Both the position numbers and the translations under genes were made by a program. Below the pieces are notes generated by a model that searched no databases, was not told the origin of the DNA, and saw nothing but the letters and a program-made list of their open reading frames with translations. Below, piece by piece: positions 1 to 64,000 of a stretch of 64,000 bases of DNA. Source of the stretch: Blattabacterium cuenoti (GTDB lineage: Bacteria; Bacteroidota; Bacteroidia; Flavobacteriales; Blattabacteriaceae); the NCBI RefSeq assembly GCF_014251315.1, contig NZ_CP059185.1:267017-331016 (forward strand). Reading direction: 5' to 3'. Position 1 is the stretch's first letter, and each line of letters starts with the position of its first letter.

Positions 1-2
1 AT

Positions 3-917
3 GTATTAATATTGATAATGACTACATTGTATATGGGTTGTATTGGATTTATAGATGATTATATTAAAATTAAACATAATAAAAAAGGACTTAGTATAAT
101 GGGAAAAATATTCAGCCAGATTTTATTAGGAATTTTTATTGGAATCACTATGTACTTTAATACAAACATTTCTATTCAAAAACAAAAAATAGAATCACAA
201 GATTCACACTTTTCGAAAAAAAAAGAATTTGGGTTCAAAACCACTATTCCTATTTTTTCTTACACATGTCATAATAATGAATTTAACTATGCTTATCTTT
301 TAAGTTGGTATAATAAAAAATGGAAGAAATATGCATGGATTATTTTTATTCCTGTTGTTATTGTAATTATAACATTTTTATCCAATGGAGCTAATATAAC
401 TGATGGAATAGACGGATTAACAGCTGGAATTTCTTCTATTATTTTTGCTACATTATCTTTATTATCTATTATTTCCAGTAATAAAATATATTCCTATTAT
501 TTTCATTTTATATATATTCCTCATCTAGAAGAAATCATCATATTCTCTTTTTCTTTTTTAGGATCTTTGATCAGTTTTCTTTGGTATAATACTTATCCAG
601 CTCAAATTTTCATGGGAGATACTGGTAGTTTAACTATAGGAGGAGTTATCGCTACACTAGCTATTATAAATAGAAAAGAATTAATATTGCCTATTTTATG
701 TGGAATTTTTTTTATAGAAAATATTTCTGTAATCATACAAGTATTGTATTTTAAATATTCTAAAAAAAAATATGGCATAGGAAAAAGAATTTTTCTCATG
801 GCTCCTTTACATCATCATTTTCAAAAACTAGGATATCATGAAAATAAAATTTTCAATCGTTTTATTATTATACAAATGATGCTCTCTATGTTAGTATTTA
901 TTTTATTAATTATATAA
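3..917 (+). CDS. mraY: MraY, phospho-N-acetylmuramoyl-pentapeptide transferase (5' end outside window)
   Basis: Integral membrane enzyme that transfers phospho-MurNAc-pentapeptide from UDP to undecaprenyl phosphate, making lipid I. The reading frame runs open through the left edge, so the start lies upstream and about 305 codons are visible. Family motifs seen: GFIDDYIK near the visible start, NITDGIDGL (about visible residue 128), FMGDTGSLTIGG (about 200) and PLHHHFQKLG (about 265), which carry the catalytic Asp residues and the HHH motif, among several hydrophobic segments. It is followed after 11 bases by murD, in the usual dcw order. Family identity is very secure. The true N-terminus cannot be given. 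Confidence 0.95.
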   Translation, partial: VLILIMTTLYMGCIGFIDDYIKIKHNKKGLSIMGKIFSQILLGIFIGITMYFNTNISIQKQKIESQDSHFSKKKEFGFKTTIPIFSYTCHNNEFNYAYLLSWYNKKWKKYAWIIFIPVVIVIITFLSNGANITDGIDGLTAGISSIIFATLSLLSIISSNKIYSYYFHFIYIPHLEEIIIFSFSFLGSLISFLWYNTYPAQIFMGDTGSLTIGGVIATLAIINRKELILPILCGIFFIENISVIIQVLYFKYSKKKYGIGKRIFLMAPLHHHFQKLGYHENKIFNRFIIIQMMLSMLVFILLII

Positions 918-928
918 AAAAAATAAAA

Positions 929-2292
929 ATGAAAAAAAAATTCATAATTGTATTAGGTGGAGGAGAAAGTGGAGTAGGCGCAGCTTTACTAGCTAAAAAA
1001 AATGGATTAAAAATATTTTTATCGGATTCTGGAATGATTCTAAATAAATATAAAAAAATTTTAGTAAGAAATAGAATTCCTTTTGAAGAGAAAGGACATA
1101 CAGAAAATATAATTATTCGAAACGCTATTAAAGTAATAAAAAGTCCTGGAATTTCTTCTAAAAAGAATCCTTTGATAAAAAAAATTGATTTTTTGGGGAT
1201 TCCTATACAATCCGAATTAGAATTCGGTAAAAGTTATATCGAAAACTCCTATGTTATCGGAATTACAGGAAGTAATGGAAAAACAACAACTTGTTCTATT
1301 ATTTATAAAATTCTTAAAAAAAAAGGAATGAATGTAGGAGTAGCAGGAAATATTGGACATAGTTTTTCTAAAGAAGTCATAAAAAAAAAGATGTTTATAT
1401 ATTAGAAATGAGTAGTTTTCAATTAGATGATTGTTTCAATTTCCGTACAAATATTGCAGTATTATTAAACATAACAAGAGATCATTTAAATAGATATGAT
1501 GATATTGAAAATTATATTGATTCCAAATTTAGAATAGCAACTTTTCAAAAAAAAGAAGATATTTTCATTTATAATCATGATGATCCTATTATAAGAAAGG
1601 GGTTAAAAAAATATCCTGTTATATCTCGTTGCATTCCTTTTTCTATAAAGGAAGAATTACATATGGGGGCTTATATAAAAGATCAAAAAATATTTATTCG
1701 AAATCAAAAAAATCAAGAAATATATTTTCTAAATGTGAAAGATATTCCTTTAATAGGAGATCATAATTTATATAATATTCTAGCTTCATTAATTATATCC
1801 GAAATATTAAACGTAAAAAAAGAATTAATAATTTCTATACTATTAAAATTAAAATCTATAGAACATCGTATGGAAAAAATACTAAATATGAATGGAATAC
1901 AATTCATTAATGATTCTAAAGCTACTAATGTTAATGCAGTTTTTTATGCATTAAAAAGTATGAATGCACCTATTATATGGATAGCTGGAGGAGAAGACAA
2001 AGGAAACAATTATGTAGAATTAATTCCTTTGGTTAAAAAAAAAGTGAAAGCTTTAATTTGTTTAGGAAAAAACAATAAAAAAATTTTGAATTTTTTTAAG
2101 AATATCATTGATATTGTTTTGGAAACAAAAAATATTAAAAAAGCTGTTTACATGGCTTATATATTGTCTTCTCATGGAGACAATATTTTATTCTCTCCTG
2201 CTTGTTCCAGCTTTGATCTTTTTAAAGATTATAAGGAAAGAGGAAATAAATTTAAACAAGAAGTAAGAAAACTGATTTATGAAAATTTATGA
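929..2292 (+). CDS. murD: MurD, UDP-MurNAc-L-alanine:D-glutamate ligase, broken by a -1 frameshift in a poly(A) tract
   Basis: Cytoplasmic ATP-dependent ligase that adds D-Glu to UDP-MurNAc-L-Ala. The 5' part (929-1405) carries the N-terminal nucleotide-binding domain and the P-loop GSNGKTTT (residues 113-120) but stops at TAG 1403. The 3' part, open in the -1 frame, continues with DVYILEMSSFQLDD, NDSKATN, AGGEDKG and SPACSSFDLFKDY, the normal central and C-terminal MurD motifs. Joining the frames with one added A at 1381-1389 gives about 454 residues, the family length, with nothing else missing. The 3' end overlaps ftsW by 14 bases. Peptidoglycan synthesis needs MurD and the rest of the pathway is intact, so I infer that functional protein is still made by transcript or ribosome slippage; a sequencing error or true loss is possible. 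Confidence 0.9.
1381..1389 (+). other. A9 tract at the murD frameshift
   Basis: Nine A residues followed by G. The upstream frame reads AAA AAA AAG ATG and meets TAG 15 bases on. The downstream frame starts at GAT 1390. Ten A residues would join the two frames exactly. The end of the tract is A AAA AAG in the zero frame, the same heptamer as the classical dnaX -1 shift site. Any one-A loss in such a tract would create that heptamer, so it is not proof of programmed shifting. Confidence 0.85.
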
Positions 2293-3481
2293 AAAAATAG
2301 ACCTATTTTTAGATAAATATATAAAAGGAGATAAATATTTATGGGCTTTTATATCTTTATTGGCTATATTTTCTTTTTTGCCAGTTTATTCTGCTAGTAC
2401 AAACTTAGTTGCTACATATGGAGGAACAAATACAGTATTTAGTTATTTATTTAAACATGCTCTTTTTCTGTTAGTTGGGTTTTGTATTCTTTTTTTTACT
2501 CAATTTATAGACTACAAATATTTTTACCGTATGTCTATTATTTCTATGCCTATAGTCTTTATTTTATTGATCTTTACTATGAGTCAGAGAAAAGAATTAG
2601 ATGGGGTGAATGCTTCTCGTTGGTTACATATTCCTATTATTAATATATCTTTTCAAACTTCTAGTATCGCTGGATTAGTTCTTTTCATTTATTGTGCCAG
2701 ATACTTAGCTCAAAAAAAGAAAAAACGAATAAATTTTATAAATTCTTTTTTACCTTTGTTGTTTCCAATATTTTTTATTATCGGACTAATTTTTCCTGCT
2801 AATGGCTCTACTGCTGTTATTATTTTTATATCCGTTTTAATTTTACTTTTTATAGGAGGATATCCATTCACAAGTGTTATAGGAGTTCTGTTCATGGGAA
2901 TTCTATTTGCAGGAATATATATTTATTCTGTTATAAAATGGGGATATAAAAAACCCATGAATAGGGTTTATACATGGAAAAGTCGTATAGAAAAATTTTT
3001 GGATCATGAATCTGAAGAAAGTTATCAAATGAAACAATCTAAAACGGCTATTGTTTTAGGAAATAAATTTGGACGTGGTCCTGGTAAGAGTGTTTTAAAG
3101 GCTTTTTTACCACAATCTTCTTCAGATTTTATATATGCTATCATAATAGAAGAATATGGATCTGTTGGAGGTGTAATTCTTTTATTCATTTATATATTAA
3201 TTCTGATGAGAATTATGATAATAGCTACGAAAGTACAAAATTATTTTTGTTCTTTATTGGTACTTGCTGTTGGTTTACCTATTATTAATCAAGCACTCAT
3301 TAATATGGGAATAGCTGTTGGTTTATTTCCAGTAACAGGACAAACTTTACCACTGATTAGTGCAGGAGGAACTTCTATGTGGGTTACTTTTTTTAGTTTT
3401 GGTATCATATTAAGTGTCAGTAGAATGATACATAAAAATTCAAATGATGGAACTCAAATTATCACTCATCATGAATCATGA
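2279..3481 (+). CDS. ftsW: FtsW, divisome lipid II polymerase / SEDS protein
   Basis: SEDS-family membrane protein of the division septum, which polymerises lipid II together with a class B penicillin-binding protein. The 400-residue product has about ten hydrophobic segments. It contains NASRWLHIP (about 110-118), a large polar loop near 215-275 and the C-terminal signature GQTLPLISAGGTSMW (about 352-366), all typical of FtsW/RodA. The position between murD and murG marks it as FtsW rather than RodA. The ATG overlaps the murD 3' end by 14 bases, and the stop overlaps the murG start by 11, so the three are probably translationally coupled. Confidence 0.95.
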   Translation: MKIYEKIDLFLDKYIKGDKYLWAFISLLAIFSFLPVYSASTNLVATYGGTNTVFSYLFKHALFLLVGFCILFFTQFIDYKYFYRMSIISMPIVFILLIFTMSQRKELDGVNASRWLHIPIINISFQTSSIAGLVLFIYCARYLAQKKKKRINFINSFLPLLFPIFFIIGLIFPANGSTAVIIFISVLILLFIGGYPFTSVIGVLFMGILFAGIYIYSVIKWGYKKPMNRVYTWKSRIEKFLDHESEESYQMKQSKTAIVLGNKFGRGPGKSVLKAFLPQSSSDFIYAIIIEEYGSVGGVILLFIYILILMRIMIIATKVQNYFCSLLVLAVGLPIINQALINMGIAVGLFPVTGQTLPLISAGGTSMWVTFFSFGIILSVSRMIHKNSNDGTQIITHHES

Positions 3482-4588
3482 TATTTCACCTAGATCACCT
3501 AGAATTATTATTGGATGTGGAGGAACCGGAGGTCACATATATCCAGGAATAGCTATTGCTAATGAACTAAAAAAAAAATTCCAAAAACCAATATTTTGTT
3601 TATAGGATCTAAAAATCATATGGAAATGCGAGAAATTCCAAAATTTGGATATTCCATTGAAAAAATTTGTATTTCAGGTGGAAAAAATAAATTTCTTTCT
3701 ATATCAGGTTTTATTTTAGTTATAGAACTAATATATAGTTTTTTTTTAGCAAAAAAAATTATTAAAAAATTTGCTCCAGATATAGTTATAGGAACAGGTG
3801 GATTTGTCAGTTTTCCTACCTTATATGCCGCAAAAAAAAATAAAATCCCTATTTTGATTCAAGAACAAAATTCTTTTCCTGGATTAACAAATAGAATATT
3901 TTCTCGTTACGCGAATAAGATATGTATTGCTTACGAACAAGCACAAAAATATTTTCCAAAAGAAAAGACTATCATAACTGGAAATCCAGTACGATCTGAA
4001 ATATTACAACAATTACCTAGTAAAGAAAAAGCTTGTATTCATTTAGGATTAAAAATTACAAGACCTATTATTTTATCTATAGGAGGAAGTCAAGGGTCTA
4101 ATAGTATGAATAATGCTTGGATAAAAGGATTAAAAAAGATAATAGAATTGGATATGCAACTGATTTGGCAGGTGGGAAAATTTGATTTTCATAAGATTAA
4201 AAAAAATAAAATGTCTCATCATTCGAATATTCTTTTCATGGAATTTATAGAAAATATACCTACATGTTATGCTGCGGCAGATATCATTGTATCTAGAGCT
4301 GGAGCTTTAACTATATCAGAAATATGTTTAATAGGAAAACCATATATATTAATCCCTTTTCCTTGGTCTTCAAATGATCATCAAAATCAAAATGCTAAAA
4401 TATTAGAAGAAAAAGAGGCGGCTTTAATTATAAAAAATGAGGAAATAGAGAAAAAATTAGTGAATTCTGTTATACAATTAATGAATAATTCTAGCATGAA
4501 AAAAAAAATGAGTAGAAATATATTAGAATTAGGAAAACCTAAAGCAACAAACGATATTGTAAACGAGATTTTACAAATTATTTTATGA
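3471..4588 (+). CDS. murG: MurG, lipid II-forming GlcNAc transferase, broken by a -1 frameshift in a poly(A) tract
   Basis: Membrane-associated glycosyltransferase that adds GlcNAc to lipid I to give lipid II. The start is ATG 3471, inside the ftsW end. The first frame encodes the N-terminal glycine loop GCGGTGGH (residues 15-22) and is then lost at an A10 tract, ending at TAG 3602-3604. The second frame resumes with NILFIGSKNHMEMR and runs to 4588 with GTGGFVSFP, EQNSFPGLTNR, GNPVR, SIGGSQGS and SRAGALT, all MurG motifs. With one A added the product is about 372 residues, normal for the family. The long 3' frame taken alone would lack the essential N-terminal loop and would begin at a doubtful TTG. 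I infer slippage-rescued expression, as for murD; error or loss are the alternatives. Confidence 0.9.
3569..3578 (+). other. A10 tract at the murG frameshift
   Basis: Ten A residues between CT and TT. The incoming frame reads AAA AAA AAA TTC and soon terminates. The required frame reads ATT CCA from 3578. Eleven A residues, or a -1 slip on A AAA AAA, restores the reading frame. The direction and size of the defect are the same as in murD and argH. Confidence 0.85.
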
Positions 4589-4592
4589 TTTT

Positions 4593-5987
4593 ATGAACTT
4601 AAATCAAATTGATTCTTTTTATTTTATAGGAATAGGAGGGATGGGAATGAGTTCCCTAGCTAGATATTTTCATACTATGGGGAAAACTGTTTGTGGTCAT
4701 GATCAGAATAGAACCTTTTTAACAAAAGAATTAGAAAAAGAAGGGATATCTATCAATTATCATGATAGTATAGAAATATTACCTAAATGGGTCTTATCCA
4801 AACAATGTTTGATTGTGTATACTCCAGCCATTCCTAGTCATCATAAACAATGGATATTTTTAAAAGAACATGGAAAAAATATAAAAAAACGTTCTCAAGT
4901 ATTATCTTTAATTACAGATAATGAAATTTGTATAGCCATAGGAGGAACACATGGAAAAACAACTACTTGTACCTTGTTAGGACACATTTTATATAGTGTA
5001 GGAATAAATGTGACTGCTTTTTTAGGAGGAATATCTGAAAATTATCAATCAAATTTGATATTGAATAATATATTGAATAGAAAAAAAATTTTTTTAGTGG
5101 AAGCCGATGAATTTGATCACTCTTTTTTATATCTCTCTCCTAATATAGCGTGTATAACGTCTTTTGATCAAGATCATGTAGACACTTATCCAAGAAAAGA
5201 ATTCTTGGAAAAGGCTTATATAGCTTTTTCAAATAGAATAAAAAAACCATATAAAAAAATATTTCTTTGTCAAGAAGAATCTTTTCGATTCAATAACGCT
5301 ATATATTATTCTGTGCTAAAAAAAGAAAATTATTATTCCAATCATCTTTATATAAAAAAAAATAAATGGTATTTTGATTTTCATACTCCTAGAGAAATAT
5401 GGAAATCTTTGCCTTTACCTATTCCAGGTAAACATAATTTAAAAAACGTTACTGCAGCATTAGCTATATCTGACTATCTAAAAATTCCTAAAGAAAAAAT
5501 CAGAAAAGCTTTATTTTTATTTAAAGGAATCAAAAGAAGATATTCCATTCATTATCAATCTTCAAAAAAAATATATATAGATGATTATGCACATCATCCT
5601 ACAGAAATCAATGCTTTAATCTCTACTGTAAGAGATTGTTTTCCAAATAAAAAAATATTGGGTATTTTTCAACCTCATTTATTTAGCAGAACTAAATTTT
5701 TTGAGGAATCTTTTGCAAAAAGTTTAGAACATCTTGATATTTTAATTTTACTAGATATTTATCCAGCTAGAGAATTACCCATAAAAAATGGAATTAATTC
5801 TAATAGTTTGTTAGAAAAAATAGAAATGAATTCTAAAGAAGTATCTACTATTTCCAAAGTTTTAGAAAAGATTGAAAAAAAACATTTTGATATTATTCTG
5901 ACAATGGGAGCTGGGGATATAGATACTTTAATTATTCCTATTAAAAAATGGTTGAATAAACGATATGGATCAATAAATGAAAAATAA
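4593..5987 (+). CDS. murC: MurC, UDP-N-acetylmuramate:L-alanine ligase
   Basis: Cytoplasmic ATP-dependent ligase that adds L-Ala to UDP-MurNAc, the first amino acid of the stem peptide. Its 464 residues show GIGGMGMSSLAR (about 13-24, N-terminal UDP-binding domain), the P-loop GGTHGKTTT (about 117-125), EADEFDHSF (about 175-183) and DDYAHHPTE (about 330-338), the diagnostic Mur-ligase and MurC motifs. It starts at ATG 4593, four bases after the murG stop. Its last 11 bases overlap ftsQ. Length and motifs are complete and the frame is intact despite many A runs. Confidence 0.96.
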   Translation: MNLNQIDSFYFIGIGGMGMSSLARYFHTMGKTVCGHDQNRTFLTKELEKEGISINYHDSIEILPKWVLSKQCLIVYTPAIPSHHKQWIFLKEHGKNIKKRSQVLSLITDNEICIAIGGTHGKTTTCTLLGHILYSVGINVTAFLGGISENYQSNLILNNILNRKKIFLVEADEFDHSFLYLSPNIACITSFDQDHVDTYPRKEFLEKAYIAFSNRIKKPYKKIFLCQEESFRFNNAIYYSVLKKENYYSNHLYIKKNKWYFDFHTPREIWKSLPLPIPGKHNLKNVTAALAISDYLKIPKEKIRKALFLFKGIKRRYSIHYQSSKKIYIDDYAHHPTEINALISTVRDCFPNKKILGIFQPHLFSRTKFFEESFAKSLEHLDILILLDIYPARELPIKNGINSNSLLEKIEMNSKEVSTISKVLEKIEKKHFDIILTMGAGDIDTLIIPIKKWLNKRYGSINEK

Positions 5988-6705
5988 TAAAACATTCTTT
6001 ATCCTTATTTTATTCTTATATATGATTTGTATCATATCACTTTTTTATTTTTCTCAAAAAACACATAGAAACAGGATTTTAAAAAAATTTAATATTGTCA
6101 TTGATCCCTTATCTAAAAATCATTTTGTAAATGAAGAAATTATTAAAAACATTCTATTTTATAAAACAAAAAAAATTGAAAAAAAAATCGGTCAATTATG
6201 TATATTGAGAATGGAAAGAAAATTAAATAATTACCCTTTTATAAAAAAATCTGAAGTGTTTCTTAGTGTAGATGGAACTCTTAACATTAAAATTTGGCAA
6301 AAAGAACCCTTATTAAGAATCAAAAATGGAAATAAAGAATATTATCTTACTAAAGATGCGGATAATTTAGAACTTTCTTCTTTTTATTCATCAAAAGTTA
6401 TCTTAGCAAAAGGACCTTTTTCAAAAGAAGAAAAAAAATATTTAACGAATTTAGTAAAATTTATAAATTCAGATGAGTTATTAAAAAATCAAATTATTAG
6501 TATAAAAAAAAATAATAAAAATTCATTCGTTTTAATTCCAAAAATCGGAAATCATCATATTATATTAGGAAATATAAAGAATTTTAAAAATAAATTGAAT
6601 AAATTAAAAGCATTTTATAAGCAATATCTTAATAAGATAGATATTAATCAATATCAAAGTATTGATTTACAATATAAAGACCAAATAGTCGCAAAAAAAA
6701 GATAA
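5977..6705 (+). CDS. ftsQ: FtsQ-like division protein
   Basis: Predicted single-pass inner membrane protein of the divisome. The 242-residue product has a short basic N-terminus, one hydrophobic segment at about residues 7-25, then a periplasmic part with a POTRA-like stretch (NIVIDPLSKNHFVNEEIIKN, then RMERKLNNYPFIKKSEVFLS and KIWQKEPLLRI). Sequence conservation in FtsQ is weak, so the call rests on this architecture and on its place between murC and ftsA, the standard location. It overlaps murC by 11 bases; ftsA starts 4 bases after its stop. It is somewhat short for the family. Confidence 0.85.
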   Translation: MKNNKTFFILILFLYMICIISLFYFSQKTHRNRILKKFNIVIDPLSKNHFVNEEIIKNILFYKTKKIEKKIGQLCILRMERKLNNYPFIKKSEVFLSVDGTLNIKIWQKEPLLRIKNGNKEYYLTKDADNLELSSFYSSKVILAKGPFSKEEKKYLTNLVKFINSDELLKNQIISIKKNNKNSFVLIPKIGNHHIILGNIKNFKNKLNKLKAFYKQYLNKIDINQYQSIDLQYKDQIVAKKR

Positions 6706-6709
6706 GTCT

Positions 6710-8071
6710 ATGGAATATCAAGATATAGCTATAGGTCTTGATGTGGGGACCACGAAGATTGTAGCTATGGTAGGAAGGAGAAATGAATATAATAAAATTG
6801 AGATCTTAGGCATAGGTAGATCTAAAAGTGTAGGTGTGCATAGAGGGGTTGTAAATAATATAACTCAAACAATTGAAGCTATTCGTGAAGCCGTGTCTGA
6901 AGCTGAACATAGTTCTGGTTTAAAAATAAAAGAAGTTATTGTTGGAATAGCAGGACAACATATTAGAAGTTTACAACATAATGATTATATTACTAGATTA
7001 GATTTTGAAAATGTCATCAGTCAAAAAGATATACAAAAATTAATAGATCAAGTCCATAAATTGGTCATGCAACCAGGAGAAGAAATAATTCATGTTCTTC
7101 CACAAGAATATAAAGTTGATAGTCAAGCAGAAATAGTAGAACCGATAGGAATGTATGGAAGTCGTTTAGAAGCAAATTTTCATGTAGTAGTAGGACAAAT
7201 TTCTTCTATACGGAATATTGGAATATGTGTAAAAGCTGCAGGATTGAATTTATCTGGAATGACTTTAGAACCTTTAGCTTCTGCTGAAGCTGTATTAAGC
7301 ACCGAAGAAAGAGAAGCAGGTGTTGCTTTAGTGGATATAGGAGGTGGAACTACGGATATTGCTATATTTAAAGATAATATTATCCGTCATACTGCCGTGA
7401 TTCCTTTTGGTGGAAATGTCATTACTGAAAATATCAAAACAGATTGTTTGATTATTGAACGGCAAGCAGAATTACTAAAAATAAAATTTGGATCTGCATG
7501 GCCAGGAGAAAATAAGGAAACAGAAATTGTTTGTATTCCTGGATTAAGAGGTCGTGATCCTAAAGAAATTTCTTTAAAACACCTTTCCCAAATGATTCAT
7601 ACACGAGTATGTGAAATTTTGGAACAAGTAAATGTAGAAATAAAAAATTATGGAAATGAAGAACAAAAGAAAAGACTAATAGCAGGATTAGTCATGACTG
7701 GTGGAGGTTCTCAACTAAAACATGTTCGTCCATTAACAGAATATATTACTGGCATGGATGTTCGTATAGGTTATTCTAATGAACACATTGCAGGAGGAGA
7801 AAACGGTCTTATAAGTCATCCAGAATACGCTACGTCTATAGGATTGGTAATTAAAGGACTTGATGATAAAAAAAAATATCTTTGTACAAACGTAGATATG
7901 GTACATAAACATGATGAAAATTATGAGTTTATTTCTACAAAATTTTATAATAAAAATCGTAGATTAAATTCTGAAGAAGATCAGAAAAAGAAAAAAAATA
8001 AAAAAAAATCAAAATCTTTTCTTGAAATTTGGGCAGATAAGTTCCGTCAAATATTAAATGATACAGAATAA
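6710..8071 (+). CDS. ftsA: FtsA, actin-like division protein
   Basis: Actin-fold ATPase that tethers FtsZ filaments to the inner membrane. Seen in its 453 residues: phosphate-1 motif GLDVGTTKI (about 9-17), VDIGGGTTDIAIF (about 209-221) and VMTGGGSQL (about 329-337). A lysine-rich linker near 425-438 is followed by an amphipathic C-terminal helix, SFLEIWADKFRQIL, of the membrane-targeting kind. It lies directly before ftsZ, whose ATG is 12 bases downstream, so the two proteins are likely made from one message. Confidence 0.96.
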   Translation: MEYQDIAIGLDVGTTKIVAMVGRRNEYNKIEILGIGRSKSVGVHRGVVNNITQTIEAIREAVSEAEHSSGLKIKEVIVGIAGQHIRSLQHNDYITRLDFENVISQKDIQKLIDQVHKLVMQPGEEIIHVLPQEYKVDSQAEIVEPIGMYGSRLEANFHVVVGQISSIRNIGICVKAAGLNLSGMTLEPLASAEAVLSTEEREAGVALVDIGGGTTDIAIFKDNIIRHTAVIPFGGNVITENIKTDCLIIERQAELLKIKFGSAWPGENKETEIVCIPGLRGRDPKEISLKHLSQMIHTRVCEILEQVNVEIKNYGNEEQKKRLIAGLVMTGGGSQLKHVRPLTEYITGMDVRIGYSNEHIAGGENGLISHPEYATSIGLVIKGLDDKKKYLCTNVDMVHKHDENYEFISTKFYNKNRRLNSEEDQKKKKNKKKSKSFLEIWADKFRQILNDTE

Positions 8072-8082
8072 TAAATCATGAA

Positions 8083-9450
8083 ATGAAAAAAGAAGATTTT
8101 ATACGAACAAAAAAAGAAAACGTTCAATTTGGATTTTCAAAAAATCGTTCAGCTTCCATAAAAGTAATTGGAGTAGGAGGAGGAGGAAGTAATGCTTTAA
8201 GTTATATGTTTGAACAAGGAATTACTGGTGTAGATTTTATAGCGTGTAATACGGATGCACAAGCATTAAATAATAATCCAGTACCTATAAAAATTCAATT
8301 AGGAGCTTCTATTACAGAAGGGTTAGGTGCTGGAGCAGATCCAGAAGTAGGAGAAAAAGCCGCGTTAGAAAGTTTGGAAGAAATAAAAAGTATTTTAGAT
8401 TCTAACACTAAAATGACCTTCATTACAGCAGGAATGGGTGGTGGAACGGGAACTGGGGCTGCTCCAATTATTGCAAATATTTCTAAAGAAAAAGGAATTC
8501 TTACTGTGGGAATCGTAACGATTCCATTTCATTTTGAAGGAAAAATGAGATTACAGCAAGCTCAAAAGGGAATAGAAGCATTGAGAAAAAATGTGGATTC
8601 TCTCATCGTTATTAATAATGATAAATTGAGAGAATTATATGGAAATCTAGGATTCAAAGCTGGTTTTTCTAAAGCTGATGAAGTTTTAACTACTGCAGCT
8701 AAGGGTATAGCAGAAGTCATTACTCATCATTATAAACAAAATATAGATTTAAGAGATACAAGAACCGTTCTTAAAGAAAGCGGAACAGCTGTTATGGGTT
8801 CTGCTATTGCTGTTGGAGAAAATCGAGCAAAAGAAGCAGTTGTTCAAGCTTTAGATTCTCCATTATTGAATGATAACAAGATTACGGGAGCCAAAAATGT
8901 TCTTCTTCTTATTGTTTCAGGAAAAATAGAAATTACTATAGATGAAATAGGAATTATAAGTGATTACATACAAGCTGAAGCAGGTAACAATGCCAACATT
9001 ATTATGGGGTTAGGAGAAGATGAAGGTTTAGAAGAAAGTATTTCAGTTACTATAGTCGCTACGGGGTTTCCTACGGAAATACAGCGGTCTATTAATCATG
9101 AAGAAAAAAAAATATTTCATAGGTTAGAAGAACCTTATGAACAAAGATTAAAAAAAATGGAAGAACCTCATTCTTATTCTAAACGAATTGATCCTTTTTT
9201 TTCAAAAACTTATTCAAATTCAAAATCAAATCATTTAGATAAATCTTATTCTAAGAAGAAAAAAGACGATTTTTCATCGAATCAAAAAAAAAACATTTTT
9301 GATCAGTCTATAAATTCAAATTTTTTTATAGAAAAAAAACATAAAAAATATATGTTAGAAGATAATTTTGATCTTCCTATTTCATACAATAAAAATGAAA
9401 AAATATTAAAAAGTTGCATTCATAAAAAAGAAAATAATACAAATCAATAG
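8083..9450 (+). CDS. ftsZ: FtsZ, tubulin-like division GTPase
   Basis: Forms the cytokinetic ring. Visible motifs in the 455-residue protein: GVGGGGSNAL (about 29-38), the tubulin signature GMGGGTGTGAAP (about 117-128) and the T7-loop region FSKADEVLTTAAKG (about 199-212). The globular domain ends near residue 325 and is followed by a long, low-complexity, Ser/Lys/Asn-rich tail. I do not recognise a clear canonical FtsZ C-terminal peptide in that tail. The start is ATG 8083; another ATG at 8078 is followed at once by TGA. Confidence 0.97.
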   Translation: MKKEDFIRTKKENVQFGFSKNRSASIKVIGVGGGGSNALSYMFEQGITGVDFIACNTDAQALNNNPVPIKIQLGASITEGLGAGADPEVGEKAALESLEEIKSILDSNTKMTFITAGMGGGTGTGAAPIIANISKEKGILTVGIVTIPFHFEGKMRLQQAQKGIEALRKNVDSLIVINNDKLRELYGNLGFKAGFSKADEVLTTAAKGIAEVITHHYKQNIDLRDTRTVLKESGTAVMGSAIAVGENRAKEAVVQALDSPLLNDNKITGAKNVLLLIVSGKIEITIDEIGIISDYIQAEAGNNANIIMGLGEDEGLEESISVTIVATGFPTEIQRSINHEEKKIFHRLEEPYEQRLKKMEEPHSYSKRIDPFFSKTYSNSKSNHLDKSYSKKKKDDFSSNQKKNIFDQSINSNFFIEKKHKKYMLEDNFDLPISYNKNEKILKSCIHKKENNTNQ

Positions 9451-9458
9451 TTTGATTG

Positions 9459-10862
9459 ATGTTTCCTAATATTCCAAAAGGAACTAGAGATTTTTCATCC
9501 ATAGAGATGAGTAAACGAAACTATTTAATTCAAACTATTAGAAAACAATTTGAACTTTTTGGTTTCTACTCTATAGAAACTCCTTCTTTTGAAAAGATTT
9601 CTACTCTTGTTGGGAAATACGGAGAAGAAGGAGATTTATTAATATTTAAATTGTTACATTCAGGTAATTTTTTAAAAAATAGAATTTTAGATTTTTTAAC
9701 AGAAATAAAAAATGATAAAAAAATAGTTAATATTTCAAAATGCTTAACTGAATATATGTCTGATAAAGCTCTTAGATATGATTTAACGGTTCCTTTTGTC
9801 CGTTATGTAGTAATGCATAGAAATGAAATCATTTTTCCTTTTAAAAGATATCAAATACAACCTGTATGGCGTGCAGATAAACCTCAAAAAGGAAGATTTA
9901 GAGAATTTTATCAGTGTGATGCAGATATAATGTCATTTTCTTGGTCTTTATGGGAAGAAATAGAATTAATTCAACTTTGTGACGAAATTTTTACTAAATT
10001 AAATTTTCCTATCATTATCTACATTAATCATAGAGATATATTAGGGGGATTAGTTGAAATGGCTGGAATAGAAAATAGTTTATGGAAAGATTTTACTACA
10101 TCTTTAGATAAATGGAATAAAATTGGACGAAATTTAGTAAAAAAAGAAATGCTAAACAAAGGGATTTCATCTAAATCATTTGACCAAATGGCATTTTTTT
10201 TCGATATGGAAGAAAATTTTTATAATAAAAAAAAACATTTGACTATAGCTTTGCAAAACTCTGAAAAAGGGAAAAAAGGGATACAAGATCTGAGTTTTAT
10301 TTATAAAAATATAACGAATATTTCTTTACAAAAGACAAAATTGGAATGGAATCTTTCTTTAGCTAGAGGAATGAATTATTATACAGGAACAATATTAGAA
10401 ATCGTCCCATTCAACAATAAGAGTTCTATTTCTATTGGAGGAGGAGGTCGGTATGATCAATTAGCTAATTTATTTGGAATGAACAATATTTCTGGAGTAG
10501 GAATTTCTTTAGGTTTAGATCGAATTTATTTAGCAATGGAGCAAGAAAATTTTTTTCAAACTATTTCTAGTTATCCTTCAAAAGTTTTATTTATTAATTT
10601 TGGAAATGAAGAGGTTTTGTATGCATATAAAATAATAAAATTTTTGAGAAAAAAAGGAATTTCTACTCAATTATATCCTAATGCAGATAAAATAGGAAAA
10701 CAGTTTAGATATGCTAATGCTAACAATATTCCATTTGCTATTAGTATAGGAAAAAACGAAATCAAAAAAAATAAAATCAGAATGAAAAATATTCAAAAAA
10801 GAACAGAAAAAGAATATGATAACATTAACGATGTTGTAAATCAATTAACGAAAAAATTATGA
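9459..10862 (+). CDS. hisS: Histidyl-tRNA synthetase
   Basis: Class II aminoacyl-tRNA synthetase charging tRNA-His, whose gene lies at 32665. The 467-residue product shows motif 2 (GRFREFYQCDAD, about 145-156), the histidine-specific ARGMNYYTGTILE, GGGGRYDQL and motif 3 (GVGISLGLDRIYLAM), plus the C-terminal anticodon-binding domain (VLFINFGNEE onward). I chose ATG 9459; a TTG one codon upstream would add one residue. It follows ftsZ by 8 bases, so it is probably co-transcribed with the division cluster. Its end overlaps the convergent pnuC by 6 bases. Confidence 0.95.
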   Translation: MFPNIPKGTRDFSSIEMSKRNYLIQTIRKQFELFGFYSIETPSFEKISTLVGKYGEEGDLLIFKLLHSGNFLKNRILDFLTEIKNDKKIVNISKCLTEYMSDKALRYDLTVPFVRYVVMHRNEIIFPFKRYQIQPVWRADKPQKGRFREFYQCDADIMSFSWSLWEEIELIQLCDEIFTKLNFPIIIYINHRDILGGLVEMAGIENSLWKDFTTSLDKWNKIGRNLVKKEMLNKGISSKSFDQMAFFFDMEENFYNKKKHLTIALQNSEKGKKGIQDLSFIYKNITNISLQKTKLEWNLSLARGMNYYTGTILEIVPFNNKSSISIGGGGRYDQLANLFGMNNISGVGISLGLDRIYLAMEQENFFQTISSYPSKVLFINFGNEEVLYAYKIIKFLRKKGISTQLYPNADKIGKQFRYANANNIPFAISIGKNEIKKNKIRMKNIQKRTEKEYDNINDVVNQLTKKL

Positions 10863-11498
10863 CAAAATTTTATTGAGTGCTTTTTTCTTCCAAAAAAAAA
10901 ATCCAAATATAGCCAATATAACAAGAAAAATAAATAAAATTCCTGTCAATATAAAACCTTTAAAAAAATAAATAGGAACGGAAATTCCGTTTCCTACCAT
11001 CCAAAATATCCAATTTTCTACTTTTTTCATGGACATTTGATACATTCCAGAAAAATAAATCCCCGTTGTCAATACATCCATCCAATCATAATGAGATTTA
11101 AGTTTTCCATAAAAAAAATAAATCATTATACTGAAAATACAAGTTAATAAAAACAAAATAGAGGTATAGAAATAATCTTTTTTATTACAAAAAGTAATAG
11201 GTATTTTTTTATTTTCATCCTTTTTATATATCCATGCATGCCATCCATAAAAGCTCATCAACGTGTAATACAAGTTAATAATAAAATCTCCATAAAGAGA
11301 ACTCATAAAAGTTAAATAACTATATATAATAGTGCTGACTATTCCTATTGGATACACCCATATATTATTTCTTTGAGCACAAAAAACACTAAATATTGTA
11401 AATGCTACAGCCGTAAATTCTAAAATTATGTGAAAACAACTATTATGATAATAGGGAGATAAAAGGATATTGATCCAATCATTCATCATATTATACAT
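10857..11498 (-). CDS. pnuC: PnuC-family nicotinamide riboside/mononucleotide transporter
   Basis: Predicted inner membrane importer of an NAD precursor. The 213-residue protein is very hydrophobic, with about seven membrane segments. It carries the family features YPIGIVSTIIYSYLTF and LYGDFIINLYYTLMSFYGWHAW in the N-terminal half and YDWMDVLTTGIYFSGMY in the C-terminal half. PnuC proteins facilitate uptake of nicotinamide riboside (less often other vitamins), trapped inside by phosphorylation. The partial nadD at the right edge of the window would act downstream in NAD synthesis. It overlaps hisS convergently. Confidence 0.88.
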   Translation of the reverse strand: MYNMMNDWINILLSPYYHNSCFHIILEFTAVAFTIFSVFCAQRNNIWVYPIGIVSTIIYSYLTFMSSLYGDFIINLYYTLMSFYGWHAWIYKKDENKKIPITFCNKKDYFYTSILFLLTCIFSIMIYFFYGKLKSHYDWMDVLTTGIYFSGMYQMSMKKVENWIFWMVGNGISVPIYFFKGFILTGILFIFLVILAIFGFFFWKKKALNKILS

Positions 11499-11517
11499 AT
11501 TATATTATAATATTCAT

Positions 11518-12150
11518 TTATTTTTCGTCTATAATATAAACTAAGTAATATTCTTCTATTTTTCTATAAAAAGCAGAAAATCGCTTACTACAGGAATTTT
11601 TTATAATCCAGCATGATACACAAGAATCTTTTTTAAGGCAAAAAGGAGAAACTTTATAATGATTTAAAAAACTATAGAAAATTCCTCCTTCTAGTTTATA
11701 TAAACTTTCTTTAATTCCCCATATAATATGTAAATAATCTTCTTCATAATTTGGATGAATAAAAATAGATTCATCATCCCTAATAAATTTTTTCTTTATT
11801 TTCACTATTTTTTTATCTTTTCGTAATTTTTCTATGTCTATTCCTATATGAAAAGAACTTATAGCTATGGCCATTCTTTCAAAAGAATGACTTAAAGAAA
11901 TATGTTTTCCTTCAATAAAAAGAAAAGGTTTTCTTTTTTCATTATAAAAAATATTCATTTTTATACCTATATATCTCAAAGCATAACGTATACCTAAAAA
12001 TTCTCTTTTTCGTTTTTCTGATAATGATAAAAAAAACATTTTCTCTTTATCTGAAAGAAAAAGTTTTCTTAAAAACATAGTTTCTAAAAAATTTTTCCAT
12101 CTAAAAACTATGATCATCGTATGAAGGGTATTATAGGTATAGAAATTCAT
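11518..12150 (-). CDS. 4'-phosphopantetheinyl transferase family protein
   Basis: Likely transfers phosphopantetheine from CoA to a serine of an acyl carrier protein, activating fatty acid synthesis. The 210 residues contain HISLSHSFERMAIAIS, then GIDIEKLR (the Mg-binding Asp/Glu region) and WGIKESLYKLEGG (the W/K-E-A/S-x-x-K motif), the three signatures of the Sfp/AcpT-type superfamily. The N-terminal 70 residues are weakly conserved and lysine-rich. It is transcribed away from mrp. No carrier protein gene lies next to it, so its substrate is inferred. Confidence 0.82.
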   Translation of the reverse strand: MNFYTYNTLHTMIIVFRWKNFLETMFLRKLFLSDKEKMFFLSLSEKRKREFLGIRYALRYIGIKMNIFYNEKRKPFLFIEGKHISLSHSFERMAIAISSFHIGIDIEKLRKDKKIVKIKKKFIRDDESIFIHPNYEEDYLHIIWGIKESLYKLEGGIFYSFLNHYKVSPFCLKKDSCVSCWIIKNSCSKRFSAFYRKIEEYYLVYIIDEK

Positions 12151-12190
12151 TCTATTTTTATAATTTATTTAAATCTAGCCATTTTTTTGT

Positions 12191-12205
12191 ACTATTGTGA
12201 ATAGT
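12191..12205. promoter_or_regulatory. Inverted repeat between the phosphopantetheinyl transferase gene and mrp
   Basis: ACTATT-GTG-AATAGT is a perfect 6-bp inverted repeat with a 3-base spacer in the 76-bp divergent intergenic region, just after a TTTTTTTG run at 12182-12189. It could be an operator or a chance AT-rich repeat. No -7 box with good spacing to the TTTTG was found. Confidence 0.2.
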
Positions 12206-12226
12206 ATTATTATATACGATATATGT

Positions 12227-13237
12227 ATGAAGAAAAAAATTGAAAAAGCATTAGAAAAAGTGATTTTTATTGATAATAAAAATATTGTAGAATCTGGTTT
12301 AGTCAAAAAGATAGATTTATTAAGTAATGAAATCATAATCTATTTGAGTTTATCAAATCCTGCTATGCATCTAAAAAATAGATTAATAAAAGAGATAACT
12401 CATTCTATAAAAAATCAAAATATTTTAGATACAATACGTATAAAAATGGAAATAAAATCAGATACAAAAACGAAATCTGTAATAAAAAATATAATTGCTA
12501 TAGCTTCTGGAAAAGGAGGAGTAGGAAAATCTACAATAGCAACAAATATAGCTGTATCTTTAGTTAAAATGGGTTTTCATGTTGGATTATTAGATGCGGA
12601 TATTTATGGTCCTTCTATTCCATTAATGTTTAATATTGAAGAAAAATCTGTAAATTTTCAACATAAAAATGGAATGATGAATCCTATTACTAGTTATGGA
12701 GTTAAAATTCTATCTATAGGTTTTTTTTCAAAATATGGACAAGCTATTGTTTGGAGAGGGCCCATGGTTACTAAAGTTTTGAGACAATTTATGCATGAAA
12801 CTAATTGGGGAAAATTAGATTTTTTAATTGTAGATTTACCACCAGGAACAGGGGATATTCATTTATCTCTTTTGCAAGAAATTTCATTAAAAGGAATTGT
12901 TATAGTAAGTACATCTCAAAAGATAGCCTTATCGGATGTCAATCGTTCTGTAGGAATGTTTCGTATTAGATCAATTTCTGTTCCTATACTTGGAATTATA
13001 GAAAATATGTCTTATGTTTTTTCAAAAAAAACTAAAGAAAAATGCTATTTTTTTGGAAAAAATGGAGTAAGAAATTTTTCCAAAAAAATGAATATTTTTT
13101 TTCTTGGCGAAATTCCTATGTTACAAAAAATACGGGAATATTCAGATTTAGGAATTCCTGTTATTTTAGAGAACGAGCATATTAGAAATATCTTTCTAAA
13201 AATTACGGAAAATATTATTCATAAATTGCAATTATAA
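12227..13237 (+). CDS. mrp: Mrp/ApbC-family Fe-S cluster carrier P-loop ATPase
   Basis: Cytoplasmic ATPase that in related bacteria carries Fe-S clusters to target proteins. The N-terminal about 90 residues resemble the MIP18/DUF59 domain. The deviant Walker A GKGGVGKST follows (about 99-107), then LDADIYGPSIPLMF and the Walker B-like DFLIVDLPPGTGD. The C-terminal CxxC pair of E. coli Mrp is absent; the equivalent stretch ENMSYVFSKKTKEKCYFFG has one Cys, which as I recall is normal for Bacteroidetes homologues. I chose ATG 12227 over GTG 12197, which would add ten poorly conserved residues. The stop is 2 bases from the convergent phosphorylase gene. Confidence 0.9.
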   Translation: MKKKIEKALEKVIFIDNKNIVESGLVKKIDLLSNEIIIYLSLSNPAMHLKNRLIKEITHSIKNQNILDTIRIKMEIKSDTKTKSVIKNIIAIASGKGGVGKSTIATNIAVSLVKMGFHVGLLDADIYGPSIPLMFNIEEKSVNFQHKNGMMNPITSYGVKILSIGFFSKYGQAIVWRGPMVTKVLRQFMHETNWGKLDFLIVDLPPGTGDIHLSLLQEISLKGIVIVSTSQKIALSDVNRSVGMFRIRSISVPILGIIENMSYVFSKKTKEKCYFFGKNGVRNFSKKMNIFFLGEIPMLQKIREYSDLGIPVILENEHIRNIFLKITENIIHKLQL

Positions 13238-13239
13238 AA

Positions 13240-14058
13240 CTATAAACAAAGTTTGATAAATTCTTTTACTATTAATATGAGAAGAGATATAGATTTTTCT
13301 GTTTCTTGATGAAATGGCTTAAAGAAATTGATTTCATCGTAATTATATCCCTTACCCTTATCTTTAGATTGTTCATATAATCCCATAACAATGGATATAG
13401 CAAATACTCGTAAATTTATACATCTAGCTGTGATGACATCTGTTACTATATTCATACCTACACTATCCCCACCCATAGATCGTATCATAGCATATTCTGC
13501 ATAAGTTTTATAATTAGGATAAGGAGAAGCGACATATATCCCTTTTTGAATAATAATATTATGATTCATTGCAATGTTTTCTGCAATTTCTATCATTTTT
13601 TTATCATATGGTTCTGTAATTTTAAAAAATTTATTTTTTATAAATTCTTTTATATTAGGACTTTCCGGAAAAAAGTTAATATGATCTTTAACCAACATAA
13701 CATCTCCCATTTTGTAGTTTGGATTTACACCCCCAGAAATATTTATTAAAATTAATTTATCTATTCCTAGATTCTTACACAAAACAATGGAGAAATGATT
13801 TGTTCTATTTTCTTCAGAATTAGGTTCGGTTAAAAGAACCACATTTTTATCTTCTATTTTACCGAAAAAAAATTTTCCATATAAATTTTTTTTTGAAAAA
13901 AGGGGGATTTCTTCATAAGAAATACATATAGGATTTTTTATCTCCTCTATCAGTTTATTGAATTGATTTCCTAATAATAAAATTCCAAAATCAGGTTTTT
14001 CTTTAATTTTGTTTTGTATGTATTGTTTTGATTTTTCTAAACTCATAGTCATTGACAT
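13240..14058 (-). CDS. Purine nucleoside phosphorylase homologue with a degenerate active site
   Basis: The 272-residue protein follows the trimeric inosine/guanosine phosphorylase fold from end to end. Retained: ISGGVNPNYKMGDVMLVKDHINFFPE (middle), GIYVASPYPNYKTYAEY and MGGDSVGMN (C-terminal half). Missing, compared with the family as I know it: the phosphate-binding GSGLG loop reads GNQFN (about residue 30); the His of EGHSG is absent; the GRFHYYEGY block, which carries the phosphate-binding Arg and catalytic Glu, reads TEPNSEENRTNH; and the Asn/Asp after the final beta strand is replaced in AISIVMG. The frame is intact. It is either a protein with another role or a gene losing function. 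A TACCTTTG box lies at 14127-14134 upstream. Confidence 0.75.
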   Translation of the reverse strand: MSMTMSLEKSKQYIQNKIKEKPDFGILLLGNQFNKLIEEIKNPICISYEEIPLFSKKNLYGKFFFGKIEDKNVVLLTEPNSEENRTNHFSIVLCKNLGIDKLILINISGGVNPNYKMGDVMLVKDHINFFPESPNIKEFIKNKFFKITEPYDKKMIEIAENIAMNHNIIIQKGIYVASPYPNYKTYAEYAMIRSMGGDSVGMNIVTDVITARCINLRVFAISIVMGLYEQSKDKGKGYNYDEINFFKPFHQETEKSISLLILIVKEFIKLCL

Positions 14059-14126
14059 AAATTCAAGTTTTTATCAAATTATACGAACTCCCTTATGAAA
14101 TGAAAAGTGAAAAGGGAAAAATCAAA

Positions 14127-14134
14127 CAAAGGTA
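14127..14134 (-). promoter_or_regulatory. -7-like box TACCTTTG upstream of the phosphorylase gene
   Basis: On the minus strand this reads TACCTTTG, a perfect match to the Bacteroidetes -7 consensus TAnnTTTG, 68 bases before ATG 14058. No TTG was found 19 bases upstream, so the match is partial. The rest of the 118-bp gap between murB and this gene shows nothing recognisable. Confidence 0.25.
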
Positions 14135-14176
14135 AATTATTTCATTATTTATTTTTATCATTTGATTCATTTAGAC

Positions 14177-15193
14177 TTATTGTATGACATTTACTTCTCT
14201 TGATAAAGGAATACCAAATTTTTTTTTTATATTTTTCATTATTTTTTCTGAAAAAGAATATATTTCCATTCCAGTAGCTTTTCCATAGTTTACTAAAATA
14301 ATAGGTTTTTTTTCATACATTCCTACGTTTCCAATTTTTTTTTCTTTCCATTTTATATTTTCAATTAATGAATTAGCAGATAGCTTGACTTTATGATTAG
14401 AAATATTATAACCTATAATAGCGGGATGTTGATATTTTAGTTTTTTAAAATCTAAAATACCTACTATAGGATTTATAAAAAAACTACCAGCATTTCCAAT
14501 TTTTTTAGGATTTGGAAGTTTTCTATGTCTAATATTAAAAATCGCCTGACTTAAATTGTTAATAGTAGGCATTTTAATATTCATATTTTCTAATTCTTTT
14601 TGAATTTCCACATAAGATGTATTTAATTCTTTATATTTTTTTTTTAGAAGAAAAAAAACAGACAAAATCATAAATTTATTTCCAGAATGCTTAAAAAAAG
14701 AATAACGATATTTGAGTTGACATTCTTCACGTGTAAATTCTCTTATTTTTCTATTATCTATTTCATATGCTTGTACTTTCATTAAAGTATCTTTGACTTC
14801 TGCTCCATATGCTCCAATATTTTGAATCGGTGCAGCTCCAACTGTACCAGGAATAAATGATAAATTTTCTAAACCACTAAATCCTTTTTTGATCGTCCAG
14901 TTTACGAATTCATCCCAATTTTCTCCAGCACAAGCTTTAACGATGACTTGATAATTATTTTCTTGAATAACTTTCTTTCCTTTTATTCCCATTTTTATTA
15001 TTAGTCCCGGATAATAATTTTTTAAAAAAAGAATATTACTTCCGTTTCCCAAAAAAAGTTTTGAAATTGATGGATATCTATCAAAAATTTTTTTAATTTC
15101 TTCTATACTTTTCACTTCTACAAAATAACGAGCATAAACATTTATTCCAAATGTATTGAATTTTTTTAGAGAAAAGTCTTTTTTAATGAACAT
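14177..15193 (-). CDS. murB: MurB, UDP-N-acetylenolpyruvoylglucosamine reductase
   Basis: FAD- and NADPH-dependent reductase making UDP-MurNAc. Its 338 residues show the N-terminal FNTFGINVYARYFVEV, FLGNGSNILF (about 46-55), GLENLSFIPGTVGAAPIQNIGAYGAE (FAD domain), YRYSFFK (with the catalytic-region Tyr), and KIGNAGSFFINPIV containing the catalytic Ser of the family. The C-terminal LVNYGKATGMEIYSFSE also matches. It is remote from the dcw cluster. The ATG at 15193 faces ytxH, with an 85-bp divergent gap carrying the ytxH promoter candidate. Confidence 0.95.
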   Translation of the reverse strand: MFIKKDFSLKKFNTFGINVYARYFVEVKSIEEIKKIFDRYPSISKLFLGNGSNILFLKNYYPGLIIKMGIKGKKVIQENNYQVIVKACAGENWDEFVNWTIKKGFSGLENLSFIPGTVGAAPIQNIGAYGAEVKDTLMKVQAYEIDNRKIREFTREECQLKYRYSFFKHSGNKFMILSVFFLLKKKYKELNTSYVEIQKELENMNIKMPTINNLSQAIFNIRHRKLPNPKKIGNAGSFFINPIVGILDFKKLKYQHPAIIGYNISNHKVKLSANSLIENIKWKEKKIGNVGMYEKKPIILVNYGKATGMEIYSFSEKIMKNIKKKFGIPLSREVNVIQ

Positions 15194-15225
15194 GTAAAAA
15201 ATATTTCATAAATACATAAATACAA

Positions 15226-15257
15226 TTTTGTACGTAAATATTGTATGACTAAATTTA
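15226..15257 (+). promoter_or_regulatory. Candidate promoter for ytxH-membrane protein-rlmB
   Basis: TTTTG at 15226-15230, a 19-base spacer, then TAAATTTA at 15250-15257, which fits the Bacteroidetes TTG / TAnnTTTG arrangement. The predicted start site is about 15264, giving a leader of about 15 bases before ATG 15279. The -33 element lies inside a 12-bp inverted repeat (TACAATTTTGTA, 15221-15232). The same layout recurs before rsmG, rpsF and lon. Confidence 0.5.
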
Positions 15258-15278
15258 AAAAAATATAAAATTGTTATT

Positions 15279-15542
15279 ATGAAAAAAGGAGGAAGTTTTT
15301 TTTGGGGAGTTATTTTAGGAACTATGGCTGGTTTAATAGTGGGAATAATATTAGCTCCAAGAAAAGAGGAAAAAATAAAAAATATATTAGGAAAGAAAAC
15401 AGAAGAACTAAGAGATAATTTACAGGAAATTAGTAAAAAAATTGGAAAAAAAGTGCATAAAATTAAATCAGACTTTGAAGCTAAGTGGAAAAAAAACAAA
15501 ATAGAAAAAATCGATAAAGTAGAAGATGAATTAGGAACTTAA
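15279..15542 (+). CDS. YtxH-domain small membrane protein
   Basis: An 87-residue protein with one hydrophobic, glycine-rich segment (FFWGVILGTMAGLIVGIILA, about 7-26) followed by APRKEEKIK and a highly charged, coiled-coil-like helix to the C-terminus. This is the YtxH (gas-vesicle GvpP-like/stress) architecture common in Bacteroidetes. Its function is not known; family members are linked to envelope stress in Bacillus. It starts a three-gene unit with a membrane protein (36 bases on) and rlmB, behind a good promoter candidate. Confidence 0.75.
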   Translation: MKKGGSFFWGVILGTMAGLIVGIILAPRKEEKIKNILGKKTEELRDNLQEISKKIGKKVHKIKSDFEAKWKKNKIEKIDKVEDELGT

Positions 15543-15577
15543 AAATTAAAAAGTTTAAGTTTTTTTATTGTTTTAAA

Positions 15578-15907
15578 ATGTTCATTTTTATTAGAAATTT
15601 TATCCATAAAAAATGGTGTATTTTTAGAAATGAAGTTATTCAAATATTGATTTCTATCATAACAGAGGTTTTTTTGAATTTTTTATTATTGATATTTTGC
15701 ATTATTATTTTTTTTTTAGTTAGCCTTTCTTTATGTTTTTTTCTTTCTTTTTATTTTGGAAATTATGTTATAGGATTTGGAATTTTAACTATTTTATATT
15801 TTTTTATTTTTATAATTATATTTTATTTTGGTAAAGATATTACACGATTTATTATAAAGGATTTATTAAATAAATCTTTTATTAAAATTTTTGAGAATAA
15901 AAAATAA
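15578..15907 (+). CDS. Small membrane protein, possibly of the holin-X-like family
   Basis: A 109-residue protein with two long hydrophobic segments, at about residues 34-60 and 64-88, between short basic ends. In Flavobacteria a gene of this kind often follows ytxH and is annotated as a phage-holin-like membrane protein. That similarity rests on topology and context, and no lysis function is implied. No catalytic motif is visible. It lies between ytxH and rlmB, with 6 bases to the latter. Confidence 0.6.
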   Translation: MFIFIRNFIHKKWCIFRNEVIQILISIITEVFLNFLLLIFCIIIFFLVSLSLCFFLSFYFGNYVIGFGILTILYFFIFIIIFYFGKDITRFIIKDLLNKSFIKIFENKK

Positions 15908-15913
15908 TATATT

Positions 15914-16666
15914 ATGAAAAAATTAGAAATTGTTTACGGAATACATCCATTGATAGAAGCAATTATAGCTAAAAAAACTATTAGGAAGATTTTTTTTCAA
16001 AAAGGATTGAAGAAAGCATCAAATTCTTACAAAAAATTAAGAGATCTTTCCAAAAAAGAACATATTCCAATTCAAACTGTTTCTAAACAAAAATTTTTTC
16101 AATTGAAAAATAAAAATCATCAAGGAGTTTTTGCTGTTCTTTCTCCTATAAAAACTTATCACATAGAAGATTTGCTTCCTATATTTTATGAAAAAGGTCA
16201 GAATCCACTTTTGATTATTCTAGATCGAATTACAGATGTAAGAAATTTTGGATCTATAATACGGACTGCTGCATGCGCAGGAGCAGATGCTATCATTATT
16301 CCAAAAAAAGATACAGCTATGATTGGGTCTGATTCTATAAAAACTTCTTCAGGTGCTTTATTTCAAGTTCCAATATGTCAAGAAAAAAATATGTTGAATA
16401 CAATAGAATTTTTGACGAATTCAGGATTGAAAATCGTTTCTGCTACAGAAAAATCCAATATATATTGGTATAATATTGATTTTTCAGGGCCAACAGCTTT
16501 AATATTAGGAAACGAAGAAAAAGGAATTTCTTCTAAATATTTGAAAATTTCCTACGAACAAGCAAAAATACCATCAATAAAAGGGGTTTCATCTTTAAAC
16601 GTATCTGTAGCTTGTGGGGTCATTTTATATGAAATTTTCAGACAAAGAACTAAAACTCGCTTTTAA
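15914..16666 (+). CDS. rlmB: RlmB-type 23S rRNA 2'-O-methyltransferase (TrmH/SpoU family)
   Basis: SPOUT methyltransferase expected to methylate a guanosine ribose in 23S rRNA using SAM. The N-terminal substrate-binding domain starts with VYGIHPLIEAI (about 6-16) and HQGVFAVLSP. The knotted domain shows DRITDVRNFGSIIRTAACAGADA (motif 1, with catalytic Arg), LILGNEEKGIS (motif 2) and LNVSVACGVILYE (motif 3). At 250 residues it is full length. RlmB and related TrmH-type enzymes are hard to separate by eye, but the N-terminal domain favours RlmB. The last 17 bases overlap the convergent pheS. Confidence 0.88.
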   Translation: MKKLEIVYGIHPLIEAIIAKKTIRKIFFQKGLKKASNSYKKLRDLSKKEHIPIQTVSKQKFFQLKNKNHQGVFAVLSPIKTYHIEDLLPIFYEKGQNPLLIILDRITDVRNFGSIIRTAACAGADAIIIPKKDTAMIGSDSIKTSSGALFQVPICQEKNMLNTIEFLTNSGLKIVSATEKSNIYWYNIDFSGPTALILGNEEKGISSKYLKISYEQAKIPSIKGVSSLNVSVACGVILYEIFRQRTKTRF

Positions 16667-17633
16667 ATTGTTTTAAAAAACGAATATCATTATCAAAATA
16701 AATTCTAATATCTTTCATTTGATAAATTATTAGAGCTATACGTTCAATACCCAATCCAAAAGCAAATCCAGAATAAATTTCTGAATCAATATTTACGTTT
16801 TCCAAAACTTGGGGATCTATCATTCCACAACCCATGATTTCTAACCATCCATTATTACAATATATATCTACTTCAGCACTGGGCTCTGTGAATGGAAAAT
16901 AAGAAGGACGAAATCTAATCTTTACTTTTTCAAAAAGAGAAGTGATCAAATAATGAATCGTTTGTTTCAAATCATAAAAAGAAACTTTTTTATCTATATA
17001 AAATCCTTCCGCTTGATGAAACATAAAATTGGAACGTGATGAAATGGATTCATTTCTATATACTTTTCCGATTGACAATACACGAAAAGGTGGATTATGT
17101 TTTTTCATATACCGTATTTGTACAGAGGAAGTATGTGTACGTAACAAAATATCTGGATTTTTACACAGAAAAAATGTATCTTGCATATCTCTAGATGGAT
17201 GAAAAATAGGAATATTTAAAGCCGTAAAATTATGCCAATCATCCTCTATTTCAGGTCCATCTACATAAGTAAATCCAATATTTATCAAAAGATCTCTTAT
17301 TCTGTTTTTTAGAATAGACAGGGGATGTCTGGAACCTATTTCTATAGATTTTCCCGGTAAAGTAGGATCAAATTTTAGTATTTTATCATTTTGAATTTTG
17401 TTTTTTGATTGAAAAACTTTTATTTTATTTTGAGCTTCTTTTTTTAATTCATTAATAATTTTTCCATAAATTCTTCTTTTATGAATGGAAATTTTCTTTA
17501 ATTCTTTGAATAAAATTGTTACAATTCCCTTTTTTTTACCTAAAAATTTAATCCTGAATGTTTCTAAATCATTATATGTTTTCATGTGAAAACATTTTAT
17601 TTCTTCTTTAATTTGTTCTATTTTTTGATTCAT
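16650..17633 (-). CDS. pheS: Phenylalanyl-tRNA synthetase alpha subunit
   Basis: Catalytic subunit of the class II PheRS heterotetramer; pheT is not in this window. The 327-residue protein has an N-terminal coiled-coil arm, then GSRHPLS, motif 2 (HTSSVQIRYM to KVYRNESISSRSNFMFHQAEGFYID) and motif 3 (YSGFAFGLGIERIALIIYQM), with the Phe-binding region YFPFTEPSAEVDIYC. Length is normal. It follows the conserved hypothetical gene by only 2 bases, so the two are one unit. Confidence 0.95.
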   Translation of the reverse strand: MNQKIEQIKEEIKCFHMKTYNDLETFRIKFLGKKKGIVTILFKELKKISIHKRRIYGKIINELKKEAQNKIKVFQSKNKIQNDKILKFDPTLPGKSIEIGSRHPLSILKNRIRDLLINIGFTYVDGPEIEDDWHNFTALNIPIFHPSRDMQDTFFLCKNPDILLRTHTSSVQIRYMKKHNPPFRVLSIGKVYRNESISSRSNFMFHQAEGFYIDKKVSFYDLKQTIHYLITSLFEKVKIRFRPSYFPFTEPSAEVDIYCNNGWLEIMGCGMIDPQVLENVNIDSEIYSGFAFGLGIERIALIIYQMKDIRIYFDNDIRFLKQFKSEF

Positions 17634-17635
17634 AT

Positions 17636-17983
17636 TTATTCAAGAATATTTTCTTCGTTCATATAACGAATAATAGCTTTTTTAATTAAAAATAATTGTT
17701 CTTCCTGATTAAAAGGAATTTTATTTTTTAATATATAATGAGGCCATCCTTCCTTATCTCTTCCAATAAAAAAATAATACCCAAAAGGTTCGAGTATTCT
17801 ACATATTGCAATATGTAAAATATTAATTTTATCTTCTTTATTGAAAAATCGATTTTTTCCTTTTCCTAATTCTTGAATTCCTATTATATAAATAATTCCA
17901 ATTATATCAATTTTTCCTTCAATAGAAAAATTATTTTGTATATATGACATGACTTTATTCCAATTGATATAAAATTGCTGCAT
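17636..17983 (-). CDS. Conserved flavobacterial protein of unknown function, upstream of pheS
   Basis: A 115-residue soluble protein. I recognise it as a conserved hypothetical of Flavobacteriia from the pattern IDIIGIIYIIGIQELGKGKNRF, HIAICRILEPFGYYFFIGRDKEGWPHY, but no function is known to me. No signal peptide, membrane segment or catalytic motif is visible. The invariant-looking QELGKG and DKEGWPH segments may mark a binding site. It is coupled to pheS (2-base gap) and divergent from cvpA. Retention in a reduced genome suggests selection. Confidence 0.75.
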   Translation of the reverse strand: MQQFYINWNKVMSYIQNNFSIEGKIDIIGIIYIIGIQELGKGKNRFFNKEDKINILHIAICRILEPFGYYFFIGRDKEGWPHYILKNKIPFNQEEQLFLIKKAIIRYMNEENILE

Positions 17984-18003
17984 AAATTTTTTTTTACATT
18001 TTA

Positions 18004-18021
18004 TTTAGTATATATACTAAA
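18004..18021. promoter_or_regulatory. Perfect 18-bp palindrome between two divergent genes
   Basis: TTTAGTATATATACTAAA reads the same on both strands without a spacer. It lies 20 bases from the ATG of the minus-strand hypothetical gene and 8 bases from the ATG of cvpA. It is a candidate operator or cruciform. In such AT-rich DNA a palindrome of this size can also arise by chance. Confidence 0.3.
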
Positions 18022-18029
18022 AAATAGTT

Positions 18030-18539
18030 ATGTTAGATATAATTATTATAATTATAATTTTATATGGGGGGTATCATGGATATCAAAAAGGATTAATTTC
18101 TCAGTTTTTCATATTTATGATATTTTTTATATTGATTTTCAAAGGTTTTTATGTTTTCGGTATTGTAAAAAAAATCCTAAAAGAAATCAATATAGTAAGC
18201 GAAAAATCCTATATTTTTATAATTTATTCTTTAATAATTTCGCTTTTTTCTATTATTCTTATGGCTTTTATAACTAAAAAAATCATAGAATTCATAATGA
18301 TTGTCACATGGATGAAACCTATAGATAGATTGGGGGGTGGAATATTAGGCATGATTAAATATTTTTTTTGTCTTTCAAGATGTATTCTTTTCCTAAAAGA
18401 AGCAAATAAAAAAATAGATTTATTTTCTCACAATTTTTTTCAAAATTCCTTTGAAAAAGAATTTCAATTTTTTTTCTATAAAAAAGGATCTTTATTGAAT
18501 AAATTAAAAGAATTATATTTTAAATTTTATGAATTTTAA
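18030..18539 (+). CDS. CvpA-family membrane protein
   Basis: The 169-residue protein starts with a hydrophobic stretch holding the family hallmark LDIIIIIIILYGGYHGYQKGLI (about 2-23). Three further membrane segments and MKPIDRLGGGILGMIKYFF (about 95-113) match the CvpA family (colicin V production, required for envelope integrity in enterobacteria). The biochemical function is unknown. It is short of a clear C-terminal domain and overlaps the LuxE-like gene by 11 bases, so the two are likely co-translated. Confidence 0.8.
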   Translation: MLDIIIIIIILYGGYHGYQKGLISQFFIFMIFFILIFKGFYVFGIVKKILKEINIVSEKSYIFIIYSLIISLFSIILMAFITKKIIEFIMIVTWMKPIDRLGGGILGMIKYFFCLSRCILFLKEANKKIDLFSHNFFQNSFEKEFQFFFYKKGSLLNKLKELYFKFYEF

Positions 18540-19530
18540 AAAAAAGATTTTTTCTATATTTTCAAAAAAAGAATTTGATAATTTGACATGGGATATATTC
18601 CATTATCAAATTAAAAATAACAAAATTTATAAAAATTATCTTAAATCCTTAGAGGTAGATCCATTTGAAATAAAAAATATTTCTGAAATTCCTTTTTTAC
18701 CTATTTCTTTTTTTAAAACGCATCGTATTTTGAGTAGTAACATAACGGATTGTTACGATATCATTTTTACCAGCAGTGGGACTACTGGAATTCAAAGTAA
18801 ACATTATGTAAAAAATTTGAGTGTTTATATCGATAGTATTAGAAAAAGTTTTGAATTTTTTTATGGACCAATAGAAAAATTTAAGTTTTTAGGATTTTTT
18901 CCTACAGATACAGATATAAAAAATTCTTCTTTAATTTATATGGTAAAATATTTGATACAAAAAACCTATCAAAATGGAAGTCATTTTGTTTTTTCTACTT
19001 ATGATCAAGAAGGAGATTTTAATTTGATTCTTAATCAAAATGATAAAAATATTTTAATTTTTGGACTTAGCTTTTCTTTATTAGATTTTATAGAAAAATA
19101 TAATCATTTAAAACAAAATGAATATCAAAATAAAGTCATAATTATGGAAACAGGAGGAATGAAGGGAAAAAGAAAAGAAATTATTAGAGAAGAATTACAT
19201 AATCTTTTAAAAGAATTTTTTTGTGTAAAGGAAATTCATTCGGAATATGGAATGACAGAATTGCTGTCTCAAGCATATGCAAAAAAAAACGGAATATTTA
19301 GATGTCCTCCTTGGATGAGAATATATATAAGAGATGCTGAAGATCCTTTTATACATGTAGATAATAATAAAATAGGAGGGATTGATATTATTGATTTATC
19401 GAATTATTTATCTTGTCCTTTTATTTCTACTGAAGATTTTGGGAAGAAAATCAATGAAAATGAATTTGAAGTCTTAGGAAGAATGGATTTTTCAGATATG
19501 CGAGGATGTAATCTAATGACCATTTGCTAG
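18529..19530 (+). CDS. LuxE-like acyl-protein synthetase / AMP-forming ligase family protein
   Basis: The 333-residue protein resembles the LuxE acyl-protein synthetase family. It has IFTSSGTTGIQSKHYV (about 83-98), the adenylation P-loop-like motif, an ETGGMKGKRKE stretch (about 207-217) and HSEYGMTELLSQAY (about 240-253), equivalent to the YGxTE motif of AMP-forming enzymes. It should activate a carboxylate with ATP. No luxC, luxD or luciferase genes are nearby, so a bioluminescence role is excluded. Flavobacteria carry such genes singly and the substrate is unknown to me. It overlaps cvpA by 11 bases and the convergent transporter by 4. Confidence 0.7.
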   Translation: MNFKKKIFSIFSKKEFDNLTWDIFHYQIKNNKIYKNYLKSLEVDPFEIKNISEIPFLPISFFKTHRILSSNITDCYDIIFTSSGTTGIQSKHYVKNLSVYIDSIRKSFEFFYGPIEKFKFLGFFPTDTDIKNSSLIYMVKYLIQKTYQNGSHFVFSTYDQEGDFNLILNQNDKNILIFGLSFSLLDFIEKYNHLKQNEYQNKVIIMETGGMKGKRKEIIREELHNLLKEFFCVKEIHSEYGMTELLSQAYAKKNGIFRCPPWMRIYIRDAEDPFIHVDNNKIGGIDIIDLSNYLSCPFISTEDFGKKINENEFEVLGRMDFSDMRGCNLMTIC

Positions 19531-21830
19531 AAAGCTAAAAAGGATGCATCTTTTTTTGATGAAATATGGGATAATGCATTGTGATACAATAGTATAATAT
19601 CTTCTATGTTTTCCGTAATTTTTTTTGATTGTAAAAGAATATCCAACATCAAAAAAGTATTTTTTGTTCCATATTTATTATGGATGATTCCCATAACCTG
19701 TTGATTCATTTGCTCTTCAATTTTTTTTAGAATTTTATTTTGTATTATACAAGGAAATTGAATTTTTTTACAATTTCTATCTTTTGTTATTCTTTTTATG
19801 ATGTTGAAATGTTCAATCATAAGATATTCAAGTGTTAATAAATTCTTCTTTTGTTTATATTTTAAAGGTTTATGGCTGTTTATCACATGAAACAATGTAT
19901 GATTTGTTATAATGTCTGAAGATTCAATGATTTCTTTAGTTTTGTTGTATACATGTAAATAAAGGATTCCAGCAATTGGTTTTTTATTCTTTGTTTTTCT
20001 AATCACTTTAATTAAAGAGTAATGTATATCTGTAAAATTTTCTTTTACTTTTAAAAAAGAATTTCGATTTTTTTGAAGAATTTTTAAATTTTCTTGAGTA
20101 ATTCCTTCTATACTATTTTTATAAATGTTTTCAATATATTCAAGTATCGGTTTTAGAATATCGAAAGTTTTGTTTAAAGTCCCCTCTAAAGTTAAATTCA
20201 TTATTCCAATAAATGGTTTTTCTTTTATTTTTTTATCTTGCATTTTATCATAGTTTTTATAACTTCTATAAAAAACAAATAAAATAAAAAAAATAAGAAA
20301 GGATAGAGCCCATGCTTTAAAAAAGTATAAAAAAGAAGCCGTGATTCCTGCCATTGCAAAGGCTATTAACCCTGTTAAAAACCACCCTCTTATGACTTTT
20401 AATACCCCTGAAACTCTATAAACAGCACTTTCTCTGTCCCATGCTCTATCTGAAAGAGAAGTCCCCATAGATACCATAAAAGTGACAAAAGTGGTAGATA
20501 ATGGCAGTTTTTGAACTGTGGCTATAGATATCAATATACTGGATATAGTTAAATTAGCAGAAGCTCTTACTAGATCAAAAGCTTCGCTTTCTTCTTTTTG
20601 TATTTTTTTTTGCTTAAAGTTTTTTTCTATTTTTACCAGAAGTCTTTTAGGGAAAAATTTAAAAAAATGATTTCCTATATATAAAAAAAATCGAACAATT
20701 CCTCTAGAAAAAGAATTGGATAAAAATTTTTCTGGTCCTTCATTTTGTCTACTTAAATTAAGTTCTGTACTTGTGAGGTTTTTTGTTTTTTTGGAAAACC
20801 AAAGAGTGAATATCATAATCATTCCTGAAAGAATTAAAACAGAAGATGGAACCTGTACATTTCCAGATAAACTTTTCATATTGAATTTTTCAGCAGGAGG
20901 ACTCCCCGATTCTTTCCATATATTATAAGATTGTATACTAGCTATAGGAATTCCGATAAAATTGACTAAATCATTTCCTGCAAAAGCCATAGCCAAAGAA
21001 AAAGTTCCATATAATACGACAAATTTTAATATATTATATCCTAAAGAAACAAATATCTTGGCTATCAGAGTCCATGTTGAAAATAATATAAGCAAAAAAA
21101 TAAAAAAATTATGGTGAATCCATTTTATAAAATGTTGAATGAATAAGGAGAATCCTGTTAAGTTTTCATCCATAAAACCCTGTAAAGTACTATGCAATCC
21201 TCTTACAATAAGAAAATAAGTCATACTGCTCAATGAAATGGCCGACCATATTACCCCTACATATCTTAATCTACTTTCATATTCAAAACTGAATAAATAA
21301 CGAATGAAATAGTGAAGAAAAGCTCCGGAACTAAAAGAAATGATAATAGATAAAAAAATACCTATACTAATGGTCAATGTTTTTTCCGCTTTAATATATA
21401 GAGTTAAATGATGAAAGGGTTCGTTATTAAATGGAGAAGACATCTTTATCATAGCTATACTGAAAGCTGCGCCTAATAAACAAAAAACCATAGATACTGT
21501 AGTGGAAGTGGGTAATCCTAAAGTATTAAAAACATCCAGTAAAATAATATCGGATATCATAACCGCTAAGAAAATAAAAATAATGTCTGAAAAATAAAAA
21601 TAGGAAGGATCAAAAACACCTTTTCTTGCGACTTCCATCATTCCACTAGACAAAAAAGCTCCTAATAAAATACCTAAACTAGCAAAAATCATGATAGTCC
21701 TACGAGAAGCTACTTGAGATCCTATGGAAGAATTTAGAAAATTAACGGCATCATTAATTAAACCAACAATAAGATCAAATATAGATAAGAAAAAAATAAC
21801 CACTATAATTGATGGATAAAAAAGTTTCAT
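19527..21830 (-). CDS. PiT-family inorganic phosphate transporter with C-terminal cytosolic extension
   Basis: The 767-residue protein combines a PiT permease with a long soluble tail. The two inverted PiT signatures are visible: GLINDAVNFLNSSIGS (about 24-39) and FAGNDLVNFIGIPIASIQS (about 289-307). About twelve membrane segments surround them, with VPSSVLILSG and LPLSTTFVTFMVSMGTSLSDRAWDRESAVYRVSGV in the second half. From about residue 555 on it is a charged helical region resembling PhoU/DUF47-type domains, a fusion that I recall from Bacteroidetes PiT proteins. I chose ATG 21830; a TTG at 21866 would add 12 residues. Pi is co-transported with Na+ or H+ in the family. Confidence 0.85.
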   Translation of the reverse strand: MKLFYPSIIVVIFFLSIFDLIVGLINDAVNFLNSSIGSQVASRRTIMIFASLGILLGAFLSSGMMEVARKGVFDPSYFYFSDIIFIFLAVMISDIILLDVFNTLGLPTSTTVSMVFCLLGAAFSIAMIKMSSPFNNEPFHHLTLYIKAEKTLTISIGIFLSIIISFSSGAFLHYFIRYLFSFEYESRLRYVGVIWSAISLSSMTYFLIVRGLHSTLQGFMDENLTGFSLFIQHFIKWIHHNFFIFLLILFSTWTLIAKIFVSLGYNILKFVVLYGTFSLAMAFAGNDLVNFIGIPIASIQSYNIWKESGSPPAEKFNMKSLSGNVQVPSSVLILSGMIMIFTLWFSKKTKNLTSTELNLSRQNEGPEKFLSNSFSRGIVRFFLYIGNHFFKFFPKRLLVKIEKNFKQKKIQKEESEAFDLVRASANLTISSILISIATVQKLPLSTTFVTFMVSMGTSLSDRAWDRESAVYRVSGVLKVIRGWFLTGLIAFAMAGITASFLYFFKAWALSFLIFFILFVFYRSYKNYDKMQDKKIKEKPFIGIMNLTLEGTLNKTFDILKPILEYIENIYKNSIEGITQENLKILQKNRNSFLKVKENFTDIHYSLIKVIRKTKNKKPIAGILYLHVYNKTKEIIESSDIITNHTLFHVINSHKPLKYKQKKNLLTLEYLMIEHFNIIKRITKDRNCKKIQFPCIIQNKILKKIEEQMNQQVMGIIHNKYGTKNTFLMLDILLQSKKITENIEDIILLYHNALSHISSKKDASFLAF

Positions 21831-21915
21831 AATCAGAGGTATTATTGAATTTACAAAAAAAAACAAAAGTATATTATTAAGGTTTTTTTATAAATGGTGA
21901 ATAATTTTTATGATT

Positions 21916-22503
21916 TCACAATTTTTTTAAAGATTCTTTAATGAGATTTTCTACAGAAAATTCTGGATTTTCATCCAAAATATCATCCAAAACTTTTTTA
22001 GACTCTTTAGGAGAAAATCCAAGGACACTCAAAGCACTTAAAGCTTCTTTTTTTATTAAATAAGGTTCATTTTTCAATAGTTTTACGTTTTTTTCTTGTT
22101 TAGAAATTTTATCTTTTAGTTCAATAATAATTCTTTGAGCTGTTTTTATCCCAATTCCTTTAACTTTGTTAAACACTTTTATATCTTCTTTAGATATAGA
22201 TTTTTCTATTTCATATGGAGTAAGAGAAGATAATAACATGATAGCAGAACTTGGACCGATTCCATTCACAGAGATCAAATAAGAAAATATTTTCCTTTCT
22301 TTTTTATCAAAAAAACCATATAAAACATGTTGATTTTCTTTTATAAACAAATAAGTATATATGAAAATATCTTTTCCTTCTTTTTCTAACAAAGAATCAT
22401 AGGTATATGAGGATATGTGAATATAATATCCTACTCCATGACAATCTATGATTAAATAAGATTGATTTTTATCTATTAACTTTCCTCTTAAATGTGTTAT
22501 CAC
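21916..22503 (-). CDS. ruvA: RuvA, Holliday junction branch-migration protein
   Basis: Tetrameric DNA-binding protein that loads RuvB helicase on Holliday junctions. The 195 residues show the OB-fold N-terminus (ITHLRGKLIDKNQSYLIIDCHGVGYYIHIS) and two helix-hairpin-helix motifs, SVNGIGPSSAIMLLSS (about 78-93) and VKGIGIKTAQRIIIELKDKI (about 113-132). A C-terminal RuvB-interacting domain follows (ALSALSVLGFSPKES). The start codon is GTG 22503. It lies in a der-ruvA-phosphate transporter run; ruvB is not in the window. Confidence 0.95.
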   Translation of the reverse strand: MITHLRGKLIDKNQSYLIIDCHGVGYYIHISSYTYDSLLEKEGKDIFIYTYLFIKENQHVLYGFFDKKERKIFSYLISVNGIGPSSAIMLLSSLTPYEIEKSISKEDIKVFNKVKGIGIKTAQRIIIELKDKISKQEKNVKLLKNEPYLIKKEALSALSVLGFSPKESKKVLDDILDENPEFSVENLIKESLKKL

Positions 22504-22535
22504 GATACTATCAGTAGATAATAAATCTAAAAAAG

Positions 22536-23867
22536 TTATTTTTTTCTAAAAAAAATTTGTATGGGAACTCCTACAAAATCAAAGTGAGAACGAATTTTAT
22601 TTTCAACAAATCTTTTATAAGATTCTTTTATGTATTGAGGAAAATTAGAAAAAAAAATAAATTTTGGTGTGTACGAAGGTAATTGAGTACAATATTTTAT
22701 AGTTATGAATTTATTTTTTTTCTTAGGAATAGGAGGATTTTTTTTCAGAATTGGTAACATAATTTTATTTAAAATATTTGTTTTTAATCTGTTCTTACGG
22801 TATTTTAAAACCTGATAAGCCATAGGAAGAATGTTGTGTATTCCATCTTTATTTTTAGCGGATATAAAAAGAATGGGGACATTATCAAATGGATAAATTT
22901 TTTTTTTTATAAAAAATTCGTAATCTTTTTGTGTACAAAAATTTGTATTACGAAATAAATCCCATTTATTAATAAGAATTATGATTCCTTTATGATTTTT
23001 CTCCACTAATCTAAAAATATTCATATCCTGTCTTTCCCATCCACGATTTGCATCTACCATTAAAAAACAAACATCCGCATATTCTATTGTGTTAAATGTT
23101 CTCATAGTAGAATAAAATTCAATGTTATCTCTGATTTTTGATTTTTTTCTAATACCAGGGGTATCTACTAAAATACACTCATATTCCCATTTTTTGTATA
23201 ATACATCTAGACTATCTCTGGTTGTCCCCGACATATTTGTCACAATATGATGGTTTTTATTTAGAAAAGAATTAATCAAAGTTGACTTTCCAACATTGGG
23301 TCGTCCTATTATTGAAAAACGAGGAATAAATTCTTTTTCCAATATTTCTTCTTTTTTTTTAAAAAATTCTCCATGATTGAATATTTCTATTAATTTATCT
23401 AGTAATTCTCCCGTTCCGCTTCCATTTATAGCTGATATATAGTAATATTTTTCAAATCCCAAATGAAAAAAATCTGTGTTAGAATATATAGATTTTCCGT
23501 TATCTATTTTATTCACAACTAATAAAATTATTTTTTTACATTTTCTTAATATTTTAGCAATTTCTCTATCTGAATCTAATATTCCTATTTTTATATCTAC
23601 TAAAAATAAAATAACATCAGATTCTTTTATAGCTATGAAAATTTGGTTTTTGATTTCTCTTTCAAGTACATCATTTTTTGAAATAGAAAAACCACCAGTA
23701 TCTACCACAGAAAATTTGACTCCATTCCATTCTGAATTTCCATAAATACGATCTCTTGTCACTCCACTTGTTACATCGACAATAGCTTTTCTTTTTCCTA
23801 CAAGACGATTAAACAAAGTTGATTTTCCGACATTGGGACGTCCTATTATAGATACGATATAATTCAT
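22536..23867 (-). CDS. der: Der (EngA), double-domain ribosome assembly GTPase
   Basis: GTPase needed for 50S subunit maturation. The 443-residue product has two tandem GTPase domains with G1 motifs GRPNVGKSTLFNRL (about 8-21) and GRPNVGKSTLINSF (about 189-202), each with DTGG/DTPG and NKID/NKWD motifs. A C-terminal KH-like domain follows (PPIPKKKNKFITIKYCTQLPSYTPKFIFF region). ATG 23867 gives the standard N-terminus MNYIVSIIGRPNVGKS; a GTG at 23885 would add six residues. A TACCTTTG box lies 17 bases upstream of this ATG, which supports the shorter start. Confidence 0.95.
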   Translation of the reverse strand: MNYIVSIIGRPNVGKSTLFNRLVGKRKAIVDVTSGVTRDRIYGNSEWNGVKFSVVDTGGFSISKNDVLEREIKNQIFIAIKESDVILFLVDIKIGILDSDREIAKILRKCKKIILLVVNKIDNGKSIYSNTDFFHLGFEKYYYISAINGSGTGELLDKLIEIFNHGEFFKKKEEILEKEFIPRFSIIGRPNVGKSTLINSFLNKNHHIVTNMSGTTRDSLDVLYKKWEYECILVDTPGIRKKSKIRDNIEFYSTMRTFNTIEYADVCFLMVDANRGWERQDMNIFRLVEKNHKGIIILINKWDLFRNTNFCTQKDYEFFIKKKIYPFDNVPILFISAKNKDGIHNILPMAYQVLKYRKNRLKTNILNKIMLPILKKNPPIPKKKNKFITIKYCTQLPSYTPKFIFFSNFPQYIKESYKRFVENKIRSHFDFVGVPIQIFFRKK

Positions 23868-23884
23868 TTTTAATAAATTATTCA

Positions 23885-23892
23885 CAAAGGTA
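23885..23892 (-). promoter_or_regulatory. -7-like box TACCTTTG upstream of der
   Basis: Perfect TAnnTTTG match on the minus strand, 17 bases upstream of ATG 23867. The expected TTG element 19 bases further upstream is not present (AGAAT there), so only half of the promoter is convincing. Confidence 0.3.
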
Positions 23893-23958
23893 AAATTTTT
23901 TTATTAGTTTCATTCTTAGATTATTAGTCAAAGTGTATATTAACAAAAAAATAATGCG

Positions 23959-24624
23959 TTGCGTATAGATATTATTAGTGTAGTGCCTGAAATTCTTCAT
24001 AGCCCTTTTTCCAATTCTATTATTAAAAGGGCAATTAATAAAGGTTTAATTGATATTCATGTTCATGATTTGCGTAAATATGGTTTAGGAAAACGAAAAA
24101 ATGTGGATGACTATCCTTATGGAGGTGGATCAGGAATGGTCATTAAAATAGAACCTGTATATCAGTGTTTTTCAAAGCTTTTATCCGAAAGAGATTATGA
24201 TGAAAAAATTTTTATGACTCCTGATGGAAAGTTATTTTCACAAAAATATGCTAAAGATTTAACTGATAAGAAAAATATTATCATTCTTTGTGGACGTTAT
24301 AAAGGAGTTGATCAAAGAATTAGAGATTACTTAATTTCCAAAGAAATATCTATTGGAAATTATATTTTATCCGGAGGAGAACTCGCGGCTGCTGTTGTTG
24401 TAGAATCTGTAGTTAGATTATTACCTGGGGTAATACAAAATCAAGATTCCATTTTGACAGATTCTTTTCAAAAAGAATCCTTAATAGCCCCCCCCATTTA
24501 CACTCGTCCAGTGATTTATAAAGGATGGGCTGTTCCAAAAATACTTTTATCTGGACATCACAAAAAAATCAAAGATTGGTTGTATCAAAAATCTATACAA
24601 TTCAAACAAAGATTGGATGATTAG
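23959..24624 (+). CDS. trmD: TrmD, tRNA (guanine37-N1)-methyltransferase, TTG start after a 5-bp duplication
   Basis: SAM-dependent SPOUT enzyme forming m1G37 in tRNAs, which prevents +1 frameshifting. The 221 residues carry the N-terminal RIDIISVVPE, YPYGGGSGMVIK (about 53-64), the knot motifs LCGRYKGVDQRI (about 114-125) and GNYILSGGELAAAVVVESV (about 134-152). The expected ATG at 23954 is out of frame: the sequence is A-TGCGT-TGCGT-ATAGAT, a tandem copy of five bases. Removing one copy gives ATG CGT ATA GAT, exactly MRID. The only in-frame start now is TTG 23959, formed at the duplication junction. The 3' end overlaps the convergent argH by 23 bases and a C8 run lies at 24488-24495. Confidence 0.92.
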   Translation: MRIDIISVVPEILHSPFSNSIIKRAINKGLIDIHVHDLRKYGLGKRKNVDDYPYGGGSGMVIKIEPVYQCFSKLLSERDYDEKIFMTPDGKLFSQKYAKDLTDKKNIIILCGRYKGVDQRIRDYLISKEISIGNYILSGGELAAAVVVESVVRLLPGVIQNQDSILTDSFQKESLIAPPIYTRPVIYKGWAVPKILLSGHHKKIKDWLYQKSIQFKQRLDD

Positions 24625-25989
24625 AGGATCCGTCAAAATCAATCTTTCTATAAATTAAGCGTTTTATAACTTCATTAAGTTTATCAAAGTCAAATTCTTT
24701 TATTACATCTTGCATTAAATTTCGAATTTGTGTGTTACACAAATTTCCTATACTTCCTTCATGAGAATAACAACCCTTAGTAAAGGGAATAAAACATCCA
24801 TTTTGGATATCTAAACCTACTTTTTGATAAGCTTCCCTAAAAGAATATCCTTTTTCAAGAACCAACTTGTTCACGACTTCTACACTAAACAAGTATTTAT
24901 ACTTATCATCCTGAATAATATCCTTTTTTATTATGATATGATTCAACATATATTGAAACATGGACAAACATTTTTTCATTTCTTCAAAAATAGGAATAAA
25001 TCTTTCTTTAATAATTTGAAAATCTCTATGATATCCAGAACATAAATTAGAAGAAATCAAAGAAATTTCATTAGGTAATGAAGTAATTCTATTACATTTA
25101 GCTCGTATAATCTCAAAAACATCTGGATTTTTCTTATGAGGCATAATACTAGATCCGGTAGTAAGATCATCAGGAAAACTAATAAAATTAAAATTTTGAC
25201 TTAAATACAAGCAAATATCTTGTGCCATTTTACTTAAAGTTCTTGACAAAGAAGCAATAGATTCTGAAACGATTCTTTCCATTTTTCCACGTCCCATTTG
25301 AGCATACACCACATTATAATTTAAATTATCAAAACCCAATAAATCAGTTGTCATTTTTCGATTTAAAGGTAAAGAAGATCCATAACCTGCAGCGGAACCT
25401 AAAGGATTTTTGTTCACAATACGATATGCGGTACGTATTAATAGTAAATCATCTATTAAACTTTCAGCATAAGCTGCAAACCAAAGACCAAAAGAAGAAG
25501 GCATCGCAATTTGATAATGAGTATAACCAGGTATTATTATATTTTTATGTTCTTCGCTTAATTTTAATAATAAATCAAAAAAAGAATAAGTTAGGTATAC
25601 AATTTCCTTGATTTCTGTACGAACAAAAAGCTTCAAATCCACCAAAATTTGATCATTTCTGGATCTCCCACTATGTATTTTTTTCCTACGTTTCCTAAAC
25701 GATTGATTAACAAAAATTCTACCTGAGAATGAATATCTTCTATTCCTTCATCGATCTTGAAATTATTCTTCAAAATTTCGTGAACATAAATGTTACGCAA
25801 TTCCTGAATTAAAATTTTTAAATCTTTTTTATTTAATAATCCTATACTTTTCAACATAATAACATGAGCTATGGTTCCTATAACATCATGTGGGGCTAAA
25901 AATAAATCTATTTTTGAATCCTTACTTGAAGTAAAATTTACGATTTCTTTATTAAAACTAAAATTCGTTTTTTTTTCCCAAATTTTCAC
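24602..25989 (-). CDS. argH: ArgH, argininosuccinate lyase, broken by a -1 frameshift in a poly(A) tract
   Basis: Final step of arginine synthesis, splitting argininosuccinate into arginine and fumarate. The N-terminal part (from GTG 25989) matches MKIWEKKTNFSFNKEIVNFT, DLFLAPHDVIGTIAH and EDIHSQVEFLL, then runs out of frame after GNVGKK. The required frame continues as IHSGRSRNDQILVDLKLFVR and runs to 24602 with GYTHYQIAMP, NPLGSAAGYG and the signature GSSIMPHKKNPDV, which holds the catalytic Ser loop. One extra A at 25678-25684 joins the frames to give about 462 residues, the family length. The GRSRNDQ substrate-binding motif straddles the break, so neither fragment alone can be active. Slippage rescue is inferred. 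Confidence 0.9.
25678..25684 (-). other. A7 tract at the argH frameshift
   Basis: Seven T on the plus strand, seven A in the message. The incoming frame reads GGA AAA AAA TAC. The required frame reads ATA CAT, one base back. Eight A residues or a -1 slip on A AAA AAA would restore the lyase. This tract is shorter than those in murD and murG, so spontaneous polymerase slippage should be less frequent here. Confidence 0.85.
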
Positions 25990-26013
25990 GGAATAATATT
26001 TTTTCTATATTTG
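25982..26013 (+). promoter_or_regulatory. Candidate promoter for gyrB
   Basis: TATATTTG at 26006-26013 is a perfect TAnnTTTG match. Exactly 19 bases upstream lies ATTTT (25982-25986), one mismatch from the ATTTG element seen before rsmG. The predicted leader to ATG 26099 is about 80 bases and very AT-rich. The -33 region overlaps the argH start codon on the other strand. Confidence 0.35.
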
Positions 26014-26098
26014 ATGAATTATAAAATTAGAAGATAAAACTATAAACTTTATGTAAATAAAGAAAAATTTTTAATAAAATTAAATTAATTAATGGATT

Positions 26099-28024
26099 AT
26101 GAATAAAAAACATAATACAATAAAAGATTATACAGCAGATAGTATTCAATCTCTTGAAGGAATTGAACATATTCGACTCAGACCCTCTATGTATATTGGG
26201 GACGTAGGGGTTAGAGGATTACACCATTTAGTTTACGAAGTCATAGATAATTCTGTAGATGAATCTTTAGCAGGTTTTTGTAATAAAATATGGGTTACAA
26301 TTCATAAAAATGGATTTATTACGGTACTTGATAATGGTCGTGGAATTCCAATAGACATTCATAAAAAAGAAGGAAAATCGGCTCTAGAAGTTGTTATGAC
26401 TAAAATTGGTGCAGGTGGGAAATTTGATAAAAATTCTTATAAAGTTTCTGGAGGATTACACGGAGTAGGAATTTCTTGTGTCAATGCTCTATCTAAAAAA
26501 CTTATAGTTACAATTTATCGTAACGGAAAAATTTACCAACAAGAATATTTAAGAGGAAAACCTCTTTATTCTGTAAAATGTTTAGGAAAAACTAATATGC
26601 AAGGAACAAAAATTTATTATCTTGCTGATCATTCTATTTTTAATTCCATTATATATAATCATGAAATTATAGCTAATCGATTAAAAGAATTATCTTTTTT
26701 AAATAAAGGTTTGTACTTATTTTTAAAAGACGAAAGAGAGAATATAAAAGAACATTTTTTTTCTGAAAATGGATTAAAAGAATACCTTCAAATTTTAGAT
26801 AAAAATCAGGAATCTTTAACCAAAGATATCCTTTTTATTGAAGGAGAGAAAGATAATACTATTGTAGAAATTGCAATGCAATACAATACTTCTTTTAAAG
26901 AAAAAATTTATTCCTATGTAAACAACATCAATACTTATGAAGGAGGAACTCATATTTCTGGTTTTCGAAGAGCATTGACAAGAACGTTAAAAAAATATGT
27001 AGATGGATATGGTAATATTTTATCTAATAAGATAGAATTAACTGGAGACGATTTTAGAGAAGGCATTACGGCTATTATATCTGTTAGAGTAATGGAGCCT
27101 CAATTTGAAGGACAAACTAAAACAAAATTAAGTAATCACGAAGTAGGAGGTATCGTGGACAAAATAGTAGGAGAAACGTTGTATAGTTATTTAGAAGAAC
27201 ATCCTGGTGATAGAAAAAAAATTATTGATAAAATAATATTATCAGCTAAAGCGCGTCAAGCTGCTAAGAAGGCTCGTGAGTTGATCCAAAAAAAGACTTC
27301 AATAAGTAGTATTTTACCTGGAAAATTAGCGGATTGTTCTTTCAATAATCCAGAAAATTGTGAAATTTATTTAGTAGAAGGAGATTCTGCTGGAGGAACA
27401 GCGAAACAAGGCAGAGATAGAAATTTTCAAGCGATTTTGCCTTTACGAGGTAAAATCCTAAATGTTGAAAAAGCTATACAATATAAAATATTTGAAAATG
27501 AGGAAATAAAAAATATATTTACTTCTTTGGGAGTTTCTATTGGGACAGAAGAAGATCAAAAAATTCTAAATATAAAAAAACTAAGATATAATAAAGTTAT
27601 TATCATGACAGATGCAGATATAGATGGAAGTCATATTTCTACTTTAATTTTAACATTGTTTTTTCGTTATATGAAACCATTAATAGAGAAAGGCCACATC
27701 TATATTGCTACACCTCCACTTTATTTAATTCGAAAAGGAAATCATTATCAATATGCTTGGAGTGATCAAGAAAGAGAAAACATTATACATAAATTAGGAG
27801 GAAGAAAATCTATCAAAATACAACGATATAAAGGATTAGGAGAAATGAATGCAGAACAACTTTGGGAAACAACTATGAATCCCAAAAAAAGAACTTTACG
27901 TAAAGTAAATATAGACGATTATTCAGAAGCAGACAGAATATTCTCCATTCTTATGGGAGATGAAGTTCCTCCAAGAAGAAATTTTATAGAACAAAATGCG
28001 ATACATGCAAAAATTGATGTTTAG
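26099..28024 (+). CDS. gyrB: DNA gyrase subunit B
   Basis: ATPase subunit of the type II topoisomerase that introduces negative supercoils. The 641-residue product shows the GHKL ATPase motifs EVIDNSVDESLAG (about 45-57), DNGRGIPIDIHKKEGKSA (about 78-95) and GGLHGVGISCVNALS (about 119-133). The TOPRIM motifs are EGDSAGGTAKQGRDR (about 427-441) and TDADIDGSHI (about 504-513). The C-terminus QRYKGLGEMNAEQLWETTM is typical. ParE would share these motifs; the length and the QRYKGLGEMN end favour GyrB. It heads gyrB-uppP-truB. Confidence 0.95.
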   Translation: MNKKHNTIKDYTADSIQSLEGIEHIRLRPSMYIGDVGVRGLHHLVYEVIDNSVDESLAGFCNKIWVTIHKNGFITVLDNGRGIPIDIHKKEGKSALEVVMTKIGAGGKFDKNSYKVSGGLHGVGISCVNALSKKLIVTIYRNGKIYQQEYLRGKPLYSVKCLGKTNMQGTKIYYLADHSIFNSIIYNHEIIANRLKELSFLNKGLYLFLKDERENIKEHFFSENGLKEYLQILDKNQESLTKDILFIEGEKDNTIVEIAMQYNTSFKEKIYSYVNNINTYEGGTHISGFRRALTRTLKKYVDGYGNILSNKIELTGDDFREGITAIISVRVMEPQFEGQTKTKLSNHEVGGIVDKIVGETLYSYLEEHPGDRKKIIDKIILSAKARQAAKKARELIQKKTSISSILPGKLADCSFNNPENCEIYLVEGDSAGGTAKQGRDRNFQAILPLRGKILNVEKAIQYKIFENEEIKNIFTSLGVSIGTEEDQKILNIKKLRYNKVIIMTDADIDGSHISTLILTLFFRYMKPLIEKGHIYIATPPLYLIRKGNHYQYAWSDQERENIIHKLGGRKSIKIQRYKGLGEMNAEQLWETTMNPKKRTLRKVNIDDYSEADRIFSILMGDEVPPRRNFIEQNAIHAKIDV

Positions 28025-28069
28025 TTTGTTTCATTAATTAAATAAATAAATAAAATTGATCATATTGTT

Positions 28070-28861
28070 ATGAATTATATTCAATCAATCCTATTAGGGG
28101 TTATTGAAGGAATTACAGAATTTTTTCCTATTTCTTCTACAGGACATATGATTCTTGCGGCTTCCATAATGGGAATACTAGAAAATAAAATAATGAATTT
28201 ATTTCTTGTTTCTGTTCAGTTTGGAGCCGTTTTATCTGTAGTTTTTTTGTATAAAAACAAGTTTTTTTTTCAAAAATTGGATTTTTATATAAAAATTTTT
28301 ATAGCTAGTTTTCCTGTTGGAATTTTTGGTTTTTTATTGAATAAAATCACAAATTTTTTTTTATATAGACCACTTATAGTCGCTTTATCTCTTTTGATAG
28401 GAGGATTGGTAATTTTGAAAGTAGAAACTTTTTATGAAAAAAATTTTTATAATAGAAAAAATAGTATTACTTATTTGAAAGCTTTGATCATTGGATTATT
28501 TCAATGTATGGCTTTAATTCCAGGAGTATCTAGAAGTGCAACCACTATTGTGGCTTGTATGCTACAAAATGTGAATAGAATAAAAGCTATTGAATTTTCT
28601 TTCTTCTTATCTGTTCCTGTTATTGGAATTGCTACATGTAAAAAATTATTTGACTATTATTTTCAATTGAATTCTTTCACATTTAAAGATATAGAATTAT
28701 TGTTATTAGGAAATATAATATCTTTTGTCACTGGAATGATAGCTATCAAATGTTTCACAAAATATTTAAAGAATTTTAAATTATTTGGATATTATAGAAT
28801 TGTTTTAGGAACTTTTTTTATTATTGTACATTATTTAATAAAACCAATTGGAAAATTTTGA
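28070..28861 (+). CDS. uppP: UppP (BacA), undecaprenyl-diphosphatase
   Basis: Membrane phosphatase that recycles undecaprenyl diphosphate to the monophosphate carrier used by MraY. The 263-residue protein has about eight membrane segments. Catalytic motifs are GVIEGITEFFPISSTGHMIL (about 10-29, with the (E/Q)-rich and PxSSxxH motifs) and PGVSRSATTIVACML (about 151-165). It links to the peptidoglycan genes at the start of the window. The stop TGA overlaps the TTG start of truB (TTGA), implying coupled translation. Confidence 0.95.
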   Translation: MNYIQSILLGVIEGITEFFPISSTGHMILAASIMGILENKIMNLFLVSVQFGAVLSVVFLYKNKFFFQKLDFYIKIFIASFPVGIFGFLLNKITNFFLYRPLIVALSLLIGGLVILKVETFYEKNFYNRKNSITYLKALIIGLFQCMALIPGVSRSATTIVACMLQNVNRIKAIEFSFFLSVPVIGIATCKKLFDYYFQLNSFTFKDIELLLLGNIISFVTGMIAIKCFTKYLKNFKLFGYYRIVLGTFFIIVHYLIKPIGKF

Positions 28862-29574
28862 GTACGAATTTATTAGAATTTAAAAATGGGAAAATATTGT
28901 TAGTAGATAAACCATGGGGATGGACTTCTTTTGATATTGTTAAAAAAATAAAAAACTATATTCTCACTGAGACTATAAAAAAAGAAAATTTGAAAATCGG
29001 ACATGCCGGAACTTTAGATCCTTTTGCTACAGGTTTATTAATTGTACTAACAGGAAAATATACTAAAAAAGTAAATGAGATTCAAAATTATAAAAAAATT
29101 TATACAGGTATTATAAAATTAGGTTGTGAAACCTTATCTTTTGATTCAGAAACAGAAGAGTATAATTTTTCTTCCGTTTCGCATGTTACTCCTCAATTGA
29201 TTAAAAAAATATCTAAAAAATTTTTGGGAGAAATAGATCAATATCCTCCATATTTTTCTGCCTTGAAAACAAAAGGAAAAAGATTTTATGAATATGCCAG
29301 AAAAGGTAAAAAAATACTTATAAAATCTAGACGTGTGAAAATTTACAAATTTCATATTATAAAAATAGGAATTCCCTACGTAAAATTTTTTATAGAATGT
29401 GGAAAAGGAACTTATATTCGATCTATAGCACAAGATTTTGGTAAAGCGCTTCGAAGCGGAGCTTATATTCTTTCTTTAAGAAGAGAACGAATAGGAAATT
29501 TTTCTATGACTATGAATTGTTCTTTTATAGAATTAAATGTTTCAAAAGAATTTTCATGTTACTTACTAGATTAA
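28858..29574 (+). CDS. truB: TruB, tRNA pseudouridine-55 synthase
   Basis: Converts U55 in the T-loop of tRNAs to pseudouridine. The 238 residues contain [18 protein letters not shown] (about 14-31), the catalytic-Asp motif [16 protein letters not shown] (about 48-63, Asp about 54), [22 protein letters not shown] and [16 protein letters not shown], the usual TruB core. No PUA domain is present at the C-terminus. The start is TTG 28858, overlapping the uppP stop by 4 bases; no in-frame ATG lies before the conserved core. It overlaps rpsP convergently by 4 bases. Confidence 0.94.
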
Positions 29575-29909
29575 ATTTTATATTTTTTGTACCATATATG
29601 AAACTTTTTTTGCGATTCTTCATTGGTTAATACACCTTTTTTAACTCCTTTTAATAAATGTTTTTTCAATAATACACCGGTTTTGGAAAAAATGGATTTT
29701 ACCGTATTGGTAGGTTGTGCTCCTTTCATTAACCAGGATACAGCGTCTTCCATTTTTAATACAGTTGAAGGAGGATCCGTATGAGGATTATAAGTTCCTA
29801 ACTTTTCGATAAATTTTCCATCTCGTGGAGCACGAGAGTCAGTTACAACTATATGATAAATAGGTCTATGTTTTTTCCCAATTCTTTTTAAACGAATTTT
29901 TACGGACAT
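29571..29909 (-). CDS. rpsP: Ribosomal protein bS16
   Basis: Small-subunit assembly protein. The 112-residue product starts [16 protein letters not shown] and contains [26 protein letters not shown] (about 17-42) and [24 protein letters not shown], the S16 core, with a basic C-terminal extension ([12 protein letters not shown] onward). ATG 29909 was chosen over an open frame reaching 29978 because S16 proteins begin at this motif. The extra upstream codons would also cover a leader hairpin and lie downstream of a TAAATTTG box. It is separate from trmD and rimM, its partners in many bacteria. Confidence 0.95.
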
Positions 29910-29943
29910 AATTTGTGATAAATTTATATTATAATTATATACG

Positions 29944-29959
29944 AAACCTTTTAAGGTTT
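29944..29959 (-). promoter_or_regulatory. Inverted repeat in the rpsP leader
   Basis: AAACCTT-TT-AAGGTTT on the plus strand is a perfect 7-bp inverted repeat, 34 bases upstream of the rpsP ATG and downstream of its putative -7 box. The transcript could fold as a 6-bp stem with a 4-base loop. It has no U-run on the rpsP strand, so I see it as a possible leader structure or operator rather than a terminator. Confidence 0.3.
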
Positions 29960-29975
29960 TTATAGCAAAGTAGAC

Positions 29976-29983
29976 CAAATTTA
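29976..29983 (-). promoter_or_regulatory. -7-like box TAAATTTG upstream of rpsP
   Basis: Perfect TAnnTTTG match on the minus strand, 66 bases before ATG 29909. The element 19 bases upstream reads TTTCA, so the -33 part is weak. The predicted transcript would include the inverted repeat at 29944-29959. Confidence 0.3.
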
Positions 29984-30035
29984 GATATAATTATCATGTT
30001 TTTGAAAAAAAATGGTATATATTTACATTTTTCAT

Positions 30036-30106
30036 AGACCCGTTGTGTAATGGAAGCACAGCAGATTTTGGTTCTGTTAGTTGGGGTTCGAATCCCTACG
30101 GGTCTG
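30036..30106 (+). tRNA. tRNA-Gln (anticodon TTG)
   Basis: A 71-base cloverleaf. The acceptor stem AGACCCG (30036-30042) pairs with CGGGTCT (30099-30105) and the discriminator is G30106. The D-stem is GTG/CAC. The anticodon stem GCAGA/TCTGT closes the loop TTTTGGT with anticodon TTG at 30068-30070. The T-loop contains GGTTCGAATCC. No CCA is encoded. A TATATTTA box at 30018-30025 lies 10 bases upstream, with TTTTTG at 29999-30004, a spacing shorter than the usual promoter. Confidence 0.95.
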
Positions 30107-30160
30107 TTACCTGACCATATTGGTATAGTATTTTGATTTGATTGGATTTTTTGGTATAAA

Positions 30161-31558
30161 ATGAGTATAGGAATGAAAATAAAAAAGGAAAAAGTCTTAT
30201 TAATAGCTTTTTTAAGTGTTTTGGCATATATATTTATTCATTTATCAAAATCCTTGTTAGGATTAGATAAATTTACTCTTTGCATATTAAGATGTTTTGT
30301 GATATCTATTTTCATATTGTATTCTTTTCTGAAAAAAGACTTAACTACTTGGATCTTATTATCTATTATCATAGGAATAGAAATGGGATTAGATCTTCCA
30401 AAAATTGCTGTAGAATTAAGATTTTTATCTCAAATATTTTTGAGATTGATCAAAACTATCATTTCTCCAATACTGTTTTCAACTTTAGTCGTTGGAATAG
30501 CAAGTCATTCTAATATTAAACAGTTAGGTAGCATGGGATGGAAATCCCTACTATATTTTGAAGTGGTAACAACTTTAGCTTTATTTATTGGTCTTATTGC
30601 TATTAATGTATCTCAAGCCGGAGTAGGTATTGTGATGCCTTCAGGCATTACAGAACAACAATTACCAAAAGTAGAAAGTAGAACTTGGCAAGACACAATT
30701 CTTCATGTGTTTCCGGAAAATTTTATAAAATCTATATATCATGGAGATGTATTACCTATAGTGGTATTTTCCGTTATATTTGGTATATCTATGGTTTTTT
30801 TAGAAGATAAAAAACGAAGTCCTATATTACTATTTGCAGAAAGCCTTTCAGAAATCATGTTTAAATTTACTAAAATTATTATGTATTTTGCTCCTATAGG
30901 AGTAGGATCCGCCATTGCTTATACAGTAGGACATATGGGGTTGGATATTTTATATAATTTATTTCAGTTGTTGTTGACTCTTTATATAGCTTTACTGATT
31001 TTTTTGATAGTTATTTTGCTTCCTATTCTTTTGTGGATTAAAGTCCCTTTAAAAGCTTTTATCAAAGCATTAACTGAGCCTGTATCACTCGCGTTTGCGA
31101 CTACGAGTTCCGAATCTGCCTTGCCTTTACTTATGGAAAATTTAGAAAAATTAGGTGTCCCCAGAAAAATTATAGCTTTTGTGATTCCTACAGGTTATAG
31201 CTTCAACTTAGATGGAACAACTCTTTATTTATCTTTGGCAACTGTTTTTGTAGCACAAGCATCTGGTATTCCTTTGAGTTTTAGTCAACAAATATTTATA
31301 GGACTAACGTTAATTTTAACTAGTAAAGGAGTTGCTGGAGTACCCAGAGCCTCTTTAGTAATTCTTTTAGCCACTGTAGCTTCTTTTGGATTACCTACTT
31401 GGCCTATATTAGCTATTATAGGCATAGATGAATTAATGGATATGGCTAGGACGACCGTAAATGTTATAGGAAATGGATTAGCTAGTTGTGTTATAGCTCG
31501 TTCTGAAGGAGAATTGGACGATAAAAAAATGTTAGATTATATAAAAAATGATTTGTAA
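30161..31558 (+). CDS. Dicarboxylate/amino acid:cation symporter (DAACS, GltP/DctA type)
   Basis: Inner membrane symporter of the glutamate/aspartate/C4-dicarboxylate family. Its 465 residues have about eight to ten hydrophobic segments plus two hairpin loops. Signatures: the serine-rich FATTSSESALPLLMENLEKLGVP (about 312-334), IPTGYSFNLDGTTLYLSLATVF (about 343-364) and GVAGVPRASLVILLATVASFGLP (about 392-414). Two extra hydrophobic segments precede the normal N-terminus, so the protein is longer than GltP (about 430). The substrate cannot be decided by eye; uptake of glutamate, aspartate or dicarboxylates would feed amino acid synthesis in a symbiont. mvaD starts 8 bases after its stop. Confidence 0.88.
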   Translation: MSIGMKIKKEKVLLIAFLSVLAYIFIHLSKSLLGLDKFTLCILRCFVISIFILYSFLKKDLTTWILLSIIIGIEMGLDLPKIAVELRFLSQIFLRLIKTIISPILFSTLVVGIASHSNIKQLGSMGWKSLLYFEVVTTLALFIGLIAINVSQAGVGIVMPSGITEQQLPKVESRTWQDTILHVFPENFIKSIYHGDVLPIVVFSVIFGISMVFLEDKKRSPILLFAESLSEIMFKFTKIIMYFAPIGVGSAIAYTVGHMGLDILYNLFQLLLTLYIALLIFLIVILLPILLWIKVPLKAFIKALTEPVSLAFATTSSESALPLLMENLEKLGVPRKIIAFVIPTGYSFNLDGTTLYLSLATVFVAQASGIPLSFSQQIFIGLTLILTSKGVAGVPRASLVILLATVASFGLPTWPILAIIGIDELMDMARTTVNVIGNGLASCVIARSEGELDDKKMLDYIKNDL

Positions 31559-31565
31559 TTGAATT

Positions 31566-32627
31566 TTGAAAACAAATTGTTTTTTTTATAGAAAAAAAAA
31601 ATATTCTATAAATCCAAATGGAGTAGTTACAAGCAAAAGTCATTCCAATATTGCTTTAATTAAATACTGGGGAAAACATAATAATAAAACTCAAATACCG
31701 TTGAATTCATCTATTAGTTATTCTTTAGGAGAAGTATATACGGTTACACGATTAATTTATCAAAAGAAAAAAGAAAGAAATTTACCTATAAAAGTCTTTT
31801 TTTCAGGAAAAGAAAAAACTAGTTTTCTTCCAAAAATTTTGGAATTTTTTCATAGAATTTCATCCTATTGTTCCTATTTACAAGATTTTAATTTCATTAT
31901 AGAAACCTATAATACTTTTCCACATAGTAGCGGAATTGCTTCTTCTGCTTCTTCCATGAGTTCTTTAGCATTATGTATCATGGAAATAGAAAAAAAATTA
32001 GTTTCTTCTTCAAAAGAAGATTTTTTTTTAAAAAAATCTTCTTTTTTAGCTAGATTAGGTTCTGGAAGTGCTTGCAGATCTATTTATCCTGGACTTGTTG
32101 TTTGGGGATGTCACAAATCCATAAAAGGAAGTAATAATCTTTATGCTATTCCATATCCATATGAAGTTCATTCCATTTTTACAAAAATAGAAGATACTAT
32201 CTTAATCATAGATGATGAACCTAAAAAAATATTGAGTTCAAAAGGGCATCAATTAATGAATGATCATCCTTTTGCTAGAGAAAGATTTAAATGTGCGACT
32301 CAAAATATGAGTAGACTTATATCTATATTAAAGATAGGAGATTTTCAAGAATTTGGAGAATTAATAGAACATGAAGCTTTGACTCTTCATGCCATGATCA
32401 TGACCTCTCGTCCCTATTTTTTATGTATGAAACCAAATACTCTGAATGTGATTTATACGGTATGGGATTTTAGGAAACAAAACAAAAAAAATATTTATTT
32501 TACATTAGATGCAGGTGCCAATGTTCATCTTTTATATCCTATTCAAGAAAAAACATTCATTCTAAAATGGATATATAGTGATTTGTTTGTTTATTCTAAA
32601 AAAATTATAGAAAGTTTTTGTTTATAG
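31566..32627 (+). CDS. mvaD: Diphosphomevalonate decarboxylase
   Basis: Last step of the mevalonate route to isopentenyl diphosphate, an ATP-dependent decarboxylation. The 353-residue GHMP-kinase-fold protein has SHSNIALIKYWGKHN (about 25-39), the substrate and ATP motif PHSSGIASSASSMSSLAL (about 119-136), LARLGSGSACRSIYPGLVVWG (about 160-180) and TLDAGANVHLLYP near the C-terminus with the catalytic Asp region. It starts at TTG 31566; no in-frame ATG lies before the conserved core. The mevalonate pathway is usual in Flavobacteria, which supports the taxonomic call. It would supply the isoprenoid for undecaprenyl carrier lipids. Confidence 0.93.
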   Translation: MKTNCFFYRKKKYSINPNGVVTSKSHSNIALIKYWGKHNNKTQIPLNSSISYSLGEVYTVTRLIYQKKKERNLPIKVFFSGKEKTSFLPKILEFFHRISSYCSYLQDFNFIIETYNTFPHSSGIASSASSMSSLALCIMEIEKKLVSSSKEDFFLKKSSFLARLGSGSACRSIYPGLVVWGCHKSIKGSNNLYAIPYPYEVHSIFTKIEDTILIIDDEPKKILSSKGHQLMNDHPFARERFKCATQNMSRLISILKIGDFQEFGELIEHEALTLHAMIMTSRPYFLCMKPNTLNVIYTVWDFRKQNKKNIYFTLDAGANVHLLYPIQEKTFILKWIYSDLFVYSKKIIESFCL

Positions 32628-32634
32628 AATTAAT

Positions 32635-32642
32635 TATATTTG
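32635..32642 (+). promoter_or_regulatory. -7-like box TATATTTG before tRNA-His
   Basis: Perfect TAnnTTTG match located 22 bases before the tRNA. TTTTTG lies at 32615-32620, only 14 bases upstream instead of 19. The tRNA-Gln gene shows a similar short-spaced pair (13 bases). Confidence 0.3.
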
Positions 32643-32664
32643 TCTTTTGTTTTGTGTTTGTTTT

Positions 32665-32740
32665 GGTGGACGTAGCTCAGTTGGTTTAGAGCATCAGATT
32701 GTGGTTCTGAGGGTCGCCGGTTCGAATCCGGTCGTCCACC
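32665..32740 (+). tRNA. tRNA-His (anticodon GTG)
   Basis: The acceptor stem GTGGACG (32666-32672) pairs with CGTCCAC (32733-32739). The extra G at 32665 opposite discriminator C32740 is the G-1 feature unique to tRNA-His. The anticodon loop in CAGATTGTGGTTCTG carries GTG, and the T-arm reads CCGGTTCGAATCCGG. CCA is not fully encoded. It lies 37 bases after mvaD and 11 bases before the convergent aspC end. Confidence 0.96.
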
Positions 32741-32751
32741 CAAATTTATTT

Positions 32752-33939
32752 CTAATTTAAGACCTTTTTTATTCTTGTAAAGGCTTCTATAATTTTATCA
32801 TCTGATGATGCGTAAGAAATCCGTAAACATTCATTATCACCAAAAGCACTTCCACTAACGGTAGCTACTTTACTTTGATCAAGTAAAAATTCAGAAAATT
32901 CATCTGAATTTTGAATTATTTTTCCATGTAATTTTTTTCCAAAAAAAGAAGAAATTTTTGGAAAAATATAAAAAGCTCCATTTGGTTGATAAAATTGAAA
33001 TCCATCAATTTCTTTGATCATATCCAAAACTAGATTTCTTCTTTTTTTAAACTCTTTAATCATATATTCTATTTTATTAGGATGAGCTGCTAATGCAGTA
33101 ATAGCAGCTATTTGTGCAATAGAATTAGCACAAGACGTCATCTGACCTTGTATTTTATCACAAGATTGAGCAATCCATTCTGGAGCTCCAATATATCCAA
33201 TTCTCCAACCTGTCATTGAAAAAGCCTTAGATAATCCATTAACTGTGATAACTTGATTATGAATATCAGGAAATATAGCAATACTAGTATGTTTTTCTGA
33301 ATAACAAATATGTTCATAAATTTCATCAGAAAGAATCATGACTTTTGGATGTTTTTTAAAAATTTCCGATAAATCTTTTAATTCTTCATAAGAATAAACG
33401 CTTCCTGTAGGATTGCAAGGACTACTGAAAATAAATAATTTTGTTTTAGATGTTATAGCTTTTTCTAATTGTTCTGGATGAATCTTAAAATCGTTTTTCA
33501 TAATTGTTGGAATGATAACAGGAGAAGATTCACAAAACTTTACCATTTGTAAATAACTAACCCAATAAGGCGCGGGAATAATAACTTCATCATCTTTATT
33601 CAACAAAGATAGAAGAACATTCATTATCGCTTGTTTTGCTCCGGTAGAAACTACAATTTGAGAAGGGGTGTATTTTAAACGATTATCACGAGAAAATTTT
33701 TCGCATATCATTTTTTTAAGTTCGAAGTATCCGGATACAGGAGTATAATAATGATAACCTTCATCTATCGCTTTTTTTGCAGAGGATAAAACAAAATTAG
33801 GAGGGGAAAAATCTGGTTCTCCCAAACTCAAGTTTATAATGTTATAACCTTTATTTTTTAATTCTCTAGCTTTAGCTGACATAGCTATAGTTTGTGAATA
33901 AGATATATTTTGTAAACGATAAGATAATCTATTTTTCAT
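32752..33939 (-). CDS. aspC: Aspartate aminotransferase family protein (class I PLP)
   Basis: PLP-dependent aminotransferase, probably interconverting aspartate/oxaloacetate with glutamate/2-oxoglutarate. In the 395 residues: NLSLGEPDFSPP (about 36-47), GAKQAI (PLP phosphate contact), SSPCNPTGSVYSYEEL (about 173-188), LSDEIYEHICY (Asp pairing with the PLP nitrogen) and VNGLSKAFSMTGWRIGYIGAP (about 234-254, Schiff-base Lys). The C-terminal Arg in NECLRISYASSD binds the substrate carboxylate. It is of subgroup I-beta/gamma type (Thermus-like AspC), common in Bacteroidetes. Other substrates, including aromatic amino acids, are possible. Confidence 0.88.
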   Translation of the reverse strand: MKNRLSYRLQNISYSQTIAMSAKARELKNKGYNIINLSLGEPDFSPPNFVLSSAKKAIDEGYHYYTPVSGYFELKKMICEKFSRDNRLKYTPSQIVVSTGAKQAIMNVLLSLLNKDDEVIIPAPYWVSYLQMVKFCESSPVIIPTIMKNDFKIHPEQLEKAITSKTKLFIFSSPCNPTGSVYSYEELKDLSEIFKKHPKVMILSDEIYEHICYSEKHTSIAIFPDIHNQVITVNGLSKAFSMTGWRIGYIGAPEWIAQSCDKIQGQMTSCANSIAQIAAITALAAHPNKIEYMIKEFKKRRNLVLDMIKEIDGFQFYQPNGAFYIFPKISSFFGKKLHGKIIQNSDEFSEFLLDQSKVATVSGSAFGDNECLRISYASSDDKIIEAFTRIKKVLN

Positions 33940-33961
33940 ATCATAAATATTTATGGAATTA

Positions 33962-33992
33962 TTTGAAATGATTACAAATCTAAATAAATTTG
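33962..33992 (+). promoter_or_regulatory. Candidate promoter for rsmG
   Basis: TTTG at 33962-33965, a 19-base spacer, then TAAATTTG at 33985-33992, a full match to the Bacteroidetes consensus. The predicted start site near 33999 leaves about 20 bases to ATG 34019. This argues that an upstream in-frame ATG at 33953 is not the start of rsmG. Confidence 0.55.
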
Positions 33993-34018
33993 GTTATAAG
34001 TTTATTTATCCATTTATC

Positions 34019-34639
34019 ATGGAATTAATTAAAAAATATTTTCCAAATTTATTGGATCAACAAATCTATAGATTATCTTCTTTAAAAAATTTATATGCGT
34101 ATTGGAATGCATATGTTAATTTAGTCTCTAGAAAAACATTTCACGATTTTTATCAACAACACGTTCTTTTTTGTTTAGGAATAGCTAAAGTATTTTCTTT
34201 TGATCCTGGATCATGTGTTCTAGATTTAGGAACAGGAGGAGGCTTCCCTGGAATTCCTTTATCCATAGTTTTTCCTCATACAAAATTTATATTAGTAGAC
34301 TCTATTAGAAAAAAAATTAAAATTATAGAAAAAATTATATATCATCTTCATTTAAAAAATGTATATCCTATTTGTTTTCGTGCAGAAAAATTAGAAAATA
34401 AATTTGATTTTGTGGTTACTAGAGCTGTAAAAAAAATAAATATCATTCATAATTGGACAAAAGATAAATTTAAATATAAATCCAATTCAAGAATCAAAAA
34501 TGGAACTTTTTATCTAAAAGGAGGAAATATTTACGATGAATTAAAAGAATTTCCTTATGCAATAGAATATCCTTTAAATTCTTATTTTGAAGAACCATTT
34601 TTTATAACTAAAAAAATTGTTTGGATATCCAACATTTAA
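34019..34639 (+). CDS. rsmG: RsmG (GidB), 16S rRNA (guanine527-N7)-methyltransferase
   Basis: SAM-dependent methylation of G527 in the decoding region of 16S rRNA. The 206-residue product has YAYWNAYVNLVSRK (about 26-39), the SAM-binding loop VLDLGTGGGFPGIPLSIVFPH (about 69-89), FILVDSIRKKIKII (about 92-105) and FDFVVTRAVKK, all RsmG features. The start ATG 34019 gives the standard MELIKKYFPNL N-terminus and fits the promoter candidate at 33962-33992. A longer frame from 33953 would place that promoter inside the gene. The amidohydrolase gene follows after 16 bases. Confidence 0.93.
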   Translation: MELIKKYFPNLLDQQIYRLSSLKNLYAYWNAYVNLVSRKTFHDFYQQHVLFCLGIAKVFSFDPGSCVLDLGTGGGFPGIPLSIVFPHTKFILVDSIRKKIKIIEKIIYHLHLKNVYPICFRAEKLENKFDFVVTRAVKKINIIHNWTKDKFKYKSNSRIKNGTFYLKGGNIYDELKEFPYAIEYPLNSYFEEPFFITKKIVWISNI

Positions 34640-34655
34640 TAGAAACCGATTAAAA

Positions 34656-35612
34656 ATGAATCCTAAAAAAATTTTTGTAGAAAAAGTGAAACAAAAAGGT
34701 GGATGGGTAAATGCTCATGCTCACTTAGATAGAGCTTATACTCTCACAAAAAAAAATTTTAAATATTCTTATTTCCCCCTTCAAAAAAAATGGTATCTGG
34801 TTGATGAAATGAAACGTTTAGCTACAGAAGAGGATATTTATATCCGTATGGAAAAAGCTTTAGAATATTTTTTAATGCAAGGAACACAAGCTTTATGTTC
34901 TTTTATTGATGTAGATGAAATTATCGAAGATCGATCCTTAAAAGCTGCTAAAAAATTGAAAAATAATTATGGAAATTCTATTCATATTTGTTTTGCTAAT
35001 CAAGTTCTTAAAGGCGTATTGCATAAAAAATCAAAATATTGGTTCGATAAATCAATAGAATTTGTAGATATTATTGGTGGATTACCTGCTACAGATTATG
35101 GTAAAGAAGATGAACATTTAGATATTTTATTACAAACAGCTAAAAAAAAAGGAAAAATTGTGCATGTACATGTAGATCAGTTTAATACTAGCGAAGAAAA
35201 AGAAACTGAAAAACTAGCAAAAAAAACAATTGAACATGGAATGCAAGGAAAGGTAGTAGCTATACATAGTATTTCTTTAGCTGCACATGCTAGAGATTAT
35301 CGTTATAAAATATACAAATTAATGAAAAAAGCGGATTTAATGGTGATATCTTGTCCCATTGCTTGGATTGATCATACCAGAAGTGAACGTTTAACTCCTA
35401 GCCATAATTCTATCACTCCAGTGGATGAAATGGTCCCTGAAGGAATTGTAGTAGCTTTTGGAACAGATAACATTTGTGATATATACAAACCTTTTTCGGA
35501 TGGAAATCTATGGATAGAACTACGAGTGATGTTAGAAGCTTGTCATTATTATGATATAGATCATTTGGTAAAAATTGCTACAATAAATGGATTAAAAGTA
35601 TTAGGATTATAA
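34656..35612 (+). CDS. Cytosine-deaminase-like amidohydrolase with Gln in place of the catalytic Glu
   Basis: The 318-residue TIM-barrel metal-dependent hydrolase aligns by eye with E. coli cytosine deaminase (CodA). It has the metal motif NAHAHLD (about 20-26), HVHVDQFN (about 167-174, CodA VHCDEID), VVAIHSISLAAH (about 199-210, CodA ASHTTAMH) and VAFGTDNICDIYKPFSDGN (about 271-289, CodA FGHDDVFDPWYPLGTAN). The metal-binding His and Asp residues are present. The CodA Glu217 position, a proton shuttle, is Gln. The substrate is therefore uncertain: another cyclic amide or amine, or a weakened enzyme. If active it would probably release ammonia, of interest in a nitrogen-recycling symbiont. It is co-directional with rsmG. 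Confidence 0.72.
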   Translation: MNPKKIFVEKVKQKGGWVNAHAHLDRAYTLTKKNFKYSYFPLQKKWYLVDEMKRLATEEDIYIRMEKALEYFLMQGTQALCSFIDVDEIIEDRSLKAAKKLKNNYGNSIHICFANQVLKGVLHKKSKYWFDKSIEFVDIIGGLPATDYGKEDEHLDILLQTAKKKGKIVHVHVDQFNTSEEKETEKLAKKTIEHGMQGKVVAIHSISLAAHARDYRYKIYKLMKKADLMVISCPIAWIDHTRSERLTPSHNSITPVDEMVPEGIVVAFGTDNICDIYKPFSDGNLWIELRVMLEACHYYDIDHLVKIATINGLKVLGL

Positions 35613-35617
35613 GTAAT

Positions 35618-37126
35618 TTATTTTTTATCTACTTTTACTTTTTCTGGACGCATTTGTGGAAAAAGTAAAACTTCTTGAATCGATTTTTTTTGAGTAAGCA
35701 ACATGACTAAACGATCTATTCCAATTCCAATCCCTGCAGTAGGAGGCATTCCAAATTCTAAAGCACGTATGAAATCTTGATCAATAGATGTAGATTCGTC
35801 TTTTGTGTTTTTTTCAGAAAACTTCATTTGTTCTCGTAAACGATCAACTTGATCAATAGGATCATTAAGTTCTGAATAAGCATTGGCAATTTCTTTTCCA
35901 TTTATAATGAGTTCAAAGCGTTCTGATAAATTTTTTTGATAACGATGTCTTTTGGTTAAAGGACTCATTTCTACAGGATAATCAATAATAAAAGTAGGAT
36001 TTATGTAATTTTTTTCGCATTTTTCTTCAAAAATGTTCTCAATCAGTTTCGCTTTACTCATTTTTATATTTTCTTCTATATGCAATTTCTTACAAATTTT
36101 TCTTAATTCTTCTTTTCCCATTTCTTTAAGATCAAATCCGGTATATTTTTTAATAGAATCCAATATGGGGATACGAGGAAAAGGAGTTTGAAAACTAATA
36201 TGATTATTTTTTGTAAATTCATTACAGATACATTTCATCAATTTTTCTGTAAAATTCATCATCCAGTAATAATCTTTATAAGCTACATAAAGTTCTAATA
36301 CAGTAAATTCTGGATTATGAAGACGATCCATCCCCTCATTTCTGAAATTTCTAGAAAATTCATATACTCCGTGAAATCCACCAATAATCAGTCTTTTTAA
36401 ATAAAGCTCATTAGCTATACGTAAATATAATGGAATTCCCAGTGTATTATGATACGTTTCAAAAGGACGAGCTATAGCTCCTCCAGGAATGGATTGTAGA
36501 ATAGGAGTATCTACTTCTATATATCCTTTATCATCCAAAAAATTTCTTATTTTTTGGATGATACGAGTACGTTTCAAAAAAATTTTTTTTACATGATCAT
36601 TGACAATAAGATCTACATAACGCATACGATAACGTTGTTCTGTATTGGAAAAAGCATCATATATTTTTTTATTTTTATCCATTTTGACTTGTGGTAAGGG
36701 TCGTATAGATTTGGATAATAAAGTGAATTTATGAACATGTATGGTCATTTCATCCATTTTTGTCTTAAATAAAATCCCTTTTATTCCAATAATATCTCCT
36801 ATGTCTATAAGTTTTTTTAAAAAAATATTGTAAACATTCTCTTTCTCTTTTTTCATTTGATCCGAAAATAAATAATCCTGAGTAAAGTATATTTGCATAC
36901 AACCCGTATGATCTTTAATTTCTCCAAAAGAAGCTTTTCCTAAAATCCGCAAACGCATTAACCGTCCCGCTATACTTATAGTTTCTTTTTCCGTGAAATT
37001 TTTTTGTATATTACAAATGGTAGTGGTTATAACATATTCTTCTGATGGATAAGGGTTGATTCCCAATATTTTCAGTTGATCTAATTTTTTTCTTCGTATA
37101 ATTTGTTGTTCTGATAAATAGGTCAT
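35618..37126 (-). CDS. lysS: Lysyl-tRNA synthetase (class II)
   Basis: Charges tRNA-Lys. The 502-residue product shows the N-terminal OB-fold anticodon domain (SIAGRLMRLRILGKASFGEIKD), motif 1 in KRTRIIQKIRNFLDDKGYIEVDTPILQ, motif 2 (FEFSRNFRNEGMDRLHNPEFT) and motif 3 (FGMPPTAGIGIGIDRLVMLL). I chose ATG 37126, which gives MTYLSEQQIIRRKKL, the usual Bacteroidetes start; ATG at 37153 or 37165 would add 9 or 13 residues. The gap to lipB holds a near-palindrome. It lies 5 bases from the convergent amidohydrolase stop. Confidence 0.94.
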   Translation of the reverse strand: MTYLSEQQIIRRKKLDQLKILGINPYPSEEYVITTTICNIQKNFTEKETISIAGRLMRLRILGKASFGEIKDHTGCMQIYFTQDYLFSDQMKKEKENVYNIFLKKLIDIGDIIGIKGILFKTKMDEMTIHVHKFTLLSKSIRPLPQVKMDKNKKIYDAFSNTEQRYRMRYVDLIVNDHVKKIFLKRTRIIQKIRNFLDDKGYIEVDTPILQSIPGGAIARPFETYHNTLGIPLYLRIANELYLKRLIIGGFHGVYEFSRNFRNEGMDRLHNPEFTVLELYVAYKDYYWMMNFTEKLMKCICNEFTKNNHISFQTPFPRIPILDSIKKYTGFDLKEMGKEELRKICKKLHIEENIKMSKAKLIENIFEEKCEKNYINPTFIIDYPVEMSPLTKRHRYQKNLSERFELIINGKEIANAYSELNDPIDQVDRLREQMKFSEKNTKDESTSIDQDFIRALEFGMPPTAGIGIGIDRLVMLLTQKKSIQEVLLFPQMRPEKVKVDKK

Positions 37127-37150
37127 AGACTGATTTATGTGTATGTCCCC

Positions 37151-37168
37151 CATATGACATGACATATG
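37151..37168. promoter_or_regulatory. Near-palindrome in the lysS/lipB divergent region
   Basis: CATATGACATGACATATG matches its own reverse complement at 16 of 18 positions: outer CATATG arms, central CATG, and two single mismatches. It sits where the -33 element would be relative to a perfect TACATTTG (37183-37190) ahead of lipB, so an operator or activator site is possible. Confidence 0.3.
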
Positions 37169-37182
37169 AAACGAACGAAAGG

Positions 37183-37190
37183 TACATTTG
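37183..37190 (+). promoter_or_regulatory. -7-like box TACATTTG before lipB
   Basis: Perfect TAnnTTTG match 35 bases upstream of ATG 37226. No TTG stands 19 bases upstream; that position is occupied by the near-palindrome 37151-37168. The box supports the shorter lipB start. Confidence 0.35.
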
Positions 37191-37225
37191 TTTTTTTTAT
37201 TATTTATATAAACTTTTCAAGAAAT

Positions 37226-37933
37226 ATGAAAAAAAAAATACTTTTTTTCGAAGATTTAGGAAAAAAAGAATATCAAGAAACTTGGAAATACCAAAAAAAA
37301 TTATTTGATGACATCATACAAAAAAAAATAAATAATATACCGGATCAAAAAGCAGGATATCTGCTGTTTGTCGAGCACCCCCATGTATATACTATAGGTA
37401 AAAATGGGAAAAAAGATAACCATTTGTTGGTTTCGTCAGATTTTTTGAAAAAAATAGATGTTTCTTTTTATCAAACAGATAGAGGGGGTGATATCACTTA
37501 CCATGGGCCTGGACAATTGGTAGGATATCCTATTTTAAACATGGATTATTTTTTTACGGATATTCATGAATACCTTCGTCTTTTAGAAGAAGTTATGATC
37601 CATTTTTTATGGAAAAATTATGCAATTAAGGGAGAACGAAAAAAAGGAAAAACAGGGGTTTGGTTTAATGTAAAAAATGGAAAATCCAGAAAAATATGTG
37701 CAATAGGAATTAGAATGAGTCGATGGGTTACCATGCATGGTTTTGCTTTAAATGTGAATACAGATTTACAGTATTTCAATCACATTATTCCTTGTGGAAT
37801 TTATAATCAAGAAGTGACTTCTTTAAAACAAGAATTGAAAACAAATGATATCTCTTTTCAAAAAGTGAAAAGTATGGTAAAAAAATCTTTTCAAGAAATT
37901 TTTGATGTAGAATTCATAAACATTCCGTTTTAA
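37226..37933 (+). CDS. lipB: LipB, octanoyl-[ACP]:protein octanoyltransferase
   Basis: Transfers octanoate from acyl carrier protein to lipoyl domains, the first step of lipoate cofactor synthesis for 2-oxoacid dehydrogenases and glycine cleavage. The 235 residues carry VEHPHVYTIGKNGKKDN (about 49-65), the signature RGGDITYHGPGQLVGYPIL (about 86-104), KTGVWF, CAIGIRMSRWVTMHGFALNV (about 154-173) and the catalytic Cys in HIIPCGI. ATG 37226 was preferred to an open frame from 37166, since LipB begins near MKKKILFFEDLG. It overlaps mtaB convergently by 20 bases. Confidence 0.94.
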   Translation: MKKKILFFEDLGKKEYQETWKYQKKLFDDIIQKKINNIPDQKAGYLLFVEHPHVYTIGKNGKKDNHLLVSSDFLKKIDVSFYQTDRGGDITYHGPGQLVGYPILNMDYFFTDIHEYLRLLEEVMIHFLWKNYAIKGERKKGKTGVWFNVKNGKSRKICAIGIRMSRWVTMHGFALNVNTDLQYFNHIIPCGIYNQEVTSLKQELKTNDISFQKVKSMVKKSFQEIFDVEFINIPF

Positions 37934-39272
37934 TTATTGGTTCTGCTATCATAATTCCATCCTTATCTACTTTTGTGATTAATACATCTTGTAATGTATT
38001 TTCATATATAGAAGAATTGTTTGAATTTAATGACATCTTAGTTCGAATATAATTTTCTGTATATCCATACAAATATTCTTTATTGTGAGAATTATTTTCG
38101 AATAATACGGTTTTTTTAGTAAAAATTTGCTTTTTGCAAAAAAAACGATATTTTTTTTTTGAAAGTTCTCTCAAAATTTGATTCCGTTTCCATTGAATTT
38201 TTTTAGATATATTTTTTTGCATGGCACTGGATTTTGTATTTGGTCTATCGGAATAGGTAAATATATGTAAAGATGAAATTTCTAATTTTTTCAAAAAATG
38301 ATAAGTTTCCAAAAAATGTTTATGTGTTTCTCCAGGAAAACCAACAATAAGATCTGAACCTATATAAGCATCTGGCATTAAACATCGAATTTTTTTTATT
38401 TTTTCTTGATAAAGTTCTCGTCTGTAACGTCTATGCATTTTCCCTAATATATCATTACTACCAGACTGTAAAGGAATATGAAAATGAGGGACAAAATGTT
38501 TGCTTTTAGACAAAAATTCAATACATTCATTTTTAAGCAAGTTAGGCTCTATGGAGGATAAACGTATTCTTCCTTTTTCATCTATTTGATCTATAGCTTG
38601 GATTAAATCAAAAAATGTATATAACTGGTGATTTCGATTTTCTCCGTATATATTTTTTCCATAGTCTCCTATATTGACACCTGTTAACACGATCTCTTTG
38701 ACTCCTTGGTTAAAAAGAAATCTAATATTTTTCAATATATTTTCTATGCTATCAGAACGAGAGGGCCCTCTTGACATAGGAATGATGCAATAACTGCACT
38801 TATAATCACATCCATCCTGTATTTTTAAAAAGGAACGAGTTCTATCTCCAACGGAAAACGATGGAAAATAAGTTTTCTTAGAAATAATTTTTGCATAATA
38901 TTTTTTTTTAAAAAACCATTCTTTATTATTAATATTATTAATATAATCTATGATTTTAGATTTTTCTTCATAGCCTAGAACTAGATCTACCCCAATAATA
39001 GAAGACACTTCTTCAGGATTCAGTTGAGCATAACATCCTATTGCTACAATAATAGCTTTTGAATTTTTTTTCATAGTAGAACGTACAATATGCTTCAATT
39101 CAATTTCTGCATTTTTTGTTACAGAACAACTATTGATCACATAAATATCTGCATAACTATTGAAAGAAACATGTTGATAATATAAGTTAGAAAACTTTCT
39201 TGCTATGGTAGAGGTCTCTGCGTAATTGAGTTTACACCCCATAGTGTAAAATGCTACTTTTCTTTTCAACAT
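37914..39272 (-). CDS. mtaB: MtaB, tRNA t6A37 methylthiotransferase
   Basis: Radical-SAM enzyme that adds a methylthio group to t6A37 of ANN-decoding tRNAs. The 452 residues show the N-terminal UPF0004 cysteines (TMGCKLN about 10-16, NSCSVTK about 47-53, IGCYAQ about 78-83), the radical-SAM cluster motif DGCDYKCSYCIIPMSRG (about 153-169) and a C-terminal TRAM-like region. MiaB and RimO share this layout; the N-terminus and the CDYKCSYCIIP context favour MtaB. It ends a long minus-strand run and overlaps lipB by 20 bases. Confidence 0.9.
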   Translation of the reverse strand: MLKRKVAFYTMGCKLNYAETSTIARKFSNLYYQHVSFNSYADIYVINSCSVTKNAEIELKHIVRSTMKKNSKAIIVAIGCYAQLNPEEVSSIIGVDLVLGYEEKSKIIDYINNINNKEWFFKKKYYAKIISKKTYFPSFSVGDRTRSFLKIQDGCDYKCSYCIIPMSRGPSRSDSIENILKNIRFLFNQGVKEIVLTGVNIGDYGKNIYGENRNHQLYTFFDLIQAIDQIDEKGRIRLSSIEPNLLKNECIEFLSKSKHFVPHFHIPLQSGSNDILGKMHRRYRRELYQEKIKKIRCLMPDAYIGSDLIVGFPGETHKHFLETYHFLKKLEISSLHIFTYSDRPNTKSSAMQKNISKKIQWKRNQILRELSKKKYRFFCKKQIFTKKTVLFENNSHNKEYLYGYTENYIRTKMSLNSNNSSIYENTLQDVLITKVDKDGIMIAEPIIKTECL

Positions 39273-39318
39273 TTATTTTGATGTGCTATGATATTCTGTA
39301 GAATATAATTCTATAAAC

Positions 39319-39945
39319 TTAAGATGAAAAATAATCTTCAATTCCACTATGACTGGCTTTTATAGCTTTTTTTCCTTTTGTCCAATTTGCTGGACATACT
39401 TCTCCACTTTTTTCATAATATTGAAGAGCATCTATCATCCGAATAGCTTCATGTACATTTCTTCCTAAAGGAAAATCATTAATTAAAATATGTCTTATGA
39501 TCCCTTCTTTATCTATTAAAAATAATCCTCTATAAGCAATAAGTTCTCCAGTCGCTTTCAATCCTTCATTATTGCAAATCCAACTTCCAGACAACACTCC
39601 ATAGTTATGAGATATGGTTTTATTGATATCAGAAACAATAGGATAAGTGATCCCATGTATTCCCCCTTTTTCTTTTGGCATCTGTAACCAAGCCCAATGA
39701 GATTGTTCTGTATCCGTAGATACAGCAATAATTTGTACATTTCTCATTTCAAAATCTTTAATTTTTTCTTGAAATGCATATATTTCTGTGGGACAAACAA
39801 AAGTAAAATCTTTAGGATAAAAAAAAAGTAAAACATATTTACTTCCTTGAAATTGTTCTAAAGTGAAATTTTGAACAATATCTTTTCCATTTAATACCGC
39901 ACTAGCCATAAAATTAGGTGCTTTTTTTGAAATCAATGTATTCAT
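39319..39945 (-). CDS. 2-Cys peroxiredoxin (AhpC/Prx1 type)
   Basis: Thiol peroxidase reducing H2O2 and organic peroxides. The 208-residue protein has the peroxidatic motif FFYPKDFTFVCPTEIYAF (about 41-58, Cys about 51), the QSHWAW stretch, and a resolving Cys in GEVCPANW (about 168-175) near the C-terminus. The partner reductase is not in this window. A hairpin-forming inverted repeat lies 3 bases upstream of the ATG. In a reduced genome it may be one of few peroxide defences. Confidence 0.92.
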   Translation of the reverse strand: MNTLISKKAPNFMASAVLNGKDIVQNFTLEQFQGSKYVLLFFYPKDFTFVCPTEIYAFQEKIKDFEMRNVQIIAVSTDTEQSHWAWLQMPKEKGGIHGITYPIVSDINKTISHNYGVLSGSWICNNEGLKATGELIAYRGLFLIDKEGIIRHILINDFPLGRNVHEAIRMIDALQYYEKSGEVCPANWTKGKKAIKASHSGIEDYFSS

Positions 39946-39948
39946 TTT

Positions 39949-39968
39949 TTCGTGTTTATATGCACGAA
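39949..39968 (-). promoter_or_regulatory. Inverted repeat at the peroxiredoxin start
   Basis: TTCGTG, 8 bases, CACGAA: a perfect 6-bp repeat with unusually high GC for this genome, ending 3 bases before ATG 39945. No U-run follows on the transcribed strand, so a dnaG terminator is unlikely. It might be a repressor site or a stem masking the start. Confidence 0.25.
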
Positions 39969-40008
39969 TTTACCAAAACTTAAAAAAAGAAAAAAATTAA
40001 TTTTTGAA

Positions 40009-41880
40009 TCACACATATTTATGTAATTTTTTATAAAGTTCATTTTTTATATTTGTTAAATGCATAATTTTTTTTAGGAAAGTTTTTCTATCCTCATTTT
40101 TTGAAAGATAATTCTGATAATGTATGATTTCTTTCTGAATCAATTTAGAAATATATAAAGATTTATATCTCAATAAAATATCACTAATATATTGATTCAT
40201 GAGATCCTCTTGAGAGGAAACTTGTATTCCTTTTCTATCCCATTTGGATAATGAATAAAATTTTGTATTTTTTTTTTCAAAAAATTTTGATAAATCTGTT
40301 TTTTTCTTTTTTAAACAAATTTTATCAAATATTTCTTGATTTTTATTCAAAGAAAAACGTAAATTCCAGCATTTAAAAACATGCAATACTTCTTCTAAAA
40401 CCGTTGTGTTTGTGTTTTTTTCTTCTTTTTTTATGATTTGATTCCCATAATTTAAAATCAATTGAATCAATTCTTCTTCAAGAAGAAGAATTGTATTTGT
40501 TTTTTTTGAAGAAAAAGTTGGATCTTCCTTAACCTTATTAAATGGACTAAGTTTATGTACAATTTTTTCGTTTATTCTTTTCAATTCAAAAATCAGAACT
40601 TTTTGACGAATGTTTAGTACTTTGGAAGCTTCTTGTAGGTATAATTCCTTTTGAATAACGTTGGATATTTTTGAAATACTATTCAAAATATTTTTTACTA
40701 AAAATGATTTTTTTATGGGATCGTCTTTATGTTTATGGAATATTTCATATATTTTTTGTTTAAAGGAAACAAAATTATAACTATTTTTTGCTACAAAATC
40801 TCTGAGTTGAGAATGAGAAAAACAATATTTTTTGGATATAGAATCTGGATCTTCTCCATTAGAAATAAATAATATACGTAAATTCATTTCTTGTTCTAGC
40901 ATCATATTAATTCCTCTTAAAGAGGCTTTAATTCCAGAACGATCTCCATCATAAAACAGAACAATGTTTTTTGTAAATTTTTTGATTAATAGAATTTGAT
41001 TTACAGTGAGTGAAATTCCAGAAGAAGAAACTACATTTTTTATTCCAGACTGATGTAAAGAAATAACATCTGTGTATCCTTCCACTAAATAACAAAAATT
41101 TTCTTTGAGAATGTTTTTTTTAGCTTGAAAAAAACCATATAAAATTTTACTTTTTTGAAAAATATTACTTTCTGATGAATTGATATATTTAGTGGAATAT
41201 TCAGAATCAATATTACGACCTCCAAAACCTATAACCCTTCCTGATAAATTATGTATTGGAAACATCACACGTTTACGGAAACAATCAAAAAAATGATTAG
41301 TTTTCTTATTGAAAACAGCAAACCCAGATTTTTTTATATCCCGTATTTTAAATCCTTGTTTTAATGCTGTTTTCGTAAGTATATTCCAAGAAATCGGTGC
41401 ATATCCTAACTCGAATTTTTGAATTATTTTTATATCAAAGCCCCTTTTTTGAATTAAATAATTCAATCCATTTTCCTGTCCTTCTTTGGTAGAATATAAT
41501 TGATTAATAAAAAAACGTTTTGCATAATCTTGTATCAAGTATAATTTTTCATGTTCTTCTTCCTCTTTCTTTTTTTTATGATCGTTGTCTATATGATCAA
41601 TCTTGATATTATATTTCTTGGAAAGAAAACGTAACGATTCCTCATAAGTCAAATGCTCATGTTCTATAAGAAAAGTGATGATATTCCCTCCTTTTCCAGA
41701 ACTAAAATCTTTCCATATTTTTTTTGTAGGAGAAACTATAAGAGAAGGTGTTTTTTCATTAGAAAAAGGACTTAATCCTCTATAATTAAACCCACTTTTT
41801 TTTAATTCTACAAAGTCTCCAATAACATCTTCTATGCAAGAAACAGAAAGTATTTTTTTTATAGTTTCTTTAGAAATCAT
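40009..41880 (-). CDS. dnaG: DNA primase lacking zinc-finger cysteines
   Basis: Makes RNA primers for replication. The 623-residue protein has an N-terminal region shaped like the CHC2 finger, but the metal ligands are gone: RGLSPFSNEKTPSL (about 34-47) where CPFH is expected, and KIWKDFSSGKGGN where CFGCG is expected. The RNA-polymerase/TOPRIM domain follows with RVIGFGGR, KYINSSESNIFQKS, YLVEGYTDVISLHQSGI (about 262-278) and IVLFYDGDRSGIKASLRG (about 302-319), the catalytic acidic residues being intact. As I recall, free-living Flavobacteria also lack these cysteines, so this is probably a lineage trait. The C-terminal helicase-binding domain is present but divergent. Confidence 0.92.
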   Translation of the reverse strand: MISKETIKKILSVSCIEDVIGDFVELKKSGFNYRGLSPFSNEKTPSLIVSPTKKIWKDFSSGKGGNIITFLIEHEHLTYEESLRFLSKKYNIKIDHIDNDHKKKKEEEEHEKLYLIQDYAKRFFINQLYSTKEGQENGLNYLIQKRGFDIKIIQKFELGYAPISWNILTKTALKQGFKIRDIKKSGFAVFNKKTNHFFDCFRKRVMFPIHNLSGRVIGFGGRNIDSEYSTKYINSSESNIFQKSKILYGFFQAKKNILKENFCYLVEGYTDVISLHQSGIKNVVSSSGISLTVNQILLIKKFTKNIVLFYDGDRSGIKASLRGINMMLEQEMNLRILFISNGEDPDSISKKYCFSHSQLRDFVAKNSYNFVSFKQKIYEIFHKHKDDPIKKSFLVKNILNSISKISNVIQKELYLQEASKVLNIRQKVLIFELKRINEKIVHKLSPFNKVKEDPTFSSKKTNTILLLEEELIQLILNYGNQIIKKEEKNTNTTVLEEVLHVFKCWNLRFSLNKNQEIFDKICLKKKKTDLSKFFEKKNTKFYSLSKWDRKGIQVSSQEDLMNQYISDILLRYKSLYISKLIQKEIIHYQNYLSKNEDRKTFLKKIMHLTNIKNELYKKLHKYV

Positions 41881-41898
41881 ATATATAATTAATAATGT

Positions 41899-42552
41899 TT
41901 AATTTCCGAATTTCATTCTATGAATAATTTCTTTTGGATTAGAATCAGAAAAAATAGTAGTTCCTGCCACTAATATATCTGCTCCATTTTTGAATAAAAA
42001 AGAAGAATTTTCTAAATTAATTCCTCCATCTACTTCTATGAGAGCAGAAGAATCTTTTTTTAAAATTAAATCTTTAGTATCTTCTAATTTTTGATATGTT
42101 TGATGAATGAATTTTTGTCCACTATAACCAGGATTAACACTCATTAATAAAACAAAATCTATATCATTAATAATATCTTGCAAAAGAAAAACTGGAGTAT
42201 GTGGATTCACAGCTATACCTACTTTCATCCCATTTTTTTTTATATAATAAATTGTTCTGTTTAAATGAATGCAAGCTTCATAATGAATATGTAAATGATT
42301 GGCTCCACAATCTTTTAACTGTTCTATATAACGTTCTGGTTGTAATACCATTAAATGTACATCCATAGGCTTATGGGCATATTTTTTGATATATTTAGTA
42401 AACAAAAATCCAAAAGAAATATTAGAAACAAAAGAGGAATCCATTATATCAATATGAAACCAATCTGCTTCACTTTGATTCAGCATTTCTATATCACGAT
42501 ATAAAAAAGCTAAATTTGCTGAAAGTAAAGATGGAGCTATAATTTTTTTCAT
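41899..42552 (-). CDS. rpe: Ribulose-phosphate 3-epimerase
   Basis: Interconverts ribulose-5-phosphate and xylulose-5-phosphate in the pentose phosphate pathway. The 217-residue TIM barrel has IAPSLLSANLAFL (about 4-16), WFHIDIMDSSFVSNISFG (about 31-48, metal His and Asp), DVHLMV (about 64-69), VLLMSVNPGYSGQKFI (about 132-147) and LIEVDGGINLEN (about 166-177). All metal ligands appear present. It supplies pentose and, via erythrose-4-phosphate, the DAHP synthase encoded upstream in the same strand run. Confidence 0.95.
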   Translation of the reverse strand: MKKIIAPSLLSANLAFLYRDIEMLNQSEADWFHIDIMDSSFVSNISFGFLFTKYIKKYAHKPMDVHLMVLQPERYIEQLKDCGANHLHIHYEACIHLNRTIYYIKKNGMKVGIAVNPHTPVFLLQDIINDIDFVLLMSVNPGYSGQKFIHQTYQKLEDTKDLILKKDSSALIEVDGGINLENSSFLFKNGADILVAGTTIFSDSNPKEIIHRMKFGN

Positions 42553-42610
42553 ATTTATTTTTGATAATTAATTAAAATGATAGTTTAATATTCTCTGTTC
42601 TAGTATATTT

Positions 42611-43411
42611 TTATGAAATCATAGCTTCACTAATTCCAATCCGAGAAAAACCTCCATCATGATATAAATTTTGCATGGTTACTTTTCTTGTTAAATCTGA
42701 AAAAAGTGTAATTATATAGTTAGCACAATCTTGTGTGGAAGCGTTTCCTAAGGGAGATATTTTTTCAGATAATATCAAAAGTTGATTAAAACCTTTAATG
42801 GCTTTTGCTGCTCTTGTTATAGTAGGAGATTGTGATACCGTATTCACCCTTACCTTTTCTTTAATCCCCCAATGATATCCAAAATTACGTGTAACACTTT
42901 CTAAATAGGATTTATAATCTGACATATCTCCATAATGTGGAAAACTTCGATGAGAAGCAATATATGTTATAGCTACAATAGAACCCCATTTATTCATCGC
43001 TTTTTTATTCCAAGCTGTTTGCATAATCTTATGATAAGATACAGCAGATATTTCCCATCCTTTTTTTAAAAATTCATAATTTAAAGAGGTGTAAGTTAAC
43101 CCCTTTCGTATATTCACAGACATAGCTATGGAATGCAATAAAAAATCTATTTTTCCTCCAAAATGATCTAATGTTTTTTCAAATAAAATATTAAGATCTG
43201 GTATGGAAGTAGCATCTGCTGGAATCACTATAGATTTTGTTTTGTGAGATAATTCATAAATTTTACCTATTCTTAAAGAGGCTGGTGTATTGGTTAATAC
43301 GAAAGATGCTTTTTCTTCATAAGCACGTTCTGCTACCTTCCAAGCAATAGAACTTTCATCCAAGGCTCCAAATATAATACCTTTTTTTCCTTTCAATAGA
43401 TTGTAAGACAT
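42611..43411 (-). CDS. fabI: FabI, enoyl-[ACP] reductase
   Basis: NADH-dependent reductase completing each cycle of fatty acid elongation. The 266-residue short-chain dehydrogenase-fold protein has the FabI-type N-terminus GKKGIIFGALDESSIAWKVAE (about 7-27), DATSIPDLN, LLHSIAMS (about 92-99) and the catalytic Tyr/Lys in FPHYGDMSDYKSYLES (about 156-171). The C-terminal NLYHDGGFSRIGI is typical. ATG 43411 was preferred to a TTG two codons upstream. The upstream neighbour metK starts the next gene 16 bases away on the same strand. Confidence 0.93.
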   Translation of the reverse strand: MSYNLLKGKKGIIFGALDESSIAWKVAERAYEEKASFVLTNTPASLRIGKIYELSHKTKSIVIPADATSIPDLNILFEKTLDHFGGKIDFLLHSIAMSVNIRKGLTYTSLNYEFLKKGWEISAVSYHKIMQTAWNKKAMNKWGSIVAITYIASHRSFPHYGDMSDYKSYLESVTRNFGYHWGIKEKVRVNTVSQSPTITRAAKAIKGFNQLLILSEKISPLGNASTQDCANYIITLFSDLTRKVTMQNLYHDGGFSRIGISEAMIS

Positions 43412-43426
43412 ATTCAAAATATTTAA

Positions 43427-44689
43427 CTAAAAATACTTATTTTTTGAAATATTAAATATTTCTTTGATAACGGATAAATAGTCCAATTTTTCCCATGTGA
43501 AAAGTTCCACTTCTTGTTTTTTTTGATTTCCTTCTATATCTAAAAAAGACTTATACACTTTTTTTGGAGTTTTTCCCATATGTCCATACACAGATGTTTC
43601 TTCATACATTGGTTGACGCAATTTTAATCTTTTTTCTATAGCATAAGGACGTAAATCAAAAATTTTCTTTATATTTGACGTAATATTTTCATTATTTATT
43701 TTTGATTTACCATAGGTATTTACAAAAATTCCTATGGGGTCCGAAATGCCTGCAGCGTAAGATATTTGTATCAGCAATTCATCTGAAATTCCTGCTGCTA
43801 CTAAGTTTTTAGCTATATGTCTAGCGGCATAAGATCCAGATCTATCCATTTTAGATGGATCTTTTCCAGAAAAAGCTCCTCCTCCATGAGATCCTCTTCC
43901 TCCATAAGTATCTACTATAATCTTTCTTCCAGTTAAACCAGTATCCCCATGAGGTCCTCCCGTTACAAATTTTCCTGTTGAATTAATGTAATATTTTGTT
44001 CTATCCGTGAATAATTTTTTTACATTTTTTATATTATTCATTACTCTTGGTATGAGAATATTTTTAACATCATGAACTATACGTCTATGCATTCTTTCTT
44101 TCGTGTCAAATTCATCATGTTGAGTTGAAATGACAATAGCATGAATATGTACCGGAACATTAGCATTAGAATATTCTAAAGTGACTTGAGATTTTGCATC
44201 TGGACGTAAATAAGTCATTTTTTCTCCTTCGTTTCTAATAAACGAAAGTTCCCTTAATATATGATGTGAAATCTCTAATGACAAAGGCATATAATTTTCC
44301 GTTTCTCTCACAGCATATCCGAAAACAAGTCCCTGATCTCCAGAACCTTGTTCTTCTTTTTTTGATCGTTGAATTCCCTCTAATAGATCTAAAGATTGTT
44401 CTTGAATAGAAGAAATAACTCCACAAGAATCTGCATTGAATCTATATTCATTTTTAGTATACCCTATTTTTCTAAGGATATTACGAGCTATTTTTTGAAC
44501 ATTAACCCAGGTCTTAGAATTGACTTCTCCAGCTAATATAATTTGTCCCGTGGTGACTAAAGTTTCTATAGCTACTTTTGCATTTGGATCATACGCTAAA
44601 AAATGATCTAATATAGAATCAGATATTTGATCTGAAATTTTGTCAGGATGACCTTCTGAAACAGATTCACTGGTAAATAAATAAGCCAT
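43427..44689 (-). CDS. metK: S-adenosylmethionine synthetase
   Basis: Forms SAM from ATP and methionine. The 420-residue protein opens with LFTSESVSEGHPDKISDQISDSILD (with the ATP-binding His), and shows GSGDQGLVFGYAV (about 117-129), the phosphate-binding FVTGGPHGDTGLTGRKIIVDTYGG (about 239-262) and GGGAFSGKDPSKMDRS (about 266-281). It is longer than E. coli MetK (384) by a few loops, normal in Bacteroidetes. SAM serves TrmD, RsmG, RlmB, PrmC and MtaB in this window. No SAM riboswitch fits in the 41-bp upstream gap. Confidence 0.96.
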   Translation of the reverse strand: MAYLFTSESVSEGHPDKISDQISDSILDHFLAYDPNAKVAIETLVTTGQIILAGEVNSKTWVNVQKIARNILRKIGYTKNEYRFNADSCGVISSIQEQSLDLLEGIQRSKKEEQGSGDQGLVFGYAVRETENYMPLSLEISHHILRELSFIRNEGEKMTYLRPDAKSQVTLEYSNANVPVHIHAIVISTQHDEFDTKERMHRRIVHDVKNILIPRVMNNIKNVKKLFTDRTKYYINSTGKFVTGGPHGDTGLTGRKIIVDTYGGRGSHGGGAFSGKDPSKMDRSGSYAARHIAKNLVAAGISDELLIQISYAAGISDPIGIFVNTYGKSKINNENITSNIKKIFDLRPYAIEKRLKLRQPMYEETSVYGHMGKTPKKVYKSFLDIEGNQKKQEVELFTWEKLDYLSVIKEIFNISKNKYF

Positions 44690-44730
44690 TTTTAGGACTA
44701 AAAAGTATTTTTACTTCTTTTTTTAAAAAA

Positions 44731-45813
44731 TTACCTAATTTTGATTTGATTTTGAATTTTAATAGATTCTTGATGCAAAAGTTTAAAAACTCCTTCAAGC
44801 AATTCTTCAGAAATTCCTAAACTTTTCCCAAAAAAAAGAGATTTTTTCATAATATCTTTCCATCTACTGGGTTGAAAAATAGCAATATCTGAAGATTTTT
44901 TCAAAGTTCCTAATTTTTTAGAAATGTTCATTCTTTCTGCTAAAAGTGCAATAATATTTTCATCTAGTTCATCAATTAAAATCCTAAAAGAATCTAAATA
45001 TCTTTTACTTTTCTGATTATATTTTTCGGTACATGTTAATTCTTTTAACATTTCCAAAAGATTTTCTGGAGTAATTTGTTGTTGAACATCGCTCCAAGCA
45101 TGATCGGGATTACAATGACTTTCTATCATTAATCCCTCATATTGAAAAAAATGAAAAGCTTTTTTTGCTATATCTAAAAGTCCTTCTTTATTTCCACAAA
45201 TATGTGAAGGATCACATAAAATAGGAATTCTAGGAAGAAGGCTCCTAAAATTTAATAAAAGGTTCCAATTAGGTTGATTTCGATATTTTGAGTTTTTGTA
45301 GGTATAAAAACCACGGTGTATAACTCCTAATTTCCTGATTCCCTTACCCGATAAACGTTCTAAAGCTCCTATCCATAATTCTACATCAGGATGAATAGGG
45401 TTTTTCACCAAAACAATTTTATTATTTTCTCCTTCCAAAGCATCCGCTATTTCTTGAATCGTAAAAGGGCTCGCCGTGCTTCTAGCTCCTATCCAAAGAA
45501 TATCTATTCCAAAAGAAATGGCTAACTTCACATGTTCTGCATTCGCTATTTCTGTAGCCACCATTAAACCCGTACTTTTTTTCACCTTATGAAGCCATTC
45601 AAGTCCTATTTTTCCAATTCCCTCGAAATTATTAGGTTTCGTTCTAGGTTTCCATATTCCAGCTCTAAATACTTGAACATAGGAAGGATTCAATCTACGG
45701 GCTGTTTCTAATATTTGTTCTTCACTTTCCGCACTGCAAGGACCAGATATAATGAAAGGTTGATTCCACTTATCAATCCAAGATCTGTCTATACTATTAT
45801 TCAATTTTTCCAT
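44731..45813 (-). CDS. Bifunctional DAHP synthase / chorismate mutase
   Basis: First and branch-point enzyme of aromatic amino acid synthesis. The N-terminal about 260 residues are a type I-beta (KDO8PS-like) DAHP synthase: FIISGPCSAESEEQI (about 21-35), VFRAGIWKPRTKPNNFEGIG (about 49-68), WIGARSTASPFTIQEI (about 109-124), ILCDPSHICGNKEG and IESHCNPDHAWSDVQQQI. The C-terminal about 90 residues are an AroQ-type chorismate mutase (LDSFRILIDELDENIIALLAERMNISKKLG). This fusion is usual in Bacteroidetes and may allow feedback control by chorismate or prephenate. The start is ATG 45813. It lies last in pheA-aminotransferase-tyrA-DAHPS/CM. Confidence 0.93.
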   Translation of the reverse strand: MEKLNNSIDRSWIDKWNQPFIISGPCSAESEEQILETARRLNPSYVQVFRAGIWKPRTKPNNFEGIGKIGLEWLHKVKKSTGLMVATEIANAEHVKLAISFGIDILWIGARSTASPFTIQEIADALEGENNKIVLVKNPIHPDVELWIGALERLSGKGIRKLGVIHRGFYTYKNSKYRNQPNWNLLLNFRSLLPRIPILCDPSHICGNKEGLLDIAKKAFHFFQYEGLMIESHCNPDHAWSDVQQQITPENLLEMLKELTCTEKYNQKSKRYLDSFRILIDELDENIIALLAERMNISKKLGTLKKSSDIAIFQPSRWKDIMKKSLFFGKSLGISEELLEGVFKLLHQESIKIQNQIKIR

Positions 45814-45828
45814 CACAATACATTTAAT

Positions 45829-46677
45829 TTACACATATTTTTTATCTTTTATATTGTTCGCCTTTTTCATATACTGATCTATTTTATGAAATTCTTTGTC
45901 TATTAAATAATTACGAAATTTATTTAAATAATCAATATAAAAATCTATAGCTTGAATCATATTTTTTCTATTCGAAATGAAAATAGGCAACCATGTTTCA
46001 GGGTTACTTTTAGCCAAACGTGTAGTAGAATCCAATCCACTCCCCATCATATTATTAAAAATTTTTTTTTCATTTTTAAATTTTTTTAAAACTGTACTAG
46101 CCAAAGCAAAAGAAATCACATGAGGTAAATGAGATATATAAGCAATATATAAATCATGTTCTTTAGAAGTCATATAAATCATACGCATTTTCATAATAGA
46201 ATAAATTTTTGTAGCAACATTCATTGCATCTGTAGCGCTCAATTCAGAATCACAAATGATGCATTTTTTTTGAAAAAACAAATCAGAATCAGCTGAAATA
46301 GGTCCAGAATTTTCAATTCCTGCAATCGGATGTGTAGCTACAAAACGACTTCTATTAGGGTGAGAATCAATCCTATTACAAATATCATATTTAGTTGATC
46401 CCGTGTCTAAAACGACTGTATCCGTACTAACTCTAGTCAGAATACTTGGAAGTATTTTTTCTATTCCGTCTACGGGAATAGATAAAATAATTACTGAAGA
46501 TTGCATAATGAGATCCTGTAAAGGAATTATTTCATCTACAATTCCAAGTTTTACAGCACGTAAAGCATTTTCTTTATTAGAATCTGATCCTATAAATTTA
46601 TCTCCAAAATTGGATTTTTTCAATCCTAATCCAATGGATCCACCAATCAATCCTAATCCTATTATTCCAATATTCAT
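45829..46677 (-). CDS. tyrA: Prephenate dehydrogenase
   Basis: Oxidative decarboxylation of prephenate to 4-hydroxyphenylpyruvate, the tyrosine branch. The 282-residue protein has the Rossmann motif IGIIGLGLIGGSIGLGLK (about 3-20), SVIILSIPVDGIEKILPSI (about 61-79), DTGSTKYDI and HPIAGIENSGP (about 115-125) and ISHLPHVISFALAS (about 185-198), which carries the substrate-binding His. No ACT domain follows. Its start overlaps the aminotransferase stop by 4 bases, so translation is probably coupled. Confidence 0.92.
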   Translation of the reverse strand: MNIGIIGLGLIGGSIGLGLKKSNFGDKFIGSDSNKENALRAVKLGIVDEIIPLQDLIMQSSVIILSIPVDGIEKILPSILTRVSTDTVVLDTGSTKYDICNRIDSHPNRSRFVATHPIAGIENSGPISADSDLFFQKKCIICDSELSATDAMNVATKIYSIMKMRMIYMTSKEHDLYIAYISHLPHVISFALASTVLKKFKNEKKIFNNMMGSGLDSTTRLAKSNPETWLPIFISNRKNMIQAIDFYIDYLNKFRNYLIDKEFHKIDQYMKKANNIKDKKYV

Positions 46678-47819
46678 GAAAAAATTCTATTTTTTGCCTG
46701 TTCCAAAATTTTGATTGGACAACACATAGAAAATCTTACATATCCTTTTCCATTATGACCGAACACTCTTCCAGGTGTGACAAATATGTGATAAGTTTTT
46801 AGAAACTTTTCGGCCCATATACGATCATTTTTATCTGCATCAGTGATTTTTGCCCAAACAAATATTCCAGAACTTTTTATTGCATATTTTAAATTTAAAT
46901 AATCACATATTTCCCATATAATTTTTTTTCGTTTAAGATATTCTATATTAAGTTTTTCAAACCATTTTGAATCATGATTCATGGCTTCTATAGCTCCAAT
47001 TTGTATGGGATAATACATTCCAGAATCCATTTGACTTTTTATTTTCAAAATATTCTGAATAAATTCCTTTTTTCCTATTATCATTCCAACACGCCATCCA
47101 GACATATTATAACTTTTACTTAAAGAATTTAATTCCAAAGCTATATCTTTAGCTCCTTTCACATTAAAAATGCTTAAAGGACGTTTCTGATTCAATATAA
47201 AACTATAAGGATTGTCATGAACGAGTAATACACGATTTTTTTTCGCAAAAAAAACAATTTTTTCTAATTCTTCAAAAGAAATTGTGGCCCCCGTAGGCAT
47301 GTGAGGATAATTAATCCACATTATTTTTGCATTTGTTCTAGATAGGTTATCCAACCTAGGAATCCAATTTTCATTCTCATAAAGATCATAATAAATGATT
47401 TTTGCTTCCAAAAGTTTTGATATTGAAGAATAAGTAGGATATCCAGGATCAGGAATTAATACTTCATCTCCTTTATCTAAATAAGACATACTTATATGCA
47501 TAATTCCTTCCTTAGAACCTATTAATGGTAAAATTTCATTTTTAGGATCCAGATCAATTTGATATATTTTTTTATACCAATTCGAAATGGCATTCCGAAG
47601 TGCTTCTATTCCAATATAACTTTGATAAGTATTAGCATGCTTTAATTCTGACGCTTTTTTCATTTTATGTACAACCCCATATGGAGGAAGTAAATCAGGA
47701 TTTCCAATTCCCAAATTAATGATTTTTACCCCATCTTTTTCAAGATTATGAATTTCCTTCATTTTTTCGGAAAAAAAGTATTCCGATATTTGATGCGTCC
47801 TTTTTGCTGCTATAATCAT
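46674..47819 (-). CDS. Class I/II PLP aminotransferase in the aromatic amino acid operon
   Basis: The 381-residue fold type I aminotransferase has NLGIGNPDLLPP (about 36-47), LIGSKEGIMHISMSYLDKGDEVLIPDPGYPTY (PLP-phosphate contacts), MWINYPHMPTGATISFEEL (about 166-184), LVHDNPYSFIL (Asp) and LELNSLSKSYNMSGWRVGM (about 229-247, PLP Lys). The C-terminal VRFSMCC holds the substrate Arg. Placed between pheA and tyrA and overlapping tyrA, it most likely transaminates phenylpyruvate and 4-hydroxyphenylpyruvate. Related enzymes include LL-diaminopimelate aminotransferase and aspartate aminotransferase, so a second role in lysine synthesis is possible. Confidence 0.82.
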   Translation of the reverse strand: MIIAAKRTHQISEYFFSEKMKEIHNLEKDGVKIINLGIGNPDLLPPYGVVHKMKKASELKHANTYQSYIGIEALRNAISNWYKKIYQIDLDPKNEILPLIGSKEGIMHISMSYLDKGDEVLIPDPGYPTYSSISKLLEAKIIYYDLYENENWIPRLDNLSRTNAKIMWINYPHMPTGATISFEELEKIVFFAKKNRVLLVHDNPYSFILNQKRPLSIFNVKGAKDIALELNSLSKSYNMSGWRVGMIIGKKEFIQNILKIKSQMDSGMYYPIQIGAIEAMNHDSKWFEKLNIEYLKRKKIIWEICDYLNLKYAIKSSGIFVWAKITDADKNDRIWAEKFLKTYHIFVTPGRVFGHNGKGYVRFSMCCPIKILEQAKNRIFS

Positions 47820-47837
47820 ATAATCATGAGATTATCA

Positions 47838-48674
47838 TTAGGATCTGATTCTCCCATTTTTATATTCTCCCATAATAGATAATTGATAAAGACAGGGAAT
47901 TTTTTGTATTTTTTTTTTCATATTTTCATAATATTTTATATTGTTAAATATAATATCCACATAAAATGAATATTCCCAAGGTCTTTGTATGATAGGAATA
48001 GATTGTATTTTCGTCATGTTAATTCCAAGACTAGATATAAGACTCAATATTTGAGATAAACTACCAATAGTATGCGATATTTTGAATATTAATGAAGCTT
48101 TATTAAAATAATCATTTTCTTGTTTGTAACAATTTTTAATAATAAAAAATCTAGTAAAATTACTTGTAATAGTTTGTATATTTTTTGAAATGATTTCTAG
48201 ACCATATTCTTTAGCCGCATTTTCAGATGCTATTGCAGCTAAACCTTTTTTTTTGCATATAGAAACATATTTAGCAGCAGCAGCTGTATCCGAATATTCG
48301 GATATTTTGATATAAGGATGTGCATCTATGAATAATTCACATTGTAAAATAGCCATGGGGTGAGAATATATCTCCTTAATCTCTTCTATATTTTGTCCGG
48401 GATAAGCCATCAGATGATGTTGTATCGGCATATATACCTCTCCCACTATTTTCAAATTGTATTCAGATAAAAGACTGTAATTCGTTAATATTGTTCCCGC
48501 TATGGTATTTTCTATAGCCATAACCCCAACATCTACATTAGATTTAGCTACAGAAACAGCCAATTCTCTAAAAGAAGAACATTCCATCAATTTATAATTG
48601 CATCCTTCAAAATAGCTGGAAACAGCTGCATGATGAAAACATCCCCTTACCCCTTGTATCGCTATTTTTTTCAT
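47838..48674 (-). CDS. pheA: Prephenate dehydratase
   Basis: Converts prephenate to phenylpyruvate, the phenylalanine branch. The 278-residue protein has the dehydratase domain (IAIQGVRGCFHHAAVSSYF at 4-22, VGVMAIENTIAGTI about 57-70, YSHPMAILQCELF, SDTAAAAKYVS and NFTRFFIIKN about 174-183 with the catalytic TRF) and a C-terminal ACT domain (ASLIFKISHTIGSLSQILSLISSLGINMTKIQSIPI) for Phe feedback. ATG 48674 was chosen because the longer frame to 48704 adds residues before the conserved start. It leads the aromatic operon, with a promoter candidate at 48730-48761. Confidence 0.94.
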   Translation of the reverse strand: MKKIAIQGVRGCFHHAAVSSYFEGCNYKLMECSSFRELAVSVAKSNVDVGVMAIENTIAGTILTNYSLLSEYNLKIVGEVYMPIQHHLMAYPGQNIEEIKEIYSHPMAILQCELFIDAHPYIKISEYSDTAAAAKYVSICKKKGLAAIASENAAKEYGLEIISKNIQTITSNFTRFFIIKNCYKQENDYFNKASLIFKISHTIGSLSQILSLISSLGINMTKIQSIPIIQRPWEYSFYVDIIFNNIKYYENMKKKIQKIPCLYQLSIMGEYKNGRIRS

Positions 48675-48729
48675 GAAACCAAAAAAAGATTGAATCACTA
48701 TCAATCAACGCGGATAAATTTTATTGAAG

Positions 48730-48761
48730 CAAAGATAAAAAATTATTCTCAATTTTATCAA
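48730..48761 (-). promoter_or_regulatory. Candidate promoter of the pheA-led aromatic operon
   Basis: On the minus strand TTG (48759-48761) is followed after 21 bases by TATCTTTG (48730-48737), a perfect TAnnTTTG. The predicted start site is about 48723, with a leader of about 49 bases to ATG 48674. The TTG lies inside the palindrome at 48759-48774. Confidence 0.4.
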
Positions 48762-48774
48762 TTTTTCAAAATTG
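48759..48774. promoter_or_regulatory. Inverted repeat between pheA and mntH
   Basis: CAATTTT-TC-AAAATTG, a perfect 7-bp repeat with a 2-base spacer, flanked by looser ATTTTAT / ATAAAAT arms. It overlaps the -33 element of the putative pheA promoter and lies 82 bases from the mntH ATG. It could be an operator for either gene. The whole 181-bp gap is otherwise plain AT-rich sequence. Confidence 0.3.
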
Positions 48775-48855
48775 AAAATGATAAAATATGAATTGATAAC
48801 AAAAAGATTAAAACGGTTAACTTTATATTTTCGTATTCTATTCTACTATATGCAT

Positions 48856-50190
48856 ATGAAAAAAAAAAAATATTCCATAGGATGGAGGAATGAAAACAAG
48901 CACCCTTCTCTTTCGGAAGTTTTTTCTTCCGTTTCTGTTCCTAAGCAGAAAGGAATATGGAAAAAACTTTTTGCTTTTACCGGTCCAGGGTTATTAGTTG
49001 CTGTAGGATATATGGATCCAGGAAATTGGGCAACAGATATTGCTGGAGGAGCTCAATTTGGTTATATGCTATTATCCGTTATTTTTATATCTAATTTTTT
49101 TGCCATTATTTTGCAACATTTAGCTTTAAAATTGGGAATTGTTTGTGAGAGAGATTTAGCTCAAGCTTGTAGAGATCATTATCACCCATTTATTAACTTC
49201 ATTCTGTGGATTTTATGCGAAATTTCTATTGCGGCTTGTGATTTAGCTGAAATCATTGGTTCTGTATTAGCCTTAAAATTACTTTTTGGGATTCCTATTA
49301 CATGGGGGGTATTAATCACAGCTATAGATGTTTTAATTATTTTATTTTTTCAATATAAAGGGTTTAGATATATTGAAAGTGTAGTAGCAGCTTTAATTTT
49401 TACAATTTTAGTTTGTTTTAGTTTTGAAATTGTGAGTTCCAAACCTGAAATTTTTCCCATATTACAAGGTATTGTACCTAATCCTGAAATTATGAAAAAC
49501 TCGCATTCTTTTTACATATCTATAGGAATATTAGGAGCTACAGTAATGCCTCATAATCTTTACCTTCATTCAAGCATCATACAAACTAGAGATTATCCAC
49601 GTACTTTTGAAGGAAAAAAAATGGCTATAAAATATGCAACTATAGACAGTACTTTATCTTTATCCTTAGCATTTTTTATCAATGCAGCTATATTAATTAT
49701 ATCTGCAGCCACTTTTCATAAAGCTGGACATACAGAAGTTTCATCTATTATGGATGCACACAAACTTCTGTCTCCTATACTAGGTTCTAGCCTAGCTGGA
49801 GTTTTTTTTGCATTAGCTTTACTAGCATCAGGACAAAATTCTACATTAACTGGAACTCTAGCTGGACAAATAGTCATGGAAGGATTTCTTAACATAAAAT
49901 TCAAACCTTGGATTCGAAGATTAATTACAAGACTTATAGCTATTGTTCCAGCTATGATCGCCTCTATTGTCTATGGAGAAAAAGGAACAACTGAATTATT
50001 AATAATTAGTCAAATCATTTTATCAGCACAATTAAGTTTTGCGATTATTCCATTAGTTAATTTTACAGGAGATTCTGAAAAAATGGGTCCATTTGTCAAT
50101 GGAATTACTTTAAAAATATCAGCTTGGTTCATTACCATCATCATTGTCTTGCTAAATTTATTTTTATTATATGATACTTTCTTTAAGTAG
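48856..50190 (+). CDS. mntH: MntH, Nramp-family Mn2+/Fe2+ transporter
   Basis: Proton-coupled importer of divalent metals. The 444-residue protein has about eleven membrane segments with the Nramp signatures GYMDPGNWATDIAGGAQFGY (about 51-70, metal-binding Asp and Asn) and GATVMPHNLYLHSSI (about 228-242, metal-binding Met). The family transport motif region ASGQNSTLTGTLAGQIVMEGF is also clear. I chose ATG 48856, one of two ATG codons (48850, 48856), because it is followed by a lysine-rich N-terminus. The open frame extends to 48772 but looks non-coding. ATG is followed directly by twelve A residues, a slippage hot spot. Confidence 0.92.
   Translation: MKKKKYSIGWRNENKHPSLSEVFSSVSVPKQKGIWKKLFAFTGPGLLVAVGYMDPGNWATDIAGGAQFGYMLLSVIFISNFFAIILQHLALKLGIVCERDLAQACRDHYHPFINFILWILCEISIAACDLAEIIGSVLALKLLFGIPITWGVLITAIDVLIILFFQYKGFRYIESVVAALIFTILVCFSFEIVSSKPEIFPILQGIVPNPEIMKNSHSFYISIGILGATVMPHNLYLHSSIIQTRDYPRTFEGKKMAIKYATIDSTLSLSLAFFINAAILIISAATFHKAGHTEVSSIMDAHKLLSPILGSSLAGVFFALALLASGQNSTLTGTLAGQIVMEGFLNIKFKPWIRRLITRLIAIVPAMIASIVYGEKGTTELLIISQIILSAQLSFAIIPLVNFTGDSEKMGPFVNGITLKISAWFITIIIVLLNLFLLYDTFFK
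48859..48870 (+). repeat. A12 tract directly after the mntH start codon
   Basis: Twelve consecutive A residues encode four Lys. The gene is in frame as given. Gain or loss of one A, in DNA or RNA, would abolish translation within a short distance. Confidence 0.8.
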
Positions 50191-50632
50191 AGAATACTTC
50201 AAAAGTTAACGTAAACTCGCGTTTTCGATGTAACCGGATACTTGCCTGATGTTTTCCTATTGTTTTAATCACTTTATTTCCAGGTATTCTAATAAATTTT
50301 TTATCTATAGAAACCCCTTCTTTATTCAAAACTTTCATCAAATATTGATTATTAATCGAACCGAAAAGTTTTCCTCCTTTACCTACCTTAACTGGTATTT
50401 TAATAGTTAATTTTCTTAATTTTTCTTCTATTTCCTTCGATTTTTCAATTAAAAAACTTTCTTTTTTAGAACGTTGTTTCAATATTTCATGAGTATTTTT
50501 TATAGTTCCAGGCAAAGCTAAAACAGCATATCCTTTAGGAATTAAATAGTTTCTAGCATAACCAGGTTTTACATCTAATTCATCATATTGAAATCCTAAA
50601 TTTTCTATGTCTTTTTTGAGAAGAATTTTCAT
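50183..50632 (-). CDS. rplI: Ribosomal protein bL9
   Basis: Large-subunit protein at the L1 stalk base that affects reading-frame maintenance. The 149-residue product has the N-terminal domain MKILLKKDIENLGFQYDELDVKPGYARNYLIPKGYAVLAL (about 1-40), a long connecting helix and the C-terminal GGKLFGSINNQYL domain (about 86-98). It is the last gene of rpsF-rpsR-rplI, the usual trio. The 3' end overlaps mntH by 8 bases. Retention of intact L9 alongside frameshifted genes is worth noting, since L9 restrains ribosome slippage. Confidence 0.96.
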   Translation of the reverse strand: MKILLKKDIENLGFQYDELDVKPGYARNYLIPKGYAVLALPGTIKNTHEILKQRSKKESFLIEKSKEIEEKLRKLTIKIPVKVGKGGKLFGSINNQYLMKVLNKEGVSIDKKFIRIPGNKVIKTIGKHQASIRLHRKREFTLTFEVFST

Positions 50633-50633
50633 T

Positions 50634-50936
50634 TTATCTTAAATCATCTGTTACAAAAGGTAAAAGTCCAATCTGCCTACATCTCTTGATAGCCGAATTT
50701 AATTTATTTTGATTTTTTTGTAAAGTACCTGTGATACGACGTGGTAGAATTTTTCCTTGCGCATTCAGAAATTTGATTAAAAATACAGGATCTTTATAAT
50801 CTATATATTTAATATTTCTTTGTTCAAAAAAGCAATATTTTTTTTCTACTTTAGTTTCTATTTTAATAGGAGATAAATATCTTAATTCATTATCTACTAT
50901 TTGTTTTGCATGTTGATGGGTTTCCTCTAATGTCAT
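50634..50936 (-). CDS. rpsR: Ribosomal protein bS18
   Basis: Small-subunit protein that binds bS6. The 100-residue product carries the S18 core KKYCFFEQRNIKYIDYKDPVFLIKFL (about 31-56), GKILPRRITGTLQKNQNKLNSAIKRCRQIGLLPFV (about 61-95). The N-terminal 30 residues are a lineage-specific extension compared with the 75-residue E. coli protein. It sits 2 bases after rpsF and 1 base before rplI, in a single transcript. Confidence 0.96.
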   Translation of the reverse strand: MTLEETHQHAKQIVDNELRYLSPIKIETKVEKKYCFFEQRNIKYIDYKDPVFLIKFLNAQGKILPRRITGTLQKNQNKLNSAIKRCRQIGLLPFVTDDLR

Positions 50937-50938
50937 AA

Positions 50939-51283
50939 TTATTCATCTTTTTTTAACAATTTTTTTCTTCTTTTTTCCGCATATTCTATTCCATATTTAT
51001 TTAATTTTACAGTTAAAAAACGTAAAATACGCTCATCTTGTCTGAATTTCAGTTCTAAATCAGAAACTAAATTAGAATTTAACAAAAATTCAAATAAGTG
51101 ATAACAACCGCTTTGTTTTTTTTGAATGGAATAAGCAAATTTTTTCAATCCCCAATGTTCTTGATGAATAATTTCTCCTTTTTTTTGTATAATATAATTT
51201 TCATATTCTTTTGCTGTTTCTTTTGCTTGATCGTCAGACAATATAGGAGTTATTATGATAACATTTTCATAATGTTTAAGCAT
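50939..51283 (-). CDS. rpsF: Ribosomal protein bS6
   Basis: Small-subunit protein, partner of bS18. The 114-residue product starts MLKHYENVIIITPILSDDQ and has GEIIHQEHWGLKKFAYSIQKKQSGCYHLFEF (about 38-68), LELKFRQDERILRFLTVKL (about 77-95), typical S6. It heads rpsF-rpsR-rplI behind a well-matched promoter candidate at 51306-51337, so the ribosomal trio can be transcribed independently of mnmE-gltX. Confidence 0.95.
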   Translation of the reverse strand: MLKHYENVIIITPILSDDQAKETAKEYENYIIQKKGEIIHQEHWGLKKFAYSIQKKQSGCYHLFEFLLNSNLVSDLELKFRQDERILRFLTVKLNKYGIEYAEKRRKKLLKKDE

Positions 51284-51305
51284 TGAATTTTTTTTTACGA
51301 AAATG

Positions 51306-51337
51306 TAAATCTATATTTTTATGTTCTTTTTTCAAAA
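51306..51337 (-). promoter_or_regulatory. Candidate promoter for rpsF-rpsR-rplI
   Basis: On the minus strand TTTTG (plus 51333-51337) is followed by exactly 19 bases and TAGATTTA (plus 51306-51313). The predicted leader to ATG 51283 is about 16 bases. The -33 element starts 5 bases after the gltX stop codon. Box-to-ATG distance (22 bases) matches that of ytxH (21 bases). Confidence 0.5.
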
Positions 51338-51342
51338 AGATT

Positions 51343-52851
51343 CTAAATTTTTTCTTTGATTCGATTGATCAATTTTTCTATGCGTCGTATACTTTCTTTT
51401 TTTCCTAGCATTTCTAAAATTAGAAAAATATCAATTCCTTTTAGAAACCCTACTAAAGCTAAACGAAATAATTGCATGATTTTATGTTTATTTTTTATCG
51501 TATGAAATAAAAACCTCAAATTTACAGATGTAAATTGATTCATATCATATAACAATATTTTTGCATTTTCTAATTGAAGTATGGTATTTTCATGACAAAT
51601 TTTATTGAAAAAATTTTCTTCATAAGAATTAGGAGGAACAAAAAAATAAAAAGAATGTTCCCATATTTCATGAATAAAATGAATTCTATCTATTGTTAAA
51701 TGAATTATTTTCCATAAATAATCTTTTTTGCATAAAATAGAACGTGTTTTAATTTCCTTGAATAGAAAGGAAAATATCTCTTCTTTTTTTTTATTTAAAT
51801 GTTTTTTATTGAACCAATTCGTTTTTTTGATATCAAAATAAACACCAGATTTTTTTATTTTTTCTAAAGAGAAAAAATGGATTAATTCTTGTAAAGAAAA
51901 AATTTCTCTTTTTAATCCAGGATTCCATCCTAACAAAGCTAACATATTCACAAATGCTTCTGGCAAATAACCTAATTCCCTATATCCTGGGATGATAATT
52001 TGGCTTTTTGGAACTTTCCATTGTATAGGATATATAGGAAAATTTAAACTATCTGTATTTCTTTTGCTAATTTTTCCTTTTCCATTATTTTTTAAAATTA
52101 AAGGCAAATGTGCAAAATTAGGAGGGGTCCAACCTAAAGACCTATATAACAATATATGCAAAGACGTAGAGGGAAGCCATTCTTCTCCTCTGATCACATG
52201 AGTAATTTTCATTAAATGATCGTCTATTGTATTAGCTAAATGATAAGTAGCCACTCCATCAGATTTTAATAAAATTTTATCGTCTAAGTGATTTGTATCG
52301 ACTATTATATTACCACGTATGATATCATGCATTTTCAATTTTTCTCCAGGTTTTATTTTAAATCGAATCACATAAGAACAAGATCGTAATTTATCATATA
52401 ATTGTTCTTTCGTCATAGTTAGAGAATTATTCAGATCCATTCTAATTCTAGAATTATAAGAAAAAACTAACCCACGATTATTATATTCTTTTCTTTTTTT
52501 ATCAATTTCTTGATCTGTGTCGAAAGCATAATAAGCATCTCCTTGTTTTAACAATTTATTAATATACATACGATAAATATTATTCCTTTGAGATTGATAA
52601 TAAGGAGAATAAGGGCCTCCATATCCGACTCCTTCATCAGGTTCTATCTGGCACCATTTTAATGTTTCCAAAATATACAATTCAGAATTTTCAACAAATC
52701 TTTTTCGATCAGTATCTTCTATTCTCAGGATGAATGTCCCCCCATATTTTTTAGCAAAAAGATAATTATATAATGCTGTTCTGATTCCACCTAAATGAAG
52801 TGGACCTGTAGGACTAGGGGCAAAACGAACTCTTACAGAATGTGATGACAT
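51343..52851 (-). CDS. gltX: Glutamyl-tRNA synthetase
   Basis: Class I synthetase charging tRNA-Glu. The 502 residues contain the HIGH-type motif FAPSPTGPLHLGGIRTALYNYLFA (about 10-33), RIEDTDRKRF (about 43-52), GDAYYAFDTDQEID, GVATYHLANTIDDHLMKITHVIRGEEWLPST and the KMSKS-type KISKRNTD (about 258-265). The C-terminal anticodon-binding region is present and Lys-rich. Whether it also misacylates tRNA-Gln (TTG, at 30036) for GatCAB or a GlnRS exists cannot be seen here. It lies between mnmE and rpsF. Confidence 0.95.
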   Translation of the reverse strand: MSSHSVRVRFAPSPTGPLHLGGIRTALYNYLFAKKYGGTFILRIEDTDRKRFVENSELYILETLKWCQIEPDEGVGYGGPYSPYYQSQRNNIYRMYINKLLKQGDAYYAFDTDQEIDKKRKEYNNRGLVFSYNSRIRMDLNNSLTMTKEQLYDKLRSCSYVIRFKIKPGEKLKMHDIIRGNIIVDTNHLDDKILLKSDGVATYHLANTIDDHLMKITHVIRGEEWLPSTSLHILLYRSLGWTPPNFAHLPLILKNNGKGKISKRNTDSLNFPIYPIQWKVPKSQIIIPGYRELGYLPEAFVNMLALLGWNPGLKREIFSLQELIHFFSLEKIKKSGVYFDIKKTNWFNKKHLNKKKEEIFSFLFKEIKTRSILCKKDYLWKIIHLTIDRIHFIHEIWEHSFYFFVPPNSYEENFFNKICHENTILQLENAKILLYDMNQFTSVNLRFLFHTIKNKHKIMQLFRLALVGFLKGIDIFLILEMLGKKESIRRIEKLINRIKEKI

Positions 52852-52863
52852 AATTTTTTAATC

Positions 52864-54255
52864 TTATTTTCCAATGCAAAATTTTGAAAAAATATTATTG
52901 AGTACATCTTCCCTTGTGATTTCTCCCGTAATCTCTCCTAAATACCGTAATGCTTCTTTAAGATATATTGATACTAAATCTACTGAATATCCTTTATTAA
53001 AAGCATTATGTGCCAATGAGAGTTCTCTGAATGAGAGTTTCAAAGCTTCATAATGCCTGTATTGTGTTACCACTATTTTTTTTTCTTTTAATTTATCCAA
53101 AAATAAAGAACTCAAAGTATTGAGTACCTTTTTCACTTCATGATAATTTTTTGCCGAAATTTCAAAAAAATAAGGAATGTTTGATTTGAAATTCTCAAAA
53201 TCCTGAAAACAAGATATATCCGATTTATTCGCTATGGAAAAAATATTTTTTAATGGATATTTTTTGTAAATTTTTTGAATATCACTAATAATTTTTTGTT
53301 TTTTTTGATTTGAAGAATCAAAAATATATAATATGACTTGAGCCTCTTCCATTTTTTTCATGGTTTTTTTCACTCCTATAGTTTCTATAGGATCTTTGGT
53401 TTTCCTAATTCCTGCTGTATCCAAAAAATGAAAAAGAATTCCATTTAAAATGACTTCTCCTTCCACACAATCTCTAGTTGTTCCTTCAATATGGGATATA
53501 ATGGAACGGTCTTCTTGAAGAACCTGATTAAAAAAAGTAGATTTTCCCACATTGGGTTCTCCAATAATAACTACAGAAATTCCTTTCTTGATAGCATTTC
53601 CTAACGAAAAAGATCCAATTAAATCTTTTAAAGTTCCTTTTAATTCTTGTAAAAAAGAAAAGAGTTCTGATCTCTTAGCAAAAATCAGATTTTCTTCAGA
53701 AAAATCCAGTTCTAATTCTAGTAAAGATGCAAAATCCAATAATTTTTTTCTTAAATTTTTAATAGTTTCAGCTAACGTTCCTTTGATTTGTTGTAAAGTC
53801 ATTTCATGACAGATTTTGTTTTCAGATCTAATCAAATCAGCTATAGCTTCAGCTTGTGATAAATCCACTTTTTTATTTATAAAAGCACGAAATGTAAATT
53901 CTCCAGGACGAGCCAAACGTGTTCCTTTTCTAATGAGCAATTGCAAAATTTGTTGTTGAATATAATAAGATCCATGACAAGAAATCTCTATCATATTTTC
54001 TCCTGTATAAGAAAAAGGGGATTTAAAAATAGAAACTAAAACTTGATCTAACAAATTATTATTTTCTGCCACAATATCCCCTAAATGAATAGTGTGTGTC
54101 GATTGGTTTTTTAGTTTTTTTCCAGATTTAACAGAAATAAAAATATTTTCAACTGTAGATATGGCATTTTTTCCAGAAATGCGAATAACAGAAATAGCAC
54201 TAGACCCAATAGGTGTAGCTAAAGCTACAATGGTATCATCATCTAAATCTAACAT
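52864..54255 (-). CDS. mnmE: MnmE (TrmE), tRNA wobble-uridine modification GTPase
   Basis: With MnmG forms (carboxymethyl)aminomethyluridine at position 34 of tRNAs. The 463 residues show the N-terminal folate-binding domain (DTIVALATPIGSSAISVIRISG; SYTGENMIEISCHGS about 82-96), GTRLARPGEFTFRAFINKKVDLSQAEAIADLI, the G domain with GEPNVGKSTFFNQVL (about 232-246), TTRD, DTAG and NKSD, and the C-terminal catalytic FSKFCIGK with the conserved Cys. It heads the mnmE-gltX-rpsF run and is divergent from prmC. Confidence 0.96.
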   Translation of the reverse strand: MLDLDDDTIVALATPIGSSAISVIRISGKNAISTVENIFISVKSGKKLKNQSTHTIHLGDIVAENNNLLDQVLVSIFKSPFSYTGENMIEISCHGSYYIQQQILQLLIRKGTRLARPGEFTFRAFINKKVDLSQAEAIADLIRSENKICHEMTLQQIKGTLAETIKNLRKKLLDFASLLELELDFSEENLIFAKRSELFSFLQELKGTLKDLIGSFSLGNAIKKGISVVIIGEPNVGKSTFFNQVLQEDRSIISHIEGTTRDCVEGEVILNGILFHFLDTAGIRKTKDPIETIGVKKTMKKMEEAQVILYIFDSSNQKKQKIISDIQKIYKKYPLKNIFSIANKSDISCFQDFENFKSNIPYFFEISAKNYHEVKKVLNTLSSLFLDKLKEKKIVVTQYRHYEALKLSFRELSLAHNAFNKGYSVDLVSIYLKEALRYLGEITGEITREDVLNNIFSKFCIGK

Positions 54256-54322
54256 AAAAAAAATAAAAAATTATGGGATATAAAAATAAGTATTTTTTTT
54301 TGAAATTTGCATTATTTTAAAT

Positions 54323-55225
54323 ATGGAATCTTTTTACAAATTTTATTGTTTTTTTCAAAAAACTCTTCAAGATTTATATCCAGAACCTAAAGAGTTAGAA
54401 ACTATCTTTTTTTTACTTACTACCCATATTTTTCAATGTGATAAAACAACTATTTTATTGCGATTAAGTAGAAAAGAAAAAATCAATTTTTTTACTTACG
54501 ATAAATTAATAAAAAAATTATGGGAATTAAAAAAAAATAGACCTATACAATATGTGATTGGTCACACCTATTTTTTTGGTATGAAATTCATTGTTAATGA
54601 AAAAGTATTCATACCAAGACCAGAAACAGAAGAACTTGTAAATTGGATCTTACAGGAGGATCATTCCGTTTACAATCATAATCATTCCATTCAAGTATTT
54701 GATATGGGAACAGGAAGTGGATGTATTAGTATTACTTTAAAAAAGAAAAAACCTGAAATTATACAACACATTCATGCCATTGACTCTGATCAAAAAGCTC
54801 TTGACATAGCTCGTAAAAATGCAAAATTACATAATGTTAAAATTTCATTAAAAAATGTGAATCTTTTGAAAGATAGCATGTACATATCCACAAATAAAAA
54901 TAGTGTTAACATTATCGTAAGTAATCCTCCTTATATCAAACTATCTGAAAAAAAACTACTACATCCAAATATTGTTCAATACGAACCTAATCAAGCTTTA
55001 TTCGTACCTGACGAAGACCCTTTGATTTTTTATAAAAAAATTTCTTTTTGGATCAAAAAAAGATTGACTGGAATCGTTTATGTTTATTTTGAAATCAACC
55101 AATTTATTTATTTAGATATTATTGATTTTTTAAAAAAAATGGGATTTCGAAAAATAGAAATCAGAAGAGATTTTCAAGGATTTTTTAGAATGGTTCGTGC
55201 AGTTTATTACGAAAATTATAAATAA
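54323..55225 (+). CDS. prmC: PrmC (HemK), release factor glutamine methyltransferase
   Basis: Methylates the Gln of the GGQ motif in peptide release factors. The 300-residue protein has an N-terminal helical domain, then RPIQYVIGHTYFFGMKFIVNEKVFIPRPETEELV (about 73-106), the SAM loop VFDMGTGSGCISITLK (about 129-144), IDSDQKALDIARKNA and the catalytic IIVSNPPYI (about 198-206). It starts 67 bases from the divergent mnmE and precedes ligA by 12 bases. Confidence 0.94.
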   Translation: MESFYKFYCFFQKTLQDLYPEPKELETIFFLLTTHIFQCDKTTILLRLSRKEKINFFTYDKLIKKLWELKKNRPIQYVIGHTYFFGMKFIVNEKVFIPRPETEELVNWILQEDHSVYNHNHSIQVFDMGTGSGCISITLKKKKPEIIQHIHAIDSDQKALDIARKNAKLHNVKISLKNVNLLKDSMYISTNKNSVNIIVSNPPYIKLSEKKLLHPNIVQYEPNQALFVPDEDPLIFYKKISFWIKKRLTGIVYVYFEINQFIYLDIIDFLKKMGFRKIEIRRDFQGFFRMVRAVYYENYK

Positions 55226-55237
55226 TTATAAAACAAT

Positions 55238-57232
55238 ATGGATAAAAAAATAGAAAAAAAAATATATAAACTCAGAAAAGAATTGTTAAAATATAATGAT
55301 CAATATTATAATTTGGACACTTCTGAAATATCAGACTTCCATTTTGATAAAAAATTAAAAGAATTATCTTTTTTAGAAACAAAATATCCTGAATTACAGG
55401 ATCCCACTTCACCTACAATGAAAGTAGGAACAAAAGTTCATGAAACAGACTCTATTATTGTTTATCATAAATACAAAATGTATTCTATTCAAAACACCTA
55501 TTCTAAAAAAGAATTAATGATTTGGGAAACAAAAATAAGTAAATCAGTTCATTCTTTATCTTTTGTATGCGAACCTAAATATGATGGAGTATCTATTAAT
55601 TTAGTTTATAAAAACGGATTTTTAACAAATGCGATAACTCGTGGGAATGGAAAAAAAGGAGAAAATGTCACAAAAAATATAAAAACGATAAAATATATTC
55701 CTCACAAATTAAGAGGGGATAACTATCCTACGTATATTGAAATACGTGGAGAAATTTTTATTCCTATAAAAAATTTTATAGAAATAAATAAAAAACGTAT
55801 TAAAAATGGACAAAATCCTTATTCCAATCCAAGAAATACAGCAAGTGGAACACTGAGGATTCATGATCATCAAGAAGTACGTAAAAGAGATTTATTTTGT
55901 GTAGCATTTCATGTTATAGGAAATAATTTACCTTTTCATACACAATATGAAGCTATAAAATATATAAAATATTGGGGGTTTAAAACTCCAGAAAAAGCAC
56001 GTCTTTGTAGGAACATAAAAGAAGTATTTCATTTTATAGACTTTTGGAACATCTATCAAAATCAACTACCGTATCATACGGACGGAATAGTTATTAAAGT
56101 TAATGAATATAAAAAACAATCCCTTTTAGGGTTTACCAACAAATACCCACGTTGGGCTATAGCCTATAAATTTAGACAAAAATCGTATGAAACCAAATTA
56201 TTAAATATTACGTTTCAAGTGGGACGTACAGGAATCATTACTCCTGTCGCCAATGTCGTTCCTGTTTTCATATCTGGAACTACAATAAAAAGAGTAGCAC
56301 TTCATAATGATAATTTTATACAAAAAATGGGAATTCATTATGGAGATACACTTTTATTAGAAAAAGGGGGAAATATCATTCCAAAAGTCACAAAAATCAA
56401 TATCAAAAAAAGATCAAATCAAACCTTTCCTGTATTTTTTTTAAAAAAATGTCCATCATGTAATAGCATTTTAACAAAAAAAAATGAATTATTTTACTGC
56501 ACTAATCAAAACTGTTTTTCTCAAAGAATAGAAAAAATCATACACTTTGTAAGTGTTATGAATATAAATAAAATTGGAAGTAAAATGATAAATAAACTAT
56601 ACAAAAAAGGTTTTTTATATAATTTTTATGATTTATACGAATTGAAAAAAGAAAAACTTCTTCAAATAGATGGAGTCAAAGAAAAATTGGCATGTAGCAT
56701 TTTGAATAATATAGAAAAATCTAAAAAGAATCCCTATTACAGAGTATTGTTTTCTTTAGGTATTCGTCATGTAGGAGAATATATTTCAAAAATACTGACA
56801 GAAAATTTATTGGATATCAATTCTTTGATGCATGCAAATTATAATCATTTAATTTCTATTTCTGGCATAGGAAAAAAAATTGCAAAAAGTATCATTACTT
56901 ATTTTTCAATTACAGAACATCAACACATAGTTAAAATGCTTGTAAAATACGGATTACATATTTCAAAATGTACTATGATGAAAAAATATTCTTTTTTTGA
57001 AGGAAAATCTTTTGTATTTACAGGTAAAATATCTTGTATGACCCGTCATGAAGCTAAAAATATAGTAGAATTTTTAGGCGGAAGAGTGTATAATACTGTC
57101 AATAATAAAATTAATTTTATAGTAGTTGGAAAAAATTTTGGTTCCAAATTAAAAAAAAGTATGAAAAAAAATCATATCAAAATTTTGACAGAACATCTTT
57201 TTTTGGATATACTTCAAAAAGAAAAAAAATAA
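55238..57232 (+). CDS. ligA: NAD+-dependent DNA ligase
   Basis: Seals nicks in replication and repair. In its 664 residues: the Ia and adenylation domain with HKYKMYSIQNTYS and CEPKYDGVSINL (catalytic KxDG Lys near 115), TRGNGKKGENVT and GEIFIPIKNF; the OB fold (QVGRTGIITPVANV); a four-Cys zinc finger (CPSCN, then CTNQNCFSQ, about 406-430); helix-hairpin-helix repeats; and a C-terminal BRCT domain (FFEGKSFVFTGKISCMTRHEAKNIVEFLGG). All domains are in order and complete. Confidence 0.97.
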   Translation: MDKKIEKKIYKLRKELLKYNDQYYNLDTSEISDFHFDKKLKELSFLETKYPELQDPTSPTMKVGTKVHETDSIIVYHKYKMYSIQNTYSKKELMIWETKISKSVHSLSFVCEPKYDGVSINLVYKNGFLTNAITRGNGKKGENVTKNIKTIKYIPHKLRGDNYPTYIEIRGEIFIPIKNFIEINKKRIKNGQNPYSNPRNTASGTLRIHDHQEVRKRDLFCVAFHVIGNNLPFHTQYEAIKYIKYWGFKTPEKARLCRNIKEVFHFIDFWNIYQNQLPYHTDGIVIKVNEYKKQSLLGFTNKYPRWAIAYKFRQKSYETKLLNITFQVGRTGIITPVANVVPVFISGTTIKRVALHNDNFIQKMGIHYGDTLLLEKGGNIIPKVTKINIKKRSNQTFPVFFLKKCPSCNSILTKKNELFYCTNQNCFSQRIEKIIHFVSVMNINKIGSKMINKLYKKGFLYNFYDLYELKKEKLLQIDGVKEKLACSILNNIEKSKKNPYYRVLFSLGIRHVGEYISKILTENLLDINSLMHANYNHLISISGIGKKIAKSIITYFSITEHQHIVKMLVKYGLHISKCTMMKKYSFFEGKSFVFTGKISCMTRHEAKNIVEFLGGRVYNTVNNKINFIVVGKNFGSKLKKSMKKNHIKILTEHLFLDILQKEKK

Positions 57233-57286
57233 AATAAATCAATTTTTTAACGATTGTCAGTAATTAATTTAAGTCCGTATAGATGG

Positions 57287-57318
57287 TTTTGTTTTTCATA
57301 TAGAAAACAGTATATTTA
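57287..57318 (+). promoter_or_regulatory. Candidate promoter for lon-lysA-tRNA-Ser
   Basis: TTTTG at 57287-57291, 19 bases, then TATATTTA at 57311-57318. The predicted start site near 57325 gives a leader of about 60 bases to ATG 57385. The 152-bp gap after ligA holds no other recognisable gene; a weak ATGA/TCAT inverted repeat lies in the leader (about 57344-57360). Confidence 0.5.
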
Positions 57319-57384
57319 ATTTCTAAGTGGTGATTGATTCTGAGATGAGTTAATCCATCATTTAAGTCAGAAATCTATTTTTTT

Positions 57385-59787
57385 ATGTTATTAAAAAATA
57401 TATTTACAGAATCTGGATTCGAGTCTGAAGCTGAGTTTATTCCCTTAATGAGTCAAGATGAAGAAGATCAATTACTTAAAGACGATATTCCTGAGCAATT
57501 ATGTATCTTGACAGTAAGAAATATGGTTTTATATTCTGGAATTGTTTTTCCAATCATAGCAGGAAAAAGTGGATCCATCCAATTGTTACAAGATGCTTAT
57601 GGATTAGACAAAACAGTTGGAGTATTAACTCAAAAAAATTCTGGTATAGAAAATCTTAGTGAAAAAGATTTGTATTCTATTGGAACGGTTGCTAAGATAT
57701 TAAAATTATTGAAAATGCCTGATGGGAATACAACCGTTATTTTGCAGGGAAAAAGAAGATTTAAAGTCAATCGTTTTATTCAAAACGATCCATATTTTAA
57801 AGCAGAAATTATAGCATTAGAAGAAAATAAACCTTCCTGTAAGGATAAAGAATACCTTGCTTTAGTAGAATCTATAAAGGAGATAGCTATAAAAATTATT
57901 CAAGATAATCCTAATATTCCATCAGAAGCAAGCATTGCTATTCGTAATATAGAAAGTCCTTCTTTTTTAATAAATTTTGTAGCAGCCAATATGAATTTGG
58001 CTACTAGAGATAAACAAAAATTGTTAGAATACGATGATTTGAAAAAAAGAGCAATGGAAACATTGCGTTTTTTAAACGTAGAACATCAACAAATTAAATT
58101 AAAAAACGATATTCAATCCCGTGTCCGTAGTGATATGGATCAACAACAGAGAGAATACTTTTTACATCAGCAAATTAAGGCCATACAAGAAGAACTAGGA
58201 GATATTTCTTATGAAAAAGAGATAGATGAAATGCGTGCTAAAGCTTCCAGAAAAAAATGGCCAAAGGAAGCAAAAAAACAGTTTGATAGGGAATTATTAA
58301 AAATGCAAAGAACTAATCCTCAAATGCCAGAGTATACGGTACAGAGAAATTATCTGGAATTGATGATAGATCTTCCTTGGGGAAGATACTCGAAAGATAA
58401 TTTTGATTTGGAATATGCACAAAAAATATTAGACAGAGATCACTATGGACTGGAAAAAGTAAAAGAACGTATTATAGAATATTTAGCTGTATTAAAATTA
58501 AGGGGAGATATGCGTTCTCCTATTTTATGTTTTTATGGTCCACCTGGAGTCGGAAAAACTTCTTTAGGAAGATCTATAGCTACTGCACTGAAAAGAAAAT
58601 ATGTTCGTATTTCTTTAGGAGGATTACATGATGAATCAGAAATACGTGGGCACAGAAGAACTTATATAGGAGCGATGCCTGGTCGTCTATTACAATCTAT
58701 TCGAAAAGTAGGAACTTCAAATCCCGTTTTTGTTATAGATGAAATAGATAAAATGGGGTTAGGAACGAATGGGGATCCTTCTTCTGCTATGTTAGAAGTT
58801 TTAGATCCGGAACAAAATACCTCGTTTTACGATAATTTTTTAGAAATGGGTTACGATTTATCAAAAGTATTATTTATTGCGACAGCAAATTCTCTTTCCC
58901 ATATTCAACCAGCTCTAATAGATAGAATGGAGGTTATAGAAATGAATGGATATACTGTAGAAGAAAAAACACAAATTGTAAAAAAACATATTTTACCTAA
59001 ACAATTGAAAGATAATGGATTAAAAAAATCCGACTTAGTTCTGGGAACGAAAGAAATAGAAAAAGTCATAGAAAGCTATACAAGAGAATCTGGATTGAGA
59101 ACTTTGGAAAAACATATTGCAAAATTAGCACGTTATGTCGCCAAACATATTGCTATGAACAAGAAATATGTAAAGCATTTAAGTATTGAAAAAATAGAAA
59201 GTATTCTTGGAATCCCAAATGATCCAGATCGTTATGAAGAAAATAATGCTCCAGGAGTCGTTACGGGGTTAGCTTGGACTCATTTTGGTGGAGATATTTT
59301 ATATATTGAATCTAGTTTATCTAAAGGGAAAGGTCATTTAAGTATTACCGGAAATTTGGGAGAGGTGATGAAAGAATCTGCTACAATTGCTTTACAGTAT
59401 ATTAAAGCTCATTATAAAGAATTTAACATAGATCCTATAATGTTTGAAGAAAAAAATATACATGTTCATGTTCCTGAAGGAGCAGTTCCTAAAGATGGGC
59501 CATCTGCAGGAATAACGATGTTAACATCTCTAGTATCAAGTTTTACTAAAAGAAAGTTAAGACCTCATTTAGCTATGACAGGAGAAATTACTCTAAGAGG
59601 GAAGGTTCTTCCTGTTGGTGGAATTAAAGAAAAAATTCTAGCGGCTAAACGTGCTAATATTAAGGAAATTATCCTTTCACAGGATAATAAAAAAGATGTA
59701 GAAGAAATTAAAACCGAACACTTAAAAGGATTAACTTTTGATTATGTTAGAAATATGAATGATGTGATTCATTTATCTTTATTGTAA
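57385..59787 (+). CDS. lon: Lon ATP-dependent protease
   Basis: Hexameric AAA+ serine protease degrading misfolded proteins, including truncated products such as those expected from the frameshifted genes here. The 800-residue protein has the N-terminal LON domain ([19 protein letters not shown]), coiled-coil linker ([22 protein letters not shown]), Walker [17 protein letters not shown] (about 381-396), [11 protein letters not shown] Walker B, and the protease domain with [20 protein letters not shown] (catalytic Ser about 709) and the Lys in [13 protein letters not shown]. An acidic N-terminal extension precedes the LON domain, as in Bacteroidetes. Confidence 0.96.
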
Positions 59788-59790
59788 ATT

Positions 59791-61041
59791 ATGATGCATG
59801 AATTAGAAAATAATACCTACCCAGACCCAATTCATAATAGAGAATACTTAATTAAACTCGCAAAAAAATATGGAACTCCACTTTACGTATACGATTCTTT
59901 AAAAATAAAGAAACAATATATAAAGATGAAAAATGCTTTTAGTGGTATAAAAAATTTAATCATTAATTATGCCTGTAAAGCTAATACTAATCTAAATATA
60001 TTAAAATTTTTGCAAAAATTGGGAAGTGGATTAGATACCGTGTCTATTCAGGAAGTAGAATTAGGATTAAAAGCAGGTTTTCATCCTAAAAAAATTATAT
60101 TCACACCTAATTGTGTTTCTATTCAAGAAATAAAAAAGGCTGTTGATTTCGGAGTTAGAATTAATTTAGATAATCTATCCATTTTAGAACAATTTGGAGA
60201 ATATTACCCAGATTATGCTATAGGAATCAGAATCAATCCGCATATTATGGCAGGAGGAAATTACAAAATTTCAGTAGGACATATTGATTCTAAATTTGGC
60301 ATTTCTTACTATCAAATTCCTCACATGAAAAGAATATTAAAGAATACCGGACTTAAAATAGAAGGATTTCATATGCATACAGGATCTGATATATCAGATC
60401 CAAAATCTTTTTTAGAAGGAGCAAAAGTTTTGTTTCAAACAGCTATCGATTTTCCAAATCTTGATTATATTGATTTTGGAAGTGGCTTTAAAGTTCCATA
60501 CACAAAAAATGATATAAAAACGGATCTTAGTTCTTTAGGTTACTATATTACAGAAAAATTTGAAGATTTTTGTAAAAATTATGGAAGTCAAATTACTTTG
60601 ATCTTTGAACCAGGCAAATTTATAGTTAGTGAATCGGGATATTTTTTAGTTAGTGTCAATGTCATTAAACATACTACTTCTACTGTATTTGCTGGAGTCG
60701 ATTCAGGGTTTAATCATTTTCTTCGTCCTATGTTTTACGATGCTTATCACTGTATTGAAAATATTTCTAATCCCAATGGTCGTTTTCGTTTTTATACAGT
60801 GGTGGGATATATTTGCGAATCGGATACCTTTGGTTTTAATAGAAAAGTTAAAGAAATCCGTGAAGGAGATATTTTATGCATTAAAAATGCGGGAGCTTAC
60901 TGTTTTTCTATGTCTTCCAATTATAATTCTCGTTATAGACCTTCTGAAGTTATGATTTTTAAGGGAAAAGATTTTCTTATAAGAAAAAGAGAAACGATGC
61001 AAGATCTTCTGAGAAACATAGTAGAAATACACAACATGTAG
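59791..61041 (+). CDS. lysA: Diaminopimelate decarboxylase
   Basis: PLP enzyme converting meso-diaminopimelate to lysine, the last step of lysine synthesis. The 416-residue fold type III protein has YGTPLYVYDSLKIKKQY (about 28-44), NYACKANTNLNIL (about 61-73, PLP Lys), DTVSIQEVELGLKAGF, GFHMHTGSDISDP (about 192-204), DYIDFGSGFKVPY and the active-site GYICESDTFGFN (about 349-360). Two ATG codons start the frame (59791, 59794). It follows lon by 3 bases and tRNA-Ser by 17, forming one unit. Lysine supply fits a nutritional symbiont. Confidence 0.95.
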   Translation: MMHELENNTYPDPIHNREYLIKLAKKYGTPLYVYDSLKIKKQYIKMKNAFSGIKNLIINYACKANTNLNILKFLQKLGSGLDTVSIQEVELGLKAGFHPKKIIFTPNCVSIQEIKKAVDFGVRINLDNLSILEQFGEYYPDYAIGIRINPHIMAGGNYKISVGHIDSKFGISYYQIPHMKRILKNTGLKIEGFHMHTGSDISDPKSFLEGAKVLFQTAIDFPNLDYIDFGSGFKVPYTKNDIKTDLSSLGYYITEKFEDFCKNYGSQITLIFEPGKFIVSESGYFLVSVNVIKHTTSTVFAGVDSGFNHFLRPMFYDAYHCIENISNPNGRFRFYTVVGYICESDTFGFNRKVKEIREGDILCIKNAGAYCFSMSSNYNSRYRPSEVMIFKGKDFLIRKRETMQDLLRNIVEIHNM

Positions 61042-61058
61042 ATCTCTATATTCTATAT

Positions 61059-61146
<88 letters not shown>

Positions 61147-61200
61147 AATTTTACCATAGGGAATCTATAACATACATATTAAATCATGAATCATTCTTTC

Positions 61201-62877
61201 TTATTGAATGTTTTCTAGCTTTTTCATCTGTTTTTCAATACTTTCTGTGGTTATTTTTTTAAATAAAAATGTAGTATTCCCTAATACATGTCCTGGACAT
61301 AAAATTTCTTCTATGTTTTTTATTTTATTCCAAAAAAAAGTTTTCAAACGAAGCATATCTAACAATTTTTTTGCCGTATGTGGAAGAAAAGGTTCGGCTA
61401 ATTGAGCTAACATACCAACAATTTGCAGCGATACATAAAGTATAGTATTAATACGTTTTTCTTTTTTTTTATTCCAAGGTTCTTCTTCTGTTAAATATTT
61501 ATTTCCTAGTCTAGCTAAATTCATAAAACATGCTAAGGATTCTCGGAATTGATAAGATTCAATTAAATCACCTATATGTTCTGGATAATTTTTAATTTTT
61601 TTTAAAATATTTTTATCCTTTATAGATAACATTTCAGGATGAGGAATAATGCCTTTATTGTGCTTTTGTATTAAAGTTAGACTTCTATTTACAAAATTTC
61701 CTAATATAGCAACCAATTCAGTATTATTTTTTCTTTGAAAATCTTTCCAATTAAAATTATTATCTTTCTTTTCAGGCATATTAGCTATGAGAATATAACG
61801 AAGTGTATCCTGTTGATTTGGGAAATCTTTTAAATATTCATGAACCCATACCGCCCAATTTTTAGAAGTAGATATTTTTTTATTTTCTAAATGAAGAAAT
61901 TCATTAGCCAATATTTGATCTGGAAGAATATATCCACTATTATATGCTTTAAGTATAACTGGAAAAATAATACAGTGAAAAACAATATTATCTTTTCCTA
62001 TAAACTGAATTAATTTGGTTTTTTCATCTTTCCAATAAGGTTTCCAATCTTTTTTTGTTTGTTTAGCCCACTCTATAGTAGAAGAAATATATCCTATAGG
62101 AGCTTCAAACCATACATACAAAACTTTTCCTGTATCTTTCGGAACAGGAACTCCCCAATTCAAATCTCTTGTTATGGCACGAGGTTTTAATCCTTGATCT
62201 AACCAAGATTTTGCTTGTCCATAAACATTCACTTTCCAATCTTTTTGATGCCCAATTAAAATCCATTTCTTCAAAAATTTTTGATATTGATTTAAAGGAA
62301 AGTACCAATGTTTAGTTTTTTTCAAAACTGGAAAACTTCCACTTATAGTTGATTTCGGATATATTAAATCTTCAGGGATTAGCGAACTTCCACAAGTTTC
62401 GCATTGATCTCCATAAGCTTCTTTATTTTTGCAATAAGGGCATGTCCCAGATATATACCTATCCGCTAAAAATTGTTTAGCTTCTTCATCATAATATTGT
62501 TCAGATATTTTTTCAAAAATTTTTTTTTTTTCATAAAGTTTTTTAAAAAAAGAAGTAGAAATTTCGTGATGAATTTTTGTAGAAGTTCTGGAATAGTGAT
62601 CAAACTGTATCCCAAAATTATTAAAACAATCTTTAATCATGGAATGATACTTATTTACTATTTCTTGAGGAGTTTTTTTTTCTTTTTTCGCTTGTATAGC
62701 AATAGGGACTCCATGTTCATCCGATCCACATATAAAAATAACATCTATTTTTCTTCGTCTGAGATAACGAACAAAAACATCTGCAGGCAAATAAACTCCT
62801 GCTAAATGTCCAATATGAATTGGCCCATTTGCATAAGGTAAAGCAGCAGTAACTGTATATTTATTTGATTTTTTCAT
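61201..62877 (-). CDS. metG: Methionyl-tRNA synthetase without C-terminal tRNA-binding domain
   Basis: Class I synthetase for initiator and elongator tRNA-Met. The 558 residues show the HIGH motif PYANGPIHIGHLAGVYLPAD (about 14-33), a zinc-binding CPYCKNKEAYGDQCETCG (about 145-162), GKDNIVFHCIIFP (about 300-312), the KMSKS-type KISTSKNWAVW (about 336-346) and the helical anticodon domain. It stops where the catalytic and anticodon core ends. Most Bacteroidetes MetG proteins continue for about 120 residues with a Trbp111-type domain, absent here. A T12 run (A12 in the message) at 62520-62531 lies within the intact frame. Confidence 0.94.
   Translation of the reverse strand: MKKSNKYTVTAALPYANGPIHIGHLAGVYLPADVFVRYLRRRKIDVIFICGSDEHGVPIAIQAKKEKKTPQEIVNKYHSMIKDCFNNFGIQFDHYSRTSTKIHHEISTSFFKKLYEKKKIFEKISEQYYDEEAKQFLADRYISGTCPYCKNKEAYGDQCETCGSSLIPEDLIYPKSTISGSFPVLKKTKHWYFPLNQYQKFLKKWILIGHQKDWKVNVYGQAKSWLDQGLKPRAITRDLNWGVPVPKDTGKVLYVWFEAPIGYISSTIEWAKQTKKDWKPYWKDEKTKLIQFIGKDNIVFHCIIFPVILKAYNSGYILPDQILANEFLHLENKKISTSKNWAVWVHEYLKDFPNQQDTLRYILIANMPEKKDNNFNWKDFQRKNNTELVAILGNFVNRSLTLIQKHNKGIIPHPEMLSIKDKNILKKIKNYPEHIGDLIESYQFRESLACFMNLARLGNKYLTEEEPWNKKKEKRINTILYVSLQIVGMLAQLAEPFLPHTAKKLLDMLRLKTFFWNKIKNIEEILCPGHVLGNTTFLFKKITTESIEKQMKKLENIQ
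62520..62531 (-). repeat. A12 tract (message sense) inside metG
   Basis: Twelve T on the plus strand, encoding parts of a Glu-Lys-Lys-Lys-Ile stretch in metG. The frame is intact at this length; metG therefore tolerates a tract longer than those at which murD, murG and argH are broken. Confidence 0.8.
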
Positions 62878-62906
62878 GTATAATTAGTTTAATTAAAAGT
62901 ATAGTT

Positions 62907-63809
62907 ATGAATAATAATAAAAAATTATTTTTAATTGACGCATATCCTCTTATTTATCAGAGTTATTATGCTTACATACGTAATCCCCTTTTCACTTCTA
63001 AAGGACTTAATACCTCACCTATCATAAATTTCACATATTTTTTAATGAACACGTTAAATAATGAAAAACCATCCTATATGGCTACTATTTTTGATTCCGG
63101 AACTTCTTTCAGAAAGAAAGAATATGACAAATATAAAGCGCATAGAAAAAAAACCCCGGAAGCTATTTACATCGCTATTCCTTATATCATAAGAATTTTA
63201 AAAACCTTTCAAATTTCTTTTTTTTATGCTCCAAACGGATATGAGGCCGATGATTTTATCGGAACAATAGCTAAAATAGCAGAAAATAAAGGATATATTA
63301 TTTATATAATCACTTTAGATAAAGATTTTTTTCAACTGATAACAGAAAATATTAAAGTTTATATTCCACCTTTTAAAGGAAATGCAAAAAAAATCTTGGG
63401 GATAGAAGAAATAAAAAAAAAATTTGGGGTGAATCACCCAAAACAAATTATAGATTTATGGAGTATGATGGGAGATCCTTCTGATAATATACCAGGATTA
63501 CCAGGAGTTGGAATCAAAAATGCCATGAAATTTATTAAAAAATATGGAAGTATTGAAAAATTATTAAATTCAACTCATGATCTTAACGGAAGAATTCAAA
63601 AAAATATTGAAAAAAATAAAGATTTAGGTCTTTTATCAAAGAAATTAATTACTATTGTTACTAATATCCCCTTTTTTTCTTTTCATGAAGAAAAATTTTA
63701 TGTAAAAAAACCAAGTTGGCATTCCATCAAAAAAATATTCGGAGAACTTGAATTTATAAAATTGTTAAAAAAAGCTCATAAATATTATAAATATAAAACG
63801 AAAGAATAA
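62907..63809 (+). CDS. polA: Stand-alone 5'-3' exonuclease (DNA polymerase I N-terminal domain only)
   Basis: Removes RNA primers and flaps during lagging-strand maturation and repair. The 300-residue protein equals the FEN-like domain of PolA: LFLIDAYPLIYQSYYAY (about 7-23), ATIFDSGTSFRKKEYDKYKAHRKKTP, the metal-binding GYEADDFIGTIA (about 111-122), ITLDKDFFQLI (about 134-144) and the helix-3-turn-helix GDPSDNIPGLPGVGIKNAMKFI (about 188-209). Translation stops at 63809 and nadD follows on the other strand, so the 3'-5' exonuclease-like and polymerase domains are missing here. Buchnera also keeps only this domain. I chose ATG 62907; an earlier frame start at 62865 overlaps metG. Confidence 0.92.
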   Translation: MNNNKKLFLIDAYPLIYQSYYAYIRNPLFTSKGLNTSPIINFTYFLMNTLNNEKPSYMATIFDSGTSFRKKEYDKYKAHRKKTPEAIYIAIPYIIRILKTFQISFFYAPNGYEADDFIGTIAKIAENKGYIIYIITLDKDFFQLITENIKVYIPPFKGNAKKILGIEEIKKKFGVNHPKQIIDLWSMMGDPSDNIPGLPGVGIKNAMKFIKKYGSIEKLLNSTHDLNGRIQKNIEKNKDLGLLSKKLITIVTNIPFFSFHEEKFYVKKPSWHSIKKIFGELEFIKLLKKAHKYYKYKTKE

Positions 63810-63811
63810 TT

Positions 63812-64000
63812 TTACTTTTTTATATAAAATTTATATTTTTTCATATAATTCCAAACTTTTGCATGAAGCATGGGTTTCATATTTTTTCCTTCTTGAATAG
63901 ATTTTCTAATAAAAGAAGAAGATATTTCAATAATTGGAGCTTTCAAAAAAATTATGTTATTCTTTTTATGTTTCAAAACAGGGTAGGAAAAAGAGACAAT
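63812..64000 (-). CDS. nadD: NadD, nicotinate-nucleotide adenylyltransferase (C-terminal 62 codons)
   Basis: The frame is open from the right edge of the window to the stop at 63812-63814. The visible residues include APIIEISSSFIRKSI (ISSTxIR motif) followed by KPMLHAKVWNYMKKYKFY, which is the typical NadD C-terminus (ISSTxIRxxIxxGxxVxxLLPxxVxxYIxxxxLY). The enzyme adenylylates nicotinate mononucleotide in NAD synthesis. It abuts the exonuclease stop by 2 bases. The 5' part is outside the window. Confidence 0.88.
   Translation of the reverse strand: MVSFSYPVLKHKKNNIIFLKAPIIEISSSFIRKSIQEGKNMKPMLHAKVWNYMKKYKFYIKK

Follow-up and report, generated by a model that had tools for sequence, protein, structure and literature searches.

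A purine nucleoside phosphorylase homologue that has lost conserved active-site residues, probably kept as a pseudoenzyme in most Blattabacterium genomes

In the usual account of genome reduction a function is lost and the gene follows it. Blattabacterium, whose association with cockroaches is estimated at more than 200 million years (PMC9603385) and whose genomes measure about 0.6 Mb, carries a gene that apparently departs from this account: across the genus it seems to have outlived the reaction of its product. The gene lies in a window of 64,000 nucleotides of the Blattabacterium cuenoti chromosome and encodes a homologue of purine nucleoside phosphorylase (PNP), and the question it raises is what keeps such a protein in place once the residues for phosphorolysis are gone. 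The gene and its two neighbours are:

13240..14058, minus strand: the pnp homologue, a putative PNP-fold pseudoenzyme gene (272 aa, ATG start), identified by profile matches and predicted fold
14177..15193, minus strand: murB (TIGR00179, 200.4 bits, cut-off 144.5), upstream and on the same strand
12197..13237, plus strand: an mrp/apbC-like gene for an iron-sulfur carrier ATPase (303.5 bits against Pfam PF10609, with NCBIfam equivalogs short of their cut-offs), the convergent neighbour

The 272-aa protein matched Pfam PNP_UDP_1 at 6.2e-31. Against the NCBIfam models of trimeric PNP (PNP I; EC 2.4.2.1) it scored 173.6 bits (NF006054, cut-off 218 bits) and 157.8 bits (TIGR01700, cut-off 293.35 bits), short of both thresholds, whereas the control, the PNP gene of a 1.3 Mb relative (G053), reached 370.3 and 334.9 bits. 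The NF006054 cut-off was exceeded in 105 of the 196 genomes of the order, and every Blattabacterium protein among the matches listed fell under it. Models for MTAP and MTIP gave at most 53.4 bits, with cut-offs of at least 223. The closest solved sequence was itself a PNP (8swt, 3.1e-37), homology to the trimeric enzyme ran over nearly the whole length, and an AF2 model (pLDDT 87.7, pTM 0.88) matched PNP 4lna best in the PDB (Z 32.2, rmsd 2.2 over 257 residues), so that the entire chain is predicted to adopt a nucleoside phosphorylase fold. A first-pass annotation of this DNA had recognised a PNP homologue with a conserved fold and proposed structural modelling as a check, and the model bears it out. 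That the protein might be the dead partner of a live paralogue is ruled out, since it is the sole PNP_UDP_1 protein of its genome.

As reference for the active site we took the 23 positions listed in section 4.3 of PMC9916683, and compared 41 Blattabacterium copies with 31 intact PNPs (that of G053 and the 30 best-scoring loci of the order). At 11 of the 23 listed positions no Blattabacterium copy held the residue of G053, and eight of these 11 (His64, Arg84, His86, Ala116, Glu201, Ser220, Asp/Asn243 and His257), invariant in 31/31 intact PNPs, retained the ancestral residue in 0/41 copies. The altered segments of the window gene are:

13957..13971, minus strand: GNQFN, residues 30–34, the former phosphate loop GSGLG (alignment of the 41 copies)
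13876..13899, minus strand: FSKKNLYG, residues 54–61, the loop that formerly bore active-site His64 (Gly-His columns deleted in 41/41)
13795..13830, minus strand: TEPNSEENRTNH, residues 77–88, in place of GRFHYYEGY
13729..13746, minus strand: INISGG, residues 105–110, from SNASGG (Asn kept in 41/41, Ser to Ile in 40/41, Ala116 kept in 0/41)
13507..13509, minus strand: the codon of Lys184, which stands where purine-recognising Glu201 was (alignment of the 41 copies)
13378..13395, minus strand: SIVMGL, residues 222–227, from SIITDLG (Asp/Asn243 column kept in 0/41, with a gap in 36; Thr242 in 2/41)

Phosphate, ribose and base contacts were all affected. At the group that we take to be the phosphate site (Ser33, Arg84, His86 and Ser220, with His64), only the Ser33 place retained its residue in any copy (Ser in 14/41, Asn in the window); a one-residue insertion (L28, 39/41 copies) precedes GNQFN, and the Leu35 position was Phe in 40/41. 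Both residues of the purine site, Glu201 and Asn/Asp243, were gone throughout, the place of Glu201 being taken by Lys in 39 copies, Arg in one and Asn in one. In the ribose site His257 was kept in 0/41, Tyr88 in 25/41 (Ser in the window) and Met219 in 32/41; the columns of His257 and Asn243 lie near indels and the His257 stretch is poorly aligned, so these two assignments are less sure. The positions of Glu89, Tyr192, Gly118-119 and Met219 were mostly kept (32–40/41).

The first-pass annotation had thus read the phosphate loop correctly, as well as the loss of a phosphate-contacting His (both His64 and His86 are gone) and of the base-recognising Asn/Asp. It had also taken the GRFHYYEGY block to be replaced together with its Arg and the catalytic Glu; the block and Arg84 are indeed lost, but loss of the Glu is doubtful, as Glu82 of the window protein aligns with Glu89 and is Glu in 37/41 copies, in a shortened loop where the alignment is soft. 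The loss of Glu201 had escaped it.

The pattern is not a chance one, since it is common to 41 genomes, whereas the RxHxYEG motif was present in 75 of the 76 non-Blattabacterium loci among 80 retained loci (the exception, L134, has a frame of only 77 aa). When active-site segments were delimited by our own choice, 3/30 of their PNP-invariant columns were kept, against 14/32 elsewhere (p = 0.004); by the published list only, the contrast was not significant (2/18 against 15/44, p = 0.11; Mann-Whitney p = 0.09).

Homologues were found in 41 of 49 Blattabacterium genomes, and the main frame was open in all 41, as had been noted for the window; a single TAA counted in G044 and another in G027 each lie before the start used. 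murB neighboured the gene in all 41 loci. In the remaining eight genomes murB and mrp lie side by side, 40–224 bp apart in seven and 653–654 bp apart in G014, whose spacer (L047 848–1500) is rich in stops. Only this spacer gave matches to pnp under E 0.05 (0.005–0.035, 13–28 residues), too weak to call a remnant. The fewest state changes on a murB+mrp tree numbered three, so the gene was lost at least three times among the 49 genomes; the tree was a quick one with a single long-branched outgroup. Since eight of 49 genomes lack the gene, its role is not essential everywhere and is dispensable in some lineages. In one of the 41 loci, that of G041, a base next to an A-rich tract near the pnp start has been deleted, so that the usual ATG is no longer in frame (L031 565–610), which could reflect transcriptional slippage, use of another start, decay or sequencing error.

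Among 19 other genomes of the family a match was found only in G053, where murB, lpxK and PNP stand in a row and where the PNP, over both cut-offs, has all its motifs intact (GSGLG, GRFHYYEG, NASGG, GPTFETPAE, GMSTVPE, SIITDLG and SHKEV). Because this intact gene sits beside murB-lpxK and the Blattabacterium gene directly after murB, the two are most simply read as positional orthologues. Motifs and score together suggest that the common ancestor was active, and the active site would most simply have been lost on the Blattabacterium stem, once the lineage had parted from that of G053 but with the sampled strains not yet separate. The lpxK gene, which in G053 lies between murB and pnp (L051 2013–3993), is absent from the corresponding place in the window.

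Selection on the gene was examined in 22 of the 780 possible pairs among 40 taxa, those with the highest pnp nucleotide identity; the pairs overlap, and L011 was excluded for a stop in its mrp translation, which lies upstream of the start. In these pairs pnp omega was 0.090–0.218 (likelihood ratio against omega = 1, 19.6–74.3), compared with 0.088–0.291 for murB and 0.046–0.154 for mrp, so that purifying selection on the pnp homologue is about as strong as on murB, and mrp is the more constrained in most pairs. Among 28 taxa (L011 and L026 omitted) mean differences at codon positions 1, 2 and 3 were 0.136, 0.084 and 0.277, with murB and mrp alike, and tree lengths were 4.75 for pnp, 3.57 for murB and 4.93 for mrp. 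When neutral substitution was simulated from the window gene as a chance control, 0.6% of frames were still open at a distance of 0.09 substitutions per site, and 0/4000 at each of 0.15, 0.2, 0.25 and 0.5. A pseudogene would be expected to show a broken frame or omega near 1, and apart from the displaced start in G041 neither was seen. The first-pass annotation had suggested dN/dS across strains as a test, with relaxed values and stop codons in sister strains as the adverse outcome; this did not materialise, bar the G041 start and the eight genomes without the gene. The early decay it had allowed for is rejected, because the altered site is in all 41 copies, dN/dS is low and neutral frames rarely or never stay open.

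Nor does the constraint appear to lie in the nucleic acid. No extra synonymous conservation was found over codons 160–174; the 15-codon window from codon 160 had the lowest synonymous conservation among the windows listed for the gene. Since this stretch is among the most conserved in the protein, the constraint acts on the protein, and the idea that DNA or RNA is what is kept, refuted in the main by the synonymous data and by the concentration of changes at third codon positions, is barely conceivable.

Where the protein is conserved, it is in part along segments that have been rewritten:

13675..13686, minus strand: DHIN, residues 125–128 (kept in 41/41; Asn128 corresponds to calf Asn137 of the trimer interface cluster)
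13534..13608, minus strand: residues 151–175 (YD..M..AENIAMNHNIIIQKG.Y), one of the parts best conserved across the genus
13495..13524, minus strand: PYPNYKTYAE, residues 179–188, the rewritten base-recognition and interface segment, from QGPxFETxAE (alignment of the 41 copies)

In the last of these, Tyr180, Tyr183, Thr185 and Glu188 were found in 41/41 copies and Lys184 in 39/41. At columns invariant in intact PNPs, a new residue fixed in at least 39/41 copies occurred at 5/30 positions in the active-site segments of our choice and 0/32 elsewhere (Phe33, Glu78, Ile105, Tyr180 and Lys184, of which the list in PMC9916683 includes only Lys184). Asn106, Tyr180, Tyr183 and Thr185 fall in the slowest ~11% of site rates, and Lys184, at percentile 0.36, is constrained without being among the slowest; the old places of Ser33, Arg84, His86, Pro198, Gly118 and His257 lie at percentiles 0.75–0.90. 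The interface positions Asn137 and Glu205, named in PMC9916683, were kept in 41/41 copies and Phe159 in 35/41. The main interface loop (calf 141–168; window ~130–153) varies among the copies and the contact at Met87 has been lost, which makes it unsure that the protein forms a trimer.

The metabolic setting offers a reason why the reaction might have become dispensable. No Blattabacterium genome of the 49 reached the cut-off for HGPRT (TIGR01203). Each had a match of 23–32 bits over ~50 positions inside an ORF of 311–385 aa, presumably PRPP synthase, and four had a second, of ~18 bits, in ORFs of 463–469 aa. Neither apt nor ahcY reached its cut-off in the eight genomes searched (seven Blattabacterium and G053), so Blattabacterium seems to have neither salvage of purine bases nor AhcY to hydrolyse SAH. 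The bases that a PNP released would therefore be without evident use. IMPDH was over cut-off in 49/49 genomes, and loss of pnp is thus not tied to loss of guanine nucleotide synthesis.

We consider it likely, with a probability of about 0.62, that the protein is a pseudoenzyme across the genus, its reaction having lost its use and its scaffold having been retained to bind something. On this reading the Blattabacterium ancestor would have carried a normal PNP of the trimer type, encoded in a murB-lpxK-pnp run like that of present-day G053; on the stem, with HGPRT gone and nothing else to use hypoxanthine or guanine, the reaction would have lost its purpose; contacts to phosphate, ribose and base would then have been lost, and the folded protein would have stayed, still held by selection. 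It appears to descend from an active enzyme, it lacks conserved residues of the active site, and from these losses we infer that the window protein does not carry out phosphorolysis. It might bind a small ligand, anionic or resembling a purine, at the pocket floor as now rewritten (Tyr180, Tyr183, Lys184, Asn106 and Thr185), or a protein partner on residues 106–128, 151–175 and 179–198, if these form one face.

Besides early decay, the first-pass annotation had proposed binding or a different reaction, and both of these remain, binding being the likelier. An enzyme with a new substrate and a new site around Tyr180, Tyr183 and Lys184, with Glu82, Asn106, Glu188 or His126, seems unlikely, though these polar residues are kept at 37–41/41, all five switched-and-fixed positions lie in active-site segments, and selection is roughly as strong as that on murB. 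Binding is favoured because the contacts to phosphate, to the base and to ribose (His257 and often Tyr88) disappeared jointly while PYxNYKT was fixed in place of QGPxFET; such a site would suit neither a phosphorylase nor, by what we take to be the nucleosidase residues, an enzyme of the MTAN kind, and the MTAP and MTIP scores lie far under their cut-offs. That the protein is still a PNP, weakly active through a phosphate site that has been rearranged, is very improbable: seven residues from Arg84 and His64 to Ser220 and His257 are each kept in 0/41 copies, and its product would meet no HGPRT over cut-off in any of the 49 genomes. In its favour are the predicted intact fold, the mostly kept positions such as Glu89 and Tyr192, and the presence among solved matches of human PNP mutants, by title H257F/D/G and E201Q+N243D, which indicate that the fold tolerates such changes.

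Slow decay under relaxed selection, with the gene on its way out, would account for the repeated losses, for the short or stop-rich gaps that remain (40–224 bp in seven genomes, 654 bp in the eighth), for the G041 deletion and for a pnp tree longer than that of murB. The mrp tree is as long, however, and open frames in every copy at an omega of 0.09–0.22 would hardly persist where neutral simulation leaves so few, making this course rather improbable. Against the pseudoenzyme reading itself stand the eight genomes without the gene, the doubtful trimer, the non-significant contrast by the published list, the middling site rate of Lys184, the probable retention of Glu89 and the stronger constraint on mrp.

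Pseudoenzymes in general are enzyme homologues that no longer catalyse but persist because they bind or regulate, and the present protein shares with them active-site loss, a retained fold and purifying selection; it differs in having no live PNP_UDP_1 paralogue in its genome and in its setting, a symbiont genome of 0.63 Mb. Plant storage and wound proteins of the PNP_UDP fold have probably likewise retained a nucleoside phosphorylase fold for a role outside catalysis; they belong to a different subfamily and setting. Trimeric PNPs (4lna, 8swt, 4ns1) share its fold and the two interface positions, but they lack its insertion before the phosphate loop, its deletions at the His64, His86 and Asn243 loops and its Lys for Glu201. 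The main texts of PMC9603385, PMC3287516 and PMC6039017 do not contain the terms purine, nucleoside or punA, and no mention of a Blattabacterium PNP or PNP pseudoenzyme was found in the open-licence literature searched. If the binding reading is true, metabolic models that credit Blattabacterium with a PNP by homology alone are wrong, and a single purified protein would be enough to start looking for the function that selection still protects; as natural knock-outs, the eight genomes lacking the gene offer a comparison.

One ligand may be named as a long shot. Glu201 hydrogen-bonds the purine base, and its change to Lys, with two new tyrosines beside it, is a charge reversal. This, together with the setting, hints that before the sampled strains diverged the purine pocket could have turned into a site that binds an anionic purine, for instance urate or a purine nucleotide, in which case the protein would sense or buffer the purine waste that the cockroach fat body stores beside the bacteria.

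SAH disposal may be a gap in the metabolism described here, with ahcY at 0/8 and no second PNP_UDP_1 protein in the genome of the window. A role for the protein in it, as an MTAN, was rated low: G006 and G014 have neither this gene nor ahcY, and the Asp/Asn243 column is gone. In G053, HGPRT was over its cut-off narrowly (150.8 against 150 bits, nearly full length), and an apt match falls into two short, overlapping pieces that both contain a stop (G053:C4:20624–20883), perhaps a broken adenine phosphoribosyltransferase.
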